From: Salinibacter sp. 10B
GTDB taxonomy: Bacteria > Bacteroidota > Rhodothermia > Rhodothermales > Salinibacteraceae
NCBI RefSeq assembly: GCF_002954405.1
Contig: NZ_MQWC01000004.1
Location: forward strand, 2,739,443 to 2,803,442
Reading direction: 5' to 3'
Length of the DNA stretch: 64,000 nucleotides
Below, one piece after another: positions 1 to 64,000 of the stretch. The notes below the pieces were generated by a model. The model saw only the letters and a program-made list of their open reading frames with translations, was not told where the DNA came from and ran no database searches. The position numbers were made by a program, and so were the translations under genes. Position 1 is the first letter of the stretch, and every line of letters starts with the position of its first letter.

Positions 1-745
1 CTCTCTGCAAAAACGCCGCAAATGCCGAGATCCGATCGTCCGGCGCTCCGTACGTCACGAGGTTGACCATGCAGTCGCCCGTCTGCTCGCCGGTGCGAAG
101 GACGAGGTGGCGCAGAAAGCCCTCCTGGTTGCGGATGTCCCACGGTGCCCAGCCCTGCTCCTTCACGAAGGTGCGGATGCCGTTCACGAGCCGCACGCTG
201 AGCTCCGAGTGCAGATGGCACTCCTGTAGGTCGAGCACTTTGAAGAAGTTGCCAGGCACGTGAAGCCCCAGAGCAAAGTCGGTATCGAACTCTTTGCCCG
301 TGTCGATCTCGTCGCGCGTAAGCCACCGGTCCGCGCTGAAGTCGAAGTCCATCTTGTTTCGGTAGAAGAACCGCTTCGGGGATCCGATCGTCGGGCGTAC
401 CTCCACGTCCGAGAAATCGGTCTGCTGCTCGAACGCTTCCCGGACGCTTTGCCGCTTCATGTCCAGCTGAGCCTCGTAGCGAACGTGTTGCCACTTGCAG
501 CCGCCACACTCGTCGGCATAGCGACAGCGGGGCTCGGTGCGCAGGTCGCTGGGGGTCAGAAGGGTGTCGAGCTTGGCCTCCGCGTAGCTCGACTTCGGGT
601 TGTGCACGTAGGCTCTCACGCGGTCACCCGGAACGGCCCCCTCCACGAAAATCACGTAGCCGTCCATACGGGCAAGGGATTTTCCCTTGTCGGCAAATTT
701 TTCAATGTCGAGGTCAATCAGCTCACCTCGGGTAACAGGGGGCAT
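1..745 (-). CDS. rlmD: 23S rRNA (uracil-C5)-methyltransferase, RlmD/RumA type, 3' end missing
   Basis: SAM-dependent methyltransferase expected to methylate a uridine of 23S rRNA. Only the N-terminal ~248 residues are inside the window; the catalytic SAM domain lies beyond the left edge. The frame opens at ATG 745 with MPPVTRGELIDLDIEKFADK, followed by a TRAM-like segment (GYVIFVEGAVPGDRV). A cysteine cluster follows, read as CRYADECGGCKWQH, which matches the iron-sulfur cluster ligands of the RumA/RlmD family. Further on, EGFLRHLVLRTGEQTGDCMV matches the family's central domain. The family call rests on these motifs; whether the target base is U1939 or U747 cannot be told from this part. Confidence 0.85.
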   Translation of the reverse strand, partial: MPPVTRGELIDLDIEKFADKGKSLARMDGYVIFVEGAVPGDRVRAYVHNPKSSYAEAKLDTLLTPSDLRTEPRCRYADECGGCKWQHVRYEAQLDMKRQSVREAFEQQTDFSDVEVRPTIGSPKRFFYRNKMDFDFSADRWLTRDEIDTGKEFDTDFALGLHVPGNFFKVLDLQECHLHSELSVRLVNGIRTFVKEQGWAPWDIRNQEGFLRHLVLRTGEQTGDCMVNLVTYGAPDDRISAFAAFLQR

Positions 746-1331
746 GAGAGGCGTTCGTCAATGATGAGGGGCAGAACGTCCAGTAGAGGAGGTCCGGGGC
801 CGACCGTCGGCCAGATGGGGGGCAGCAAAAGGAAGGACCCCGGAGGGAAAATACGGAATACGGCCGCTGCTGTTGTCTGCGGAGGACCAGGCTCTTGCTG
901 GCGGCACCCCGCGTTCGCACCGACGATCCGGAATGGACTTTGATAATGTAAGGCCTGTACACAGAAGATGGGGCCGGATGAGGAGAAGAATCGTCGCGAC
1001 CGTCGGTCCTGAGAGAAAACGGTAGGCGGTTGTCGGTGGGAAGATGAGGATCGCCGGGGGAATCCATGGGAATTCTTGTTCTCTTCTGGTAACATTTGTC
1101 TACCCGACTGTTTGTTTGTAGTACCCCTTCGACCGCGCACTGTGCACTTGAAGGCGTCAGCCAGAATGGAACGTCTGCCGCGAGATGCGTCTCGTGACAA
1201 TTTCGTTCCGACATTCCCGCAGCAACGTACAGAATCATCCTCGGTATCCGGTATAGAAAGCGGCCAACCACTCCGTCTGGTCCGCTTCGGTTGAGTACGA
1301 CCGGTTGTGCGACCCTCATTGACTCGCCCCC
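746..1331. other. Intergenic region without a supported gene
   Basis: This 586-base gap separates the divergent methyltransferase and LacI-type genes. Open frames here have no recognisable protein and skewed codon use. Promoters for both flanking genes must lie in it, but I could not identify one convincingly. A short aatacggaatacgg stretch near 850 weakly resembles the ATACGCAATACGAA repeats seen elsewhere in the window. Confidence 0.5.
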
Positions 1332-2357
1332 GTGTTCATGGTCACACTTAAGGACGTTGCTCGTGAAGCGGACGTGTCGATTTCAACCGTGTCGCGAGCC
1401 CTCAACAATTCCGAAAAAGTCCACCCCCAAACCAAGCAGCGTGTGCGAGAAGTAGCCGACGAGTTGGGCTACAAGCCGAGTCGAGTGGCCCGGCGCCTGC
1501 GGTTGGAAGAGGGGAAGGCCAGTCTTCTCGGGCTCGTGATTCCCGACATTCAGAACCCATTTTTTGCCGATGTCACGCGGGGGGTAGAGGACGTGGCCCA
1601 GGCCCACGACTACGGTCTCCTTCTCAGCAACTCCGATGAGGACCCGGAGAAGCAGCGCTTTGTGCTCGACATTCTCCAGACGGAGGAGGTTGATGGGGTC
1701 ATTGTGCCGCCGGTTTGTGACGAGGACACGGCGATTGCGCAATTGCTGGAGACCAATATCGCGGTGGTGTGCGTCGATCGCCGGATGCAGAATGCACGCG
1801 TGGACACGATTCTCTCCGACAACCGAAAAGGGGCCTACGAGGCCGTGTCCCACCTCCTTGAACTCGGGCACAGGCGTATCGGCTTTATCGGGGGTATTCC
1901 GCGGATCTCGACCCTTACCGAGCGGCGACAGGGCTATGAGCAGGCCCTCTCCGATCACGGCCAGGCGGTCGATCCTGCGCTGATAAAAGAGACGGAGACC
2001 CGCCGAGAGCGGGGGAAGCTTTTGACCGAGGAACTATTGGCGTTGGCGGATCCGCCGACGGCCCTGTTTACGGGCAACAACCTCACCACACTCGAAGTCT
2101 TGTCTACGTTGCACGAGCGCGGTGTGGCGGTGCCGGAGGAGATGGCCGTGGTTGGGTACGACGACGTGCCGTGGCCGATGGCGCTGAATCCTCCGCCCAC
2201 GGTCGTCGATCAGCCCGGGTATGAGATGGGACGCCGGGCCGCAGAGATCTTGTTGGAGCGCCTCCAGAATCCAGGTCGTTCGCCGACGACGGTCACCCTC
2301 CAGCCGCGTCTCATCGTTCGTCAGTCGTGCGGGGCCGGCGTGAAATCACCAGTCTAA
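1332..2357 (+). CDS. LacI/GalR-family transcriptional regulator
   Basis: Sugar-type repressor of 341 residues. Residues 5-55 form the LacI helix-turn-helix and hinge: VTLKDVAREADVSISTVSRA followed by the ALNNSEKVHPQTKQRV segment and the hinge GYKPSRVARRLR. The rest is a periplasmic-binding-protein-like effector domain (GLVIPDIQNPFFADVTRGVE, later VVGYDDVPWPMALNPPPTVV), complete to the usual LacI length. The start is GTG 1332 or, two codons later, ATG 1338; neither has a clear ribosome site. No sugar-use operon lies beside it: the next gene is convergent. Its target and ligand are unknown. Confidence 0.93.
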   Translation: MFMVTLKDVAREADVSISTVSRALNNSEKVHPQTKQRVREVADELGYKPSRVARRLRLEEGKASLLGLVIPDIQNPFFADVTRGVEDVAQAHDYGLLLSNSDEDPEKQRFVLDILQTEEVDGVIVPPVCDEDTAIAQLLETNIAVVCVDRRMQNARVDTILSDNRKGAYEAVSHLLELGHRRIGFIGGIPRISTLTERRQGYEQALSDHGQAVDPALIKETETRRERGKLLTEELLALADPPTALFTGNNLTTLEVLSTLHERGVAVPEEMAVVGYDDVPWPMALNPPPTVVDQPGYEMGRRAAEILLERLQNPGRSPTTVTLQPRLIVRQSCGAGVKSPV

Positions 2358-2382
2358 CGTTTTTTCCGGGCCGGCGGCTGTG

Positions 2383-5157
2383 TCAGTAGTGGAGGCCGAG
2401 GCGAACGAGGACGCGGCGGCCGGGAAGCGTCCGGGCGGTCGGGGCCGGGCGCGACGGAGTGATGCTCTGGTCGAAGGCATTCCGGCGATCGAAGACGTTG
2501 ACGAGGCGCACCTGTGCCGTCAGGTGGACGTCCCCCATCGTGGTGTTGCCGTCGAGCCCCAGGTCGAGGCGCGAGTACGGAGACAGCGTCTGCCGGCCAG
2601 GATGAGAGAGGGCGTAGTTGCTGAGCACTTTGTTCTTGCCGGCAAGGGTGAGGTAATCGTAGTAGGCGCCTCGGAAGGCCCACGAGCGTCCCCAGATGCC
2701 GTGCCAGTGCGCCCGGGCGGTAAGACCGCCCGCCAGCGCCACGTCGAGCCCAGTGGTGATCCGGACCGGTTGCTCCCAGGGGGCAGGGACGTAGCGCCCG
2801 TCGAACCGATCGGGGTATCGGCGTTCGGCTCCACTCCATTCGATACTCGCACGGCCGGACACCCGCTCCCCGTCCCGCTGGAGATGGAGGGCCACACCGT
2901 ACGCTCGGCCGCGCCCCGCCGCGACGAAGTCCGACTGTGTGTCGAATGAGCGCTGCGGGGGGGCGGTCGGCTGGGGCGATTGTACGAGCCCGGCGTAGTC
3001 GACCTCCAGCGTGCGCGGTTGCCACTTGTAGTACGTTTCGAGGCGAGTCGACCACGTGGCCGTGGGGGTCAGGAGTATGCTGCCGGTGGTGTGGTACGCC
3101 CGCGGAGGAGCGAGGGAGGCATCGAGGGGGAGCCAGAACTGGACGGACGGTACCACGGAGGTGGGGCCGGCGCTGCTAATCTCCGATTGGAGCACGTACT
3201 GCCGGTACAGCCCGCCCGCGACCCGTACGGCGAGTCCCCCTAGTGGCGTTGACGACTGGTCGTAGCGCAGGGAGAGCCGTGGCTCGGCGTACACGGAGGC
3301 TCGACTGCGAAGGTAGGTGAGGCGCGTGCCCACCGTGCCCGTAAGGTTGAGGCCGGGGGACACTTCCGCTTCTGCGTAGCTGCCGACCTGCCAGTCGCTC
3401 GATTCGTGCTCCAGAATGCCGAGGAACGGATTTCGGACGCGAAACTGGCCGTGCAGAAACTGCGGGGTTACGCCGACCCGAAGATGTGTGCGTGGGGACA
3501 GGCTCACGTCAACGTCAGCGTGCCCGCCCCACTCGCCGATTTGGTTCCCCTCGCCGGAGTGCGACGCCACGACGCGTTCGGACGGGGGAGAGAGAGCAGG
3601 GGAAGAGGCGTGCTGCAGCAGAGAGTCTTGACGGAAGCCGAAGAACGTATCGGAATCATGCCAGCTGCCCCGGAGCTGTATCGCCCCCGTCACCCGGCTA
3701 CCGGCGAGCCACTCGTAACGGCCCTGCACGGCCGTGTTGGACCAGTTGTATCGGTCTTGTGAGAGCAGGAGGCGAGAGCCGTCACGCGTCGAGAGGAGAC
3801 TCGCCACGTCGGTACCCAAGCGGGTGCGGCCCCGGTACCCCGATACGGCGATCTGCTGAAACGGGGTCAACTCCTGCCGCACCGCCGCGTGCACGTCCGA
3901 AAACTGCACGTGGGCCCTTCGGGTTTGCGTTGGATCGGCGTCTTTTGCTCCCACCGTGCCCATCCACGACGAGGCGAGAGCGCGGTCGAGCGTGGTACGG
4001 GTGTCGAGGAGAGAGTGCAGGGACGGGGCGCGGTAGGCATCCCACACGCTCGTTCGGACGGCCCCCATTGCCTGTCCTGTGGACGAAGAGGACGTCAGCC
4101 ATTCAAGGTCAGCACGAGCATGTATACTGAGCGGGTCTATCTGTGCGGCGCCGTACTGGGCGTCCGAGCGCGAGAGGTCGTGCGTTGCGTCCATCACGCC
4201 AGCCGTGTAGCTTCCGTGTGCCGCTCCGAATCCCGCCTTGTGCACCGTGAGGCGTTCCAGCGCCTGAGGGCTGAAGGCACTGAGAAGGCCGCCCAGGCTC
4301 ACCGGCTCGCGTACGGGCACCCCGTCAAGGCGCATCACGTGTTCGCCGCTGCTCCCGCCCTGCACGTTTACCTCGGCAAGCGGGCGATTCAGCGAGACTC
4401 CGATCCGTCGGCTTGCACTCCGCAACACGTCGGGCGTCCCGCGCCCGGACATCTGCTCAAGGGCGTCCGACGAGAGCGTGGTGCGCCCCAGCGACGCGGA
4501 GGGCAGTCGCTGCTGCAGCCCGTCTACCACGATCGGGGCCGTATCCACGACCCGGCGGCGGAGGGCCACGCGAATGGTATCGCGTCCGTTGGGGGGGACC
4601 CGAACGCTGTCGAGGGCCGAGCGGTAGCCCACGTACGTGACGACGAGGCGGTGCATTCCGGCAAGTACCGGCGCAACTGTGAACTGGCCGGCCGAATTGG
4701 TGGCTGTCCCCGTGCCGGCGTCGGCCAGCAGGACATTGGCGTTGGGGAGTGGCTCGCCTGTGGCAGCGTCTACCACCCGTCCGGCAATGCGTCCTGTCGA
4801 GGGCGAGGCCTCGGGCGAGGCGACAAGTAGATAGCTGCCGCTTGCTGTTCGGAGAAACTCCACGCCGGTTCCGTCCAGAATGCAGGACAGCAGTCCCTCA
4901 GCTGTTGCGCTACGGGCCCGACAGTAGACGGTCTTTCCCTCCACGAGCGTCGTGGAGTACGCGAGGTCAACGCTCGTGCGTGTCACAAGCGCCTGGAGGG
5001 CCTCATTGAGCGGGACGTTGCGCAGGGCCAGAGTGTAACGGTCGGTCTCGGTAGAATCGGGGACCTGAGCCTGAGCGGGGGCGGGGCCGAAGAGCAGAAG
5101 GCCGACCAGAAGCCACGACCAGACCGGAGGACGGAATCGGAGGGACGGCGTACACAT
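2383..5157 (-). CDS. TonB-dependent outer-membrane receptor with STN signalling domain
   Basis: Outer-membrane transporter of about 924 residues that imports a large ligand using TonB energy and signals to a FecR/ECF pair. ATG 5157 gives a clear signal peptide ending PAPAQAQ. An STN (secretin/TonB short N-terminal) domain follows (about residues 35-95, YTLALRNVPLNEALQALVTR), then a carboxypeptidase-like beta domain (GRIAGRVVDAATGEPLPNAN), a plug (about 200-300, VNVQGGSSGEHVMRLDGVPV) and a barrel ending in an aromatic residue (LGLHY). The frame is open back to 5199, directly abutting the FecR stop, but the signal peptide favours 5157. No SusD partner is adjacent, so siderophore or similar uptake is likelier than glycan uptake; the ligand is unknown. 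Confidence 0.93.
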   Translation of the reverse strand: MCTPSLRFRPPVWSWLLVGLLLFGPAPAQAQVPDSTETDRYTLALRNVPLNEALQALVTRTSVDLAYSTTLVEGKTVYCRARSATAEGLLSCILDGTGVEFLRTASGSYLLVASPEASPSTGRIAGRVVDAATGEPLPNANVLLADAGTGTATNSAGQFTVAPVLAGMHRLVVTYVGYRSALDSVRVPPNGRDTIRVALRRRVVDTAPIVVDGLQQRLPSASLGRTTLSSDALEQMSGRGTPDVLRSASRRIGVSLNRPLAEVNVQGGSSGEHVMRLDGVPVREPVSLGGLLSAFSPQALERLTVHKAGFGAAHGSYTAGVMDATHDLSRSDAQYGAAQIDPLSIHARADLEWLTSSSSTGQAMGAVRTSVWDAYRAPSLHSLLDTRTTLDRALASSWMGTVGAKDADPTQTRRAHVQFSDVHAAVRQELTPFQQIAVSGYRGRTRLGTDVASLLSTRDGSRLLLSQDRYNWSNTAVQGRYEWLAGSRVTGAIQLRGSWHDSDTFFGFRQDSLLQHASSPALSPPSERVVASHSGEGNQIGEWGGHADVDVSLSPRTHLRVGVTPQFLHGQFRVRNPFLGILEHESSDWQVGSYAEAEVSPGLNLTGTVGTRLTYLRSRASVYAEPRLSLRYDQSSTPLGGLAVRVAGGLYRQYVLQSEISSAGPTSVVPSVQFWLPLDASLAPPRAYHTTGSILLTPTATWSTRLETYYKWQPRTLEVDYAGLVQSPQPTAPPQRSFDTQSDFVAAGRGRAYGVALHLQRDGERVSGRASIEWSGAERRYPDRFDGRYVPAPWEQPVRITTGLDVALAGGLTARAHWHGIWGRSWAFRGAYYDYLTLAGKNKVLSNYALSHPGRQTLSPYSRLDLGLDGNTTMGDVHLTAQVRLVNVFDRRNAFDQSITPSRPAPTARTLPGRRVLVRLGLHY

Positions 5158-5199
5158 GGCGGAAGGCCAAGTCGGCAAGGAAGGGCGGGGCCCGGACAA

Positions 5200-6192
5200 T
5201 CATTTTGAGTCTCGTACGAGCTCGTAGCCTCGACTCGTTTTCCGGTATGAGAGGTCCTGGATCAGACAAATGTCGCGCAGTACGTTCGTTAAACGAGCAT
5301 CGCGAGCGTAATGGAGCGTCATTGTATCGGTTGCGGCAGGAGGCACGGAAAGAGTCAGCGAAGAGCCGAATCGCCGCTCCAGTTCCCGAAGCACGTCCGG
5401 AAGGGGGGCCTCGGCCATTGCGAATCCGCCCTGTCGCCAGGCCTGTACGTACTTGAGATCGATCGGCCGGGGCGCGACCGGGGCGTTCTTCCCGCGTACG
5501 CGACTCATTTCACCGGGGGCATCCAGCACCACGGCTCCTGTTCCGGACGATGCATCCGTTCCGGTTACCTGCACGCGCCCCGTTTGCACCGTGACAGTTG
5601 TTTCCGACGTCTGTCGGCCCGGCTGGGTATGAACATTGAAGGTCGTGCCCAGCACCTCGATCTGGGCATTGGCGGTATGTACCCGGAACGGACGATTGCG
5701 AGCCACGATCGAGAAGAACGCCTCTCCGTTGAGGGTGACGCGCCGGGGCGGCGCGTCGCCCAGAATGGACGAGAGGCGGCGGGGATACGTGAGCGTCGTT
5801 GCGCCGTTTAGCTCAACGGTCGAGCCGTCCGGGAGGCCCACGGTCGTTTGCTCTCCGGGCGTTGTCGTTACGGTCACCGGTTGGCTCCACCACCATCCCC
5901 CAATTCCCACGAGCATAAGGACAAGAAGCGTGGCCGTGAGGGGATGCGTCCAGCGCCGTTTCGCGTGCTGGGCGGCCGGGGGCCGGTCCGGGGCCCGGCG
6001 CGTCTCGGCCTCGGTGGCAGAGGAGAGGTCGAGTCGGTCGGCCAGCCGGTCCCACTCCTCATCCACATCGAACGACGCCGCACGCTCGTCGTCGGATTTC
6101 TGAAGAAGGGACCAGATTCGCTCGTAGTCGGAGGCATTGTCTCCGTCGGTGAGTTCGTCGAAGTCGGAAGGCAGTGAAGGAGGCATATTCAT
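5200..6192 (-). CDS. FecR-family anti-sigma factor / signal transducer
   Basis: Inner-membrane regulator of 330 residues. The cytoplasmic N-terminal part (about 1-90) should bind the ECF sigma factor encoded just upstream. One membrane segment follows at about 92-108 (TATLLVLMLVGIGGWWW). The FecR domain is periplasmic (PGEQTTVGLPDGSTVELNGA, GEAFFSIVARNRPFRVHTAN, VLGTTFNVHTQPGRQT). The C-terminal DUF4974-like domain (about 245-330) would contact the STN domain of the receptor. It lies between the sigma and receptor genes in the same direction, the order of Bacteroidota Fec-type surface-signalling cassettes. Confidence 0.92.
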   Translation of the reverse strand: MNMPPSLPSDFDELTDGDNASDYERIWSLLQKSDDERAASFDVDEEWDRLADRLDLSSATEAETRRAPDRPPAAQHAKRRWTHPLTATLLVLMLVGIGGWWWSQPVTVTTTPGEQTTVGLPDGSTVELNGATTLTYPRRLSSILGDAPPRRVTLNGEAFFSIVARNRPFRVHTANAQIEVLGTTFNVHTQPGRQTSETTVTVQTGRVQVTGTDASSGTGAVVLDAPGEMSRVRGKNAPVAPRPIDLKYVQAWRQGGFAMAEAPLPDVLRELERRFGSSLTLSVPPAATDTMTLHYARDARLTNVLRDICLIQDLSYRKTSRGYELVRDSK

Positions 6193-6244
6193 CTCGCGGG
6201 CCGTGGGCGCAGGGCGAAGCGGCAGGGGGAACAGAGGGGAACGG

Positions 6245-6910
6245 TCAGGACGAACGGAGGTCGGGACGGTGATTGTAAAGGCGGCGGCGAAGACGCTTCA
6301 TTGCACGCACGAGATGGTTGTTCACGGTTTTCGGGGAAATGTCCATCACCGCGGCAATTTCGTCGTGGCTAAGATTGTTTTGCCGACGCAGCAAGAGGGC
6401 CTCCCGCTGCCGTTTCGGGAGCTCGGCCACCCATTCGTCGAGCAAGTCCTGGAGCAGGCGGGCGTCGAGGGTGCGGTCCGGGGACGGGGGCGAGGCGTCG
6501 GGATGAAGCCGTTTCAGCTCTGCCTGGTTGTCGCGACGCACCTCCTCTGAGCGCTGTTGGTTGTATACGCGGTGGCGCGCCATCTGGAAGACGTACGCTC
6601 GAAGCGAGCCGATTGTGTTCAGACGGTCGCGAATGGACCACAGTTTGGCGAACGTGTCCTGCGTAAGGTCGTGGGCGAGTGCCTCGTCGTTCACCATGCC
6701 GCAGATGAAGCGGAAGACGGGCTCGGACAGCTGTCGAAAGAGGTGCTCGAAGGCGGTCTCGTCCCCATGGGCGAGCCGTTCCTGCAGGCCCTCGATGGAC
6801 GGGGGATTCGAGGGCGCGGCCTCCGAGGAGGAGGGAGAAGGTCCGGACGCCGCGTCGACAGAGGTCGAATCGGGCAGGGAAGGGTCGTCCATCGGTCGGG
6901 GGCCGGCCAA
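6245..6910 (-). CDS. ECF (sigma-70 family) RNA polymerase sigma factor
   Basis: Alternative sigma factor of up to 221 residues that should direct transcription of the receptor cassette downstream. Region 2 spans about 50-120 (HLFRQLSEPVFRFICGMV, DLTQDTFAKLWSIRDRLN). Region 4 is a helix-turn-helix at about 160-215 (LLLRRQNNLSHDEIAAVMDI then SPKTVNNHLVRAMKRLRRRL). The first ~40 residues are low-complexity (Ser/Pro/Ala-rich), so ATG 6892 (MDDPSLPD) or a later start is possible. A 52-base gap separates it from the FecR gene, consistent with one operon. Confidence 0.93.
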   Translation of the reverse strand: MAGPRPMDDPSLPDSTSVDAASGPSPSSSEAAPSNPPSIEGLQERLAHGDETAFEHLFRQLSEPVFRFICGMVNDEALAHDLTQDTFAKLWSIRDRLNTIGSLRAYVFQMARHRVYNQQRSEEVRRDNQAELKRLHPDASPPSPDRTLDARLLQDLLDEWVAELPKRQREALLLRRQNNLSHDEIAAVMDISPKTVNNHLVRAMKRLRRRLYNHRPDLRSS

Positions 6911-7257
6911 GGGGGAAAAGAGCGGACGGGCAGGAACGAAGGGACGTCTGAGCAGGGTTCATCATGCGACGGGATCGTACACGAGACGATCACCTCTTTC
7001 GAGGGAAAGAACCATTTCATTACAACTGCGATGGCAAAAAGTAGACACGGAGTCGGAGGCGAACACCCAGTTTGAGAAAGGGAGATCCTGTGAAGGGTTT
7101 GAGAAGTTCTGGGGCCGGGTCCGCTTTTCGACAGAAGCCGGGGAGGGGCAGGGCAACAGGGGAACTGTGCTCACTGCGAAGCGCAAAACGGGAGGGATCA
7201 CGAAGGGCGCAGGCGTACGTATGAGAAAGGCGATTTTCGAAGCCGTTCTCATACCGC
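6911..7257. other. Divergent intergenic region
   Basis: These 347 bases separate the minus-strand sigma factor gene from the plus-strand trkH. No protein-coding pattern, RNA or strong hairpin was found. Promoters for both genes must lie here but none was recognisable. Confidence 0.5.
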
Positions 7258-8709
7258 ATGTCTCTCCCGTCCTCGTCTCAGCCGTCCACGCGCTCAGTGG
7301 CCCCGTGGCGTCAAGATCCGCAGCACGACGGATCGCTCTGGAGTACATTCTGGCGAGCTCTCTCGCCCTCTCAACTCTTTGTCGGGTCCTTTCTGCTTAT
7401 GATCGCGGCGGGAACCGTTGGGTTCAAGGTGCTGCCGGGGCTCTATACAGGGCCGCCCCTGAACTGGCTCGACGCGCTTTTTACCGCAACGAGCGCCATC
7501 TGCGTGACGGGACTCATTGTGGTGGATACGGCGACCTACTTCACCACCTGGGGACAGGCGTACGTCCTGCTCCTCATTCAGCTCGGCGGGCTCGGCATCA
7601 TTGCATTCACGTCGCTCATTATCGTGGTGCTGGGACGACGCATGTCGCTTCGGCAGGAGACCTTGACGAGTGGGGCGGCGGGGATCGTGGAAGAGATTGA
7701 CTATCGCGAACTGACGTGGGCCATTTTCCGATTCACGGTCCTCGCAGAGCTTCTCGGGGCGGTGCTGCTTTACGTTTGCTGGGGGCCGCAACTGGGGTGG
7801 ACTGGCGCCGTGTGGCCATCGGTCTTTCATTCCATCAGCGCGTTTTGCAACGCGGGGTTCTCCACGTTCTCGACCTCGCTGATGGGCTTTCAGTCCAACC
7901 TACCGCTGCTGATGGTGGTGATGGCGCTCATTGTGGTGGGCGGGCTGGGCTTTCTCACGCTGGAGGAGCTCTACGTGTGGCGCCGTGTGTATCGAGAGAA
8001 GGAGCGTTTCCGGCTGTCAGTGCACTCGCAGCTCGTGCTTGGGACAACCGTCCTCCTCATCGTGGGCGGGTGGGTTGCATTCACGGCATTCGAGTGGGAC
8101 AGTACGCTGGCGGGCATGTCGTGGGGAGAGCGCCTCGTGAACGGGCTCTTTGCGAGCATAACGCCCCGCACGGCGGGGTTCAACTCGATCGACTACGCGC
8201 AGATGGAGACGGAAACGAGTGTTCTGACGCTCATCTACATGATGATCGGCGGCTCGCCCGGCTCCACGGCCGGAGGGGTGAAAACCACCACGTTCGCCAT
8301 TCTCGGACTTCTGGCGTGGTCGCGACTCCACGGCAAGCCCACGACGAGCATTTCCGGCCGCACCCTCCCTGAAAGCACGGTGCAGAAGGCCATGAGCCTG
8401 TTCATCGTGGCGATTAGCATCGTCGCGCTTGGCATTTTCGTTTTCAGTACCACGGAAATTCCGCACACGATGCCAGCCGCCGATGCTCCATTCCTCTCCT
8501 ACGTTTTCGAGGCTGTGAGCGCCTTCAACACCGTGGGGTTATCAATGGGCGCAACCGGGGCGTTGACGGAGGCTGGGCGCATCACGACCATCCTGCTCAT
8601 GTTCATCGGGCGCGTGGGGACGCTCACGTTCGTCGCGGCGATGGCACGCGAGCCCAAACGCATTGCCGGGGGCTTTCGGTATGCGCACGAGGACGTAGCG
8701 ATTGGCTAA
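7258..8709 (+). CDS. trkH: TrkH/KtrB-family potassium uptake permease
   Basis: Integral-membrane K+ translocating subunit, 483 residues, with the four-fold repeated M1-P-M2 architecture. Each P-loop has its selectivity-filter segment: AICVTGLIVVD (about residue 80), SAFCNAGFSTFS (about 200), ITPRTAGFNSID (about 305) and SAFNTVGLSMGAT (about 425). Membrane helices flank each loop. The regulatory TrkA/KtrA RCK subunit is not adjacent and must be elsewhere if used. ATG 7258 is chosen because it starts just before a short polar N-terminus. In a salt-adapted organism this would serve K+ accumulation; that role is inferred. Confidence 0.95.
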   Translation: MSLPSSSQPSTRSVAPWRQDPQHDGSLWSTFWRALSPSQLFVGSFLLMIAAGTVGFKVLPGLYTGPPLNWLDALFTATSAICVTGLIVVDTATYFTTWGQAYVLLLIQLGGLGIIAFTSLIIVVLGRRMSLRQETLTSGAAGIVEEIDYRELTWAIFRFTVLAELLGAVLLYVCWGPQLGWTGAVWPSVFHSISAFCNAGFSTFSTSLMGFQSNLPLLMVVMALIVVGGLGFLTLEELYVWRRVYREKERFRLSVHSQLVLGTTVLLIVGGWVAFTAFEWDSTLAGMSWGERLVNGLFASITPRTAGFNSIDYAQMETETSVLTLIYMMIGGSPGSTAGGVKTTTFAILGLLAWSRLHGKPTTSISGRTLPESTVQKAMSLFIVAISIVALGIFVFSTTEIPHTMPAADAPFLSYVFEAVSAFNTVGLSMGATGALTEAGRITTILLMFIGRVGTLTFVAAMAREPKRIAGGFRYAHEDVAIG

Positions 8710-8992
8710 AATTCTTTCTCCCTGGCCTTGTGCTTTCTGTCAGCAGCTATAACCCGGGACGCATCCCTGTTCGGGTGAGAAATGTTGAAGGTAGGAAGGT
8801 TGCTGATGATTTCTCCTACACTTTGCTCCGATGCTCATTTTCGAAACAGAAGAGATCTCCATCGTTACGCAGTCCTCATTTTCCAGCGGGTCGGGCAAGC
8901 ATCAAAGCCATGCTCTGAACGTAACAGGTACTCTCTCCTAGGTAAAACGCGCCCGGACGCCCACACTCCCAGACGCCCACACACTGGACGAG

Positions 8993-11914
8993 ATGCCCAC
9001 CGCCGAATCCCTTCCTACGCAGGACCCCGTCATCGCCAACGCGTCGGTCACCGCCCGCGAGTCGGCGCAGGACCACATCGTGATCCGCGGGGCGCGGCAG
9101 CACAACCTGAAGGACGTGGACCTCGACCTGCCGCGCAACGAGCTCATCGTCTTCACCGGCCCGTCCGGCTCCGGCAAATCGAGCCTCTGCTTCGACACCA
9201 TCTACGCCGAGGGCCAGCGCCGCTACGTGGAGAGCCTGAGCGCCTACGCGCGGCAATTTCTGGAGCGGATGGACAAGCCGGAGGCCGACCTCATCACCGG
9301 CCTCGCCCCGGCCATCGCCATCGAGCAGAAAACGTCGGGCAACAATCCGCGCTCGACCGTTGCCACGCAGACGGAGATCTACGACCACCTGCGCCTCCTC
9401 TTCGCCCGCATCGGCACCACGTACTCGCCGGTGAGCGGAAAGCCCGTGAGCAAAGACACGCCGCACGGCGTGGCCCACGCGCTGGAGGACGAGATGGAGG
9501 ATGGCAGCCGGTTCTACCTCTGCGCGCCCATCCCCGAGCATTCGGACATGGCCCTGCGCGACGAGCTCCGCAGCCTCCGCGAACGCGGCTTCTACCGGAT
9601 CCTCCTGCTTCCCACCGAACGGCAGGCGGAGAAGGGCGAAACGCCGGAGACGATCGACCTCAACCAGCAGGACCCCAGCAGCGTCAACAGCTACGGGCGC
9701 GACCGGCTGCTCGTCCTCATCGACCGGCTGAAGGTGAAGGCAGGCGACGAAGACACGCGCTCCCGCATCGCCGAGTCTGTGGAGCAGGCGTTCGACGAGG
9801 GCGACGGCCGGTGCACGATTGTGCCCGCCCTGCGCGGTCGCGACGAACCGCCCGAAGACGGCGTCCCGACGTACGAGTTTAGCGCCCACTTTGAGCGGGA
9901 CGGCATGCGGTTCAAGGAGCCGACGCCGCAGCTCTTCAGCTTCAACAGCCCGGTGGGCGCCTGTCCCACGTGCCAAGGCTTCGGGCGCGTGGCCGGGCTC
10001 GACGAGGATCTCATCATCCCTAACAAGGAGCTCTCGATCCGGGAGGGTGCTCTCGCGCCGTACCGCGGCGACAAGTGGAGCAAGCACTTCAAGGACCTGA
10101 TCGCTGTGGCGGCGGACGTGGGCCTTAACATCGACTGCCCGTACCGCGAGCTGGAGGACTGGGAGAAAGAGCTCGTGTGGGAGGGCGAAGGCGACTACAT
10201 CGGCCTTGAAGGTTTCTTCCGGTTCCTGGAGGAGAACTCCTACAAGCGGCACTACCGCATCTTCCGTGCCCGCTTCCGCGGCTACTCCGAATGCCCGGAC
10301 TGCGAGGGCCACCGCCTGCGCGACGATGCCCTCTACGTGAAGGTGGGCGGCGACTCGGTTGAGAAGAAGCACATCGGCGAGGTCTGTGCGATGACGACGC
10401 GGGAGGCGCGCGACTACTTCGAAAACCTGGAGCTGACGGAGTACGAGCAGGAAGTGGCCGGGCGCGTGATGGAGGAACTCCGCAAGCGCAGCCGCTACTT
10501 GGTAGACGTGGGGCTCGACTACCTGACGCTCGACCGCCTCGCACAGACCCTCAGTGGCGGCGAGACGCAACGCATCAACCTGTCGACCTCGCTCGGCTCT
10601 TCGCTCGTTGGGTCCCTCTACGTGCTCGACGAGCCCACCGTGGGCCTGCACCCGCGCGACAACGAGCGCCTCATCGACATCCTCCAGCGCCTGCGCGACC
10701 TCGGCAACACGGTGCTCGTGGTGGAGCACGACCCGGTGACGATGGAGGCGGCCGATCAGATCGTAGACCTCGGCCCGCGCTCTGGCGCGTTCGGCGGCGA
10801 GGTCGTCTTTCAGGGCACGTACGAGGAGGTTCTAGAGGACGAGGACTCCCTCACGGGGCAGTACCTGAGCGGCCGGAAGAAAATCGACGTGCCCGACGAA
10901 CGCCGTCCGGTGGACGAGGACGACGTGATTAGAATCGAGAATGCCCGGCAGCACAACCTCAAGAACGTCGACGTGACGATCCCACTGGGAATGATTACCT
11001 GCGTGACGGGCGTCAGCGGGTCCGGCAAGTCGACCCTCACCAACCAGACGCTCTTCGAGGGCCTGCACCGGCTCAAGGGCGGCAGCGGCGACGGCAAGGT
11101 GGGGGCGCACGACGCCATTCGCGGACACGAAAATGTGGATGCTGTGGAGATGGTGGACCAGTCGTCCATCGGGCGATCCCCGCGCTCCAACCCGGCGACC
11201 TATACCAACGCGTTCGACGGGATTCGCCGCCTCTTTGCCAAGACGCGGCAGGCCAACGTGCACGGCTACGACAAGGGGTTCTTTAGCTTCAACACCACGG
11301 GCGGGCGCTGCGAGGAGTGCGAGGGACAGGGTGTGGTGAAGGTGGAGATGCAATTCTTGGCCGACCTCTATCTGGAGTGCGAGGCCTGCAACGGGCGGCG
11401 CTACAAGAAGGAGGCCCTCGACGTGACGTATAACGGCAAGAACATCGCCGACGTGCTGGACATGACCGTTGACGAGGCCGCCGAGTTCTTCGAGGGAGAG
11501 CGCGCGGTCACCAACAAGCTGGAAACGCTGCAGGAGATCGGGCTCGGGTACCTCACGCTCGGCCAGCCGTCGACCACCCTTAGCGGCGGAGAGGCCCAGC
11601 GCATCAAGCTGGCCAGCCACCTCAACAGCCGCTCCTCGGACCGCACGCTCTACATCTTCGACGAGCCGACGACGGGCCTGCATTTCGACGACATCAAGCA
11701 GCTTCTTAATGCCTTCGAGCAGCTGGTCGACGACGGCCACTCGGTGATTATCATCGAGCACAATCTCGACGTGATCAAATACGCCGACCACGTGATCGAC
11801 CTGGGGCCGGAAGGGGGCGATGCCGGCGGGGAGATCGTGGTGACGGGCACGCCCGAAGAGGTGGCGGCCTGCGAAGACAGTCACACGGGGCGATTCCTGC
11901 AGGACGTACTGTAA
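8993..11914 (+). CDS. uvrA: Excinuclease ABC subunit A (UvrA)
   Basis: Damage-recognition ATPase of nucleotide excision repair, 973 residues, slightly longer than the E. coli protein. It begins with [20 protein letters not shown] and the first Walker A (GPSGSGKSS, about residue 56). CPTCQGFG near residue 325 and [10 protein letters not shown] near 430 lie in the first ATPase half, which has the signature LSGGETQR. The second half has Walker [10 protein letters not shown], the zinc module CEECEGQG...[10 protein letters not shown], signature LSGGEAQR and Walker [14 protein letters not shown]. It stands alone; no uvrB or lexA is nearby and I could not see an SOS-type operator in the 283-base upstream gap. 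Confidence 0.98.
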
Positions 11915-12122
11915 GCCTCCACGACGACCGTGTTCTTGTCTCCTCGTTCCCAGAGACGACCTCGGCCCACGTGCTGTAACAGCCCGGCGTGCGCATCCGT
12001 CTTGATGGCGGACCCCGTCGTTCTCCTGGTCCACAGGGGCGCGAACGGCAGGAACCGCACTCACCAGCAGTGCTTCCAAGGAACAAGGGCATTCCCTTCG
12101 CTTCCTCCTCTCAGAATCGCCG

Positions 12123-12247
12123 CTAGTGGTCAGTCAGGCTGAGACTGCCGGGTGCCGAATAGAACACGCGGTGTTGCATACGGCATTTTCTGGGTACAAT
12201 CCACTGGCCATCATTCGACCCGAAATGGAAACGGGGCGCACCACTAG
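12123..12247. repeat. MITE-like element, CTAGTGGT family, copy A
   Basis: A 125-base non-coding element with perfect 8-base terminal inverted repeats, CTAGTGGT at 12123-12130 and ACCACTAG at 12240-12247. Read in reverse complement it aligns along its length with the element at 22196-22323: both contain the block ATGCCGTATGCAACACCGCG and both end in a CTGACCACT motif. It fits a non-autonomous transposon moved by a transposase encoded elsewhere; none in this window has matching ends. Confidence 0.7.
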
Positions 12248-12476
12248 TCGGGCGACGACGATCGTTCTCCGGCGGCGGTTCCCCCTCTGATTCGTTCTAC
12301 TGCACCAATGATGTTCACCATGCGATCCCGTACGTTTCTCTGGCTGCTCCCCCTCCTGTTGATTCTCGGCTGTACCAGCTCGGCACAAATGGCCGATACG
12401 TCGGCCGGCGCGAAGAAGGCGGAAGACGCTGGCGAGGACCAAGCCAACTTCGAAAAAGATGCTGTGTTGCTAAACG

Positions 12477-13514
12477 TCAAGTTCCAGGGTGAAGCGACGG
12501 GTCGAACGAGGACTGGTTCTTCAGCACGCCGTAGCAAATGTGGAGGAGCTTCCGCATCGCAGCACCGATGATCACCATCTTTTCTTTCCCCCGCTCGGCG
12601 AGCCGGTCTCCGAGCGCTTCGACGGCGGCGTTGCACCGAAGGGCTGCAATTGCTGGGAAGTACAGTGCTCTTCGGAGCCGAGAACTCCCAACTTTTGAAA
12701 GCCGAGGTTTTCGATGAACCGAGCTGCCCGATTCGTGATGCGAGGGCGTCAGGCCGGCATATGCAGCCGCCTGGCGGGCGCACTCAAAGCGCTCGTGATC
12801 CCCGAGCTCCGCAAGCACGAGCGCAGCGGTTGTCGATCCAACCCCCGGGATCGTTTCCAGCAAGTCTCGGTTGCGGGCGAGGGTATCGGTGCTCTCGACG
12901 TGCTCGTCGATCTGATCTTCAAGCCGGTCGATCTGCTCGTTTATGCTTTCGAGCACCGACTCAAGCGAGCCGGTAACCGTCGGGTTTTCCGACTGGCGGA
13001 TCTGGTTTTTCAGACGGTCGTGCTCTTTTTTGAGTTGCTCAAGACCGCGGGTCATCTCCTTCAAGCTTTTTTGCTCCGAAGGTGTTGGTTCCCATAGACT
13101 TGGTTCCTCACGCTGGCAAAAGCGCGCGAGGAGACGAGCGTCCACCTTGTCGGTTTTCGACCGGTTGAGCTGGCTCTCAGCGTAGGCGCTTGTGCGTAGT
13201 GGGTTGACGATCGAGACGGTCAACCCGCGCTCGTACAAAAAGCGTGCAGCCGGGCGCTGGTAGTCGCCGGAGGCTTCGAGGCAGACGTGAATCTGCTCCG
13301 GACTTTCCTCCAGCCGGACATCGGCCTGTGTCTCGATCCAGCTGAGGAACTCATCGAATCCGTCTTTGGTGTTCGACACAGTTTTGGAAGCAAAGACGTC
13401 CTCCTCAGATCCAATCAGGGCGATTTCAAGGGACGCCTTGCTCACGTCAATGCCCACGTGATGTGCCGTCGGAGGAACGGAATCAGACGAACTCGAACGA
13501 TCAGGAGCGGTCAT
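12477..13514 (-). CDS. IS110-family recombinase/transposase
   Basis: Recombinase of 345 residues using an RuvC-like DEDD domain and a C-terminal Tnp_20 domain with a nucleophilic serine. The N-terminal acidic residues sit in HVGIDVSKASLEIAL, HVCLEASGDY and NRSKTDKVDARLLARFC. A coiled coil spans about 155-215 (RGLEQLKKEHDRLKNQIRQS). The C-terminal domain has TIPGVGSTTAALVLAELG, AAYAGLTP and LSKVGSSRLRRALYF. The frame is open further upstream to 13724, but ATG 13514 gives the usual family length and leaves the upstream stretch free for the guide RNA. The stop is 18 bases from the right end. Confidence 0.95.
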   Translation of the reverse strand: MTAPDRSSSSDSVPPTAHHVGIDVSKASLEIALIGSEEDVFASKTVSNTKDGFDEFLSWIETQADVRLEESPEQIHVCLEASGDYQRPAARFLYERGLTVSIVNPLRTSAYAESQLNRSKTDKVDARLLARFCQREEPSLWEPTPSEQKSLKEMTRGLEQLKKEHDRLKNQIRQSENPTVTGSLESVLESINEQIDRLEDQIDEHVESTDTLARNRDLLETIPGVGSTTAALVLAELGDHERFECARQAAAYAGLTPSHHESGSSVHRKPRLSKVGSSRLRRALYFPAIAALRCNAAVEALGDRLAERGKEKMVIIGAAMRKLLHICYGVLKNQSSFDPSLHPGT

Positions 13515-13701
13515 TGCGAGATCCAGACTAATGAATGCAGGCTCGACGATGAGAGCATCGCAGGCGCTCAGATGCTGTTCGGATTCGAACGCAATGAAGA
13601 GAGGGCAGGGACTGCTCTTTTTCTCGGGCTCATGGGAAAATTCCCAGGCCGGAACCATCGCACAGGTGGCCCTGCCCTCCAGCTCCGAGCGTCCTCGGAG
13701 C
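13512..13701 (-). ncRNA. Predicted IS110 bridge RNA with readable target and donor guides
   Basis: On the minus strand, in order: (i) a stem-loop GCTCCGAG-GACG-CTCGGAGC (13682-13701); (ii) a 10-base-pair stem GAGGGCAGGG/CCCTGCCCTC (13670-13679 with 13601-13610) enclosing a large loop with an inner hairpin, the target-binding loop; (iii) a 7-base-pair stem CATTGCG/CGCAATG (13590-13596 with 13512-13518) enclosing a second loop, the donor-binding loop. Guides: GCGATGG (13655-13661) equals the host sequence left of the CT core; GAAAAAG (13617-13623) is complementary to the core plus right host flank; ACAGCATCT (13570-13578) equals the element's right end plus core; ATTAG (13528-13532) is complementary to core plus left end. 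Folding was done by eye; transcript ends are not known. Confidence 0.82.
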
Positions 13702-16251
13702 AAGTTATAAACCATCAATTTCAAACTACACCAAACATATTAGCCATCGCGAAAAGCGATTCGCTCGGCGGCCTGTTCACCGTGTACCGAGACACGACGA
13801 ACGGCGCCTTGAAAATGGCGCTCGACACGAGCCAGATCGGTGAGGAGTACATCTACTTTACGCACACGGTCGACGGCGTGCTGGAGGCTGGCACGTTCCG
13901 GGGCGCCTACCGCGACAACGCCGTCTTCAAGGTGCGGCGGCACTACGACAAGATCGAGTTCGTGGAGGTGAACACCAACTTCCACTTCAACGACGAAAGC
14001 GCTCTCGCCCGCGCTTCGGACGCCAACATCAGCCCCTCGGTCCTGCACGTCGAGAAGATCGTCGCGACGGACTCTACGACGGGACGGATCCTGATTGAGG
14101 CCGACGATCTGTTCCTGACCGAGTCGCTCACGCAGGTGAAGCCCTCGCCCTCCCCCAACGATTCGCCGACCTCCTTCAGCCTCGGCAACCAGAGCAAGGA
14201 GAAGTCGAAGGTGCAGGCGGTTCACAACTATCCGAAGAATACGGACGTGGTGGTCGACTACGTCTTCGAAAACCCGCGCCCGGTCAACTCCGGCTCCGAC
14301 GCCGTCACCGATGCCCGCAACGTGACGATCACGCTGCGGCACAGCCTCATCGAGGTGCCGGAGAATGACTTCGAGCCCCGGTTTTCCGATCCGCGCGTGG
14401 GCTACTTTACCCAGCAGAAGGATGATCTGACCTCTACCAGTGCGACACCCTACCACGACCTCATCAACCGCTGGCACCTGAAAAAGAAGAACCCGGACGC
14501 CGAACTCTCCGAGCCAGTGGAGCCGATCACGTGGTGGATCGAGAACACGACCCCCGAGCGCATTCGGCCCATCATTCGCGAGGCGGTGCTGCAATGGAAT
14601 GAGGCCTTCCGGGAGGCTGGTTTCGAGAACGCCATTCAGGTGAAGGTGCAGCCGGACACCGCCTCCTGGGACGCAGGGGACATCCGCTACAACGTACTGC
14701 GCTGGACCTCCTCTCCCAATCCCCCCTTCGGCGGCTACGGCCCCAGCTTCGTCAACCCCCACACCGGCCAGATTCTGGGGGCGGACGTGATGCTCGAATA
14801 CGTCTTTCTCACCAACCGCGTCTCCTACAACAAGCTGTTTGAGGCGGCTGGGCTCCCGCTGCAGTCGGCCGATCACGGGTTCCAAAATCTGCCGAAGCAC
14901 GCCTGCACGCTGCCCTCCTTCCTCCACATGAATACAATGTTCGGCCGCACGGTGCTGGAGCCGACCGCCGGAGCCGACGCCGACAACGCGCAGAACGGCC
15001 CGTCAGACCTTGACGGTGAGATCACTCCCCTGATGGAGGAGTCGATCTACTACCTGGCGCTCCACGAGGTCGGGCACACGCTGGGCCTTCAGCACAACAT
15101 GAAGTCCTCCCAGCTGCACTCCGCCGACGAGGTACACGACGCGTCCGTAACCCGCGAGGAGGGACTCACGGGTTCGGTTATGGACTATCCCGCCATCAAC
15201 GTGGCACCTCCGGGCACGGACCAGGGGCAGTACTACACCACCACGCCGGGCCCCTACGACGTGTGGGCCATCAAGTACGGCTATACGCCCGGCATTGGCG
15301 AGGCGGAACTGAATGACATTCTTTCGCGCTCGACCGAGCCCGAGCTGGCTTTCGGCAATGACGCCGACGACATGCGGGCCCCCGGGAAGGCCATCGATCC
15401 GGAGGTCATGATCGGCGACATGTCGAACGAGGCACTCGACTACGCGGAGGGTCGCATGCAGCTCGTGGCCGATCTCATGGACGACCTGCTCCAGAAGTAT
15501 GAGGACCCGGGACAGTCGTACGAAGAGCTGCGCGACGCCTTTCTCGTCGCCACCGGCCAGCACGCCCAGATGGCGGCGGTGGCCTCCCGCTACGTGGGCG
15601 GCGTCTACGTCGACCGCGCGTTCGTCGGGCAGGAGGGCGCTACGGAGCCGTACCGGCCCGTCTCCCTCGACCGGCAGAAGCGGGCGCTCGACCTTCTGGG
15701 CGAGCACCTCTTCGCGCCGGACGCCTTTGCGATGATTCCGGATGAGCTCTACCGGCACCTGCAGCCGCAGCGACGGGGCTTCAACTTCTTCGGCGAGTCG
15801 GAGGACCCGAAGATCCACGCCCGCGTGCTCGGCATTCAGGAACGCGTACTGGCCCACCTCCTGCACCCGAACGTGCTGGAGCGAATGACCGACACGCGAC
15901 TCTACGGCAACGAGTACACGCTGGCCGCTTACATGGAGGATCTGACCAATGACGTCTTCGCGGCCGATGCCGACGGCAACGTGAACACGTTTCGCCAGAA
16001 CCTCCAGGTCGCGTACGTCGAGGCGCTGGCCACGGTCGTGGGCGACGCGGGTGACGAACAGTACGACCACCTCGCACAGTCCGCTGCCCTGCAAAGCCTC
16101 CAGCAGATTGAGAACATGATCGACGGAAAGAGCGGCGTGAACGCCGAGACGCAGGCACACACTGATCACGTGCTCCACCTCATTGAAACGGCTACCAGCA
16201 CCGAGTAACCCCGAATCCGCTTGCGGGGGGCGGCACATACTACTGGAACGA

Positions 16252-16287
16252 GAAGGCCTCAGGTCGAAAGCAACCTGGGGCCTTTTC
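16252..16287 (+). terminator. Rho-independent terminator after the metalloprotease
   Basis: Hairpin arms AAGGCCTCAGGT and ACCTGGGGCCTT (one bulge/mismatch) enclose a short loop and run into TTTT. It lies about 45 bases after the protease stop codon. Confidence 0.75.
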
Positions 16288-16313
16288 TGTGTTGCTCCCA
16301 GCCTGAAGAGCAC

Positions 16314-16728
16314 CTACGGAAGAATGTCGTCAACCGGTACTCCTTCCATCTCGGGCAACGTGGGAACCGTGAGGGAATCCCCACGACGGTGCCGGCTTCG
16401 GTCGGCATAGCCATCCTCTTCGGGGCGACGGAAAACGTCCACGAACTCATTCGGCAGGTCAACGAACCAGTAGTCGCCGATTCCGAGGCATCTCCGGATC
16501 ATAGAGAACGACATCCGGCTCCGGCGCACTGTAGTCGTCCAGTTGAATCGGATTCTGCACGTGGATGCGGGCCAGCGTCCCTTCTGGTTTGTAGAGCCGA
16601 CGCGCGAAGAGCTTTTCCAGGTCATTGACGGTGGGGCCGGGCGGAGGGCCAATTGGAGGCATACCGATCAGGCGACCGTCGAGAAGTTCGCCCCGGTCGT
16701 CTTCGCCGAGAATGCCCGCAGTTCCCAA
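16314..16728 (-). pseudogene. Uma2-family (DUF820) endonuclease-like gene, decayed
   Basis: Two pieces of a Uma2 protein lie in different frames. The N-terminal side, in the frame ending at 16459, reads EDDRGELLDGRLIGMPPIGP and IHVQNPIQLDDYSAPEPDVV. The C-terminal side, in the frame ending at 16314, reads IGDYWFVDLPNEFVDVFRRP and ends PTLPEMEGVPVDDILP. The central 30 or so residues that normally join them (the PD-(D/E)XK-like core strand) are missing, the frame shifts at the junction, and the first residues before EDDRGEL are also absent. Family members often occur in large paralogous sets; this one is a remnant. Confidence 0.72.
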
Positions 16729-16790
16729 AAAATGGCCACCGCTCCCTACCGCAGTTTCTCACAACGCCGGAGGAGAGACGCCCGAAAACA

Positions 16791-16812
16791 AATACGCAAT
16801 ACGAAATACGGA
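16791..16812. repeat. Short ATACGCAATACGAA repeat
   Basis: The sequence AATACGCAATACGAAATACG, two bases short of the full stretch, is the same motif as the longer array at 39865-39945. It lies between the Uma2 remnant and the carboxypeptidase gene. Confidence 0.6.
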
Positions 16813-16867
16813 ACGTCGAAGACAGGCATTCTCGTCTCAACCCCCGAACGCAGCCCAAAGAGGAATC

Positions 16868-19402
16868 TCACCCATTTCCTACGAAAAACACCGCATTGCT
16901 AAAGAGCACGTGTCCGCCGTACCAGAAGCCTCGAAAGAGCGGATTGTCGACGAAGTAGACCACGTGCCCGTCGCCCAGTCGCTGCGTGCCGAAGATGGTG
17001 GTGTTTTCGATTCGTTGCTCCGCCTCGTGCCCCATAAAGCCGCTCACTGGGGCACTCTCTTGGAGCGCACCCACCGTCCATCCGTCATCCAGGTACGCAA
17101 AGGCGTCGCTATTCCGCTTGAGTGTGAAGTACGGAGACGATAGCCCGAAGCCCAGCGGGTGAGACGTGTCGAGTTGCACGCGATGAATACTGCCGGGAGT
17201 GGAGCGAGACAGGGCGACCTGCGACTGGGTCCCGTACTGCTGAAGGTCGCCTCCCGTCGTGGTCGTGTCGGATTCGCTTGTCTCCTCTTTGTGCGTAAGG
17301 TGATATCCGGACTGATCTGCCAGCGCCTCGTTTGCGTTTCCGAAAGCAAGGAGACGCCCTCCCTCGCGGACCCACTGGGTAAGCATTTGTCCCCGTCCGT
17401 CGGTAAGCCACGCGCCATAGCGCCCATCCGGAAGCACGAGCACGTCCACGCCGTCAAGCATCGAGGCCTTGAAATCATCTGCCGGCAGTAGCGTGGCCGG
17501 GTACTCAATCTGTTGATCGAAGAAATGCCACACCTCGCCCACACTGCTGCTGGATAGGGGCGGCCCGGAGAGGACCGCCACGTTCGGCCCGTCGATAAAC
17601 CCAACCGTTCCAGAGCCGAGGTCGGGGCCCTGGTCGGTAAAGCCCGTCTGGAGGGCGTGGAGGGGTTGTCCGTGATTCTGCGCAATCCGCTGAACGCGGG
17701 CGTCGAAATTGTCGAGCCGGTTGGTGTTGCCGCTGCGGGTGATGACCAGTGTGCCGGGGGCGTAGGAACGGTCGTTGATGGTGAACGATTTCGTCGCAAA
17801 CCGGAGATGAACGTCATGCTGGAGCAAGGCTCCGGCAAAGCGCGCGTCGGCCCGGCTGCGCCACGGGGTCACGTAGGCGTACGGCTGGTTCGTGTTGCCG
17901 GTCAGCGACGGCTGGGTGGGCGGCGTTGACGCAGTGTCCACTTCCACGCGGTTGGGGAGGGCGTGGGCCTCCACTCCGTAGGCGTAGGGCAGCCCCCAGG
18001 CCGTGATGTCGTACGTGAGCGAGTCGGGGATCGTCGTGGTGGGCTCAAAAAGGACCTTGACGAGCCGACTTTTGGGCTGGGCGGCCTGCACGATGAGGTC
18101 GCCCGACTGAATCTGGACGTTCTCTGTTGTGCCGCTCTGATAGTCGCGTCCTTCTGCCGTTTCCCTCTCCGTTGCGTAGCCGTACCGGATGCGCTGCCGG
18201 TCGAGGTGCGTGGCGAGGGCCGACAGGCGGTCGCCTTGTGCTTCGCGGTGTACGACGTACGTTTGGTACGCGCCCGGTGGATTGTCCTGAGCCGATTCGT
18301 AGTAGTCGGCAAATTCTTGAACCACCCGTTCATGGTGCTCGGCCGTCACCTCCACCGTCGAGAGAGCACTCGTGTGATGGTGTTGAATGCGCTCGGCCAG
18401 CGTCAGTGTATCGCCCTCACTCGTGACAATGGCTCGTCCGGCACGGCCCCCGCCGCCCTGCTCGTACGTCATGCCGATGGCCCCGTTGAAGAGCGGCCAC
18501 GTGTCGCCGTAGCCGGGGTAGAGGAGGTCGAACACCTCCTGTGTGAAGTAGAGCCAGCCGTTTCGGTCGAAGTAGGAGGCATTGTTGCGCCCCACTGTAA
18601 ACTGAAACTCGCGCTGCCAGTCCGTTAGGTTCTCGTGGTAGGGCGTTGTGCCGGGGGCAAAGTAGTACGGGTCGTCGGCGCCCATCTCGTGGTAGTCGAC
18701 GTGCACGTTCGGCATCCAGCGGTGGTACGCGCCCAGGCGCTGCTGCGTCTCTTTCTGTACCGCCCACGCCCAGTCGCGATTTAGATCGAAGTAGTAGTGG
18801 TTGGATCGGCCCGGGGCCCACGGCGTGTGGTGCTCGCGGGCGTCCGGGTCGGGATTGGCTGTCGCGCCCACCGTTTCGCGAAACCACTGCACGTAGCGGG
18901 TACGACCGTCGGGGTTGAGGGCCGGGTCGAGGAGGACGACCGTATTTTTCAGCCACTCCTGCGTGCGGGTGTTGGCGGTATCGGCCAAGGCATGGAGCGT
19001 TTTGAGGGCTGCCTCGCTGGAGACGGACTCGTCGCCATGGACGTTGTAGCTGAGCCACACGACCGCCGCGTCGGCCTGCGGGGTGCCCTCCGCCAGGCCG
19101 GCCCGTTGTCGGTTCGAACGGCGCAGGGTGCCGAGCCGGTCGTGGTTGTCGGGCGTCGTAATCGTGGCCAGGAGTAGGGGGCGCCCTTCGACGCTCGTCC
19201 CGTACTGCTGCACAGTGACGGCGGGAGAGCGAGCCGCGACGTGCCGTACGTAGTCCACGACGCGGTGGTGCGGCGTGAACTGCTGTCCGAGTTCGTAGCC
19301 CAGGTACGTGGCCGGTGGTTGTAGCTGGTCCGACGGTTGGGCCGGGGCGGGCAGCACGAGCAGGAGCGCGAGACTAGCGACACTCAGCAGGAGGCGATGC
19401 AC
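16868..19402 (-). CDS. Secreted M14-family zinc carboxypeptidase
   Basis: Exported metallopeptidase of about 844 residues. The M14 domain fills the first ~350 residues. It has the zinc site in NVHGDESVSSEA (His and Glu), an RNRDWAW-like stretch (FDLNRDWAWAVQ), a third His region HVDYHEMGADDPYYF and a catalytic Glu candidate in TYEQGGGGRAG. The C-terminal half is a beta-rich region without a recognised name. GTG 19402 is chosen because it gives a compact signal peptide (HRLLLSVASLALLLVLPAPA); ATG 19504 is also in frame but adds 34 polar residues and overlaps the upstream gene by 38 bases. It follows a barrel protein gene in the same direction, probably as one operon. Confidence 0.88.
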   Translation of the reverse strand: MHRLLLSVASLALLLVLPAPAQPSDQLQPPATYLGYELGQQFTPHHRVVDYVRHVAARSPAVTVQQYGTSVEGRPLLLATITTPDNHDRLGTLRRSNRQRAGLAEGTPQADAAVVWLSYNVHGDESVSSEAALKTLHALADTANTRTQEWLKNTVVLLDPALNPDGRTRYVQWFRETVGATANPDPDAREHHTPWAPGRSNHYYFDLNRDWAWAVQKETQQRLGAYHRWMPNVHVDYHEMGADDPYYFAPGTTPYHENLTDWQREFQFTVGRNNASYFDRNGWLYFTQEVFDLLYPGYGDTWPLFNGAIGMTYEQGGGGRAGRAIVTSEGDTLTLAERIQHHHTSALSTVEVTAEHHERVVQEFADYYESAQDNPPGAYQTYVVHREAQGDRLSALATHLDRQRIRYGYATERETAEGRDYQSGTTENVQIQSGDLIVQAAQPKSRLVKVLFEPTTTIPDSLTYDITAWGLPYAYGVEAHALPNRVEVDTASTPPTQPSLTGNTNQPYAYVTPWRSRADARFAGALLQHDVHLRFATKSFTINDRSYAPGTLVITRSGNTNRLDNFDARVQRIAQNHGQPLHALQTGFTDQGPDLGSGTVGFIDGPNVAVLSGPPLSSSSVGEVWHFFDQQIEYPATLLPADDFKASMLDGVDVLVLPDGRYGAWLTDGRGQMLTQWVREGGRLLAFGNANEALADQSGYHLTHKEETSESDTTTTGGDLQQYGTQSQVALSRSTPGSIHRVQLDTSHPLGFGLSSPYFTLKRNSDAFAYLDDGWTVGALQESAPVSGFMGHEAEQRIENTTIFGTQRLGDGHVVYFVDNPLFRGFWYGGHVLFSNAVFFVGNG

Positions 19403-19466
19403 GAAACGGAGGGGGTGGATTAGAAGGTAGAGGATCGTTGACAAAACGGGACGGCGGTCCCGGGGA

Positions 19467-20915
19467 CTACCAGTAGATTGTGAGTCGTCCGTATCCATTA
19501 TCAAATCGACTGGGAGAGTCGGGGATTCCGGGGGGCAGGTCGTCCTTGTCGAGGTCGTATCCCACGCCCACGAGCACGCTCCCGCCCGGCCATCGGTAGC
19601 CGAGGAGGGGGGTTAGGCGATAGTTGCTCGGCTGGACGCTGAAATACTCTCCCGTCCACTGCCGCGTCAGGTATTTGCTCTCTTCTTTGTCGAGCGTTCG
19701 GGCGTAGGCCGTGTATTTCAGGCCGGCCTGCACGCCGCGGTCGGGGGCGTAGCGGAGTCGGGCCTGGAGGGTTTGTCGATCTTCCCAGTAGTCCAGCGGC
19801 CCGTCCAGGGGAGACAGAGAAAAGTCATCCCCCGTTTGCCGATCGGTGTACCGCTCGATGGTGTAGCGGATGTCTCCCGCCCAGTTCCGCCATGCTCCCA
19901 CGGCGAAGGCCCCGTATTGCTGCAGGCGCTGCTCAGAATGGTACTGGCTGGTCACGGCGCTTCGGGTGCCGTTCCGTTTGAGCGTGGATTGGTCGCGACG
20001 GTAGAAGAGACCGGCGGTGCCGTACGTCCCGGTGTACGAGGCCATCAGGCTGGCGTAGTGGGCGCCCTCGGTGTCTTTGTACTGGAACGAAGAGGAAGTC
20101 TGCGAGGTGAACGTAGCCGTGACGCTCGGGCGCCACCCGGCGTAGACCTCCACCCGCACGGGGTAGCGAGTCGGGGTCGCAGCCTGGATCTGAGCCACGA
20201 GCGGAGGCGTCTCGTAAATCCGAAGGATGTCGCGGTCTTTGGGGCTCACCCCGAGGGTGCTGTAGATGAAGTTATTGTACGCATTGGAGAGCGTAAGGTC
20301 CACCTGGGCCCGTCCCCATTGTGGGGCCTGTACGCGATAAAACCCCGTGACGTCAAAGTCCGGCTTGTACCGAGAGAACGTGTGTCGAAGGCCGGCCTGA
20401 TGCCGATCGTTGAACACGTAGTGGTAGCTCATTTCAAGAAACGACCGCTGGGCGCGTCCATCTTCCTGCAGACGGGCATCGAACGAAAATCGGTGCCGGT
20501 CGCCCAGCACGATCGTTTCCTTCACGTCCGTTACGAAGGCCCACTCGGTCCGGTCGGTACTCCCGACGCGCGACCGGAGCCCGCGGCGAGTGCGGGACCA
20601 CGTGTAGGCCTCGGCCATGGGGAAGCGGTACGACAGCAGGTCAAGCGCGTACTCCCGGTCCATTTGCGGCGTCAGGTGCCGAAAGACGCCGCGGTCGTAG
20701 TGCACGGTGGTGTCGGCCGCCCGCGGTCCCCGATTGTGAAAGCGGTCCAGCAGAAGGTGGCGCCGGAATGAGGCCCAGTCGGCCATGGACACGTGCGTCG
20801 TGGAGGCCGAGGCGGGGGCGGCAGTGGTGTCGGATACAGCGGGAGACTGAGCCCTCAATGGGAGTACACTCCCGCACAAAAGAAGGACCCACACGGCGAG
20901 TGCCCGTACGGTCAT
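19467..20915 (-). CDS. Predicted outer-membrane beta-barrel protein, unknown function
   Basis: About 482 residues. ATG 20915 gives MTVRALAVWVLLLCGSVLPL and an Ala-Gln cleavage site (LRAQ). The mature part is a series of alternating polar/aromatic strands (for example RHRFSFDARLQEDGRAQRSF, YTGTYGTAGLFYRRDQSTLK, RLRYAPDRGVQAGLKYTAYA) and ends in YGRLTIYW. A terminal aromatic is the usual BAM-recognised end. No plug or named domain is visible. Its position directly before the M14 carboxypeptidase suggests joint expression; the function is unknown. Confidence 0.75.
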   Translation of the reverse strand: MTVRALAVWVLLLCGSVLPLRAQSPAVSDTTAAPASASTTHVSMADWASFRRHLLLDRFHNRGPRAADTTVHYDRGVFRHLTPQMDREYALDLLSYRFPMAEAYTWSRTRRGLRSRVGSTDRTEWAFVTDVKETIVLGDRHRFSFDARLQEDGRAQRSFLEMSYHYVFNDRHQAGLRHTFSRYKPDFDVTGFYRVQAPQWGRAQVDLTLSNAYNNFIYSTLGVSPKDRDILRIYETPPLVAQIQAATPTRYPVRVEVYAGWRPSVTATFTSQTSSSFQYKDTEGAHYASLMASYTGTYGTAGLFYRRDQSTLKRNGTRSAVTSQYHSEQRLQQYGAFAVGAWRNWAGDIRYTIERYTDRQTGDDFSLSPLDGPLDYWEDRQTLQARLRYAPDRGVQAGLKYTAYARTLDKEESKYLTRQWTGEYFSVQPSNYRLTPLLGYRWPGGSVLVGVGYDLDKDDLPPGIPDSPSRFDNGYGRLTIYW

Positions 20916-21124
20916 GGTGGAGGAGAGACTGGGAAAAGGAAGCCTGGCGGCACGAAATGACGCGTCAACGTACGAGGACGGGAGAGAAGGCGCAAGATGC
21001 ATCTTCCGAATCCCGTTCGAAGTTCTACGCGATCCCTCGATGGGACGCGTCTTCCGTGCAACGTCCCTCCGCTGCGTCGGTAATGAGGGACGCGCTCCGC
21101 TTGTTTTCAATCCAATCTCTCCAG

Positions 21125-21406
21125 ATGCCCGATATCGAACTGACGCGATCTCATTCCCTTGGTCTCGACGATGGACGCGAGGCCGTCGAACGTGTGGCCG
21201 AAGACCTTGAAACTGACCTCGGCGTGCGCTACGAGTGGGACAACAACACGCTCCTCTTCGGTGGTCAGGGAGCCGAGGGGGAGATTGAGGTCGAACCCGA
21301 CACGATTCAGATCCTCATCAACCTCAGCGGGTTCCTCAAGCCTATGAAGGGACGGCTCAAGGAAGAGGCCGAGCAGTATCTTGATCGGTATCTGGATGAA
21401 AGGTAG
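21125..21406 (+). CDS. Polyhydroxyalkanoic-acid-system family protein
   Basis: Small protein of 93 residues matching the PHA_gran_rgn family: MPDIELTRSHSLGLDDGREA, VRYEWDNNTLLFGG, then LSGFLKPMKGRLKEEAEQYL. Members are cytoplasmic and often found near polyhydroxyalkanoate granule genes, but many are solitary and their biochemical role is not established. No PHA synthase is in this window. The longer frame starting at 20768 is antisense to the barrel gene, so the start at ATG 21125, where the family's conserved N-terminus begins, is preferred. Confidence 0.82.
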   Translation: MPDIELTRSHSLGLDDGREAVERVAEDLETDLGVRYEWDNNTLLFGGQGAEGEIEVEPDTIQILINLSGFLKPMKGRLKEEAEQYLDRYLDER

Positions 21407-21515
21407 AGCGGGGATTGACGGCGGTCGTGTCCGGGGTCCGGCGAGTCTTTTCGTATCAAGGGCTGAGGGATGGCCCCTTTATTCTCGCTGAATCTCGTGC
21501 AAACGCCTCTCTGCC

Positions 21516-22199
21516 ATGAAACGGTTCGCTTTTCATCGACTTCTCCTCGCTGCCGTTCTACCCGTCCTCTTCCTCGCGGCCTGTGACTCCAGCGGGTCGA
21601 ACGAGAAACCGGACGACCACGAATTTCAATTCAACATCACCCCTCCCACTGCTCAGTCAATGCAGAAGGTGACTACGGGAGCGGCTGAAGACACGATGTT
21701 GAACGGCTACTCCTTTTATCATAACCCGCCGGCGAGCCAATCCTACGGCGACCGCAACGTCTTCCTCCTTCACATGAATGAAAATTCGACCCTCGAAGAG
21801 CGGCGGAATCAAGAGGGACTTTTCGGCTTTGCCAAGTCGATTGGCGGACGTCCTGGAACGGGGGATCATCCGATCACTGAAGCCTCGAGCGAGGCCTACC
21901 AGGACGGCGAGGCCTTTATCTTCAAGCTGTACTACGACTATGGATCGATTCTGGACGGCGACCTTGGAGGGGTGGCGTATTACTCCGTGATTGACGGGAC
22001 CATCACGTTTGAGCCGCGGAGTGCGCCCTATGTCGCCGGATCGGTCGATGCCGTAGCCGAGGTCATCCGATACGTCGATCCGGACTCAACGATCGGGTAC
22101 GAGATCGTCCGCGACACAACGACGATCTCCGGTAAGTTCCAGGCAAAGGACTCGGAAACCATCGTGACCGTCCCAACGGGATCTCCAACAGCACACTAG
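21516..22199 (+). CDS. Hypothetical lipoprotein
   Basis: 227 residues. The signal peptide ends in a lipobox, LFLAAC, followed by DSSGSNEK, so it should be anchored to a membrane. The mature part is acidic and contains strand-rich segments (DGEAFIFKLYYDYGSILDGD, GVAYYSVIDGTITFEPRSAP). I do not recognise a family. Its stop codon (TAG, 22197-22199) lies inside the left terminal repeat CTAGTGGT of the MITE-like element at 22196, so the present C-terminus may have been set by that insertion. Confidence 0.78.
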   Translation: MKRFAFHRLLLAAVLPVLFLAACDSSGSNEKPDDHEFQFNITPPTAQSMQKVTTGAAEDTMLNGYSFYHNPPASQSYGDRNVFLLHMNENSTLEERRNQEGLFGFAKSIGGRPGTGDHPITEASSEAYQDGEAFIFKLYYDYGSILDGDLGGVAYYSVIDGTITFEPRSAPYVAGSVDAVAEVIRYVDPDSTIGYEIVRDTTTISGKFQAKDSETIVTVPTGSPTAH

Positions 22200-22323
22200 T
22201 GGTGCGTTCCCGCCAGGTTGGGCAAGAACGCTGGGCTGTGGACTATGCTCAGGCTGCTGAATGCCGTATGCAACACCGCGTATTCAATTCAGCACCCGTC
22301 CCCTCATCTTAACTGACCACTCG
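22196..22323. repeat. MITE-like element, CTAGTGGT family, copy B
   Basis: A 128-base element starting CTAGTGGT (22196-22203) and ending ACCACTCG (22316-22323), the reverse complement of the start except for one base. It shares ATGCCGTATGCAACACCGCG and flanking sequence with the inverted copy at 12123-12247. It lies between two convergent lipoprotein genes and overlaps the stop codon of the first. Confidence 0.68.
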
Positions 22324-22355
22324 CGGCGTTTCCATTTTCCCGGTGGGGGGCATTC

Positions 22356-23870
22356 TCACTCCATTCCGGTGTTGCTCACAAAGGCGATTTGCTCCCCGTC
22401 CGGTGACCATGACGGTACGTTGATGGTGCCCTGCCCGCCGTACACGTAGGCAATCACCTCCGGCTCGCCCCCGTCCGTGGGCATCCGGCGCAGGTACACC
22501 TGCTTGTAGAAGGGATGATCGCCGGGCGGGACGCTGGGGCGGTACGAGAGAAAGACGATCGATTCGCCGTCCGGCGACACGTGGGGAAACCAGTTGTTGA
22601 AGCGATCGTCGGTGAGCTGTTCCTGCTCACTCCCGTCGGGCGCCATCCGCCAGATCTCCATGCTGCCGGTGCGGACGGAGTTGAAGTAGATGTGCTCGCC
22701 ATCCGGTGTATACTCGGACCCATCGTCCAGCCCCTCTGCCGTAGTCAGGCGTACCTCCTCGCCGCCGTCCACCGGAATCTTGTAGATGTCGTATTCGCCG
22801 TTGCGGGCTCCGGTGTAGGTGAGCCAGTTCCCGTCGGGCGACCAGCCGTGCAGGTACGACGGCCCGTTCGGGGTCACCTGCGTCGGCGTGCCACCTTCAA
22901 TGGGCACGGTGTAGATGATGGAGTTGCCGTCGTGCGACTCCGGATGATGGCTGATGCCGAGCTGCTCTCCGTCGAAGGAAATGACGTGGTCGTTGTTATT
23001 GGCATCCGCAAAGCCGGTGTCGATCTCTTTCGGCGTCCGTGTGTCGAGGTCAAAGCGGTAGAGCAGCCCGTCGCTGTTGTAGATGAGCGATTCGCCATCC
23101 GGCGTCCAGTTGGGCGCCTGCAACGAGCGGGGCTCCTCGTGCACCACGGTGCGGTGACCGCTTTCCACGTCCATCGTTTCCACCCGACTGCCGAGGTACT
23201 CGTCGTACTGCGAGAGGGTGTCCGACGCTGGTGTTACGATGCGTACGTTCCGGAACGTGGCCGTCTCGGGGCTTCCTTCCGCGGGAGAATGCACGAAGAG
23301 GCCGACGTACACGCTGTCGCCCAGGGCAACGTCCGACACTTCAGTTCGGGTGAATGGGTTGCCCGCCCGCGCCACCGCCATCGTATAGGTGCTGTCGTCG
23401 CGGGCGAGTTGAATGACGTTCGCCCCAGTCACGGACGATTGGATCTCGTGGGTGCTGTCCCCGGCAGCGCGCCGATACTGGAGGGCCGCCTGCCCGTTGC
23501 CGGGGACGGAAGCCCTCACGTGCGCCGCGTCGGGGGAGAGGTCTGAACGGATGACCCAGCCCATCCGTCGGTTCTCGTCTGCCCCTTCGGCCGTGAATGC
23601 CCCGCGTGCCCGGAGGAGCACGTCGCCACGGACCCGGCGCCACGCAAGATGGACGCCATTCTCCTGCGTTTGTCCGCTCGTCATGCGGTAGGTTTGACTA
23701 TCGGCCTCGTACTGCGTCGCTCCGGCCGCCTCGACGACGCCTACGTCGGTCTGCCCTTCGAAGGCCCCGAGGTTGGGGGAGGCCGGGTCGGATGAAGGAG
23801 AGTCGCAGGAGGCAAGGAAGAGGAAGGGTACACAGAAGGGGAGGAGCAGCCTGGACGGGACGGTGTTCAT
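22356..23870 (-). CDS. PD40/TolB-like beta-propeller lipoprotein
   Basis: 504 residues. ATG 23870 gives a lipoprotein signal with lipobox FLFLASC. The first ~220 mature residues form a beta-sandwich-like region (WVIRSDLSPDAAHVRASVPG). The rest is a six-bladed propeller of repeats of the type NWTPDGESLIYNSDGLLYRF, WSPDGNWLTYTGARNGEYDI, YTPDGEHIYFNSVRTGSMEI and VSPDGESIVFLSYRP. Such proteins are exported and bind proteins or glycans; no catalytic residues are evident. The frame stays open far upstream to 25028, but that part is antisense to the TauE/SafE gene's codons and is not coding. Confidence 0.87.
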   Translation of the reverse strand: MNTVPSRLLLPFCVPFLFLASCDSPSSDPASPNLGAFEGQTDVGVVEAAGATQYEADSQTYRMTSGQTQENGVHLAWRRVRGDVLLRARGAFTAEGADENRRMGWVIRSDLSPDAAHVRASVPGNGQAALQYRRAAGDSTHEIQSSVTGANVIQLARDDSTYTMAVARAGNPFTRTEVSDVALGDSVYVGLFVHSPAEGSPETATFRNVRIVTPASDTLSQYDEYLGSRVETMDVESGHRTVVHEEPRSLQAPNWTPDGESLIYNSDGLLYRFDLDTRTPKEIDTGFADANNNDHVISFDGEQLGISHHPESHDGNSIIYTVPIEGGTPTQVTPNGPSYLHGWSPDGNWLTYTGARNGEYDIYKIPVDGGEEVRLTTAEGLDDGSEYTPDGEHIYFNSVRTGSMEIWRMAPDGSEQEQLTDDRFNNWFPHVSPDGESIVFLSYRPSVPPGDHPFYKQVYLRRMPTDGGEPEVIAYVYGGQGTINVPSWSPDGEQIAFVSNTGME

Positions 23871-23992
23871 CGGAAAATGGGGCCTGGAGAAGGAATCGAG
23901 AGACGTGCGTACGTGCGCTGGGGGACTCTCCATAATAAAACATCGCAGCCCCGATTCAAATGAATTCAACACGCCCGCCGACGCGTCCGTCG

Positions 23993-25009
23993 TCACGACG
24001 CCGGGGACGTCGGTCCCCATCGCGTCAGCTGAAAGAAGAGCAGGATGCCGACCCCGAAGATTCCCGCGGAGAAGAGGAGGAGCGGAACGGTCGGCTGGAT
24101 GATCCAAAGTGCGCTTACGAATTGGACGACAATCACCACGTAGAGTAGCGTGGCAATGTAGAGTCGCGGCACTCGGTTCACCACGTAGGCACCAAGGGGC
24201 GCGCCGAAGACAACGACCGGAATGCTCACCCACCAAAAGCGATACGCTTCGAGCTGCATGTCCTGCAGCACGAGCGCGTGCAGGAAAAACCCGAGGACCG
24301 CATTGAACGCCATGAGCACCACCGAGGTGGGCGTGGCCACCTTTTCCGAGAGGCGGTACTTGAGCGTCACGAAGGCGAAGGAGCAAATGTCGATTCCATT
24401 GCCGAAGATGGAGCTGAGGATCCCCCCGATGAGACCAATTCCAAGAAGCTCCGTCTGCTGCACGCCGGTGAGGGCCGGAAGGGTACGGATGGCGCCCTCG
24501 TCGCGAATGTGGTTGATCACGAAGAGGGCCAGGCCGTAGCTCAGGAAAAACGACACGAACATCATCTTCGCGTAGGCCGGCGGCACGTACGGTGCAATGA
24601 AGTAGGTGCCGCCCACGATGCCGGGCACACTTCCCAGCGCGACCAGCCACAAGTAGGTCGTCTCTACCGGAATGCGTCGTGCCCAGATGTAGAGCGCGGC
24701 CGCGGTCATCCCAACGCTCTGAATGGCCAGACTGAAGTTGCGGGCCACGGCGGGAGCAATGTCGAAGACGAGCGTCATCACCGGGTAGGCGACCGCTCCC
24801 CCACCCTCGGAGCTTACGCCCGCGACGAACGATCCCGCTATCATCGTTATGGTCATGAAGCCGTGGGTGCGGAAGAGGCCCCACAGCTCCTGTGTGGTCA
24901 TGTAAGTGCCCCAGACCAGGAGCGTTGCGGCAATGGGGCCTATCACTCCGACCAGATAGCGGCGAGACCATCGGTCGCGTAGCACAGAGGTCGACGGAAT
25001 CACAGGCAT
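23993..25009 (-). CDS. TauE/SafE-family membrane transporter (sulfite/anion exporter type)
   Basis: 338 residues with eight or so membrane helices in two repeats. Each repeat has a glycine-rich motif: AGSFVAGVSSEGGGAVAYPV near the N-terminus and GLIGGILSSIFGNGIDICSF at about residue 195. The family moves sulfite, sulfoacetate or related anions, or sulfur compounds; the substrate here cannot be set. ATG 25009 (MPVIPSTSVLRDRWSRRYLV) places a short positive N-terminus before the first helix; the open frame to 25159 adds a non-membrane arginine-rich stretch with no family match. The next gene downstream in the same direction is the propeller lipoprotein. Confidence 0.88.
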   Translation of the reverse strand: MPVIPSTSVLRDRWSRRYLVGVIGPIAATLLVWGTYMTTQELWGLFRTHGFMTITMIAGSFVAGVSSEGGGAVAYPVMTLVFDIAPAVARNFSLAIQSVGMTAAALYIWARRIPVETTYLWLVALGSVPGIVGGTYFIAPYVPPAYAKMMFVSFFLSYGLALFVINHIRDEGAIRTLPALTGVQQTELLGIGLIGGILSSIFGNGIDICSFAFVTLKYRLSEKVATPTSVVLMAFNAVLGFFLHALVLQDMQLEAYRFWWVSIPVVVFGAPLGAYVVNRVPRLYIATLLYVVIVVQFVSALWIIQPTVPLLLFSAGIFGVGILLFFQLTRWGPTSPAS

Positions 25010-25176
25010 CCGGGAGTGATGACGGCAAAAACTAGTCGGGGTTAACAGCCTGCGTCTTCCTCTGTTCGAGTGCAGATCCAACATCTCCGACAAATCTGGC
25101 CCCGCAGGGAGAACCCGTTCTTGCCCCCATCGTTGACGAAGCGTCGTCATATGTTGCAACCTACCCGTCCTCTGTT

Positions 25177-25374
25177 GTGTCCAAATTTTGGAAAACGGTG
25201 CTCCTTACAGCCGCCGCCACGGGCGCCGCGGCGGTCCTTCTTCGTCAGTTAGACCTCGAATCGGCCCGCGATGAGTTGCGCAGGTCGGAGCCGGAATTCC
25301 CGGGACTCGACCCCGAGGACATGCAGGAGGAAGACGTGGCGATGCTGCTGAACGAGCTCGCCTCCCAGCTCTGA
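25177..25374 (+). CDS. Small hypothetical protein
   Basis: 65 residues from GTG 25177. An N-terminal hydrophobic stretch (FWKTVLLTAAATGAAAVLL) is followed by an acidic tail (LDPEDMQEEDVAMLLNELAS). It could be a single-pass membrane protein. No family recognised; codon use is like its neighbours. Confidence 0.5.
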   Translation: MSKFWKTVLLTAAATGAAAVLLRQLDLESARDELRRSEPEFPGLDPEDMQEEDVAMLLNELASQL

Positions 25375-25532
25375 TGCCGTCACGGTCGTTTGCGCTGTGC
25401 TTTCCGGAGAGGGGACAGCCCCATTCTTTGCCCCTACTTTTTTTTACGGTCTGACCGGGCACAAGTCGGGGGGAGCAACAGCGCCTCCGTCGCTCCACGA
25501 CGATCTCAATCCACAGTTGCCCTGTTTTCTCG

Positions 25533-25718
25533 ATGGCTTCCGTTCGCGAATGTCCGTCCTGTGCCCTTGAATTTGAGGACACCGGGGATGTAGAGACGTG
25601 TCCGTATTGCGGGTACGAGTTTCCCCAGCGACGCGACAGTGTGCGCTGGGTCGCGTGGCTCCTCGTTCTGCTTCTCCTCTGGCCCGCCATCAAAGGACTC
25701 ATGTACCTTTTCGGGTAG
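25533..25718 (+). CDS. Small zinc-ribbon membrane protein
   Basis: 61 residues. Two CxxC pairs (CPSC and CPYC) within the first 30 residues form a zinc ribbon. A membrane helix, WVAWLLVLLLLWPAIKGLMY, closes the protein. It starts 73 bases before the ribosomal hydroxylase gene and may share its transcript. Its function is unknown. Confidence 0.7.
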   Translation: MASVRECPSCALEFEDTGDVETCPYCGYEFPQRRDSVRWVAWLLVLLLLWPAIKGLMYLFG

Positions 25719-25791
25719 GGCGTGGATCGTGAAGCGTGAGCGTGTCCTCACGCCGCCCTCCTCACCATTTCTCACGCATCGTATTCGATCT

Positions 25792-26973
25792 ATGGAAACA
25801 GAGACGCCCACCTCCACCCTCCTCGGCGACCGCTCGCCTGCCGACTTCTTGAACGACTACTGGCAGAAGCGGCCGCTCGTCGTCCGCGACGCACTGCCCG
25901 ACTTTCAATCGCCGCTCTCGCCCAATGAACTGGCGGGACTGGCCTGCGAGGACGGGGTCGAAAGCCGCCTGATCCTGAAAGAAGGGGGCGAGTATCCGTG
26001 GGAGCTACGGCACGGCCCATTCATGACGGACGACTTCCTCGATCTGCCGGAGACGCACTGGACCGTGCTCGTACAGGAGGTGGATCGGCTCATCCCCGAG
26101 GTGGGGGCCCTGCTCGATCATTTCCGCTTCCTGCCGGACTGGCGGATCGACGACGTCATGGTGAGCTACGCCCCGACCGACGGCACGGTCGGGCCCCACA
26201 TCGACAATTACGACGTCTTTCTGCTGCAGGGCCTCGGCCATCGTCGCTGGCAGATTGGGACCGAACCGGTGGCGACGGAGGAGATTGTGCCGGACCTCGA
26301 CGTGCGCATCCTCGCCGACTTCGAGCCGGACGAGGAGTTTGTGCTCGGGCCGGGCGACATGCTCTATCTGCCGCCTCGCGTGGCCCATCACGGCATTGCC
26401 GAGGATGACGAGTGCATGACCTACTCGGTCGGTTTTCGTGCGCCCCGACACCAAGACCTCGTGGGCGCCTTTTTGCAGCACGCAATGGAGCAGCTCGATC
26501 CGGACGCCCGCTACAGTGACCCCGACCTCTCACCGGTGGAGAATGCGGGCGCAATTCCTGAACAGACGCGTACCAAGGTGTACGACCTGCTGCGCGGCCT
26601 CGTGGACGACGATGCTGCCATCGATCGATGGCTCGGGCAGTACCTCACGCGCCCGGATCGGGACCGGCAGGCCGTCCCGCCGCAAACGCCGGTGTCCGCT
26701 TCTGCCCTCGTTGAGGCTCTGAAACAGGGGATCGATCTGCGACGCGGCCCCGTCTCGCATCTCGCCTACGTGGAATATGAGGACACGGCCCTCCTCTTCG
26801 TCAACGGAGAGGCGCGTCGCCTCGACTCCGACCTCGCATACGCCGCGCCCATCATCACCGGCCGCGAGGTCGTTCCGGCCGATCGTCTGACGCCGTACCT
26901 TGACGACGACGCGTTCGTGGACCTCCTCGTGTCGCTAGTGAATGAAGGCATCCTGGAACAAGCAGCGCTCTAA
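25792..26973 (+). CDS. roxA: JmjC/cupin ribosomal protein arginine hydroxylase (RoxA/YcfD type)
   Basis: Fe(II)/2-oxoglutarate oxygenase of 393 residues resembling [50S ribosomal protein L16]-arginine 3-hydroxylase. The N-terminus has the family pattern SPADFLNDYWQKRPLVVRDA. The iron site is an HxD in GPHIDNYDVFLLQGLGHRRW and a distal His in LPPRVAHHGIAEDDECMTYS. The C-terminal ~120 residues form the dimerisation and winged-helix part (LYVEYEDTALLFVNGE-like, LVSLVNEGILEQ). ATG 25792 is used because the family begins there; the frame is open further 5' across the zinc-ribbon gene. The substrate is inferred from the family. Confidence 0.88.
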   Translation: METETPTSTLLGDRSPADFLNDYWQKRPLVVRDALPDFQSPLSPNELAGLACEDGVESRLILKEGGEYPWELRHGPFMTDDFLDLPETHWTVLVQEVDRLIPEVGALLDHFRFLPDWRIDDVMVSYAPTDGTVGPHIDNYDVFLLQGLGHRRWQIGTEPVATEEIVPDLDVRILADFEPDEEFVLGPGDMLYLPPRVAHHGIAEDDECMTYSVGFRAPRHQDLVGAFLQHAMEQLDPDARYSDPDLSPVENAGAIPEQTRTKVYDLLRGLVDDDAAIDRWLGQYLTRPDRDRQAVPPQTPVSASALVEALKQGIDLRRGPVSHLAYVEYEDTALLFVNGEARRLDSDLAYAAPIITGREVVPADRLTPYLDDDAFVDLLVSLVNEGILEQAAL

Positions 26974-27206
26974 CTGCACCCTCTTTGCGAGGCCCTGATC
27001 GTTGCAAGGCGAAGGGGCCAGACCCCGTCGTGGTTCGGGTACAAGGCCTGCTACTGGTAATCTTGCAGGTAGAACTACAAGAGGGACGCGCTGCAGCACC
27101 GGACGTTCGTGCTCTGATAAGGCCTGAATTCTCCTCGTGGCGCCGTACGGATTGAAGAGCCCCTCCCGAGTGATGCTGAAGGAGGGGGCACTACTCCACC
27201 GTCCAA

Positions 27207-27246
27207 TAAAAAAAGCCCCGGCTCGACGTTGAGCCGGGGCTTTTGT
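27207..27246. terminator. Bidirectional rho-independent terminator
   Basis: A near-perfect hairpin, AAGCCCCGGCTC and GAGCCGGGGCTT with a loop of about six bases, is flanked by an A-run on the left and TTTT on the right. It can end both the hydroxylase transcript and the minus-strand beta-helix gene, whose stop codon is 22 bases away. Confidence 0.9.
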
Positions 27247-27267
27247 ATGTCGGAGGGGAGGCCACGA

Positions 27268-29295
27268 TTAGTAGTTCGTCCCTCCGTCGGCATTCCCTTG
27301 ATACGTGTTATTGCTCTCCGACACAGCGCTCGCCCCGTCGTCGGCGTAGACGCCGTAGGCTGCACTGTTTTTGATGAGCGAATTTTCAAGGGTGATCCGG
27401 GCATTCGTGCGGACCTGGATGTTGGCTGCATCGCCGATGAAGGTATAGAGCTCACCCCCGCCGCCGTGCTCAACCTTCACATACGACAGCTCGTTCGTCA
27501 TATTGGAGGAGTTGAATCCAATGCCGCTCCAGAACCCGGCCTGCTTCGTCGTTCCGGTGAAGACGATACTATCTGCCTTTGCGCCCTGGGCCTTGAAGGC
27601 CGTTGCGTTGCCGGTCACGTTCAGTCCGCTATCCTGCTCGAATTCGAAGACGGTACCAGCCTCGACGGTAACGTCGCTCCCGTCCTTAATCGGGCGTACG
27701 CCGGAAATGCGATACGGCACCCCAATCGGGGCCACCGTCAGGGTCTGGTTGGAGATGCTTCCATTGTAGACCCGGACGTACGAGCCGTAGGTCGTGCCGA
27801 TGTCCATTGCGCCGATGTTGCGGGCGCGGACGTTCATCGAAGAGGTGCCGTTGTTCTCGAAGGTGTTGTTGGAGAAGCCGGTAAACTCGACGCCTTCGTC
27901 GGCCTGAACGCCGTAGGCGTCGTTGTTGCGAAAGGTGGAGTTGGAGATTGACACCTTGCTTTCGTTCTGCAGCTGTAGTGCTGCCGCCGACCCGATGAAG
28001 GTGTAGAGCTCCCCGCCACCCGCATATTCGATCGTCAGGCCCGACAGCTCGTTGTTGGTGTTGGTAGAGTTGATGCCGACACCGTTCCAGAAGCCGGCCT
28101 GCTTCGTGGTGCCCGTGAAGGTGACGTTGTTTGAAGACGTCCCCTTTACTTTGAAGGCCGTTGCGTTGCCGGTCACGTTCAGTCCGCTATCCTGCTCGAA
28201 TTCGAAGACGGTACCGGCCTTGACGGTGACGTCGCTCCCGTCCTTAATCGGGCGTACGCCGGAAATGCGATACGGCACCCCAATCGGGGCCACCGTCAGG
28301 GTCTGGTTGGAGATGCTTCCGTTGTAGACCCGGACGTACGAGCCGTAGGTCGTGCCGGTGTCCATTGCGCCGATGTTGCGGGCGCGGACGTTCATCGAAG
28401 AGGTGCCGTTGTTCTCGAAGGTGTTGTTGGAGAAGCCGGTAAACTCGACGCCTTCGTCGGCCTGAACGCCGTAGGCGTCGTTGTTGCGAAAGGTGGAGTT
28501 GGAGATTGACACCTTGCTTTCGTTCTGCAGCTGTAGTGCTGCCGCCGACCCGATGAAGGTGTAGAGCTCCCCGCCACCCGCATATTCGATCGTCAGGCCC
28601 GACAGCTCGTTGTTGATGTTGGCGGAGTTGATGCCGACACCGTTCCAGAAGCCGGCCTGCTTCGTGGTGCCCGTAAAGGTAATGCCGTTGGACGCCGTGC
28701 CGTTTGCAACGATGGCGGATCCATCTCCACAAATTTTGAGTCCGGTTCCGGATTCAAACTCGACCTGTACGCCGTCCTCGATCGTGAGCGTCGAGCTATT
28801 CTCCACACAGATCGTGCTCGTGACCGTGTATGACGTATCCGGCGTGAACGTCCGACTTGTGGTGATATTCGAGCTAAGGGCGACCGCTTTCACGGCCTCG
28901 GCGGTCACTGTCACGTTATCGGTGCTCGACTCAGTGCCGTCCGACACCTCGACGCTTGCAACGTAGTCGCCCGCGACATCGGGGGTGAACGTCGGTTGTT
29001 CGGCGGAGGCATCGGAGAGGGACGCAGTGCTTCCATCGGGCGTGTTCAGCGACCAGGAATACGAAAGGTCATCCCCGTCCGGATCCTCTGAGGAGGACGC
29101 ATCGAGCGTGACCTCTGTGCCGGTGTTAACTGTTGTATTGTTAGCGTCGGCAACGGCCGAGGGGACCTCGTTGCTTTCTCCGTCCCCTGGATTTTCTTCT
29201 CCCGAGGGGCCAGCGGAATCGCAGCCCACGAACAAGAGGGCCGTCGTGAGCCCGATGGCTAGGAGGATAAAGGGCGAAAATTGGGATCGATACAT
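27268..29295 (-). CDS. PKD-domain, parallel beta-helix lipoprotein with tandem repeats
   Basis: 675 residues. ATG 29295 gives a lipoprotein signal (ALLFVGC). After an acidic linker a PKD-like domain (about 45-135) reads VTLDASSSEDPDGDDLSYSW and ends DGTESSTDNVTVTAEAVK. The remainder is right-handed beta-helix sequence built from three copies of a 186-residue unit, each with FTGTTKQAGFWNGVGINS, IEYAGGGELYTFIGSAAALQ and NSTFRNNDAYGVQADEGVEF. Two copies are almost identical at DNA level. Such proteins are usually surface-exposed glycan- or self-binding proteins; no polysaccharide-lyase catalytic motif was seen. Confidence 0.87.
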   Translation of the reverse strand: MYRSQFSPFILLAIGLTTALLFVGCDSAGPSGEENPGDGESNEVPSAVADANNTTVNTGTEVTLDASSSEDPDGDDLSYSWSLNTPDGSTASLSDASAEQPTFTPDVAGDYVASVEVSDGTESSTDNVTVTAEAVKAVALSSNITTSRTFTPDTSYTVTSTICVENSSTLTIEDGVQVEFESGTGLKICGDGSAIVANGTASNGITFTGTTKQAGFWNGVGINSANINNELSGLTIEYAGGGELYTFIGSAAALQLQNESKVSISNSTFRNNDAYGVQADEGVEFTGFSNNTFENNGTSSMNVRARNIGAMDTGTTYGSYVRVYNGSISNQTLTVAPIGVPYRISGVRPIKDGSDVTVKAGTVFEFEQDSGLNVTGNATAFKVKGTSSNNVTFTGTTKQAGFWNGVGINSTNTNNELSGLTIEYAGGGELYTFIGSAAALQLQNESKVSISNSTFRNNDAYGVQADEGVEFTGFSNNTFENNGTSSMNVRARNIGAMDIGTTYGSYVRVYNGSISNQTLTVAPIGVPYRISGVRPIKDGSDVTVEAGTVFEFEQDSGLNVTGNATAFKAQGAKADSIVFTGTTKQAGFWSGIGFNSSNMTNELSYVKVEHGGGGELYTFIGDAANIQVRTNARITLENSLIKNSAAYGVYADDGASAVSESNNTYQGNADGGTNY
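27588..28608 (-). repeat. Nearly identical tandem repeat inside the beta-helix gene
   Basis: Bases 27588-28050 and 28146-28608 (463 bases each, period 558 bases) differ at only about six positions. A third, more diverged unit begins near 28611. The frame is kept, so the copies add 186 residues each. Confidence 0.9.
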
Positions 29296-29880
29296 AAGCT
29301 GAATGTCGAATGGTGAAAGATCGGTCGGAAGAGGGAGGACGTAGAAACGAACGGTCCAAGACCTCAAATCAGAGGGGGCCCTTGCGGGGGCAAGTCGCTG
29401 TCCTCCGCTCTCCAAAACCGTGCCGGACTCACATCGTATCGGCCGGGCGAAAAAACTGCGTCACCGAACGGAAGTGGACTTTTTCTCCCCCTCTCCGTCT
29501 GGTAATGCGTAAGAATGGGGGATAATCGGACACGGGCGAGAAGGGGTGTCGAGAATATAAAGCAAAGAAGAAACGGCCAGTCGTCCCGTTGAGGGAGAAG
29601 TCCCGGTATTCATACTCCTTAATTAAAGGGTGGATTTACCCAATCGGCCCTGTCGACTTTTCAGAGCCGTTTTTGTGGAGCGGGGAAAGAAAGACGCTCC
29701 CACAGTCGCCCCTCGTTCAGGAACGGCCTCCATTGCCAGGCGCCGACGGTCCAACTCCGATACGGGTTTTTTGCGAATGTACTCGAACAGACCGTCTCAG
29801 CCCCCGTAATCGGAACGGGATGTCAAATTCGAGTTGGCGTTCCGCCCTCTGCAAACTGATCTTCCAGATCCCATCTGCCC
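29296..29880. other. Divergent intergenic region
   Basis: 585 bases between the minus-strand beta-helix lipoprotein and the plus-strand SpoIIAA-like gene. Locally AT-richer stretches (about 29550-29640) could hold promoters. No RNA, repeat or coding pattern was found. Confidence 0.5.
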
Positions 29881-30312
29881 ATGCACGAGCTTCTCGACCT
29901 CCCGGATTCAAATATCATTGGTTTCCACCTCAGCGATACGCTGACGGAAGACGACTACGACAATTTCGTCTCGGAGCTAAAAAGCGAGTTGGAAGCGCAC
30001 ACGACGACGCGCGTCTTTCTGGAGATTGAGTCTGTGGATGGCTGGGAGCCGGAGGAGCAGTGGGAAGAGTTGGCGCTCGACATTCGCCAGGTGCAGGACC
30101 TCGACAAGGTGGCTATTGTCGGGGACGACATCTGGGAACCGCTGATGGATAAGGTTGAGCTCCTGTTCCCGATGTCGCAGATTCAGTCCTACGACAGCGA
30201 GGATCGAGAAGAGGCGCTAGCGTGGATTCGGGGAGACATGGACGTGCCGGGCATCGGGCCGGGAAGCGTGCCGGATCCGCAGGCGGGCGCACAGGACGAA
30301 GATGAGGAGTAG
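29881..30312 (+). CDS. SpoIIAA-like (STAS-fold) protein
   Basis: 143 residues. The pattern NIIGFHLSDTLTEDDYDNFV followed by RVFLEIESVDGWEPEEQWEE and KVAIVGDDIWEPLMDKVELL matches the SpoIIAA-like family (PF11964), found in many bacteria as stand-alone proteins that may bind lipids or nucleotides. The last 20 residues are acidic and disordered. It is followed five bases later by a small winged-helix gene, so the two are probably cotranscribed. Confidence 0.8.
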   Translation: MHELLDLPDSNIIGFHLSDTLTEDDYDNFVSELKSELEAHTTTRVFLEIESVDGWEPEEQWEELALDIRQVQDLDKVAIVGDDIWEPLMDKVELLFPMSQIQSYDSEDREEALAWIRGDMDVPGIGPGSVPDPQAGAQDEDEE

Positions 30313-30317
30313 TCCCC

Positions 30318-30557
30318 ATGGATGCTTCCGACCTCTCCGACCTTGAGGCAACGGTCCTTCAGGCGGTGCACGCCGAGGGCAGTGCCGATCTCTACGACCT
30401 TGCCCGCATTGTGGGCACGGGGCCGCGGTCCGTGCAAGACGCTGTGCAACGTTTGTCGGATGAGCGACTGGTGATTGTCGCGGAGCGGGGCATGGAGGTG
30501 CATTGTACTCCGGCTGGGACCGACCTTGCACACACGTTGAAGGTGCGGGGACGGTAG
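30318..30557 (+). CDS. Small winged-helix DNA-binding-like protein
   Basis: 79 residues with one winged-helix fold: DLEATVLQAVHAEGSADLYD, LARIVGTGPRSVQDAVQRLS (recognition helix) and the wing ERGMEVHCTPAGTDLAHTL. It resembles MarR/ROK-like HTH halves but is too short to name. It may regulate its partner upstream gene; this is inference from the five-base spacing. Confidence 0.65.
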   Translation: MDASDLSDLEATVLQAVHAEGSADLYDLARIVGTGPRSVQDAVQRLSDERLVIVAERGMEVHCTPAGTDLAHTLKVRGR

Positions 30558-30584
30558 TCCTGGAGGGACGCGATAAAAATAGAA

Positions 30585-30614
30585 AAGCGTCCTGCCGGTC
30601 TCGGCAGGACGCTT
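30585..30614 (-). terminator. Rho-independent terminator for tRNA-Thr
   Basis: Inverted repeat AAGCGTCCTGCCG/CGGCAGGACGCTT with a four-base loop lies just 3' of the tRNA on the minus strand and is followed there by a T-rich run. It may also end the plus-strand winged-helix transcript, but its T-run on that side is weak. Confidence 0.82.
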
Positions 30615-30618
30615 CTAT

Positions 30619-30694
30619 TGGAGCCAACGACCGGACTCGAACCGGTGACCTGTCCCTTACGAGGGGACTGCTCTACCAACTGAGCTACGTTGGC
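30619..30694 (-). tRNA. tRNA-Thr (anticodon CGU)
   Basis: 76-base cloverleaf with encoded CCA. Acceptor GCCAACG pairs with CGTTGGC, followed by discriminator T and CCA (30619-30621). The D arm is GCTC...GAGC with TTGG in the loop. The anticodon stem GTCCC/GGGAC encloses CTCGTAA, giving anticodon CGT, which reads ACG (Thr). The T arm is ACCGG-TTCGAGT-CCGGT. Confidence 0.96.
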
Positions 30695-30966
30695 TGCTTC
30701 GGGCAGAGAATGCTCCGTTTTTCCGAAAAGTGTTCACGGCTGGAATTGGGGCAAAGATCCCACCCATTTGTGCTTTCACGGCCGATTAACGAGACGGCCA
30801 AGCGAGAATACATCGGGGCGGTTGGCACTCTACAGGGCAACCCCTATCCCACATCACGCGGAAAAGACACCGGCAGCAAGTAGGGCGGCGACCGACGGGG
30901 CCGTAATCGAATAGACGCCGGGCTGGTCAGATTTCGAACTGCTTACACTCGTTCCAGCCGCCCCAC

Positions 30967-31722
30967 ATGATTCGACTCGACGCGGTCACCAAGCGATATG
31001 GCGACGAAACCGCCGTACGCGACGTCTCCTTATTCATTTCCGCGGAGCAGACCACTGTGCTGATTGGGCCGTCTGGAAGCGGCAAGTCGACCCTGCTGCG
31101 TCTCATGATCGGTCTCACACGACCGGAGGCCGGAACGGTGACGATACAGGGGATCCCCCTCACGGACGCCAATGTGCTGTCCCTGCGGCGCCGGATGGGG
31201 TATGTCATTCAAGAAGGGGGACTTTTTCCTCACCTCACCGGCTGGGACAATGTGGCCCTCATGGCCCAGCACCTTGGTTGGGAACGCGACCGCATCGACG
31301 CCCGGATTGAGGAGCTGACCGAGCTCGTGCAGCTCGCCCCCGATCGTCTCGCCCAGTACCCGAGCGAACTCTCCGGGGGACAGCGCCAGCGCGTGAGTTT
31401 AATGCGGGCCCTCATGCTCGATCCGGATGTGCTCCTGCTCGACGAGCCCCTCGGCGCCCTCGACCCGATGATCCGCTCCGACCTGCAGGACGATCTCCGC
31501 GCCATTTTTCGGCGGCTTGGCAAGACGGTCATCTTTGTCACACACGACATCGGAGAGGCGGGCTTCTTTGGGGACCATGTGGTGCTTCTTCAGGACGGCG
31601 CCATCGAACAGCAGGGGAAAATGTCGGCACTCGTTCGCGACCCGGCCTCCCCGTTCGTCACCGACTTCATCCAGGCCCAGCGCGCACCACTTGAGAATCT
31701 GAGCGACGAAGGTCAAGGATAG
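30967..31722 (+). CDS. ABC transporter ATP-binding protein, osmoprotectant (OpuCA/ProV) type
   Basis: ATPase of 251 residues. Walker [10 protein letters not shown] (about residue 37), Q-loop YVIQEGGLFPHLT, signature LSGGQRQRVSLMRAL, Walker B LLLDEPLGALDP, and switch His in IFVTHDIGEAGFF. The EGGLFPHLT and GEAGFFGD segments are typical of quaternary-amine ABC transporters. It lacks the C-terminal CBS domains of longer OpuA/OpuC ATPases. The gene for its fused binding protein/permease starts 32 bases later, so the two form one operon. Confidence 0.92.
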   Translation: MIRLDAVTKRYGDETAVRDVSLFISAEQTTVLIGPSGSGKSTLLRLMIGLTRPEAGTVTIQGIPLTDANVLSLRRRMGYVIQEGGLFPHLTGWDNVALMAQHLGWERDRIDARIEELTELVQLAPDRLAQYPSELSGGQRQRVSLMRALMLDPDVLLLDEPLGALDPMIRSDLQDDLRAIFRRLGKTVIFVTHDIGEAGFFGDHVVLLQDGAIEQQGKMSALVRDPASPFVTDFIQAQRAPLENLSDEGQG

Positions 31723-31754
31723 AGGAGCGAACCTCCAAAAGCCCCGAGTCCCCC

Positions 31755-33266
31755 ATGAACGTGCGTGCAGTCCACCAGTCTCGATTCCCCATCCTCCTCC
31801 TGCTGGCGGCACTGCTTGCGGCCCCGGCACGCGGACAGGCTCCGGACTCCGCCCTAACCGTCGGCTCCAAAAAGTTTACGGAGAATGTGCTCCTGGGCTG
31901 GATGGGTACGCATCTCCTTCGCGCCGACGGCCTGTCGGCCACGCACCGTGAGGAGTTGGGCGGATCTCGATTTCTCTGGGAGGCCCTCGTGCGGGGCGAC
32001 ATTGATGCTTATCCCGAGTACACCGGCACACTGCGGCAGGAAATCCTCGCCAACCGGGCCATTCCGTCCTCGCCCGACAGCCTTCGGGCCGTTCTGGCCT
32101 CGTACGGGGTGGGCATGACCGCCCCCATCGGCTTCAACAACACCTACGCGCTTGGCATGCGCGCAGACCACGCCGATTCCCTCGGCATCAAAACGATCGG
32201 CGATCTGCGCCAGCACCCGGACTTGCGTCTCGGCTTCTCGAACGAGTTTATGGATCGAGGCGACGGGTGGCCCTCGCTAAAACGTGCCTACGACCTGCCG
32301 CAGACGGCGCGAGGAGTGGATCACGATCTCGCATACCGGGGGCTTGCCAATGGGCAGCTGGACGTAATCGATCTCTATTCGACCGACGCTGAGATTGAGC
32401 GGTACGACCTGCGCGTACTGGCAGATACGAAAGAGCACTTTCCCGCCTACGAGGCTATTTTTCTTTACCGTCGCGATCTCCAGACCCGCGCACCGACGGC
32501 CCTCTCGGCCTTGAAGCGGCTCGAAGGCCAGATTCCGGCCGATACGATGCAGGCCCTGAACGCGCGCTCCAAGATCGACCAGGAGGACGAAGGCAAAGTG
32601 GCAGCCGACTTCGTCAATCAGACGTTTGGGCTATCCACCGTCGCCGATACCGAGACGAGGATCGAGCGGCTGCGTCGGTATACCGTGGACCACCTCGTCC
32701 TCGTCGGATTCTCATTGGGGCTCGCCATTGTGTGTGGCATCCCGTTGGGCATTGTGGCCGCGAAGCGACGACTTCTCGGGCCCGGGATTCTTCTGGTTGT
32801 GGGCGTGATTTATACAGTTCCGGCCCTGGCCCTGCTGGCAATCATGGTGCCCCCCCTCGGGTTGGGACGCGTGCCAGCCGTGACGGCCCTGTTTCTTTAC
32901 AGTCTCCTGCCCATCGTATGGACGACGTACACCGGGCTGAAGGACCTCTCGCCCCCTTTGCTGGAGTCGGCGGAAGCACTGGGGCTCTCGGCGGGGGCCA
33001 GGCTGTGGCGGGTGGAGATTCCACTGGCGGCGCGCTCTATTCTTGCCGGCATCAAGATCGCCACCGTGATTAACATCGGCGCAGCCACGCTCGGCGCCCT
33101 CATCGGGGCGGGGGGCTACGGGCAGCCCATTCTCACTGGCATCCGGCGCGCCAACCTGGGGCTCATCCTGGAAGGCACCGTGCCGGCGGGCGTGCTTACC
33201 ATCCTCGCGCTGGCCCTGTTCGAGGCCCTGGAGCGTGGACTTCTGCCGCGGTCGATGCGGTCGTAG
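31755..33266 (+). CDS. Fused osmoprotectant-type substrate-binding protein and ABC permease
   Basis: 503 residues joining two functions. A signal peptide ([15 protein letters not shown]) is followed by a quaternary-amine binding domain at about 30-300 (SALTVGSKKFTENVLLGWMG, DIDAYPEYTGTLRQEI, GLANGQLDVIDLYSTDAEIE). The permease domain fills about 315-500 (HLVLVGFSLGLAIVCGIPLG, VGVIYTVPALALLAIMVPPL), with its EAA-like loop ESAEALGLSAGARLWRVEIP. Fused proteins of this transporter group (for example EgtU) are usually described with the permease first; here the binding domain comes first, followed by the membrane part. Glycine betaine, choline or ergothioneine are possible substrates. Confidence 0.9.
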   Translation: MNVRAVHQSRFPILLLLAALLAAPARGQAPDSALTVGSKKFTENVLLGWMGTHLLRADGLSATHREELGGSRFLWEALVRGDIDAYPEYTGTLRQEILANRAIPSSPDSLRAVLASYGVGMTAPIGFNNTYALGMRADHADSLGIKTIGDLRQHPDLRLGFSNEFMDRGDGWPSLKRAYDLPQTARGVDHDLAYRGLANGQLDVIDLYSTDAEIERYDLRVLADTKEHFPAYEAIFLYRRDLQTRAPTALSALKRLEGQIPADTMQALNARSKIDQEDEGKVAADFVNQTFGLSTVADTETRIERLRRYTVDHLVLVGFSLGLAIVCGIPLGIVAAKRRLLGPGILLVVGVIYTVPALALLAIMVPPLGLGRVPAVTALFLYSLLPIVWTTYTGLKDLSPPLLESAEALGLSAGARLWRVEIPLAARSILAGIKIATVINIGAATLGALIGAGGYGQPILTGIRRANLGLILEGTVPAGVLTILALALFEALERGLLPRSMRS

Positions 33267-33385
33267 CCTCTGCGCATGCGGGATGAGGATTTGGGGACAA
33301 GACCGCGTCGATGAGCCCTCGTACGGAATCCCTTCTTTTGTGCTCAACTCTCCGAATCAGAGCAAATCGATCTCGGGTTTCTCTA

Positions 33386-33418
33386 TTCTGGTATTTCGGA
33401 CCAGAAACTCTTCTTTTA
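33386..33418 (+). terminator. Possible terminator after the ABC operon
   Basis: Hairpin TTCTGGT-atttcgg-ACCAGAA (33386-33406) followed by ctcttctttt. The stem is short and the T-run imperfect, so this is tentative. Confidence 0.4.
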
Positions 33419-33467
33419 TGAAGGGATAACGAAAGCGGCGATAATCGGGGGTGAACCCCGGTCCGGA

Positions 33468-33481
33468 TTGATCTAGGTCAA
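33468..33481 (+). promoter_or_regulatory. FNR/DNR-type operator upstream of the nos island
   Basis: TTGATCTAGGTCAA, matching the FNR/DNR consensus TTGAT-N4-ATCAA at nine of ten defined bases. It lies 69 bases before the start of the first cupredoxin gene, a position suited to activation of the downstream genes. The Crp/Fnr-family regulator at 40912-41622 has the matching recognition helix residues (ETLSR). Confidence 0.75.
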
Positions 33482-33549
33482 AGACAGCGCGGGTGTTGGC
33501 GAATAGGTTAGCAAACGCATCACACTGACAACCACACCCCTGACTCGTC

Positions 33550-34089
33550 ATGCGCTCCCGACTTCTTTCGCTTCCTGTTCTCGTACTCCTCGCCGTGGGC
33601 CTCGTTGGCTGCGGTGGGAGTTCCGACTCGTCGTCCTCGGCGTCGTCGACGCAGTCGAGTACCACCGGCACGACGCAGTCCGCTGCGTCCGGCGATGTGG
33701 ACCAGACGATTACGCTGCAGCCGAAGGGCAATCAGATGAAGTTTAAACAGACGGAGTTTACCGTTGCACCAGGGCAGACGATCAAGCTCGTGTTTGAGAA
33801 TACGGCCACCAGCCCCTCGATGCAGCACAATGTGCTCGTCATCAACTCGACGAAGGACGAGGTCTTTCGCCGTGTGGGCGAGGCGGGCATGAGCGCTGGC
33901 TCAGCGAACGATTACGTGCCGGAGGACGACGCAATTATCGCGCACACCCCGATTGCGCCGCCGGGCGAAACGGTGTCCGTGACCTTCACGGTTCCGGAGC
34001 AGGCCGGTGACTACGGCTATCTCTGCACGTTCCCGGGCCACTGGGCCACGATGCAGGGCACCATGCACGTGAAGAAGTCGGCAGCGTAG
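33550..34089 (+). CDS. Azurin/plastocyanin-like cupredoxin lipoprotein 1
   Basis: 179 residues. A lipoprotein signal (VGLVGC) and a Ser/Thr-rich linker (about 20-48) precede a single cupredoxin domain. Type 1 copper ligands are visible: His in SPSMQHNVLV, then Cys, His and Met in YLCTFPGHWATMQGTM. It is likely a membrane-anchored periplasmic electron carrier. It is the first gene after the FNR-type site and is followed by a paralogue and nosZ, so a role in passing electrons to nitrous oxide reductase is a reasonable inference. Confidence 0.88.
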   Translation: MRSRLLSLPVLVLLAVGLVGCGGSSDSSSSASSTQSSTTGTTQSAASGDVDQTITLQPKGNQMKFKQTEFTVAPGQTIKLVFENTATSPSMQHNVLVINSTKDEVFRRVGEAGMSAGSANDYVPEDDAIIAHTPIAPPGETVSVTFTVPEQAGDYGYLCTFPGHWATMQGTMHVKKSAA

Positions 34090-34275
34090 CCGACAGGCAT
34101 CGGTCCGCTGTGGGGGCGCGCTCTACCTAATGGGCAGGATTTCCCCACGCTGCGCGGCATCCCCGACCGGGAGGGCGCGTGGAGTATTTGCGGACGAGTA
34201 CGAACCAGAATGAGCGGGTTCTTCCATTGTAGAAATTCCTCTCATTCAAGAAATGTCGACAACCCCTTAGTCCCC

Positions 34276-34776
34276 ATGCGCCATCTATTCACCATCACAC
34301 TTATCACGTTCGCCCTCGTCCTGACCGGCTGCGGCTCCTCCGAGTCGTCCGACGCCACGTCGTCGAGTTCGACCACTGTGGATCGGACGGTCACTCTGCA
34401 CCCGAAGAAGAATCTGCTGAAATACAAGGAGACGGAGTTTACCGTGGCCCCCGGCGAGACGATCAAGCTGGTCTTTGAGAATACCGCCACGAGTCCGTCG
34501 ATGCTCCACAATGTCGTGGTTCTCAACACCGAGCCGAAGAAGGAGGTGCTGTGGCGGGTCGGCGAAGCGGGCGTTGCTGCCGGAGAAGACCAGGAGTACG
34601 TTCCCGACGACGAGGCCGTGTTGACCGCCACGCCCATGGCTGATCCGGGCGAGACGGTATCGGTGACATTTACGGTCCCGGAAGAACCGGGCGCATACGG
34701 GTATCTCTGCACCTTTCCCGGTCATTACGTTTCAATGTACGGCACCATGCACGTGCGGACCGACCCCTCGACCTAA
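34276..34776 (+). CDS. Azurin/plastocyanin-like cupredoxin lipoprotein 2
   Basis: 166 residues from ATG 34276, which gives the lipoprotein signal (FALVLTGC). It is a paralogue of the gene 190 bases upstream: both share TEFTVAPG, IKLVFENTATSPSM and GYLCTFPGH. Copper ligands are His in SMLHNVVV and Cys/His/Met in YLCTFPGHYVSMYGTM. An upstream in-frame start at 34210 would spoil the signal peptide. It ends 43 bases before nosZ. Confidence 0.88.
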   Translation: MRHLFTITLITFALVLTGCGSSESSDATSSSSTTVDRTVTLHPKKNLLKYKETEFTVAPGETIKLVFENTATSPSMLHNVVVLNTEPKKEVLWRVGEAGVAAGEDQEYVPDDEAVLTATPMADPGETVSVTFTVPEEPGAYGYLCTFPGHYVSMYGTMHVRTDPST

Positions 34777-34818
34777 CAGTCCCTCAGAGGACGGTCACTC
34801 ACTCTCTTTCCACAACAG

Positions 34819-36681
34819 ATGTACATCGCTATGCAACATGTAAAGTTATTATTTCTCGCTGTTCTCACCCTGGGTCTTGTGGGATGTGGAAGCGGTTCGT
34901 CTTCCTCCAACTCGAACGATGGAGCGCCTGCGTCCTACGTCCCGCCTGGAGAGAAGGACGACTACTATCTCTTTTATTCCGGCGGCCACTCCGGGCAGGT
35001 CTTCGTGGCTGGCATGCCGTCGCTTCGTGAGATCCAGACCGTTCCGGTGTTCACGCCCTCGCCGGGGCACGGCTACGGCTTCAGTAAGAAGTCAAAGGAA
35101 ATGATGGGCGAGTACCGGTGGGGCGACGTGCACCACCCCGGCCTCTCGAAGACCGACGGCACGTACGACGGCCGCTGGCTCTTCGTGAACGACAACGCCA
35201 ACAACCGGGTGGCCCGCATTAGCCTTCGCGATTTCCGGACGAAGCAGATCCTGGGTCCCATTCCAAACTCCATGGGGAACCACGGGTCCTCGTTCGTGAC
35301 GCCCAACACCGAATATCTGCTTGTGGCGACTCGCTTCTCCGTTCCACTGCCGAAGGGAAGTCACGCCCCGGTGGAGACGTACCAGGAGAACTTCAACGGC
35401 ATCGTGAGCGGTGTGGACATTGACCAGGAGACCGGGGAAATGAGCGTAGGGTGGCAGGTGAAGACGCCACCGTTCAACTGGGACCTTGGCTCCACTGGTA
35501 AGGGCCCAAGCGACGGATGGGCGTTCTGGACCTCCTACAACACGGAGATGGCCCACGACTCTTTGGAGATCAATGCCAGCCAGCGTGACCGCGACTTCGC
35601 CGCGTTCGTGAACTGGGAGCGCGCCGAGGAGGTCGTGCAGAACCAGGACGTGAACACCCGCAACGGCGTCCCGCTCATCGACCCTGCGGAGCACGAGGGC
35701 GTCATGTACTTCGTCCCGGTGAGCAAGTCGCCTCACGGCATCGACGCGTCCCCGTCGGGCCGCTGGATCGTGGCGTCGGGTAAGCTGCAGCCGACGACCA
35801 CCGTGTTCGACTTTGAGCAGGTGAAGACGGCCATTGAGAATGAAGACTTCCAGGGCGAATTCCGTGGCGTGCCCGTGCTGAACTACGACAGCATCGTCGA
35901 AGGGGAGGTGCCGGTCGGGCAGGGACCGCTCCACACCCAGTATGACGGAGAGGGCAACGCGTATACCTCGCTCTTCATCGAGTCGGCTGTGGCGAAGTGG
36001 TCGCTGCCGCCGTGGGACGAGGAGACGAAGCAGGACATGAGCCAGGCCGTGACGGACAAGATCAACGTCCACTACAACATCGGCCACCTCGTGATCCCGG
36101 GCAGTGATACGAAGGAGCCGTACGGCGATTGGCTCGTGGCGATGAATAAGCTCAAGAAGGATCGTGGCCTGTCGGTCGGGCCCGAAATGCCGGAGACGAG
36201 CCAGCTCATCGACATCTCGGGCGAAGAGATGGAGATGATCGAAGAGGACTACACGGCGCCCGAGCCGCACTTTGCGCAGGCCGTACCGGCGGACGTGATC
36301 GATCCGATCGAGGTCTATAAGCAGGAAAACAACGATCATCCCGAGGCGCGATGGGAGCCGGAAAACACGGGTGTGACGCGCAACGGCGATCAGGTGACCG
36401 TCCACATGATCTCGAAGCGCAGCCAGTACTACCCGGACAAGGTTGAAGTGGAGCAGGGCGATGAGGTCACGTTCCACCTGACGAACATCGAGCAGGTGTC
36501 GGACATGATTCATGGCTTCGGCATCGCTGAACACAACATGAACGGCGTGGTCGCTCCCGGCGAGACGAAGACGTTCACGATCACGGCCGATAAGGCAGGC
36601 GTTTATCCGTTCTACTGCACCAACTTCTGCTCGGCCCTTCACCAGGAGATGCAGGGATACCTGGAGGTCAAACCGCAGTAA
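34819..36681 (+). CDS. nosZ: Nitrous-oxide reductase, clade II (Sec-type)
   Basis: Terminal reductase converting N2O to N2, 620 residues. The N-terminus has a lipoprotein-type Sec signal (LTLGLVGC) and no twin-arginine, as in clade II enzymes. The seven-bladed propeller carries CuZ histidines in WGDVHHPGLS, SMGNHGSSFV, SPHGIDASPSGRW, GPLHTQYDGEGN and NIGHLVIPG. The C-terminal cupredoxin domain (about 540-620) binds CuA through MIHGFGIAEHNMNG and YCTNFCSALHQEMQGY. ATG 34831 is an alternative start four codons in. It lies between two cupredoxin genes and a nosB-like gene. Confidence 0.97.
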   Translation: MYIAMQHVKLLFLAVLTLGLVGCGSGSSSSNSNDGAPASYVPPGEKDDYYLFYSGGHSGQVFVAGMPSLREIQTVPVFTPSPGHGYGFSKKSKEMMGEYRWGDVHHPGLSKTDGTYDGRWLFVNDNANNRVARISLRDFRTKQILGPIPNSMGNHGSSFVTPNTEYLLVATRFSVPLPKGSHAPVETYQENFNGIVSGVDIDQETGEMSVGWQVKTPPFNWDLGSTGKGPSDGWAFWTSYNTEMAHDSLEINASQRDRDFAAFVNWERAEEVVQNQDVNTRNGVPLIDPAEHEGVMYFVPVSKSPHGIDASPSGRWIVASGKLQPTTTVFDFEQVKTAIENEDFQGEFRGVPVLNYDSIVEGEVPVGQGPLHTQYDGEGNAYTSLFIESAVAKWSLPPWDEETKQDMSQAVTDKINVHYNIGHLVIPGSDTKEPYGDWLVAMNKLKKDRGLSVGPEMPETSQLIDISGEEMEMIEEDYTAPEPHFAQAVPADVIDPIEVYKQENNDHPEARWEPENTGVTRNGDQVTVHMISKRSQYYPDKVEVEQGDEVTFHLTNIEQVSDMIHGFGIAEHNMNGVVAPGETKTFTITADKAGVYPFYCTNFCSALHQEMQGYLEVKPQ

Positions 36682-36773
36682 GTGTGTAAGGATGGACGTG
36701 TGGATGTATGGAGGGGGCGGTGCCCTCCACATCCACGCCTCCATATGTCCAACCATTCACACCTTCAAGCATT

Positions 36774-37433
36774 ATGCTCGACTTTCTCAACCGCATTCCG
36801 GATCTGCTTGACCGACGCGTGCCCGACAGCGGACGGCTTTTGCTCGTTGCGGGTGCCGTTATGCTTGCAGTTTCCATCTTTCTGCCGCTGTGGCAGATTC
36901 ACCTCGTGGCGCCGCAGTATCAGGAAGGGCTTGATCTCTACATCCACAGCCACAAGCTGGAAGCAGGCAACGAAGGCCAGGATCTGACCGAGATCAACAA
37001 TCTGAACCATTACATTGGGATGGCACCGATCGAGGAGGAAGACTTTGCGGAGATGACCTTTATCCCGTTTCTCCTCGGCGCCTTTTCACTGCTGGCCCTT
37101 CGGGCCGCGTTCTTTGGCACTGTGAAATCGGTGGTCGACACCCTGGTGCTGTTCGTGTACTTTGGGGCGTTTTCGATGTGGCGGTTCTATTACCAGCTGT
37201 ACACCTATGCTCACAATCTAGACCCGAGGGCGCCGATGGACATCGAGCCATTCACGCCGATTCTGATCGGGTGGAAGAAAATCGCAAATTTCACGCAGTA
37301 CAGCTTTCCGCGGGAGGGATCGGCCCTGCTGCTTCTGACTGTTCTGTGTTTTGCCGGAGCCATCTGGATGGCCGTCCGTCAAGACCACGCTGCCTACGAA
37401 GAAGAGTCGGAGCCCGAATCGGCCACGGCCTAA
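36774..37433 (+). CDS. NosB-like membrane protein of a clade II nos cluster
   Basis: 219 residues from ATG 36774. Predicted membrane helices lie at about 20-40 (LLLVAGAVMLAVSIFLPLWQ), 98-115, 122-142 and 180-200. The loop after the first helix is long and acidic. Clade II nos clusters commonly have a membrane protein of unknown function (NosB) right after nosZ; size and position agree, but I identify it mainly by context. Its stop codon TAA coincides with the target duplication of the MITE that follows. Confidence 0.65.
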   Translation: MLDFLNRIPDLLDRRVPDSGRLLLVAGAVMLAVSIFLPLWQIHLVAPQYQEGLDLYIHSHKLEAGNEGQDLTEINNLNHYIGMAPIEEEDFAEMTFIPFLLGAFSLLALRAAFFGTVKSVVDTLVLFVYFGAFSMWRFYYQLYTYAHNLDPRAPMDIEPFTPILIGWKKIANFTQYSFPREGSALLLLTVLCFAGAIWMAVRQDHAAYEEESEPESATA

Positions 37434-37591
37434 GAGACTGTTTTGGGTTTTGAGCGGGTTGAGAGTCGACGAGATATTTCGCAGGGAGTGGAGGGCCGTC
37501 CGTTGCTCAACAGGCGCCCCCGTTGGATCGCGACGATATGCAGTCGTTGGGCTCTGCCTGAACTGCCATCGTGTGAAATCAAAACAGTCTC
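37434..37591. mobile_element. MITE with GAGACTGTTTT ends, inserted in the nos operon
   Basis: A 158-base non-coding element with inverted ends GAGACTGTTTT (37434-37444) and AAAACAGTCTC (37581-37591). It is flanked by TAA on both sides (37431-37433 and 37592-37594), a 3-base duplication of the TNA type made by some IS5-family transposases. No reading frame inside resembles a transposase, so it is non-autonomous. The left TAA is the stop codon of the nosB-like gene. Confidence 0.82.
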
Positions 37592-37660
37592 TAAGCGCTC
37601 CCCACTGAACATGTCGTTGGACGTTTCCCGCTGAAACGTTCAACGCGCCAACACAAAACG

Positions 37661-39058
37661 ATGAGACTCTTTCTGGCACTTACGTTCGGATTCCTCCTCG
37701 GGATCGGCCCCGTGCTTGCTCAACCGTCGCTGCAAGATCGAATCGACGCGGCGGCCCCCGGCGACACGATTATTGTGGATGGGGGCGTGCACACCGGTCC
37801 GTTCGCGATTGAGACGCCGCTCGTGCTTATGGGGCAAAACCGGCCGCACCTGCAGGGGCAGGACTCGACGCACGTGGTTACGATCACCGCGAGCGACGTG
37901 ACGATTCAGGGCGTCCGGATCACCGATTCAGGCAAGCAGCTCGGCCAGGACCACGCGGGCATTATGGTGAAGGGACATCGGGCCACGATCCGCGACAATC
38001 ATTTGGCGGACGTGCTCCACGGCATCTACGTGAAGGGAAAAGATCGTGCCGTGATTACCGAAAATCGGATCGAAGGGCCGCCGACCATTCCGCGACGGCT
38101 CACACCCGAGGAGGCCCGGTCGTATTCCGACTGTTCGGTCTCGCCAGAGGGAGGGACCTGCGAAGTCCCGCTCGCGTCCCCCCAGCGGGGCAACGGCATT
38201 CACCTGTGGAATTCTGTTCACAGCACCATTACGCACAACACGGTTCACCACACGCGCGACGGCACGTACTTCTCGCACTCCGACCACACCTACGCCGCGC
38301 ACAACCGCATTCACGACGTCCGCTACGGGCTGCACTTCATGTACTCGGACGACAACGCGTTCGAGCACAATACCTTCGTCGACAACGCCTCGGGGTCGGC
38401 GCTCATGTACTCCGACGGCATTGACGTACGGCACAATGTCTTCCGTAACAACCGCTCGCAGCGCGGCTACGGACTTCTGTTGCAGACGATGACGAACGGG
38501 CGCTTCGTGGACAACCGCCTGGTTCAAAACGGTACGGGCATTTATCTCGAAAACAGCACGCGCAATGTCTTTCGGAAAAACGTGGTGGCCGCAAATTATC
38601 GCGGCCTGCGAATGACAGGGAGCTCGATGGAAAACCGATTCGGGCGGAATCTCATTCGCGGCAATCTGCACACGGCCGCCGTAGCCGGCATGAGTGAAAC
38701 GAACGAGTGGGAGATTGATAATGTCGGCAACTATTGGGGTCCTCGCGGCCTGCTGGACTTGAATTCCGACGGGATCAGCGAAGTCCCCTATCGTACGGTG
38801 GATCTGCTTGGGGGACGGCGCGAGGAGTTTGCCTACGTCGACCTGCTGGCCGGGAGTCCCGGCCTCACGTTGCTGGAGGAGGCCCTGCGCCGCGTTTCGT
38901 CGCTCGACATTCCCAGTATTGTCGACGAACGTCCCCTCGTGCGACCGCCGGTTCGTCTGTCGGGGGCAGCAGAAAGCACGCGCGCCGTCGGGCTCGCGTT
39001 CGTACTCGCAGTCGGCCTCATTGTATTGTGGAGGTATAGCGTTATTCAGCATCGTTAG
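37661..39058 (+). CDS. nosD: NosD, periplasmic copper-cluster assembly protein
   Basis: 465 residues. A signal peptide (LALTFGFLLGIGPVLAQPS) precedes a right-handed beta-helix with many NosD/CASH repeats (IRDNHLADVLHGIYVKGKDR, NTVHHTRDGTYFSHSDHTYA, NRIHDVRYGLHFMYSDDNAF). A C-terminal membrane helix (VGLAFVLAVGLIVLWRY) follows. NosD works with NosF and NosY in maturation of the CuZ site of NosZ. It lies 82 bases upstream of nosF; the MITE lies between it and the nosB-like gene. Confidence 0.95.
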   Translation: MRLFLALTFGFLLGIGPVLAQPSLQDRIDAAAPGDTIIVDGGVHTGPFAIETPLVLMGQNRPHLQGQDSTHVVTITASDVTIQGVRITDSGKQLGQDHAGIMVKGHRATIRDNHLADVLHGIYVKGKDRAVITENRIEGPPTIPRRLTPEEARSYSDCSVSPEGGTCEVPLASPQRGNGIHLWNSVHSTITHNTVHHTRDGTYFSHSDHTYAAHNRIHDVRYGLHFMYSDDNAFEHNTFVDNASGSALMYSDGIDVRHNVFRNNRSQRGYGLLLQTMTNGRFVDNRLVQNGTGIYLENSTRNVFRKNVVAANYRGLRMTGSSMENRFGRNLIRGNLHTAAVAGMSETNEWEIDNVGNYWGPRGLLDLNSDGISEVPYRTVDLLGGRREEFAYVDLLAGSPGLTLLEEALRRVSSLDIPSIVDERPLVRPPVRLSGAAESTRAVGLAFVLAVGLIVLWRYSVIQHR

Positions 39059-39140
39059 GGGGAATCAGGCTTAGAGTACAGAATCGGGACCGGCGTCCGA
39101 TGTCGTTGTCATCAACTCGTTCGAATAACGCTATATCATC

Positions 39141-39863
39141 ATGATTGAGGGCACGAATTTGCACAAGTCCTTTGGCGAGCACACCGTCCTGCACGACGCA
39201 TCGTTTTCGGTCGAGGGAGGGACGATTGCCGCTCTCATCGGCTCGAATGGGTCAGGCAAGACGACGACGCTGCACGTCCTGGCGGGGCTAGTGACGCCGG
39301 ATGCCGGGAGCGCGTCGGTGAATGGCGTCGACGTGACGACGGCCCCCACGGCTGCGCAGGAGCATCTTGCATTTTTGCCGCAGGACGTCCGCTTTCACGA
39401 CGCACTCACGCCGCGACAGGTGCTTCGCTTTTACGCTGGCCTCCGCTCTGGACAGGACGAGCCCAGCTCGTCAGGCAGAGGGGCCCCCTCCAGACGAAGC
39501 GCCGAGCGCCTCGAGGCATTGTTGGAGCAGGTGGCCCTTACCGACGCGGCCGACAAGCCGACGGGCGACCTGTCCGGCGGCATGCGACAACGGTTGGGGA
39601 TTGCCGTGATGGAGTTGGCCGACGCCCCGGTGTTGCTGCTCGACGAACCGGCCCTGAGTCTCGACCCCGAGTGGCGGACCTTCCTCATGAGCCGCCTCCG
39701 CGCCCACGCCGACGACGGGGCCGCGGTGCTCTTGGCCACTCACCTGCTTGACGTGTGGACGCCCCTCGTGGATCGCGTGCTCCGCTGCGAGAATGGGCAA
39801 ATCCGAGAAGAGACCGCCCCGTCTTCTGTTCCCGAAGACGTACCAACAGCGTCTCCCTCGTGA
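39141..39863 (+). CDS. nosF: NosF, ABC ATPase for nitrous-oxide reductase maturation
   Basis: 240 residues. Walker A IGSNGSGKTT (about residue 35), signature LSGGMRQRLGIAVMEL, Walker B VLLLDEPALSLDP and switch His in VLLATHLLDVW. An insert of about 15 Ser/Arg-rich residues sits before the signature. With NosY and NosD it forms the NosDFY complex that supplies copper/sulfur for the CuZ cluster. Confidence 0.93.
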   Translation: MIEGTNLHKSFGEHTVLHDASFSVEGGTIAALIGSNGSGKTTTLHVLAGLVTPDAGSASVNGVDVTTAPTAAQEHLAFLPQDVRFHDALTPRQVLRFYAGLRSGQDEPSSSGRGAPSRRSAERLEALLEQVALTDAADKPTGDLSGGMRQRLGIAVMELADAPVLLLDEPALSLDPEWRTFLMSRLRAHADDGAAVLLATHLLDVWTPLVDRVLRCENGQIREETAPSSVPEDVPTASPS

Positions 39864-39864
39864 G

Positions 39865-39945
39865 CAGTATTGCGTAGTGCGTATTGCGTATCGGTCAGGT
39901 CGAAGGCCACGAAATACGCAATACGAAATACGCAATACGAAATAC
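39865..39945. repeat. ATACGCAATACGAA repeat array with inverted arm
   Basis: Between nosF and nosY: GTATTGCGTAGTGCGTATTGCG on the left (shown here by its halves GTATTGCGTA and GTGCGTATTGCG) faces ATACGCAATACGAA copies repeated two and a half times on the right (39908-39945). The arms can pair across a 20-base loop. The same unit occurs at 16791-16812. Confidence 0.75.
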
Positions 39946-39980
39946 AAACCGATCTTCGATTCTCGATTCCTGAAGTCGTA

Positions 39981-40775
39981 ATGCCTCGATCCCAACTGCC
40001 AGCCTCAGTCTACCGGTCGGTTCTTCGCCGCGAGGTCACAACCACGTTCCACAACCGGTTCGTGCAGATTTTTGCTGTTATCGTGATTGGGGGCAGCATT
40101 GCCGTGGGGGCCCTCAGTGGGCGGCCGTCTGCTCTTCCGTTCGGTCTCCTGCTCCTGTTCCTCTACGTGGTGCCCCTCTTCGGTCTGCTCATTGGCGTCA
40201 GCTCAGCCCACGAGGAGCGCGACGAACGAGCGTTTCTCTGGAGCCAGCCGGTGCCGCGATCGGTCTACGTGCTGGGCAAAACGGCAACGCTGGTAGGGGC
40301 ACTGGTCCTCGTGTTGCTCGCGGCCCTCGGGGCAGCGGCAGTGGAAGGGGCGCCCCTCGGGGCCTTAGCGTTGCTGTGGGGACTTGGGGGGGCGCTCGTG
40401 CTGGTGAGCGTAAGTGCGGGCCTGACGGTGGGGCAGTATACGACCGGACGGGCCCGCGGACTCATGATGGCCCTTACGATTTGGTTTGGGGCGTTTGCCC
40501 TCTATGACGCCGTGGCCCTGGTCCTCTCTGGGGTCGATGCTGTACAAAACCTTCCGGCCTTCTGGGTCGGCCTTCTGCTGCTGAATCCGGTTGATGCGGT
40601 GCGCCTTACCGGCCTCTTTGGGCTCGAAAATGTGCCGTTCTCGGCGCCGGGCGAGGCGGCCTGGATGGCCGACCTGCTGGCGTGGCTTCCGGCGTGGACG
40701 GCGGTGCTTACGATCGCCTGGACGGGGGGGCTGCTCCTGCTCGCATGCCGCCGCCTCCGGCGGATGGATCTATAA
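39981..40775 (+). CDS. nosY: NosY, ABC permease for nitrous-oxide reductase maturation
   Basis: 264 residues from ATG 39981, with six membrane helices (for example IFAVIVIGGSIAVGALSG, LLLFLYVVPLFGLLIGVSSA, VLGKTATLVGALVLVLLAAL). The motif ISSAHEERDERAFLWSQPV-like segment after helix 2 matches NosY. It is separated from nosF by 117 bases that hold the ATACGCAATACGAA array. No nosL was found downstream; the next gene is convergent. Confidence 0.92.
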   Translation: MPRSQLPASVYRSVLRREVTTTFHNRFVQIFAVIVIGGSIAVGALSGRPSALPFGLLLLFLYVVPLFGLLIGVSSAHEERDERAFLWSQPVPRSVYVLGKTATLVGALVLVLLAALGAAAVEGAPLGALALLWGLGGALVLVSVSAGLTVGQYTTGRARGLMMALTIWFGAFALYDAVALVLSGVDAVQNLPAFWVGLLLLNPVDAVRLTGLFGLENVPFSAPGEAAWMADLLAWLPAWTAVLTIAWTGGLLLLACRRLRRMDL

Positions 40776-40911
40776 TTTCAGCAGGGCGAACGTCTACGGG
40801 GGCATGACATCGTTCACAAGTCACAAGACCCTATACGTATGGCTCATGACCCACGATTTCTCCATTTTGGTTTTCCAGCACGCTTGGATCGGCCCCCGTC
40901 AACGGGAAGCG

Positions 40912-41622
40912 TCAGTCTTCATGACTGAGCTGCCGCAGTCCCTGCACGTCCGTGAGGGCGATTTTCGACGACTCACTTCGGATGAGGTCCTTCTCTTCGA
41001 GTGACCGCAGCGCTCGGGAAAGCGTTTCGGGGACTGTTCCCAGTTCGGCGGCCAGCACGGACTTCGGAATGTCGAGGTTGAGGGTAGGCGGCGTGTCGGG
41101 ATCGTCGGGGACCGTGGGCACCTGCTCTACAAGATGACGCGCCAAGCGCTCCTGTACGTCCTGCAGCGACACGGCGTCGAGCTGGCGCACAGCCTTGCGC
41201 AGGCGCTTGGCCATCTGGGCGAGCATGTGCAGCGCCGTGCGCGAGTTCGACTCGATAAACGACAGGAAGGCGTCGGCAGGAAAGAACAGGAGGGTACTGT
41301 CGGTCAGCGTTTCGGCCGTGGCCGGATAGGTGGGGTTCGGCTGCTGCTCAAACAGGGGCACCTCGGCAAACGACTCCCCGGGTCGCATGACATGCAGCAC
41401 CAACATCCGTCCCTCCGGGCTGAGCCGATAGATGTGGACGGTACCGTCCAACACCAAATAAAATCCCTGATGCGGATCGCCATGCTGAAACACAATCGTG
41501 CCCGACGCTACCGTTTGCACGCACCCCAACTCGATGAGGGTTGCCCGATCCTCCGCAGAGACGCCCCCAAAGAAATCGTGGTCGGCCATCGCGGCCTCGA
41601 TCTGGTCGCGGGAAAGGGCCAT
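40912..41622 (-). CDS. Crp/Fnr-family regulator, DNR-like
   Basis: 236 residues from ATG 41622. A cyclic-nucleotide-binding-type beta-roll (GTIVFQHGDPHQGFYLVLDG, MRPGESFAEVPLFEQQPNPT) and a dimer helix lead to a winged helix with PKSVLAAELGTVPETLSRAL. The E--SR residues of the recognition helix are those that read TTGAT half-sites. Only one cysteine is present, so it cannot carry the FNR iron-sulfur cluster; a haem/NO-sensing DNR type fits better. It lies convergent to nosY, and a matching operator precedes the nos island. Confidence 0.88.
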   Translation of the reverse strand: MALSRDQIEAAMADHDFFGGVSAEDRATLIELGCVQTVASGTIVFQHGDPHQGFYLVLDGTVHIYRLSPEGRMLVLHVMRPGESFAEVPLFEQQPNPTYPATAETLTDSTLLFFPADAFLSFIESNSRTALHMLAQMAKRLRKAVRQLDAVSLQDVQERLARHLVEQVPTVPDDPDTPPTLNLDIPKSVLAAELGTVPETLSRALRSLEEKDLIRSESSKIALTDVQGLRQLSHED

Positions 41623-41729
41623 ACGCGGAGAAGTAGACAAAAGAGTAAGCCCATTTCGTCCTCGATAGTATGAAATGTTGACCGCTTCCACAACCGTTTC
41701 TCCCAACTCGCATCCGGATCCTTCAGGAT

Positions 41730-41978
41730 ATGTCCGCCTCTGCCCCCAATGCCCTCGACGTTCGGCCCCTGGAACCACCGCGCAAGTCCACGACGGTGCT
41801 CGCCACGTTCGACCGGCTCGATCGGGGGGAGTCCTTCATTCTCGTAGACGACCAGGACCCGATGTCGATGCGCTCGTCCCTGGAGGAGAAGCATCCGGGA
41901 GAGGCCCAGTGGAGGTATCTCCGAGACGGGCCGTACGTGTGGCACGTCCGCATTCGTCGACGGGCTGCCGGCCAGTAG
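41730..41978 (+). CDS. DUF2249-domain protein
   Basis: 82 residues. The family pattern is clear: LDVRPLEPPRKSTTVLATFD, GESFILVDDQDPMSM and WRYLRDGPYVWHVRIRRRA. DUF2249 proteins often accompany denitrification and haem-copper genes, and their function is unknown. It is divergent from the Crp/Fnr regulator gene with 107 bases between them, so that regulator may control it. Confidence 0.85.
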   Translation: MSASAPNALDVRPLEPPRKSTTVLATFDRLDRGESFILVDDQDPMSMRSSLEEKHPGEAQWRYLRDGPYVWHVRIRRRAAGQ

Positions 41979-42026
41979 GACGCGAGGGAGTAGGCCGGGT
42001 CTTGGCCGGGGGCGGGGCGGGAGCCG

Positions 42027-42959
42027 TTACGGAGATCCGGGGCCGCGCTCCTCGGGCTCGACCGAGCTCTCAAGGCCAGTCATCTTCAAGCTCAAGCGCC
42101 AAAGGCGGGCGGCCGCCTTCTCGTCGTAGGCCTCCGGGGACGGATTGATCGCCTCCATTTCCTTGAAGTATTGTCCCGTCACCCCCTCCAACTCGCGGGA
42201 AGCGGCAAGATAGAGCACGCTTTCGGCGCCTTCCTCGGGCGTTTTGTAGAGCCAGGTGAAAAGCCGAGCCAGACGGGAGAGCCAATCCGAGCCTTGCCAC
42301 AGATTGGTGGCCACCACTCCCGGATGCACACAGTTGGCCGTGACTCCAGTGTCGCGCAGGCGCCGGGCCAGCTCGTGCGTAAACAGGATGTTGGCGAGCT
42401 TCGACTGGCCGTAGGCCTGCACCATCCCGTAGCTGTTTTCCGCATTCAGGTCGTCGAAGTCGATGCTGGTGCCCCGATGGGCTTCGGAGCTCACCGTGAC
42501 GACACGGGCCTCGCCGACTCGGCCGGCCGCTTCCTTGAGCAGCGGCAACACAAGATGGGTGAGCAAAAACGGCGCGAGGTGGTTCACCGCAAAGGTCGTC
42601 TCGATGTCGTCGGGCGTCTCTTCACGAGAGCCGAGCAACACTCCAGCATTGTTGATGAGGACGTCGACACGATCATAGTCCGCCCGCAGCGATTCCCCGA
42701 GGCGATACACCTCGTCCTGCACGCCGAGGTTGGCGATGCGCAGGTCGGTCGCGTTCGCCTGGCTGGGCTGTGCGTTTTGGGCCACGGCCTGAATTTCGGC
42801 CTGAGCGTCGCGGCCGCGCTCTTCATTGCGGCAGACCATGACCACGTGTGCGCCGAGCCGCACAAGTCCCTTGGCGGTCTCTTTGCCGATGCCGGAATTG
42901 GCACCGGTCACGACGCAAACGGTGTCGTGCAGATCCTTCAGGTCCAGTTGAGCCACCAT
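42027..42959 (-). CDS. Short-chain dehydrogenase/reductase, retinol-dehydrogenase-like
   Basis: 310 residues of Rossmann fold. NAD(P) site TGANSGIGKETAKGL (about 18-32), NNAGVLLGS (about 102), and catalytic Ser (VSSEAHRG) and YGQSKLAN. The C-terminal ~80 residues (TWLYKTPEEGAESVLYLAAS, GQYFKEME) match the classical RDH11-14/WWOX-like subgroup. Substrate unknown. It is convergent with the DUF2249 gene and 68 bases from rpe in the same direction. Confidence 0.92.
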   Translation of the reverse strand: MVAQLDLKDLHDTVCVVTGANSGIGKETAKGLVRLGAHVVMVCRNEERGRDAQAEIQAVAQNAQPSQANATDLRIANLGVQDEVYRLGESLRADYDRVDVLINNAGVLLGSREETPDDIETTFAVNHLAPFLLTHLVLPLLKEAAGRVGEARVVTVSSEAHRGTSIDFDDLNAENSYGMVQAYGQSKLANILFTHELARRLRDTGVTANCVHPGVVATNLWQGSDWLSRLARLFTWLYKTPEEGAESVLYLAASRELEGVTGQYFKEMEAINPSPEAYDEKAAARLWRLSLKMTGLESSVEPEERGPGSP

Positions 42960-43027
42960 AGACGCCGGAGGTCAGTGAAAAGGCGCGGCCAACCGCGGCC
43001 GCCCGAACGGGCAGACGACTGTCGACG

Positions 43028-43702
43028 TTACACCTTCAAGGTAAGTGCGCTCCGAAAGGCCTCGACGTTTTCGGCGACGGATTGGTCCCCTCCGTAGATG
43101 GCACTGCCGGCCACCAGCACGTCGGCGCCCGCCCGCAGGAGGTCCATGGCGTTGCCGGGGTGGACCCCTCCATCCACCTGGAGGTGGGCATTGGAGCCGA
43201 GGGCGTTGAGTTGTCGGCGCAGGTGTTGGATTTTGCCCTTGGACTGCGGAATAAACGACTGCCCGCCGAAGCCGGGATTTACGGACATGACGAGCACAAG
43301 ATCAGCCAGGGGGAGAATGCTTTCGAGGTGGCCGGGCGGCGTGGCGGGATTGAGGGCGACCCCAAACTCGCACCCAGCGTCCCAAACCTGCTGGGCAACG
43401 CGATGGAGGTGTGGGCACGTTTCTACGTGCACGGTGAGAAGGTCGGCCCCCGCCTCCGCGAAGGCGTCCACGTAGTCCTGTGGCTCCTCGATCATGAGAT
43501 GCACGTCGACCCGGGCATCGTGCTCTCGAGCGACCGGTGCGAGGGCGCGAACCACGTCGGGGCCGAACGTGATGTTGGGGACGAAGTGGCCGTCCATCAC
43601 GTCGAGGTGAAGCCATTCGGGGCCGGCCTCTAGGGCTTCGCGGGCACAAGCGGCGTACCGGCCGGGATCGGCGGCGAGGATAGACGGAGCGAGGATGGGC
43701 AT
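43028..43702 (-). CDS. rpe: Ribulose-phosphate 3-epimerase
   Basis: 224 residues from ATG 43702 (or 43720, adding six residues). TIM-barrel enzyme interconverting ribulose 5-phosphate and xylulose 5-phosphate in the pentose phosphate pathway. Motifs: APSILAADPG, HLDVMDGHFVPNITFGPDVV (metal ligands His and Asp), DVHLMIEEPQDYV, VMSVNPGFGGQSFIPQ and QVDGGVHPGNAMDLLRAGAD. Full length. Confidence 0.96.
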   Translation of the reverse strand: MPILAPSILAADPGRYAACAREALEAGPEWLHLDVMDGHFVPNITFGPDVVRALAPVAREHDARVDVHLMIEEPQDYVDAFAEAGADLLTVHVETCPHLHRVAQQVWDAGCEFGVALNPATPPGHLESILPLADLVLVMSVNPGFGGQSFIPQSKGKIQHLRRQLNALGSNAHLQVDGGVHPGNAMDLLRAGADVLVAGSAIYGGDQSVAENVEAFRSALTLKV

Positions 43703-43935
43703 GGTTGAGGGCACGGGCATGAGACCGAAGGGGGCGGCGACGGAAGGTGCGTAGATTCAAGGTAACAGACGACTGGGATGAACCAAAAGGCCCCAGTCAA
43801 TATTTCGGTGAAAGGCTGGAAGCGCCGAACGACCGCGTTGGCAGAGGAGGCTTCTTGCCCAAACTTCTCGCATGATTTTGGTATGCAAGTTCTCCATCGG
43901 CCGACAGCCCAGTAGCCCTTCGGGAATATTCTCTC

Positions 43936-46089
43936 ATGAACTGGTTCGCTTCTCTCTTTTCGTTTGGACAAACGAGCGAAGCCGTCTCGTCTAGTGCGGA
44001 GCCTCCAAGGACAGATCGTATACGGTCGAGGGAAGGGGCGAGGACCTCGTTGGGAGAGCTGTCGTGGGAGGCAGTGTGGCAGCTGTTTCTTGCACCGGCC
44101 TCGTACGAAGAAAAGGATCGATTCCGAGAGGGCCTCCTCGACGTTGCGTGTTTGGGATTGCGCTGGGGAGGAATCGTTGGAGTGGGGGGCGTTCTTGCTT
44201 ACGGAGTCGTGAACCTTTTCGTCTTACGGTATACAGTTTCTTGGTCCTACGGTGCCCTTGGCGTTAGTGGGAGCGATATGTTCATTCCTACCCTGCTCCT
44301 CGTTGCTGCTGCCTACGGAGGATTGATTGTCCTTGCGATCCGTCGGTGTACGCTTCCCACTGCCCGCCTGGCCATGGGGAGCGTCGTGCTACTCAGCGTA
44401 GGCCTCGTGGCATACGACGGCGCCCGCACAGGAGGGCGAATTACCGACTACGTCGGGTTGATCTACCTTATTGGGGTGGCGGCGGTCCCCTATCGACCGT
44501 GGCAGGTGCTGGGGCTCGGCCTCGGCCTGTCGGTCGTGATCGGCGGGATCGGAATTCCAAATCCCGTGGTCGGCACCATCGGCAATGGGCTTTCCGCCAT
44601 CTACTCCCAACTCACGTTCGTCGGAATTACAGCGGTGCTCCTCACCGGGATAAGTGCAGTTCTGTATCTCCGTCACTGGGAGCGGATTCGTTCCCAGGAA
44701 GCGCTGGCAGAGAGTCGGCAGCGCTTTCGAGGCGTATTTGAGGAGGCCGGGCTCGGCATTGCGCTCACGACGGAAACCGGAACGGTGATTGAGGCGAATC
44801 CAGCCCTCGAATCGATGTTTGGGGTAGAGGATGGGGGGCTCGATGGATGCCACTACGCCGAGCTTTCGCATCCGGACGACCTGGAACAGGAACGCGCTCT
44901 GTACAAAGCGCTCCGTCGGGGCGAAACCGACCAGTATCAGCTCGAAAAGCGCTATATCCGCGATGACGACTCCGTCTTTTGGGCGCATCTGACCGTGTCC
45001 CTCCGACGGGGCCCGAACGGGCCGCAGATTATCGGCCTTATCAAAGATATTGACGCCGAGAAAAAGCGGAAGGAACGACTCCGACTCTTCCGGAAGGCGC
45101 TGGAGCAGGCTCACGAGGCCGTGGTCATTTCAGAGCACGAAGCTACTGCGGGCGTCGGGGCGCCTATTCTTTATGCCAATCCGGCGTTTACGGACATGAC
45201 CGGATATGAGCCCGAAGAGGTCATTGGGGAATCGCCTCACCTTCTTCGGGGGCCGGATACGGAGCCCTGGGTACTCCAGCAGCTGCGGCGTCGAATAAGG
45301 CAGGGACGGAATTTTGAAGGAGAGGCCATCAACTACCGAAAAGACGGCACTCCGTTCGTCAACCGATGGAGCTCGGCGCCGGTGCGAGATGAGAACGGCG
45401 ACATCACGCACTGGGTGTCCGTTCAACGAGACGTGACCAGCAAGCGACGGATGGACCATCGGCTCCTCGAAGTGCAGGATGAGGAGCGCCGTCGCATCGA
45501 CGAGGAGATTCATTCGGAAATGGGCGGACTCCTGGCCACCCTGCAATTCGCGGTGAGCCGTGCTCGCATGGCGACCAGTGGATCCCCTGCTGAACCGCTC
45601 GACCGTATCGTGGAACTGGTGGACGATCTTTCAAACATTACCCGGAGCATTTCCCGGCGTCTCTACCCCGGGGAGCTCGACGATCATGGGCTGATGGGGG
45701 CATTGTCGTCACTGGTGCGCCTTCTGGACGAGCAATACGGTCTCACCGTAGAGATGGAGAGTGCCCTCGATGCGGACGAACGCTTTCCATCCCTCGTTGA
45801 AGTCACTGCGTATCGGGTGGTGCACGAGGCTTTGATCAATGTTGTGCAACATGCCCAGACCGACACGGCGTACGTCCACCTTTGTGCACATGCGCAAGAG
45901 CTTCATCTCCGCATCATCGACAACGGGCAGGGATTCAATCCGGGCCGGCAGAGAGAAGCCACGTATGGACTGGCGGGAATGCGCGAACGAGTGGGGCGGC
46001 TCAACGGCGAACTGGAGATTGATGCCGAGCCTGGAGAAGGAACCCAAATCGCAGTCACTCTTCCTCTCACGGTCCTTCCCGACACGTGA
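43936..46089 (+). CDS. PAS-domain sensor histidine kinase, NarX/HisKA_3 type
   Basis: 717 residues. An N-terminal membrane region of about six helices (residues 75-245) is followed by PAS 1 (about 258-375, FEEAGLGIALTTETGTVIEA) and PAS 2 (about 385-500, ILYANPAFTDMTGYEPEEVI). The dimer/phospho-acceptor part reads DEERRRIDEEIHSEMGGLLA, its His in EIHSEMGG, as in HisKA_3 kinases. A HATPase domain ends the protein (ALINVVQHAQ, IDNGQGFNPG, YGLAGMRERV). No response regulator is adjacent, so it is an orphan here. The signal is unknown. Confidence 0.93.
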   Translation: MNWFASLFSFGQTSEAVSSSAEPPRTDRIRSREGARTSLGELSWEAVWQLFLAPASYEEKDRFREGLLDVACLGLRWGGIVGVGGVLAYGVVNLFVLRYTVSWSYGALGVSGSDMFIPTLLLVAAAYGGLIVLAIRRCTLPTARLAMGSVVLLSVGLVAYDGARTGGRITDYVGLIYLIGVAAVPYRPWQVLGLGLGLSVVIGGIGIPNPVVGTIGNGLSAIYSQLTFVGITAVLLTGISAVLYLRHWERIRSQEALAESRQRFRGVFEEAGLGIALTTETGTVIEANPALESMFGVEDGGLDGCHYAELSHPDDLEQERALYKALRRGETDQYQLEKRYIRDDDSVFWAHLTVSLRRGPNGPQIIGLIKDIDAEKKRKERLRLFRKALEQAHEAVVISEHEATAGVGAPILYANPAFTDMTGYEPEEVIGESPHLLRGPDTEPWVLQQLRRRIRQGRNFEGEAINYRKDGTPFVNRWSSAPVRDENGDITHWVSVQRDVTSKRRMDHRLLEVQDEERRRIDEEIHSEMGGLLATLQFAVSRARMATSGSPAEPLDRIVELVDDLSNITRSISRRLYPGELDDHGLMGALSSLVRLLDEQYGLTVEMESALDADERFPSLVEVTAYRVVHEALINVVQHAQTDTAYVHLCAHAQELHLRIIDNGQGFNPGRQREATYGLAGMRERVGRLNGELEIDAEPGEGTQIAVTLPLTVLPDT

Positions 46090-46574
46090 GGTGGTCTCCG
46101 CGTTCGGTCCGACACGCTTCCAGCAGCGGGAATAACCATCCTCGGCATCTGGTATAAGTTTTATCGTCTCGTTCTGTCTTCAGCGCCCAGCGAACATGTG
46201 GTTTCGGGACGCGTGTCGGTAATTGGGGCATCCTTACTTCGTGTTTTCGTCCAATTGTGCAGCCACCACATTCTGGGACGGGACGTTAGAATTGTCGAGT
46301 ATGTGTGTCTACAGTATGCGTCTTCTCCGGTGCGTCCATCTGTGCCGAGTTGTGTGAGACGGATTTCTTGTCTCAATGCTGCATGGATGGGAGCTTCCAT
46401 CGAGCGAAAGGGCCGCACCAGACACGAAACCGGAGCCTTTTTTCGGAACGAGGACGCCCATTGAGAAGTGTCGTTGAGACGCTGATCCCGGGGTCGGTGG
46501 TTTCCAACATTCTGATCCCGAGCACTTCTCCTCCGTTGCTCACGGTTTTTTTGCTCCAATGCCTCGGTCCCCAC
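46090..46574. other. Intergenic region without a supported gene
   Basis: 485 bases between the sensor kinase and the integrase-domain protein. The downstream frame stays open back to 46305, but that part lacks family similarity and has different composition. No repeat or RNA was found. Confidence 0.45.
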
Positions 46575-47261
46575 ATGTCTTCGGACGATTCTCTTTCTCC
46601 TCCGAAACCGCTGCCCTGGTCCGATCACGCCCTGGAGCATCTGTGCGAGACGCTCCAAGCCACCGCTCAGAGCTACGGGTTTTCGCCGCGCCGCACTGAT
46701 CGGTACGAGGCCTGGATTCTGGCCTTCTTGTCCTGGAGTGGCGAACGGGTCTCCTCCGACGCCGCTGCGCCCACTGTCGATCCGAGCGACATTGGGGCAT
46801 TTCGGAACGCCCTTCGCACTCGGACCGACACCACGACGGGAGAGATCTACGAGGCCATGGATGCCCTTTCGTTTTTGTTTGGGGCCGTCGCTCGGGCAGA
46901 CGAGTCGCTCACGATCCTGCCCGACGGTGTTGCCTTCGAGCCCGAAGAGCCGTCGCGGACGTCCCACAAGGCCGACGCGTCGTCCGACGGCCTTCGCACC
47001 CTTCAGGTCGGATGGCATCAAGAGTCGACCGCCGCTGTTTCAGAAGCAACGTCCGATTCGGCGCCCCGCCCGTTGGAAACGCCACCAGACAACCGTGCGG
47101 CCGATTCCCGGGCCGACGATCAAGCGTCGTCTTCCTCCGCGTCTACCGCCGAGACGTATCTGCAGGAATACCAGATGCAACTTGAGGCCCTTCACGTGTC
47201 CGATTCGGACGCCGATGCAGATGCGGACTCGGAATCTCGACGTGAAGAGGGAGCGTCATAG
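46575..47261 (+). CDS. Protein with an integrase-type SAM-like N-terminal domain, no catalytic domain
   Basis: 228 residues from ATG 46575. Residues 10-105 (DHALEHLCETLQATAQSYGF, TDRYEAWILAFLSWSG, DIGAFRNALRTRTDTTTGEI, YEAMDALSFLF) resemble the helical core-binding domain of tyrosine recombinases such as IntI. The catalytic R...HxxR...Y domain that normally follows is absent. In its place comes an acidic, Ser/Asp-rich tail without predicted structure (ADSRADDQASSSSAST, DSDADADADS). It may bind DNA; the domain assignment is by eye and moderate. Confidence 0.55.
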   Translation: MSSDDSLSPPKPLPWSDHALEHLCETLQATAQSYGFSPRRTDRYEAWILAFLSWSGERVSSDAAAPTVDPSDIGAFRNALRTRTDTTTGEIYEAMDALSFLFGAVARADESLTILPDGVAFEPEEPSRTSHKADASSDGLRTLQVGWHQESTAAVSEATSDSAPRPLETPPDNRAADSRADDQASSSSASTAETYLQEYQMQLEALHVSDSDADADADSESRREEGAS

Positions 47262-47550
47262 ACGCATTCTGAGATGAATCTCACGCCACCGCCACGGATT
47301 GCTACGGAGTCGAGGCCGACCGCTTTCCCTATCAAGCGACATCCCTTTACTTGGAGAGTCCATTGAGGACCGGTCCCTGCCGATCGATTGTACGCTCGTT
47401 CCGGACTCCGATTTCCCTACCGAGTATGTGTGGCACTGAGCGTGGAGGGCAGGTTCTCATGGGCGGACGGGGGCGAGACGGATCGTTCCAACGCGCTCCT
47501 GCATCGCGATACGGTGTCCTTTTTTCTTTCGCGGATCGGAAGACGCACAA

Positions 47551-48927
47551 ATGATTCCAGGCCCGTCCCGCATTGTACTTGTCTTGCTCTTTAGCCTGGC
47601 CATCACGGGCCTTCTGGGATGTGCGGGGGCGCCCGAGACGACCACGCCGGTGGAGGCCCCTGCAGACTTTTCGAGGTCCGGAGCCCAGAGCGTGCCGGAT
47701 CGGTGGTGGACGACCTTCGAGAATGAGTCGCTCAACGCTCTGGTCGACAGTGCCACGGCGTCAAACTTTTCCTTGCGTACCGCGTGGGAGCGGGTGCAGG
47801 CGGCCCGGGCGGTGGTCGACCGCGAGTCGGGCGCCCTGTTTCCGGACCTGCAGGCTCAGGGACAGGTGCAGGCAACCCGGTCGGAGTCCGACATCGAAGA
47901 CGGAGAGGAGTTTAGCGCCGGCCTCAGTTCGGCGTACGAATTGGACCTGTGGGGGCGCATTCGGTCGCGGGTACAGGCAGAGCAGCTGCGGGCCCAGGCC
48001 ACGGCGGCAGATTATCAGGCCGCGGCCCTGTCGCTCTCCGCCGAGGTGGTCCAGACCTGGGTGCAGCTTGCGGAGGCACGGAGCCAGCGTCGGCTTGTGC
48101 AACAGCAGATCGAGACGAACACGACGGTTCTCAATCTGCTGGAGAACCGTTTCGAGACCGGGCAGATTCGGAGCGTCGATGTCCTACGCCAGCGCCAGTT
48201 GCTCGAGTCGACGCGCGAGCAGCGAGCGGTCGTCGAGTCGCGAGCGGAGGTGTTGGAGCACCGGCTGGCCGTACTGCTAGGACGTTCTCCGCAGGAGGGA
48301 GTGGAAGCAGTGCCCGACAGTTTGCCTTCTCTGCCTCCCCTTCCGGAAACGGGCGTGCCGACCGATCTAGTACGCCGACGTCCAGACGTGCGAAGTGCCT
48401 TCCGGCGCGTGCAGGCTGCGGACCGGGATCTTGCGGCCGCCATCAGCGACCAGTATCCGCGACTCACCCTTTCGGCCTCGGCCTCCACTGCCGCCGAAAG
48501 TGCACAGGACCTGTTTCAGACGTGGGCATACTCGTTCGCGGGCAACCTGCTTGCCCCGATCTTTCGGGGAGGAGAGCTGCGAGCGGAGGTGGACCGCACG
48601 ACCGCAGTGAAGCAGCAGCGGCTCTATGAGTACGGACAGACGATCCTCACGGCGTTTCGAGAGGTGGAAGACGCCCTTATCCAAGAGCAAAAACAGCGGG
48701 AGCAGATCCGACGCATCGAGCAGCAGATCCAGCTGGCCCAGCAGTCCTACGAGCAGCTTCGGGTTCAGTACCTCAATGGCACTGGCGACTACCTTGATGT
48801 GCTTACGGCCCTCGACGAGGTGCAGCAGTTGCGCCGGGACCGCCTGTCCGCTCGGCTGACGCTCGTGCAGGATCGTATTGCGCTCTATCGGGCGCTGGCA
48901 GGGGGATTCGACACGGAGCGTGAGTAA
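47551..48927 (+). CDS. Outer-membrane efflux lipoprotein (TolC/NodT family)
   Basis: 458 residues with a lipoprotein signal (ITGLLGC). Two OEP repeats form the barrel-coil fold: RWWTTFENESLNALVDSATA, AYELDLWGRIRSRVQAEQLR, QIETNTTVLNLLENRFETGQ and, in the second half, TDLVRRRPDVRSAFRRVQAA and EQLRVQYLNGTGDYLDVLTA. It is the exit duct of the RND pump encoded by the next two genes in the same direction (gaps of 174 and 61 bases). Confidence 0.94.
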   Translation: MIPGPSRIVLVLLFSLAITGLLGCAGAPETTTPVEAPADFSRSGAQSVPDRWWTTFENESLNALVDSATASNFSLRTAWERVQAARAVVDRESGALFPDLQAQGQVQATRSESDIEDGEEFSAGLSSAYELDLWGRIRSRVQAEQLRAQATAADYQAAALSLSAEVVQTWVQLAEARSQRRLVQQQIETNTTVLNLLENRFETGQIRSVDVLRQRQLLESTREQRAVVESRAEVLEHRLAVLLGRSPQEGVEAVPDSLPSLPPLPETGVPTDLVRRRPDVRSAFRRVQAADRDLAAAISDQYPRLTLSASASTAAESAQDLFQTWAYSFAGNLLAPIFRGGELRAEVDRTTAVKQQRLYEYGQTILTAFREVEDALIQEQKQREQIRRIEQQIQLAQQSYEQLRVQYLNGTGDYLDVLTALDEVQQLRRDRLSARLTLVQDRIALYRALAGGFDTERE

Positions 48928-49101
48928 ATCCCTGAATGGACCTTGGACTCATGACGAGCCAATTTCCCTCAGTCCGAAAGCAAGCGCCTTCGACACGCAA
49001 CGTTTAACGTTTGTACGTTGCAAGATAACCGGAGTCGCAGGCATGGCATTGGCTCCTGGCGTCAACACTCTGAGCGAGAAATAGACCAACGCTTTCACGG
49101 C

Positions 49102-50292
49102 ATGAACTGGAAACGGACCCTTCTCCTCTGCCTCGGGATTCTGGGGGTGGGGGGCATCATTACGACACTGATCTTTGTTACCGAGCCCGCCGCGCAGCGT
49201 ACGGGAGCGACACGGGAGACCGCTATGCTTGTGGATGTAACGACGGTGGAGCGCGATACGGTGCGGCCAACGGTAGAAGCAATGGGCACGGTGCGCCCGG
49301 CCCAGGACGTCGTGATGAGACCGCAAGTAGGAGGCAAGATTATTCGCCGATCGCCCTCCTTCACGCCCGGCGGCTACGTGGAAGAAGGGGATACCCTGCT
49401 TCAGATTGACCCATCGGACTATCGGAATACCCTTCAGCAGCGGCGGAGCGACCTGCGCCAGGCGGAGGCGGACCTCACCCTGGAGATGGGACGCCAGGAC
49501 GTGGCCCAGCAGGACTACCAGCAGCTGGGCGACACGCTGAGTGGAGCGAACAAGGATCTCGTCCTCCGACGGCCTCAGCTCAACTCGGCGCGCTCGCAGG
49601 TGGAGTCGGCCGAGGCCGCCGTGCAGCAGGCCCGACTGAACCTCCAGCGCACGACCATAACCGCCCCGTTCGACGCCCACATCGTGAGCCGCAATGTGAA
49701 CGTGGGCTCGCAGGTGGGGCCGGGCGACGAGCTGGGGCGCCTCGTGGGACTGGACACCTATTGGGTGGAGGCGACCGTGCCGGTATCGAAGCTCCGCTGG
49801 CTCACGGTGCCGGGCGATGGGGAGTCGGGATCGCCCGTTCGCATCCGCAACCGCACGGCGTGGGAGGAAGGGGCCGTTCGCACGGGCGAAATGTTTCGGG
49901 TCGTGGGGGCGCTCGAAGATCAGACGCGTATGGCGCGGGTCCTGGTGGAGGTGCCGGACCCGCACGCCTACGAGTCAGAGAATGCTGACGGGCCGCGTCT
50001 CATGATCGGGTCGTACGTGGAGACGCAGATGCAGGCCGAGACGTTGGAGAATGTGGTGCGTCTAAACCGCGATTACGTGCGCGAAAACGAAACGGTGTGG
50101 GTCATGGAGGACAACGCCCTTCAGATCCGAGACGTGCGTATTGTCTTCCGCGACGCACAGTATGCCTATATCGAAAGCGGCCTCAACGACCAGGATCAGG
50201 TCGTGACCACCAACCTGAGCACGGTGCGCGACGGCGCCCCGCTCCGCCTGGAGGGCTCCGAGGAGCAGCCGGTGCCCGAGCCCGCTCAGTAG
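49102..50292 (+). CDS. RND efflux periplasmic adaptor (membrane fusion protein)
   Basis: 396 residues from ATG 49102. One N-terminal anchor helix ([20 protein letters not shown]), a lipoyl half ([20 protein letters not shown]), an alpha-hairpin rich in Gln/Ala (about 120-190, [20 protein letters not shown]), the second lipoyl half ([20 protein letters not shown]) and beta-barrel/proximal domains. It links the RND permease to the outer-membrane duct. The upstream open frame to 49018 has no anchor and is not used. Confidence 0.93.
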
Positions 50293-50353
50293 TAAAGCCG
50301 TCCCGGCGGGACGGCTCGACTCATGCTTTCCTTTGCGAGATCCTCCCAGTCCC

Positions 50354-53300
50354 ATGAGTAGTGCTCCCAGCGACACGTCCGACGCGGACCGCGAGTGGAG
50401 CGGTCCTATCGCCTACATGGCGCAGAACTCCATCGCCGCTAATCTGCTGATGGTGATCCTGCTTGCCGGCGGTCTCTTCACGGCGTACACCATGCAGAAG
50501 GAGGTTTTTCCGCAGTACCAGCTGGACGTGGTGCAGGTGAGTGTGGTGTATCCGGGCGCAGCCCCGGCAGAGGTAGAGCAGGGCATCCTGCGGCCTGTAG
50601 AGGAGGCCATCCGGGGCGTAGAGGGCATCAAGGAAGTGACCTCCACCGCCGACGAGGGGCGCGGCGAGGTCTCGATCGAGCTGGTGGCCGGCACCGATCG
50701 CATGAAGGCCTTTCAGGACATCAACCAGGCCGTCAATCGGATCCGCACGTTTCCCGACGACATCGAGGAGCCGGAGGTGCAGCTTCAGTCGAACCAGCGG
50801 GAGGTGATGGCGATCGGGCTGTACGGCGATACCGACGTCTGGACGCTCCGCAAACAGGCGGAGAACGTGCGCGACCGTCTGCTGAGCAACGACGAAATCA
50901 CGCAGGTCGAGATCGGGAACGTACCGGACTACATGACGCACGTCGAGATCCCGCGGAACCGGCTGCGGGAGTACGACCTTACGCTGGGCGAGGTGGCCAA
51001 TCTCATCGCGCAGTCGAGCGAGGACATTCCGGCGGGGGCGGTGGAGACCAACGCGGGGGAGATTCTGCTTCGTATGAAGGAGCGGAAGCAGTGGGCCGAC
51101 GAGTACGGCAATATCGAGTTGATTCCGTCCGAGACGGGGAGCAGCGTACGGCTTGCGGACCTTGCCACCATCACCGACGGCTTCGAGGAAACGGGCTTCC
51201 ACGGAAAGTTCAACCGCCAGAACACCGTCGACCTTCAGATCTACCGGATTGGCGACCAGTCGCCCCTCGACATCGCGACCGCCGTCAAGAGCGTGTTGGA
51301 AGAAGCCGAGACGGCCTTTCCGCCCGGGGTGAAGTACCGCATCGATAGCAACGCGGCGGCCGATTATCAGCAGCGCCTATCTCTGCTGGTCGAGAATGGA
51401 ATCATCGCCATCATCATCGTCCTCCTCATCCTGGCGCTTTTTCTGGAGTACCGGCTCGCGTTCTGGGTGATGATGGGCATGGCGATCTCGTTCATCGGGG
51501 CGTTCCTCTTTCTGCCGATGGCGGGCATCAGCATCAACATGATTTCGATGTTCGGCTTCCTGGTGGTGTTGGGCATCGTGGTGGATGATGCCATCGTCGT
51601 GGGGGAGAATGTCTACGAGTACCGGCAGCAGGGCATGGGGAAGCTGCAGGCCGCCATCCAGGGGGCGCGCGACATGGGCAAGCCGGTCACCTTCGCGATC
51701 ATAACGAACATCATCGCGTTCCTGCCCCTGCTCTTCATCCCCGGCACCACCGGAAAGTACTGGTGGCCCCTCCCCGCCGTGGTCATCGTGGTGCTCGCCG
51801 TCTCGCTGCTGGAGGCCCTCTTCATCCTGCCGGCCCACCTGGCCCACACGTCGGAGGGAAATCGGTTCGTCATTACCGCAAAGATTGAGCGCTGGCAGCA
51901 GGCCTTTGCGCGCCGCTTTAATCACTTCGTGGACACGTACTACCGTCCGTTCCTGGAGCTCTGCCTCCAATTTCGCTACGTGACGATCAGCACGGCGGTA
52001 ACCCTGTTGCTGGTGGTGGCCGGGTACGGCTACAGCGGCCACATGGGGATGATTCTGATGCCGGAGGTAGCTGCCGACGAGATTGAGACTGGAGTGTCGT
52101 TGCCTGTGGGCACCACGCCCGACCAGGCCGGGGCAGTGGCCCGAGACATCGCCGACGCGACCCACAAAATGTTCGAGGAGAACAACCTCGACCGCGTAGC
52201 CGAGGGCATCAAGGCCAACGTGCGGGGCCAAAGCTTCATCGACGTGGAGATTGTGATGAAGCCGCCCACCGAGCGCGACATGACCGCGCAGGAGGTCATC
52301 GAGATCTGGCGCGACAACATCGGCGACATTAAAGGCGTGGATCAAATGACGTTCGAGGCCGAGCGGGGCCCCGCCGGGTACCTGCCCGACATCAGCGTTG
52401 ACCTCAGCCACTCGAACATCGACGTGCTGGAGGAGGCGAGCGAGATGTTCGTACAGCGAATGGAGTCGTACGCAGCTACTCGCGACGTGAATGACAACTA
52501 CAACCGCGGCAAGACGCAATTCGACTTCACGTTGCTGCCGGAGGGACGCCGACTCGGCCTCACGCCCGAGATGGTGGGCCAGCAGGTGCGCAACGCATTC
52601 TACGGCGCCCTCGCCATGCGACAGCTGCGGGGCACGAACGAGATCGAGGTACGCGTGAAACTGCCCTATCCCCAGCGCAAGGACCTGTATCACCTGCAGG
52701 ACTTCGTCATCCAGGCGCCGAACGGTACGGAGGTGCCGCTGATGGACGTGGTGGAAGTAGAGGAAGGGGAGGCCTTCACCACCATTAACCGGCGGGACGG
52801 GCGACGCGTCGTGTCGGTGAGCATGGACGCCCAGCCCTCGAACGCTGTCGGGCGCGTGCTGGAGTCCATTCAACAGGAGGAATTGCCGAAGCTGCAAGAC
52901 CGCTTTCCGGGGCTCACGTGGAGCTTCGAGGGGAGCCAGGCCGAGATGCGGGAATCGACACAGGCCCTCTGGGGAGGATTTGCCCTCGCGATGTTCGTCA
53001 TTTACGCCTTGTTGGCCATTGCCTTCAGTAGCTATCTGCAGCCGATCATCGTGATGGGCGCCATTCCGTTCGGCATTGTGGGGGCCGTCATTGGCCACAT
53101 CGTGCTGGGCTATGACCTGTCGCTCGTCAGCCTGATGGGCGTGATTGCCCTCTCCGGCGTGGTTCTCAACGACTCGCTCATCATGATTGACTACGCCAAC
53201 AAGAAACGGGACGACCATTCTGTCTTCGACGCCATCCACGAAGCAGGATTGCGGCGCTTCCGGCCCATCATTCTCACCACTCTCACGACGTTCGGTGGCC

Positions 53301-53464
53301 TGACGCCGATTATCTTCGAAACGTCGAACCAGGCCACGCAGCTCATCCCGATGGCTATCTCGCTCGGGTTTGGGATCGTCTTTGCCACCTCCATCATCCT
53401 GGTGCTCGTGCCCTGTCTCTACCTGATTCTGGAGGATCTGGTATCGGCAGTGCGAAGCGGATGA
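50354..53464 (+). CDS. RND-family efflux permease (AcrB/HAE type)
   Basis: 1036 residues, full length, with 12 membrane helices and two large periplasmic loops. The first helix ([20 protein letters not shown]) is followed by the porter motif [22 protein letters not shown]4 has the proton-relay aspartates ([18 protein letters not shown]). TM10 reads [20 protein letters not shown], without the Lys at the AcrB Lys940 place, so the relay differs from AcrB. No methionine/His-rich heavy-metal motif was seen, so a drug or amphiphile role is likelier. Substrate unknown. Confidence 0.93.
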
Positions 53465-53578
53465 CGGGGACGTACGTCGGGGCGGTCATATTTTGAAGGA
53501 GAATTGATTCTGCCTCCGGGCCCTCATCCGTAGGTTGGGCGTCGCTGTGAAGAGAGGCTATAGCAAAGCGTCCCCTTT

Positions 53579-54499
53579 ATGCCCGAAATCGACGCCGTAC
53601 AGCTCAACTTCAGTGCCCAGAACCTCCTGCTGCTCAACGTCAGCCTGGGGTTCATCATGTTCGGCGTCGCGCTGAATTTGACGACGGAGGACTTTGCGCG
53701 GCTCGTCCGTAACCCTAAACCCGCGCTGGTGGGGGTGGCCTCCCAGTTTTTGCTCCTTCCGGTCCTCACGTTTGGGCTGGTGTGGGTCCTGCGTCCTACC
53801 CCGAGCATTGCCCTGGGCATGATCCTGGTTGCCGCCTGTCCGGGGGGTAACATCTCCAACTTCATGTCCATGAACGCGCAGGGCAACACCGCCCTCTCCG
53901 TTACGCTCACGGCCGTCTCTACGGTGCTCGCCATCGTTTTGACTCCGATCAACCTGTCGTTCTGGGGCGGGCTCTACCCCCCGGCGGCGTCGATTCTCAC
54001 GACGGTCGACGTGTCGTTCTGGCGTGTCTTCAAGACGGTGACGCTCATTCTAGGCTTCCCGATCGTGCTGGGCATGTCCGTCCGCCACGTTGCCGAAGAT
54101 CTGGCGAAGCGCCTCTGCCAGGGAATGCAGGCGCTCTCCATCGCGATTTTCGTCATTATCGTGATTTTTGCGCTCCGGGCCAACTTTGACTATCTCATCG
54201 GGTATCTCGGGGTCGTCTTCGACCTGGTGCTGCTCCACAATGCACTGGCCCTGGCCGCTGGGTACCAGCTGGCGTACTGGGCCCATCTGCCGGTCCCGGA
54301 CCGGCAGACCCTCGCGCTGGAAACGGGCATCCAAAACTCAGGGCTCGGGCTGATCCTCATCTTCAATTTCTTCGACGGGCTCGGAGGGATGGCGGTGGTG
54401 GCCGGCTGGTGGGGCGTATGGCACATTCTGTCTGGACTCGGGCTCTCGTTCTATTGGCGCTCGCAAAAATCCCCCTTCTTTGCGCCACAATGGACGTGA
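53579..54499 (+). CDS. Bile-acid:Na+ symporter (BASS) family transporter
   Basis: 306 residues with nine or ten membrane helices. Family signatures: SLGFIMFGVALNLTTEDFAR near the N-terminus, LVAACPGGNISNFMSMNAQG (the helix-breaking motif, about residue 85) and ALETGIQNSGLGLILIFNFF in the C-terminal half. Members import organic anions, pantoate or thiamine precursors with Na+; the substrate here is unknown. It follows the RND operon after a 114-base gap. Confidence 0.92.
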   Translation: MPEIDAVQLNFSAQNLLLLNVSLGFIMFGVALNLTTEDFARLVRNPKPALVGVASQFLLLPVLTFGLVWVLRPTPSIALGMILVAACPGGNISNFMSMNAQGNTALSVTLTAVSTVLAIVLTPINLSFWGGLYPPAASILTTVDVSFWRVFKTVTLILGFPIVLGMSVRHVAEDLAKRLCQGMQALSIAIFVIIVIFALRANFDYLIGYLGVVFDLVLLHNALALAAGYQLAYWAHLPVPDRQTLALETGIQNSGLGLILIFNFFDGLGGMAVVAGWWGVWHILSGLGLSFYWRSQKSPFFAPQWT

Positions 54500-54553
54500 G
54501 CCCATCACCTGCTCGTTCGTCCTCGTTCTTGTATCGCAGAGCAACAGTCCATC

Positions 54554-55630
54554 GTGAAATCCCTCGTGTATCGCATCATTGGGCACCTGGTCCGCTGGAC
54601 GAGCTGGTGGACCTTTAGTCGAGTAGAGGTTCGGGGAATGGACCGCGTGCCGTGGAAGCAGCCCTGTGTTGTGTCGCCCAATCATCAGAATGCCTTTCTC
54701 GATGCACTGCTGGTGGGGGCGTTTGCGCCGGTGAAGATGACCTATCTGACCCGGGCGAGCGTGTTTGGGTCGGTGTTTGATTGGCTCTTCGACGCTTTGC
54801 AGATGGTGCCCATCTACCGACGGCGGGACGGCTTTGGGAAATTGTCTCGCAATGAACAGATCTTTGCCGAGCAGCGCGAGAAGCTTCGCGCTGGGGAGTC
54901 CCTGCTGATGTTCTCAGAGGCCGAGCACGCTCTTACCTATCACCTGCGCCCCCTGAGCAAGGGCAGCTCCCGCTTCGCGCTGGAAACGCAGGAGGCCATC
55001 GAGCGAGACGTTCAGGTCGTCCCCGTAGGCATCAACTATTACCACCACGAGCAGCTGGGCTTCAAGGTGTCCGTTGTGGTCGGCGACCCGCTTCCGGCGC
55101 GCGACTATGTGGAGGAATATCGGGCACACGAGGCCAAAGGCATCAACGCCCTGCGCACGGATCTCGCCGATGCGATGAAAGACTGTATGCTGATCCCCGA
55201 GAAGACAGACGATTACGAGACGCGGGTTGACCGCATCAATCGGAAAAACGAGGATCTACCGTTTCCTGAGATGAAGCAGGCCCTCCAGACGCCCGAAGAA
55301 CTTGAGGAAAAAGGCCCGTACCGCTCGGGGATGGAGACGCTGGCGTGGGCGATCAGTCCCTTGAATATTGGGCCCCTGTGGCTTGAGCGATTTCTGATGC
55401 AGCGGATCGACGATCCTGTATTCGTGCTTTCCCTCAAGTTTGCCGTTGGGATGTTTGCGTGTCCCCTCTGGTGGCTGGGCCTCTTTGTAATGGGAACGGT
55501 CATTGCTGGTCCAGTGACGGGAGCAGGGGTTACAGGCTTGGCTGTGCTCACGATGGCGCTCCGGATTCTCCTTCTCCGGTACGCGAACCCGCCGCACGAA
55601 CTCAACAAAGGGGAAACGCTTCGGTCGTGA
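54554..55630 (+). CDS. Lysophospholipid acyltransferase-like protein (PlsC family)
   Basis: 358 residues from GTG 54554. The acyltransferase block begins SPNHQNAFLDALLVGAFAPV, with the catalytic His and Asp spaced as in the Bacteroidota NHQNxLLD variant (five residues between, against four in PlsC). FSEAEHALTYHLRPLSKGSS provides the acceptor-site Glu. Two helices at the C-terminus (FAVGMFACPLWWLGLFVMGT, VTGAGVTGLAVLTMALRILL) anchor it to the membrane. It probably acylates glycerol-3-phosphate-type lipids; specificity unknown. It starts 54 bases after the transporter stop. Confidence 0.88.
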   Translation: MKSLVYRIIGHLVRWTSWWTFSRVEVRGMDRVPWKQPCVVSPNHQNAFLDALLVGAFAPVKMTYLTRASVFGSVFDWLFDALQMVPIYRRRDGFGKLSRNEQIFAEQREKLRAGESLLMFSEAEHALTYHLRPLSKGSSRFALETQEAIERDVQVVPVGINYYHHEQLGFKVSVVVGDPLPARDYVEEYRAHEAKGINALRTDLADAMKDCMLIPEKTDDYETRVDRINRKNEDLPFPEMKQALQTPEELEEKGPYRSGMETLAWAISPLNIGPLWLERFLMQRIDDPVFVLSLKFAVGMFACPLWWLGLFVMGTVIAGPVTGAGVTGLAVLTMALRILLLRYANPPHELNKGETLRS

Positions 55631-55956
55631 CTCCCGATCCGCTTCTTGCCTCCCATGCACTCTACAACGTCCTTTGGTTTTCCATCGTCACAGAAGTGAT
55701 CGGCGCACCGATCCAATCATGCACGTTCCCCCATTGCGGTGGCTACGACGCTGCACGGTTGTGTACCAAGGTTCTCGGTCATCTTATCCCACAACCATGG
55801 AAACTCTGCCAAGTGCTTGTTAGGGACTAAACCTTACTTCACATTGATTTTATCGACCAAAGTTGGGAGGATACCTTCGATGATGACAAACCGGGCCTCC
55901 ATGTCTCTTTAAAACCATCGTAATCGTACAGGGCTTACGAAAATTCTTAACAGAAG

Positions 55957-56053
55957 GTCATCCCGCACCCCGATGCGGGATCTCAAGCGGACTTTCAACT
56001 GATTTCCGGAGAGATTCCGGATCAGGCACACTAGTGTGCCAGTCCGGAATGAC
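55957..56053. repeat. REP-like intergenic element with palindromes
   Basis: A 97-base element bounded by GTCAT (55957) and ATGAC (56053). It contains TCCCGCA-ccccga-TGCGGGA (55961-55980) and the 16-base palindrome GGCACACTAGTGTGCC (56025-56040). It sits in the non-coding 688 bases after the acyltransferase gene (55631-56318), which otherwise hold only the second repeat at 56159. Confidence 0.65.
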
Positions 56054-56158
56054 GTGCCGGTTTTGCGTAAGTCCTGTCGTACTTAGAACGGCTTGTGCTA
56101 TAGTGTAAGATATGTGCGCTCCCGGAAAGTAAGATCCTGCCAAGAAAAACAGCAACCT

Positions 56159-56249
56159 CGTCGCTCCAGACTTGATCTGGAGCCCATCCATCCGATAGTC
56201 AAAGCCTGACCGTACTTTGGATAGGCTCCAAGTCGAGCTTGGAGCGACG
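56159..56249. repeat. REP/BIME-like intergenic element
   Basis: A 91-base unit framed by CGTCGCTCCA and TTGGAGCGACG. Each end is itself an imperfect hairpin (GCTCCAGACTTGATCTGGAG and CTCCAAGTCGAGCTTGGAG). It lies between the acyltransferase gene and the decayed toxin tip. Confidence 0.65.
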
Positions 56250-56317
56250 GTGGTGTCCCTTTCTGGCGATTGAAGGCAGGTACACATATCATCGACATAT
56301 AGCACAACGCATACTTA

Positions 56318-56715
56318 GATCTCTTTCTTCTCCGGTCTGCCGGCGCACCCGGTCGCTAAAGCCGATCGGCCAGTCCCCGACGTGCCCCCCAACGTCGGGG
56401 CCTCCGCTGTCTCTCCACCGGGCAATTGCACTGCCTCCCGTGGCGCCCACGATCACTTCTGCTGGTCCAACCACTCGGCAATGTCCGCCTCCGCTCCGGG
56501 AAAGCTCATTCTCTTCCCCTGTGGCACCGCGCAGTACCGGAATTCACCACCCGTCTTCATGTAGTGAACAGCGCACTTGATCGACCGCTGACGGTCCATC
56601 CTGGATTGATCCACCGTGGCGTCAACCATCAGCGTGCCATAGCTCGGGAGGTATCCGACGGCAATCTCCAGCTGCAGGCCGGGAGTCCTCTGCGCTCTTC
56701 CTTCGCCTCCTCGCC
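56318..56715 (-). pseudogene. Decayed effector C-terminal cassette (third copy)
   Basis: Starting just past the stop of the lipoprotein at 56716, this stretch reads LQLEIAVGYLPSYGTLMVDA, CAVHYMKTGGEFRYCAVPQG and ADIAEWLDQQK, matching residues 962-1040 of the 1188-residue effector. A Trp codon is then replaced by TGA (56453), and one base is lost near 56395, after which the other frame carries GHVGDWPIGFSDRVRRQ. The rest of the tip is gone. It has no start codon. The DNA at 56617-56681 differs from the matching part of the effector gene (60213-60277) at about three positions, so it is a fairly recent copy. Confidence 0.85.
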
Positions 56716-57768
56716 CTACCGAACCACCTTCAACTCCCCATCGAGCTCTGCTACGTACACCTTGATGCGACGAAGAAGCCCCTCTGCTCCTTCCCGACGT
56801 AGTCCCCATACCCGTCCCTCAGACCATTTACGTAATCGGACCTCTTCCCGGGAAAATTGCAGCTCCTTCTCTGCTCCCTCCAAAACGAGCTTTTCCCGGT
56901 ACATCGACACGAACTCCTCCAGTGACTCTCCGTCTCGTTTGCCCCGACGGTAGGCATATTCAATAGAGGGACGAAATTCTTCAACCAGCCCCGAGGTGTC
57001 CTTCCGGGCCATCAAGTCCCGAAGCCGCATCGCGTAGTCTTTGAGCCGCGAGGTATCCGAAGGCGTCCCCTCGATCACCGGCGCCTCCTCAAACACCCGG
57101 CTGAAGTCCGGGCCCGCCTCGGTGTCGAACGTCGTGCTCACTGACAACCGATTGCGTGCGGTCCACTGTCGCATCGAATCTAGAGCCCCCCCGTCTCGCG
57201 CCGTAACCGCCGAACTGCTATCTGGGTTCTCCTTTAGCCACTGCTTCTCCCACTCAAGGTACCCCTTCCACTGCTTCCGGGCTCGCTCGCTCCAGGCCCG
57301 GTAGGCACTGTCGACCTCCACCTCGGTGATCTCCACGTCCGCAATCGGCTTGTCCTCACACTGCACCTCCGCACTCATATCAACGGTCCCAATGCGTAGA
57401 CTCTTCCCTGAACGGGTCAGGAACGGCATCACCTCCACTGTGATCTCATTTCCTTTTCCGACCAGGGCTGTGTTGAGGTCCGCTGTCACGCTTTGATCGG
57501 CAGCCGTCCCCATAAACGGCAATTCCTCCACTGGGAATCCATTGCTCAAAATCCGAAAGTGACCCTCCAGCCTCTTTAGCCGCAATTCTACTTCGTAGTC
57601 GGGAGTCGGTCCACTGCATGAATGGATCGTATCTGTGCCGTCCTCCTCTTGCATTGCCGAGGGACCGCTCCTTTTCTCAGGCTCACATGCGCTCCACGCG
57701 ATAACCAGGAGTACAAGAGCCCCTGCTGCAATCCCTTCACTTCCGGGGGAAAAACCAACGTCAATCAT
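56716..57768 (-). CDS. Lipoprotein paralogue 2, candidate immunity protein
   Basis: 350 residues. A signal peptide with lipobox (IAWSAC) makes it a predicted lipoprotein. The second half holds a block shared with the lipoprotein at 58537-59589: STTFDTEAGPDFSRVFEEAP, VIEGTPSDTSRLKDYAM and LRDLMARKDTS, plus the C-terminal YVAELDGELKVV. The N-terminal halves are diverged. It sits between two orphan effector C-terminal cassettes, as expected of an immunity gene that travels with its toxin tip. Function is inferred from context; no family is recognised. Confidence 0.78.
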   Translation of the reverse strand: MIDVGFSPGSEGIAAGALVLLVIAWSACEPEKRSGPSAMQEEDGTDTIHSCSGPTPDYEVELRLKRLEGHFRILSNGFPVEELPFMGTAADQSVTADLNTALVGKGNEITVEVMPFLTRSGKSLRIGTVDMSAEVQCEDKPIADVEITEVEVDSAYRAWSERARKQWKGYLEWEKQWLKENPDSSSAVTARDGGALDSMRQWTARNRLSVSTTFDTEAGPDFSRVFEEAPVIEGTPSDTSRLKDYAMRLRDLMARKDTSGLVEEFRPSIEYAYRRGKRDGESLEEFVSMYREKLVLEGAEKELQFSREEVRLRKWSEGRVWGLRREGAEGLLRRIKVYVAELDGELKVVR

Positions 57769-57898
57769 TCGCTCGGGCAGAGGATCAACTAGATTCGTTC
57801 ACAGAAACGAGTGCTTCACCTAGGCCGGATTCTAAGTGACCTCAGCTGAGAACTTGTGGATTGGTGGGGTGCTCTTATCCAGATTGGATGGAAAGCCC

Positions 57899-57920
57899 GT
57901 CGCGAGGTGCACCTCGCGAC
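57899..57920. repeat. 22-base perfect palindrome
   Basis: Arms GTCGCGAGGTG and CACCTCGCGAC meet without a spacer. It lies in the 212 bases between the orphan cassette 2 and lipoprotein 2, about 130 bases before the lipoprotein start codon. It could be a dyad operator or a REP-type hairpin. Confidence 0.7.
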
Positions 57921-57980
57921 AATTCCGTTCCACAAATCTTCTGGCATTAGAAGACTCCCCAGTTTTGAACCTGATCGCAC

Positions 57981-58433
57981 TTAGTGTTCGAAGCTGATTT
58001 TTGCCCACGATAGCATTTGATCACTGGTTTGAGGATTCCCCCCCGGAATTTCCGGATTGGGATGAAACGGCCGAAGCGGATTAAACGAGACGAACCCTTC
58101 CACCGAAAACCCTCCGCTCTGCAGAATGGACTGCAGCCCCTCCGGGCCCGACCAGTGGGTCTTCGGCGCCACCTCCCGCTGGGCCGCTCTTCCCAGCCTG
58201 CGCCCCTCCTTCAGCCCCTCGTAGGAGCTTCTCATCTCCTCTCGGTAGGCGGGAGCCCACTCCTCTGGCTGCAACTGATTGGCCAGCTTCCGCCGATCCT
58301 GAGCCCGCTCCCTCTCCTCCTCCCTAAACCACCCGGTCGGCCACTGCCCGACGTGCACCCCCAACGTCGGGACCTCCGCCGTCTCCCCCGCACAGTACCG
58401 GAATTCGAAAGCGGCCCCGGACCGCCTTGCCCT
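57981..58433 (-). pseudogene. Orphan effector C-terminal cassette (second copy), no start codon
   Basis: The frame opens right after a TAG (58434-58436) with no start codon, then reads AAFEFRYCAGETAEVPTLGV, HVGQWPTGWFREEERERAQD, THWSGPEGLQSILQSGGFSV and FVSFNPLRPFHPNPE. These match the effector residues around 1007-1165, but about 45 residues between FRYC and GETAE are deleted in frame. The middle part (about 60 residues) is diverged from the effector, while the ends are conserved. An ORF from TTG 58364 exists but would start inside the domain. It ends 212 bases before lipoprotein 2. Confidence 0.82.
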
Positions 58434-58536
58434 CTAAACCTTGCCAACACATTACTCCTGACGCATACGGGGTCTTCTAAATGCCCCTCGATAATCCTTA
58501 AGCCGCTCGTCGTACTGATTGCTCGGACACTCTCTC

Positions 58537-59589
58537 CTAATAACGAACGACCTTAAACTCTCCATCAAGCTCGGCGACGTACATCGCTCCCAAACCACCT
58601 CCCGAAGCGTCCTGAAAAAGCCCCCGGTTTATTGCGCCCTCTCTCCACACCTGCCACAGCCGTCCGTCAACCCACTGCTGAAGTCGTAGGTCGGATCGCG
58701 TAAAGTCCAGTACTGCCCCCTCCACAACGACCGCCTGACGGTTGGCTTCTATAAACTCGGACCGGGTACGTCTCGCCCCAGTCCGATATCGCGCCTCGAT
58801 AGCCGGCCGAAACTCCTTAAACAACGCCGAGGTGTCCTTCCGGGCCATCAGGTCTCGCAACTGCATCGCGTAGTCTTTGAGCCGCGAGGTATCCGAAGGT
58901 GTCCCCTCGATCACCGGCGCCTCCTCAAACACCCGGCTGAAGTCCGGGCCCGCCTCGGTGTCGAACGTCGTCGACACTTTCAGCGGATTGCGGGATGCCC
59001 ATGCCCGGATTGAGTCCAGCGCTCCGGCCTCCAGCCTTAACTGGTATGTCCTCCACTGCTCTCGGGCGCGATCACTCCAGGCCTGATAGACACTGTCAAC
59101 AACCGAAGCTTCAATCTGACTTCCAGGCACAACCTGCTTTTCGTTTGCCGACACTCTACCTTCCACATCTACAACTCCAACCTCCAGACTCGTCCCAACC
59201 TGTGCGGTCCAAGGCTCTATGCGCAGCGTGTACTGATTCCCCTTTCTAGTCAGAGCCGTATTGATAGATGGATCAACGTGATCGTAGCTAAAGCGTCCTT
59301 TCTTCAGCGAATAGGTCGGGTACCCGTTCAGTAACACCCATATGCTTCCCTCCAGCTTCTCCACATCAAGCTCTGCACGGTACGTAACAGGCGTTTGCAG
59401 ATCACTTCCTGCGTGACTGGTTTTTGCGATTGGGTCTTTCCATCCAACCTTCTCTGAAGAAGAATCGGAGTCCGGCGAAGATTGACACCCTGCCAGTATG
59501 CATCCTAAATATAGAATTGCCGACAGAACGCTGTTGCACGCTTCTTGACCGAATCCAGCCCTGGAATAATACCATGAATCTGATAACAT
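58537..59589 (-). CDS. Lipoprotein paralogue 1, candidate immunity protein of the adjacent effector
   Basis: 350 residues from ATG 59589, with lipobox ILAGC after a hydrophobic signal. It starts eight bases after the effector stop, suggesting translational coupling. It shares with the lipoprotein at 56716-57768 the block VSTTFDTEAGPDFSRVFEEA and VIEGTPSDTSRLKDYAMQLR; DNA over 105 bases (58866-58970) has a single mismatch with 57030-57134. The N-terminal half is specific. A membrane-anchored periplasmic immunity protein for an effector acting in the envelope is the simplest reading. Confidence 0.82.
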   Translation of the reverse strand: MLSDSWYYSRAGFGQEACNSVLSAILYLGCILAGCQSSPDSDSSSEKVGWKDPIAKTSHAGSDLQTPVTYRAELDVEKLEGSIWVLLNGYPTYSLKKGRFSYDHVDPSINTALTRKGNQYTLRIEPWTAQVGTSLEVGVVDVEGRVSANEKQVVPGSQIEASVVDSVYQAWSDRAREQWRTYQLRLEAGALDSIRAWASRNPLKVSTTFDTEAGPDFSRVFEEAPVIEGTPSDTSRLKDYAMQLRDLMARKDTSALFKEFRPAIEARYRTGARRTRSEFIEANRQAVVVEGAVLDFTRSDLRLQQWVDGRLWQVWREGAINRGLFQDASGGGLGAMYVAELDGEFKVVRY

Positions 59590-59597
59590 GAAGATGG

Positions 59598-62500
59598 CTA
59601 AGGCGACGTCTTGGAATATTCAAATTCAATGGCCTCTTTCGCAGTAAGCTCAGTGTCTTGAGGTCTCGCCGGATCCGGATCAAACGGCCGAAGCGGCCGG
59701 AAGTACACCGTCCCCGTCACCGAAAACGTCCCGCTCTGCAGAATGGGCGCCAGACCCTCCGGGCCGGCCCAGTGCGCCGTCGGGTCGACCGTTTCCCCGA
59801 TCCGCTCGGCCCGCCGCCGGTTTTGCATCCGGCCCTTCGCCTTGTTTTTGCCCGTGATCCCGAGCGGCTCAAAGAGGTTCGTCTCTACCCATAGCTGCTT
59901 CTCGACGTGCATCCGGCGGGCGTACGTCGCGGCCTGCCGGCGTGCCCGGTCGCTGTAGCCGGTGGGCCAGTCCCCGACGTGCACTCCCAACGTCGGGGCC
60001 TCCGCTGTCTCCCCTCCGGGCAACCGCATTGCCTCCTGCGACGCCCACGACCACTTCTGCTCTTGGATCCAGCCGGCCAGGTCCGTCTCCGGGTCCGGAA
60101 GCGCAAGGCCTTTCCCGCTCGGCACTACGCAGTACCGGAATTCGACTTCTGTTTTTACGTAATGGACCGCGCAGCGCAAAGCTTCCTCCTCTCCGGTGCC
60201 CGGATCAACAACTGTGGCATCAACCATCAACGTGCCATAGCTCGGGAGGTAGCCGACGGCAATCTCCAGCTGCAGGCCCACGGGCGGCCCGTCTCCCTTC
60301 GGTTTCCGCACTCCGACCCGGGTCGGGAAGTAGAACGCCCGCTCGGCGGCGGCCTTTGCCTGCTCCGTCAGCACCGTCGGAAGGGGCCTGCCCCCTAGCG
60401 TCTTCGAGGAGAGGTCCGCCTCGGCGGATGGGTCCGGGCGCACGGCCTCAAAGAGCGGCTCGCGCGTGGCCGCCCTGTCCCGACCCCAGAGGTCCTCGGT
60501 CGAGAGCCAATCGGAGAGCGGGTCGGCCGCCTCGACCTCCCACGTGTCGCTTAGGTCCGCGTACAGGGACGCGCCGCCGCCCAAGGCGATCCCGGCGGCC
60601 CCGAGGGCGAGAGCCGTCCCGCCAGTCCCGACCGTCAGCACAATTCCCCCGGCCGTGCCCAGGACCGCCCCGGCCAGGCCCCACGGGTTCGGGTCGTCGG
60701 CCTCCGCCTGGCCATGGATCGTGGTGTTGGTCGCCGCCTGACCGAACTGCCACGCGCCCAGGGTGACGTCCGCGACCGGCCCCAGCAACTCCAGGGTGGG
60801 GCCCAGCCAGGTGGGCACTTTTCCCTTCATCATCGCGCTGTAGCTCGGGCTCTCGTCGTACAGGGCGGCGACGTCGAGCCCCAGGGTGCCCAGATTCAGG
60901 GCGTCGCCCACACCGAACGAGTCGCTCCGGGCCGCATCGGCCACGCTGAGGATCGAGGCCACCCCGGTCAGGACCCGAAGACCGGCGGCGGCGCTCCCAA
61001 TCGTGCTCGTCTTCAACTCCTCCATTGAGGTTTTCATCCGCTTCTTGACCTCGCCGGAGACAGTCATCTTGTGGCGGACCGTCGGGTCGCCCTCCGGCCC
61101 TCTCTTTACTTTTGCGACGGTCACCTCCGCCTGTTTGCTGCCGCTGGGCACCAGCTTCATCTCGCCGGCCGCGCCCGCCGCGTCGGCGTAGCCGTCGGCG
61201 CCGTGGGTGAGGCGCATGTAGAAGTGGGCAAGCTCCGACAGGCCCGTCGGGAGGCGGCCGCTCCCGGACGTCCAGTCGGCGACGACCGCCGGGCCCATCG
61301 CCAGGGCCAGCTTGTAGGCCGCCGCTCGCTTGCCTGCCGTTAGCAGAACAGTGGCGAGATCCGTCCCGGTCAGTTCCGATAGCGTCTGCTCCGCCTCCCC
61401 TGCCGCCTCGACCAGCGCCGCCGGCGAATTGTCCGAGAACGGAACGCGCCCGCCACTCAGCGTCAGCCGGACGCTCCATTCGACCGCCCGGGTGCCCAGT
61501 TCCGTCGCCTCCGGCGCCGAGCAGAGGTCCAGCAGGGCCTGGTACACGTACGGGGTCCCGAGGAGGCTCGACGCCCGACGACACGCCCGCCGGCGATTCC
61601 ACACCAGAAACGCGCGCTTGCACCGCAGGCCGTAGTTGAATTGCCCGAGCTGATGGTTCTTTCCCCGCAAGCCGGGGGCGCTCCCCCCGTTGAGCGCAAC
61701 CTGGTCCGGCCCGAACGGCGCCCAGGCTCCCTCCAGGTCGTAGGTATCTTTGACCGTCGTTTCGATCTCCGCGCCGATCTCTCCCCCGCGGGCCCCGGGG
61801 TCGACCTCCGTTTCGACGGCCGACGCGAGGTGATCGCTGAGGTATCCGCGCCCGTGCGCCGGGTTGTAACACAGGTCGCCCACGAGGCCGGCGTGGCCCT
61901 CCGCCGCCCCGACTGTCTCCATCCACTCCTGGTAGTGATCGTGCGCCGCCTCGGCGGCCTGGACCCGCCGCTCGGCCGTCCACAGCGGGTTGATGAGATG
62001 CACATCCAGGCCCGGCCCCTCCTCGGAGGCTGCGACGTAGGCGGCCCGGTCCTGAAGCCGGAGCGAAACCTCGGGATCGACCGGATGGGGTCCCGTTTTC
62101 GTCGGCATCGGCACTTCTCCCGGCACCGGCTCCCCGAAAAAGAGGGGGGTCGTCGCGTAGAGGAGGTCCTCCCGGTGTATCCCACCTCTCTTCAAAAGCT
62201 GTTCTCCCTGCTTGAAGCGCTCGGACGAGGGGGTCCCCAGTGCCAGCCGGGTGAAGAGGGCGAGTGCCTCGGTGCCCACGTGCCCGGCCGGCAAGAGCAC
62301 GTCGGACTGTGCCGGCCCGGAGGCCGACGGAGTCTCTCCACTGAGATCCGCCCGTTTGTAGGTGCCCGCCTGTGTCGCCTTGTACGCCCCCAGCAAGGTC
62401 GGAGCGGGATCGGCTTGTTCTTGGGTCGTAAACATTCCATAGACCGCCATCCACCGATCGCCCGGGGGCGGATCCGTCTCCGGCGGCTTCGCCCCAGGCA

Positions 62501-63164
62501 CCGATGCCCCCTCCCCGCTCGATTCGTCTGCGGAGGCCTCCCCGGACCGGCGTTGGACCGGCTCGCCGGAATCGGGCATCGGCATTGGGAACGCATGCGA
62601 CTCGTCCGTGCCGAGGGGCTCATATTCTGCCTTCAACATGTCCGGCAGGTCGATGTCCAGATCGCCCCCCTCCGACGGCAGTTGAAGAGCGGAGCACTCC
62701 CGGAAACGGGCCGTCGTCATCGTCGCCGCCACCGACCGGTCCCCTTCCGCGTTCCAGGCCTCCTGATAGGGGCGGTGTTCAAAGAGTACGATCTCGTCCC
62801 CGCCCGCGCCGGTCGGACGCCAGGTGAGGGCGTACTGCCGATCTTTTAGCTCCTCTTTGGTTTGCGCTGTGCCCTCGTGCTCGGAAAGCGTAAAGGCACA
62901 CTCGATCAGGTCGCCCGACTGCTCCTGGTCCCGGACCGCCAGTTCGTTCCAGTAGGTGCAGTCTGAGGCTGCCTGCCCGTCCATGGAGCGCAGCACGAGT
63001 GTATCCGGTCCGTCGTAGGCGTCCCGGGCATGGACCTCAACGATCGCCGCGGCCCGAGCCACCTTTAGAATCTCTTCTTCGTACTTGGAATGGCCGTTTG
63101 TGGAGGGCACATCCGTGATGGTGCGCGTTCGGGTCTTCCCGCTGCTCGAATCCGATGAACTCAT
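59598..63164 (-). CDS. Large VasX-like/polymorphic effector protein
   Basis: 1188 residues. The N-terminal ~220 residues are beta-rich (DGPDTLVLRSMDGQAASDCT, GDLIECAFTLSEHEGTAQTK, RQYALTWRPTG), resembling N-terminal domains of secreted effectors of contractile injection systems. A Pro/Glu-rich linker follows (about 200-250). The helical middle (about 330-800) includes LDVHLINPLWTAERRVQAAE, VasX-like by eye. A Gly/Ala-rich hydrophobic stretch lies near 825-870 (GLAGAVLGTAGGIVLTVGTG). The last 227 residues are a separable tip (LQLEIAVGYLPSYGTLMVDA to the end), found twice more downstream as orphan copies. No signal peptide and no known catalytic motif; the activity is unknown. Confidence 0.78.
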   Translation of the reverse strand: MSSSDSSSGKTRTRTITDVPSTNGHSKYEEEILKVARAAAIVEVHARDAYDGPDTLVLRSMDGQAASDCTYWNELAVRDQEQSGDLIECAFTLSEHEGTAQTKEELKDRQYALTWRPTGAGGDEIVLFEHRPYQEAWNAEGDRSVAATMTTARFRECSALQLPSEGGDLDIDLPDMLKAEYEPLGTDESHAFPMPMPDSGEPVQRRSGEASADESSGEGASVPGAKPPETDPPPGDRWMAVYGMFTTQEQADPAPTLLGAYKATQAGTYKRADLSGETPSASGPAQSDVLLPAGHVGTEALALFTRLALGTPSSERFKQGEQLLKRGGIHREDLLYATTPLFFGEPVPGEVPMPTKTGPHPVDPEVSLRLQDRAAYVAASEEGPGLDVHLINPLWTAERRVQAAEAAHDHYQEWMETVGAAEGHAGLVGDLCYNPAHGRGYLSDHLASAVETEVDPGARGGEIGAEIETTVKDTYDLEGAWAPFGPDQVALNGGSAPGLRGKNHQLGQFNYGLRCKRAFLVWNRRRACRRASSLLGTPYVYQALLDLCSAPEATELGTRAVEWSVRLTLSGGRVPFSDNSPAALVEAAGEAEQTLSELTGTDLATVLLTAGKRAAAYKLALAMGPAVVADWTSGSGRLPTGLSELAHFYMRLTHGADGYADAAGAAGEMKLVPSGSKQAEVTVAKVKRGPEGDPTVRHKMTVSGEVKKRMKTSMEELKTSTIGSAAAGLRVLTGVASILSVADAARSDSFGVGDALNLGTLGLDVAALYDESPSYSAMMKGKVPTWLGPTLELLGPVADVTLGAWQFGQAATNTTIHGQAEADDPNPWGLAGAVLGTAGGIVLTVGTGGTALALGAAGIALGGGASLYADLSDTWEVEAADPLSDWLSTEDLWGRDRAATREPLFEAVRPDPSAEADLSSKTLGGRPLPTVLTEQAKAAAERAFYFPTRVGVRKPKGDGPPVGLQLEIAVGYLPSYGTLMVDATVVDPGTGEEEALRCAVHYVKTEVEFRYCVVPSGKGLALPDPETDLAGWIQEQKWSWASQEAMRLPGGETAEAPTLGVHVGDWPTGYSDRARRQAATYARRMHVEKQLWVETNLFEPLGITGKNKAKGRMQNRRRAERIGETVDPTAHWAGPEGLAPILQSGTFSVTGTVYFRPLRPFDPDPARPQDTELTAKEAIEFEYSKTSP

Positions 63165-63233
63165 AAGGAGAGGTGTATAGCGATGACTCGAAAGAAGTGC
63201 GAGTAAGACTGCCGGAGCGGCAAGTCGTGGGCT

Positions 63234-64000
63234 TCAGACAAGATTCCAGGACCCGGGCGGCACGTCTTCTTCCTCGATCCAGCCATCCCCATCGGTCGTG
63301 CCCGTTCGCACCTCCCCGTTCGCCAGACACACTTGGTAGGGATGGTTCTCAAGCACCTCTTCCGTCTCACGGTCAACCATCTGAACCGTAAGCGTATCCG
63401 AACAGGTGAGAACGCCCGTCGCGGTGGGCAACGGATACCCCTCCACCTTGACCTCCGCCACGTACGCCGGGAGCTGCTGGGCCGCCCCTTCTCCCGATCC
63501 GCCCGCCTCCTCGTAGGTGTAAGTCCAACTTGCTTCAATCTCATCCCCGCTGACTTCCGTCTCGATCTCGCCCACAACCGCCGCCGAGCTACCGCCCTCC
63601 ACCGGCATCTCCTTGATCTGCACCGTCGCCGGGGTGCCGTCCTCGATCCCCTTCGCCGTCGCGGTCACAGTCACCTCCTCCCCAACTTTTGCCTCCGTCT
63701 TGGACCACTCCGCACCCTTTACGCTCTTGACCGTGGCCATGCCGTTTCCTTCCGGCAGCAAGGATCGCCGCACCCGCCCGTCCCCCTGCAGCCAATGCTC
63801 AGACAACTCACCCTCCGGATCCTCCAGCGCGTAGGGCACGCCGGATACGGGGTTGCCCGCCGCGTCCTCAAACGCAAAGTCGATCCAGTGCTCCACGAGC
63901 TCGGTTGCCTCCGGCGAGCCGCCTTCGGCTGCTGCGGCGGTTGCGACTGCGCCCTGCACGCCCGCACTGCCGCCTCCACCGCCACCACCCCCGCCTGAGC
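63234..64000 (-). CDS. Ig-like modular protein, spike/adaptor type, 5' end beyond the window
   Basis: At least 255 residues; the frame continues past the right edge. Reading toward the C-terminus: a glycine tract (nine Gly in a row, 63969-63995), a module with HWIDFAFEDAAGNPVSGVPY, an Ig-like module (KGAEWSKTEAKVGEEVTVTA, DGTPATVQIKEM, EIEASWTYTYEEAG) and a closing module (DRETEEVLENHPYQVCLANG, DGWIEEEDVPPGSWNLV). Such modules are found behind VgrG or PAAR-type spike domains of type VI and related injection systems; the spike itself would be outside the window. It ends 69 bases before the effector start, in the same direction. Confidence 0.7.
   Translation of the reverse strand, partial: SGGGGGGGGGSAGVQGAVATAAAAEGGSPEATELVEHWIDFAFEDAAGNPVSGVPYALEDPEGELSEHWLQGDGRVRRSLLPEGNGMATVKSVKGAEWSKTEAKVGEEVTVTATAKGIEDGTPATVQIKEMPVEGGSSAAVVGEIETEVSGDEIEASWTYTYEEAGGSGEGAAQQLPAYVAEVKVEGYPLPTATGVLTCSDTLTVQMVDRETEEVLENHPYQVCLANGEVRTGTTDGDGWIEEEDVPPGSWNLV

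What the first reader, a model, noticed from the sequence alone, without database searches (positions are those of the whole stretch)
13512..13743. Bridge RNA of an IS110 element in which all four guides can be read and the target guides match the actual insertion site
Seen directly: the 227 bases upstream of the recombinase fold into a 5' hairpin and two stem-bounded loops. Loop 1 contains GCGATGG (matches host DNA at 13744-13750, left of the CT core on the element's strand) and GAAAAAG (matches 12452-12458, complementary to CT plus the right host flank). Loop 2 contains ACAGCATCT (identical to the element's right end plus core at 12457-12465) and ATTAG (complementary to core plus left end at 13739-13743). 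Base-paired programming of IS110 recombination was shown for IS621. Here it is legible from one genome: the RNA still specifies the site it inserted into. Mismatches next to the guides are mostly G-U compatible.
Basis: partly seen in the sequence, partly recalled or inferred. Interest (0 to 1): 0.93.

Follow-up and report, generated by a model that had tools for sequence, protein, structure and literature searches.

The report
Guide RNA of an IS110 jumping gene
This is an IS110-type jumping gene whose upstream RNA, predicted but not shown to be made, carries short guide sequences matching the exact site it sits in, and an identical copy elsewhere in the genome sits in the same 14-letter target, so it is very likely one more example of a known RNA-guided insertion system.

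Summary
The element (window 12459-13743, minus strand) encodes an IS110 recombinase related to IS621 and ISCro4. A 181-nt part of its 229-nt leader folds better than shuffled sequence, and two helices show compensatory changes.

(1) The one other full copy found in the genome, 100% identical, lies at an unrelated locus but shares the target CGCGATGG|CT|TTTTC. (2) The 9 genus relatives found with the interrupted gene lack the insert, and one reads exactly TTCGAAAAAGCCATCGCG.

Across 13 distinct elements, target guides follow the flanks: 0 of 200,000 re-pairings reach the observed match. The right donor guide follows the element's left end in three versions. The host genome has no unoccupied exact 14-mer and 57 unoccupied sites with 1-2 mismatches.

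Bridge RNAs were described in 2024, with guide-target covariation over thousands of pairs, so this is a new member of a known kind. The modest extra: several targets in this subfamily are other transposons or a dispersed repeat, and close relatives differ in the left guide while sharing the right one. RNA production and activity are untested.

The parts
12459..13743 (-). IS110 element, 1285 bp including one copy of the CT core (left end at 13743, right end at 12459)
   Evidence: Ends set by the two copies and by empty sites in relatives
12477..13514 (-). IS110 recombinase CDS, 345 aa plus stop
   Evidence: Pfam DEDD_Tnp_IS110 and Transposase_20; PDB relatives ISCro4 E 1.7e-68 and IS621 E 5.4e-67
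13524..13730 (-). Predicted bridge RNA (5' end set from the predicted -10 box; 3' end approximate)
   Evidence: Fold z -3.3 for 13524-13704; helix covariation; transcription not tested
13682..13701 (-). 5' stem-loop of the RNA
13670..13680 (-). Target-binding loop, outer helix, 5' arm
13655..13662 (-). Left target guide TGCGATGG (next two bases TT read the core)
13627..13650 (-). Apical hairpin of the target-binding loop
   Evidence: fold only
13617..13624 (-). Right target guide AGAAAAAG (last AG reads the core)
13600..13610 (-). Target-binding loop, outer helix, 3' arm
13570..13578 (-). Left donor guide ACAGCATCT
   Evidence: Identical to right end plus core
13528..13537 (-). Right donor guide CAT-TC-ATTAG, discontiguous
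   Evidence: Follows the left end in 12 of 13 distinct elements, degenerate in L011
13744..13751 (-). Left half of host target, CGCGATGG
   Evidence: Shared by both copies; exact in empty relative L032 and in empty loci L091, L092 of the second site
13742..13743 (-). CT core at the left end
12457..12458 (-). CT core at the right end
12452..12456 (-). Right half of host target, TTTTC
12475..12480 (-). Predicted -35 box TTGACG at the right end, overlapping the recombinase stop codon
   Evidence: function inferred
13737..13742 (-). Predicted -10 box TAATAT at the left end; 17 bases from the -35 box only in the circular form
   Evidence: function inferred
12320..12458 (+). Interrupted host gene, 5' part (start placed by eye against relatives)
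13744..16208 (+). Interrupted host gene, 3' part: DUF5117/DUF4953 met-zincin metalloprotease
   Evidence: 13746-16205 scanned

Best explanation
This is an IS110-group insertion sequence whose leader is predicted to be transcribed as a bridge RNA, and whose two predicted loops carry guides that match the target it sits in and its own ends. Shown from sequence: element ends, empty sites, a second identical copy in the same 14-bp target, and guide-flank and guide-end covariation over relatives. Inferred from the IS621 work: the element excises as a circle; the joined right and left ends rebuild a promoter (TTGACG, 17 bases, TAATAT) that drives the RNA and recombinase; the recombinase dimers hold target DNA in loop 1 and the circle junction in loop 2; strands are exchanged at the CT core. 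Insertion splits that promoter again, so an inserted copy would be quiet until the next excision.
For: Recombinase domains and close PDB relatives. Second copy 100% identical over 1300 bp that includes CGCGATGG and TTTTC, then unrelated flanks. Nine of 9 relatives found with the interrupted gene lack the insert; L032 reads TTCGAAAAAGCCATCGCG. Second site: 7 of 7 homologous loci compared lack the insert; the closest two (L091, L092) differ from the joined 14-mer by one base each. Guide-flank match, 13 distinct elements: right guide 5.04 of 6 against 2.95 for other elements' flanks; left guide 6.77 of 8 against 3.79 allowing two registers; 0 of 200,000 re-pairings as high for each. Right donor guide follows left end: CTAATATG/CATTCATTAG, CTGGTATG/CATTTACCAG, CTAGTATG/CATTCACTAG. 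Helix covariation. No exact unoccupied 14-mer; 57 unoccupied sites with 1-2 mismatches, near the number for the reversed pattern (53).
Against: No RNA or activity data. In three relatives (L040, L011, L056) the left guide fits only if shifted by one base. L044's left guide fits poorly (4 identical plus 1 wobble of 8); L042's mismatches next to the core; L040's right guide has two outer mismatches, L069's one inner mismatch; L066's right guide reads part of the core and its neighbour by G-U pairs; L011's right donor guide is degenerate. The 'handshake' base after the right donor guide pairs with the left target in only 5 of 13 elements plus 1 wobble. One of five helix measures does not exceed shuffles. 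The donor-loop outer helix is unclear. Solo left-end fragments L014 and L022 do not sit beside a match to their own left guide (by eye). The Rfam scan at gathering thresholds found nothing here.
Confidence: 0.97

Rival explanations
1. The shared 8 + 5 flank bases are part of the element (longer ends), so the guide match is only internal repetition.
For: Two copies share 1300 bp including these bases.
Against: Relatives without the insert carry the same or nearly the same bases at both sites, and other elements have other flanks that follow their own guides.
Confidence: 0.01
2. The recombinase itself reads the target by protein-DNA contact, and the RNA resemblance is a by-product of homology.
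For: Close relatives share recombinase, guides and parts of targets.
Against: L040 and L011 recombinases are 79% and 83% identical to the query, yet their left flanks differ from the window's and each follows its own guide; the re-pairing test on 10 guide clusters is also reached 0 or 1 times in 200,000.
Confidence: 0.02
3. Decayed, inactive remnant: the guide match is a fossil of past insertion only.
For: Only two full copies found; activity untested.
Against: Open recombinase frame, intact guides and ends, and two 100% identical copies, which points to recent movement.
Confidence: 0.1

Closest known systems
IS621 and its bridge RNA (IS110 group; Durrant 2024, PMC11208160; Hiraizumi 2024, PMC11208158)
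   Same: Same recombinase domains; RNA in the left end; 5' stem-loop plus target loop plus donor loop; LTG/RTG and LDG/RDG in the same order; CT core; discontiguous right donor guide; promoter across the end junction
   Different: Right target guide spans 8 positions including the core here, against 4 in IS621 (up to 7 when extended; longer ones in other orthologues are noted in that paper); different target. IS621's own letters were not aligned here
ISCro4 recombinase (PDB 9t56)
   Same: Closest solved structure by sequence, E 1.7e-68
   Different: Its RNA was not compared here
seekRNA of ISEc21 and IS1111-type elements (Siddiquee 2024, PMC11187229)
   Same: RNA-guided targeting with upstream RNA in IS110 types; ISEc21 targets a conserved region of IS3-family genes; natural reprogramming noted (passages)
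   Different: IS1111 types usually carry the RNA downstream, with reversed guide order
IS4321/IS5075 (IS1111 group)
   Same: Target the ends of another transposon family (title seen in a reference list)
   Different: Other IS group; Tn21-family ends

Membership tests
IS110-group element with bridge RNA | Recombinase with PF01548 and PF02371 | tested here: met
   both above cut-off
IS110-group element with bridge RNA | Long non-coding left end upstream of the gene, short right end | tested here: met
   229 nt upstream; 18 nt between stop codon and right core
IS110-group element with bridge RNA | 5' stem-loop then two loops, structure conserved | tested here: met
   for the 5' hairpin and target-loop helix only; donor-loop outer helix not tested
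IS110-group element with bridge RNA | Target guides complementary to both strands of target including core, covarying | tested here: met
   13 elements
IS110-group element with bridge RNA | Donor guides complementary to the element's own ends, covarying | tested here: met
   Right donor guide in three versions, degenerate in L011; left donor guide invariant, so silent on covariation
IS110-group element with bridge RNA | Clean insertion sharing only the core, no other duplication | tested here: met
IS110-group element with bridge RNA | Promoter across the joined right and left ends | tested here: met
   As a sequence match only: TTGACG-17-TAATAT. All 14 rows have a TTGA-type box; read 17 bases on, 7 of 14 have the weaker TATGTT
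IS110-group element with bridge RNA | RNA is made and bound by recombinase | not testable with these tools
   Needs RNA sequencing or a binding assay
IS110-group element with bridge RNA | Handshake guide after the right donor guide pairs with the left target | tested here: inconclusive
   First position pairs in 5 of 13, wobble in 1
IS1111 group | RNA region downstream of the gene | tested here: not met

The most novel reading that the evidence does not exclude
This IS110 subfamily lives on other mobile DNA: its guides are kept tuned to the ends or genes of other transposons and to dispersed repeats, and it moves between these hosts by changing the left half of the guide while keeping the right half. 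The insertion in the window's metalloprotease gene would then be a stray, a chance exact match to a target normally found in an IS256-type element.
Probability: 0.45. Interest if true: 0.45.

Novelty: new member of a known kind. Interest (0 to 1): 0.32.

Why it matters
It is an unusually complete natural test of bridge-RNA targeting from genome data alone: two identical copies in the same 14-bp target, empty sites in relatives, and relatives whose guides and flanks changed together. The set of related elements with altered guides could help answer how IS110 elements gain new targets, and it adds naturally long right guides. The mechanism itself is not new.

Tried and rejected
Rfam search of the window at gathering thresholds gave only a tRNA. 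One scan of genome contigs found a single relative, L011.

One search aligned empty sites with some loci on the wrong strand and a wrong slice; redone. One search took the wrong anchor for the right guide in two rows (L056, L045); redone, which is the one cited. The set is 14 insertions: all 13 hits (E up to 1e-70, 9 of 114 genomes) plus L011. The second copy (L006) was dropped before the re-pairing test because it equals L007. The 10-cluster test also dropped L011, L042 and L043 as near-duplicates. mis-placed helix arms in L041 and L066 and slipped by one in L056; replaced.

Longer-element and protein-readout rivals were considered and rejected (see rivals). Partial or more distant matches were left out. 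Of these, L008 (same genome, 35% identity), L046-L050 and the partial L067 were looked at by eye; the RNA plan of the distant ones could not be aligned with this one.

Left-end or right-end fragments L014, L022, L023 and L003 were left out of the counts. Counting L014 and L022 would weaken the match rate: their left flanks do not match their guides. L023 and L003 lack the guide region.

At the second site only 7 of the 16 matches were compared, those reaching towards the site. Of the 20 loci, 16 were compared; L106 (the query itself), L114, L121 and L125 were not.

Full report
What was checked. The region 12452-13751 was read directly. The minus-strand ORF from 13514 to 12477 encodes a 345-aa protein with both IS110 recombinase domains. 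Its closest solved relatives by sequence are the ISCro4 and IS621 recombinases, E 1.7e-68 and 5.4e-67. It has the G--P----SG motif quoted in PMC11187229 (GLTPSHHESG here).

Second copy. The own genome search found one more full copy, 100% identical over 1300 bp. The identity runs from CGCGATGG before the left core to CTTTTTC after the right end, and stops there; the outer flanks are unrelated. The shared target is CGCGATGG-CT-TTTTC.

Empty sites. Ten of 13 genomes of the genus hold the interrupted gene; the window's own is one, and the other 9 show no insert at the site. The interrupted gene is a DUF5117/DUF4953 met-zincin. At the second locus the insert lies just upstream of a Mutator (IS256-type) transposase gene. 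Seven of the 16 matches were compared there and all seven are uninterrupted. Against the joined 14-mer, L091 and L092 differ by one base each, L099, L096, L101 and L102 by two, and L103 by more.

Site choice. In the own genome no unoccupied exact match to GCGATGGCTTTTTC was found; there are 5 with one mismatch and 52 with two, about what the reversed pattern gives (57 against 53). Being unbroken, none of the 57 holds the element. Both copies thus sit in exact sites and none in an inexact one.

Covariation of target guides. Relatives were collected from the genus, family and order: 14 insertions, 13 distinct elements, 50-100% protein identity to the query. In all 13 the right guide is the 8 nt after AGCCCG, ending in the core reader AG (GG in L066). 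The left guide is the 8 nt after CCTG or CCTC, one base later in L040, L011 and L056. Scoring 1 for identity and 0.5 for G-U, right guides match their own flank at 5.04 of 6 non-core positions against 2.95 for other elements' flanks. Left guides score 6.77 of 8 against 3.79 allowing two registers, or 5.62 against 3.18 in one fixed register. Re-pairing reached the observed value 0 times in 200,000 in each case. With 10 guide clusters it was 0 for the right guide, 0 for the left guide with two registers, and 1 in 200,000 for the left guide in a fixed register. L040 and L011 differ by one base in the left guide, and their 8-nt left flanks differ by that same base. Weak cases are L044 and L042 (left), L040 (right, two outer mismatches), L041 (right, one outer mismatch), L066 (right, G-U at and next to the core) and L069 (right, one mismatch and one G-U).

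Donor guides. The left donor guide holds ACAGCAT and the right end ACAGCAT in all rows, so they cannot covary. The right donor guide does: CTAATATG with CAT-TC-ATTAG, CTGGTATG with CAT-TT-ACCAG, CTAGTATG with CAT-TC-ACTAG (first base T in L066 and L069), each with a 2-nt bulge. L011 is degenerate. This resembles the discontiguous pairing described for IS621 (section read, passages).

Structure and promoter. The 181-nt piece folds at -75.9 kcal/mol, z -3.3, 1 of 200 shuffles as good. The 5' stem-loop and outer target-loop helix keep 99.5% of 221 cells paired, with double changes in 9 of 17 pairs. Sliding the partner by 1-3 columns gives at most 3 such pairs. Four of five measures exceed all 500 shuffles; the number of further pair types does not (160 of 500). 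The joined ends give TTGACG-17-TAATAT in the window. All 14 rows have a TTGA-type box, and 17 bases on they read TAATAT, TAGTAT or, in 7 of 14, TATGTT. The recombinase stop codon lies inside the window's -35 box. Transcription is inferred.

What is known. Durrant 2024 (PMC11208160; abstract, sections 5, 6, 7, 12, 13, 38 and passages read) describes the bridge RNA, its two loops, its promoter and covariation over 5,511 target and 2,201 donor pairs. Hiraizumi 2024 (PMC11208158; passages only) gives the structures. Siddiquee 2024 (PMC11187229; passages only) gives seekRNA, natural reprogramming, and an IS110-type element targeting IS3-family genes. Other papers were seen only as search listings. 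So the find is a new member of a known kind. A search for papers with both Salinibacter (my guess at the genus, not given by any search) and IS110 found two, neither on bridge RNA by title and start of abstract.

Several targets in the set are other mobile or repeated DNA. They are the region just upstream of an IS256-type transposase gene (second copy), an IS605 OrfB reading frame (L066), an IS3-type HTH_Tnp_1 gene (L069), and, beside L011, a fragment of a Mutator-type transposase. L040's left flank is a dispersed repeat with 25 matches in 9 of 13 genomes, its own included. Of 16 of those loci compared, 15 align across the site; all 15 read GCC(T/G)(T/C)GA(T/C) on the left and 14 of them CTTTT on the right. 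Others are in a Y-family polymerase gene (L068) and the window's metalloprotease. For the remaining insertions the flanks were only scanned for ORFs. The window element, L040 and L011 share the right guide AGAAAAAG but differ in the left guide, each with its flank. This suggests, but does not show, that these elements live on other mobile DNA and retarget by changing half a guide. The proportion was not tested against a null.

Noticed in passing
L014:1501-1702: A left-end fragment 92% identical to this element, without recombinase, has the same left target guide but a flank reading CGCAGCAT|CT, which instead matches its own left donor guide GCAGCATCT; no explanation found.
   Followed up: partly
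L040, L011, L056: The left guide fits the flank only one base later than in the other ten distinct elements, and both ends share TCT, so the crossover point could lie one base away from CT.
   Followed up: partly
L008 (G000:C4:3931417-3932358): A third, distant IS110 recombinase gene (35% identity) in the same genome, with a differently organised leader; its guides were not resolved.
   Followed up: no
L013:1380-1500 and L107-L124: A dispersed repeat in the genus, followed in most copies by a palindrome of the form GTCCATTTTGG..CCAAAATGGAC, with up to 5 matches per genome.
   Followed up: partly
window 13514-13724: The recombinase frame stays open through the whole RNA region (415 aa from TTG at 13724), and is similarly long in L040 and L068 but not in most relatives; probably chance.
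   Followed up: no
L056:92-270: A second copy of the target-like sequence AAAACAGGCTCTTAG lies roughly 160 bases upstream of the insertion, in a palindrome-like stretch, and is unoccupied.
   Followed up: no
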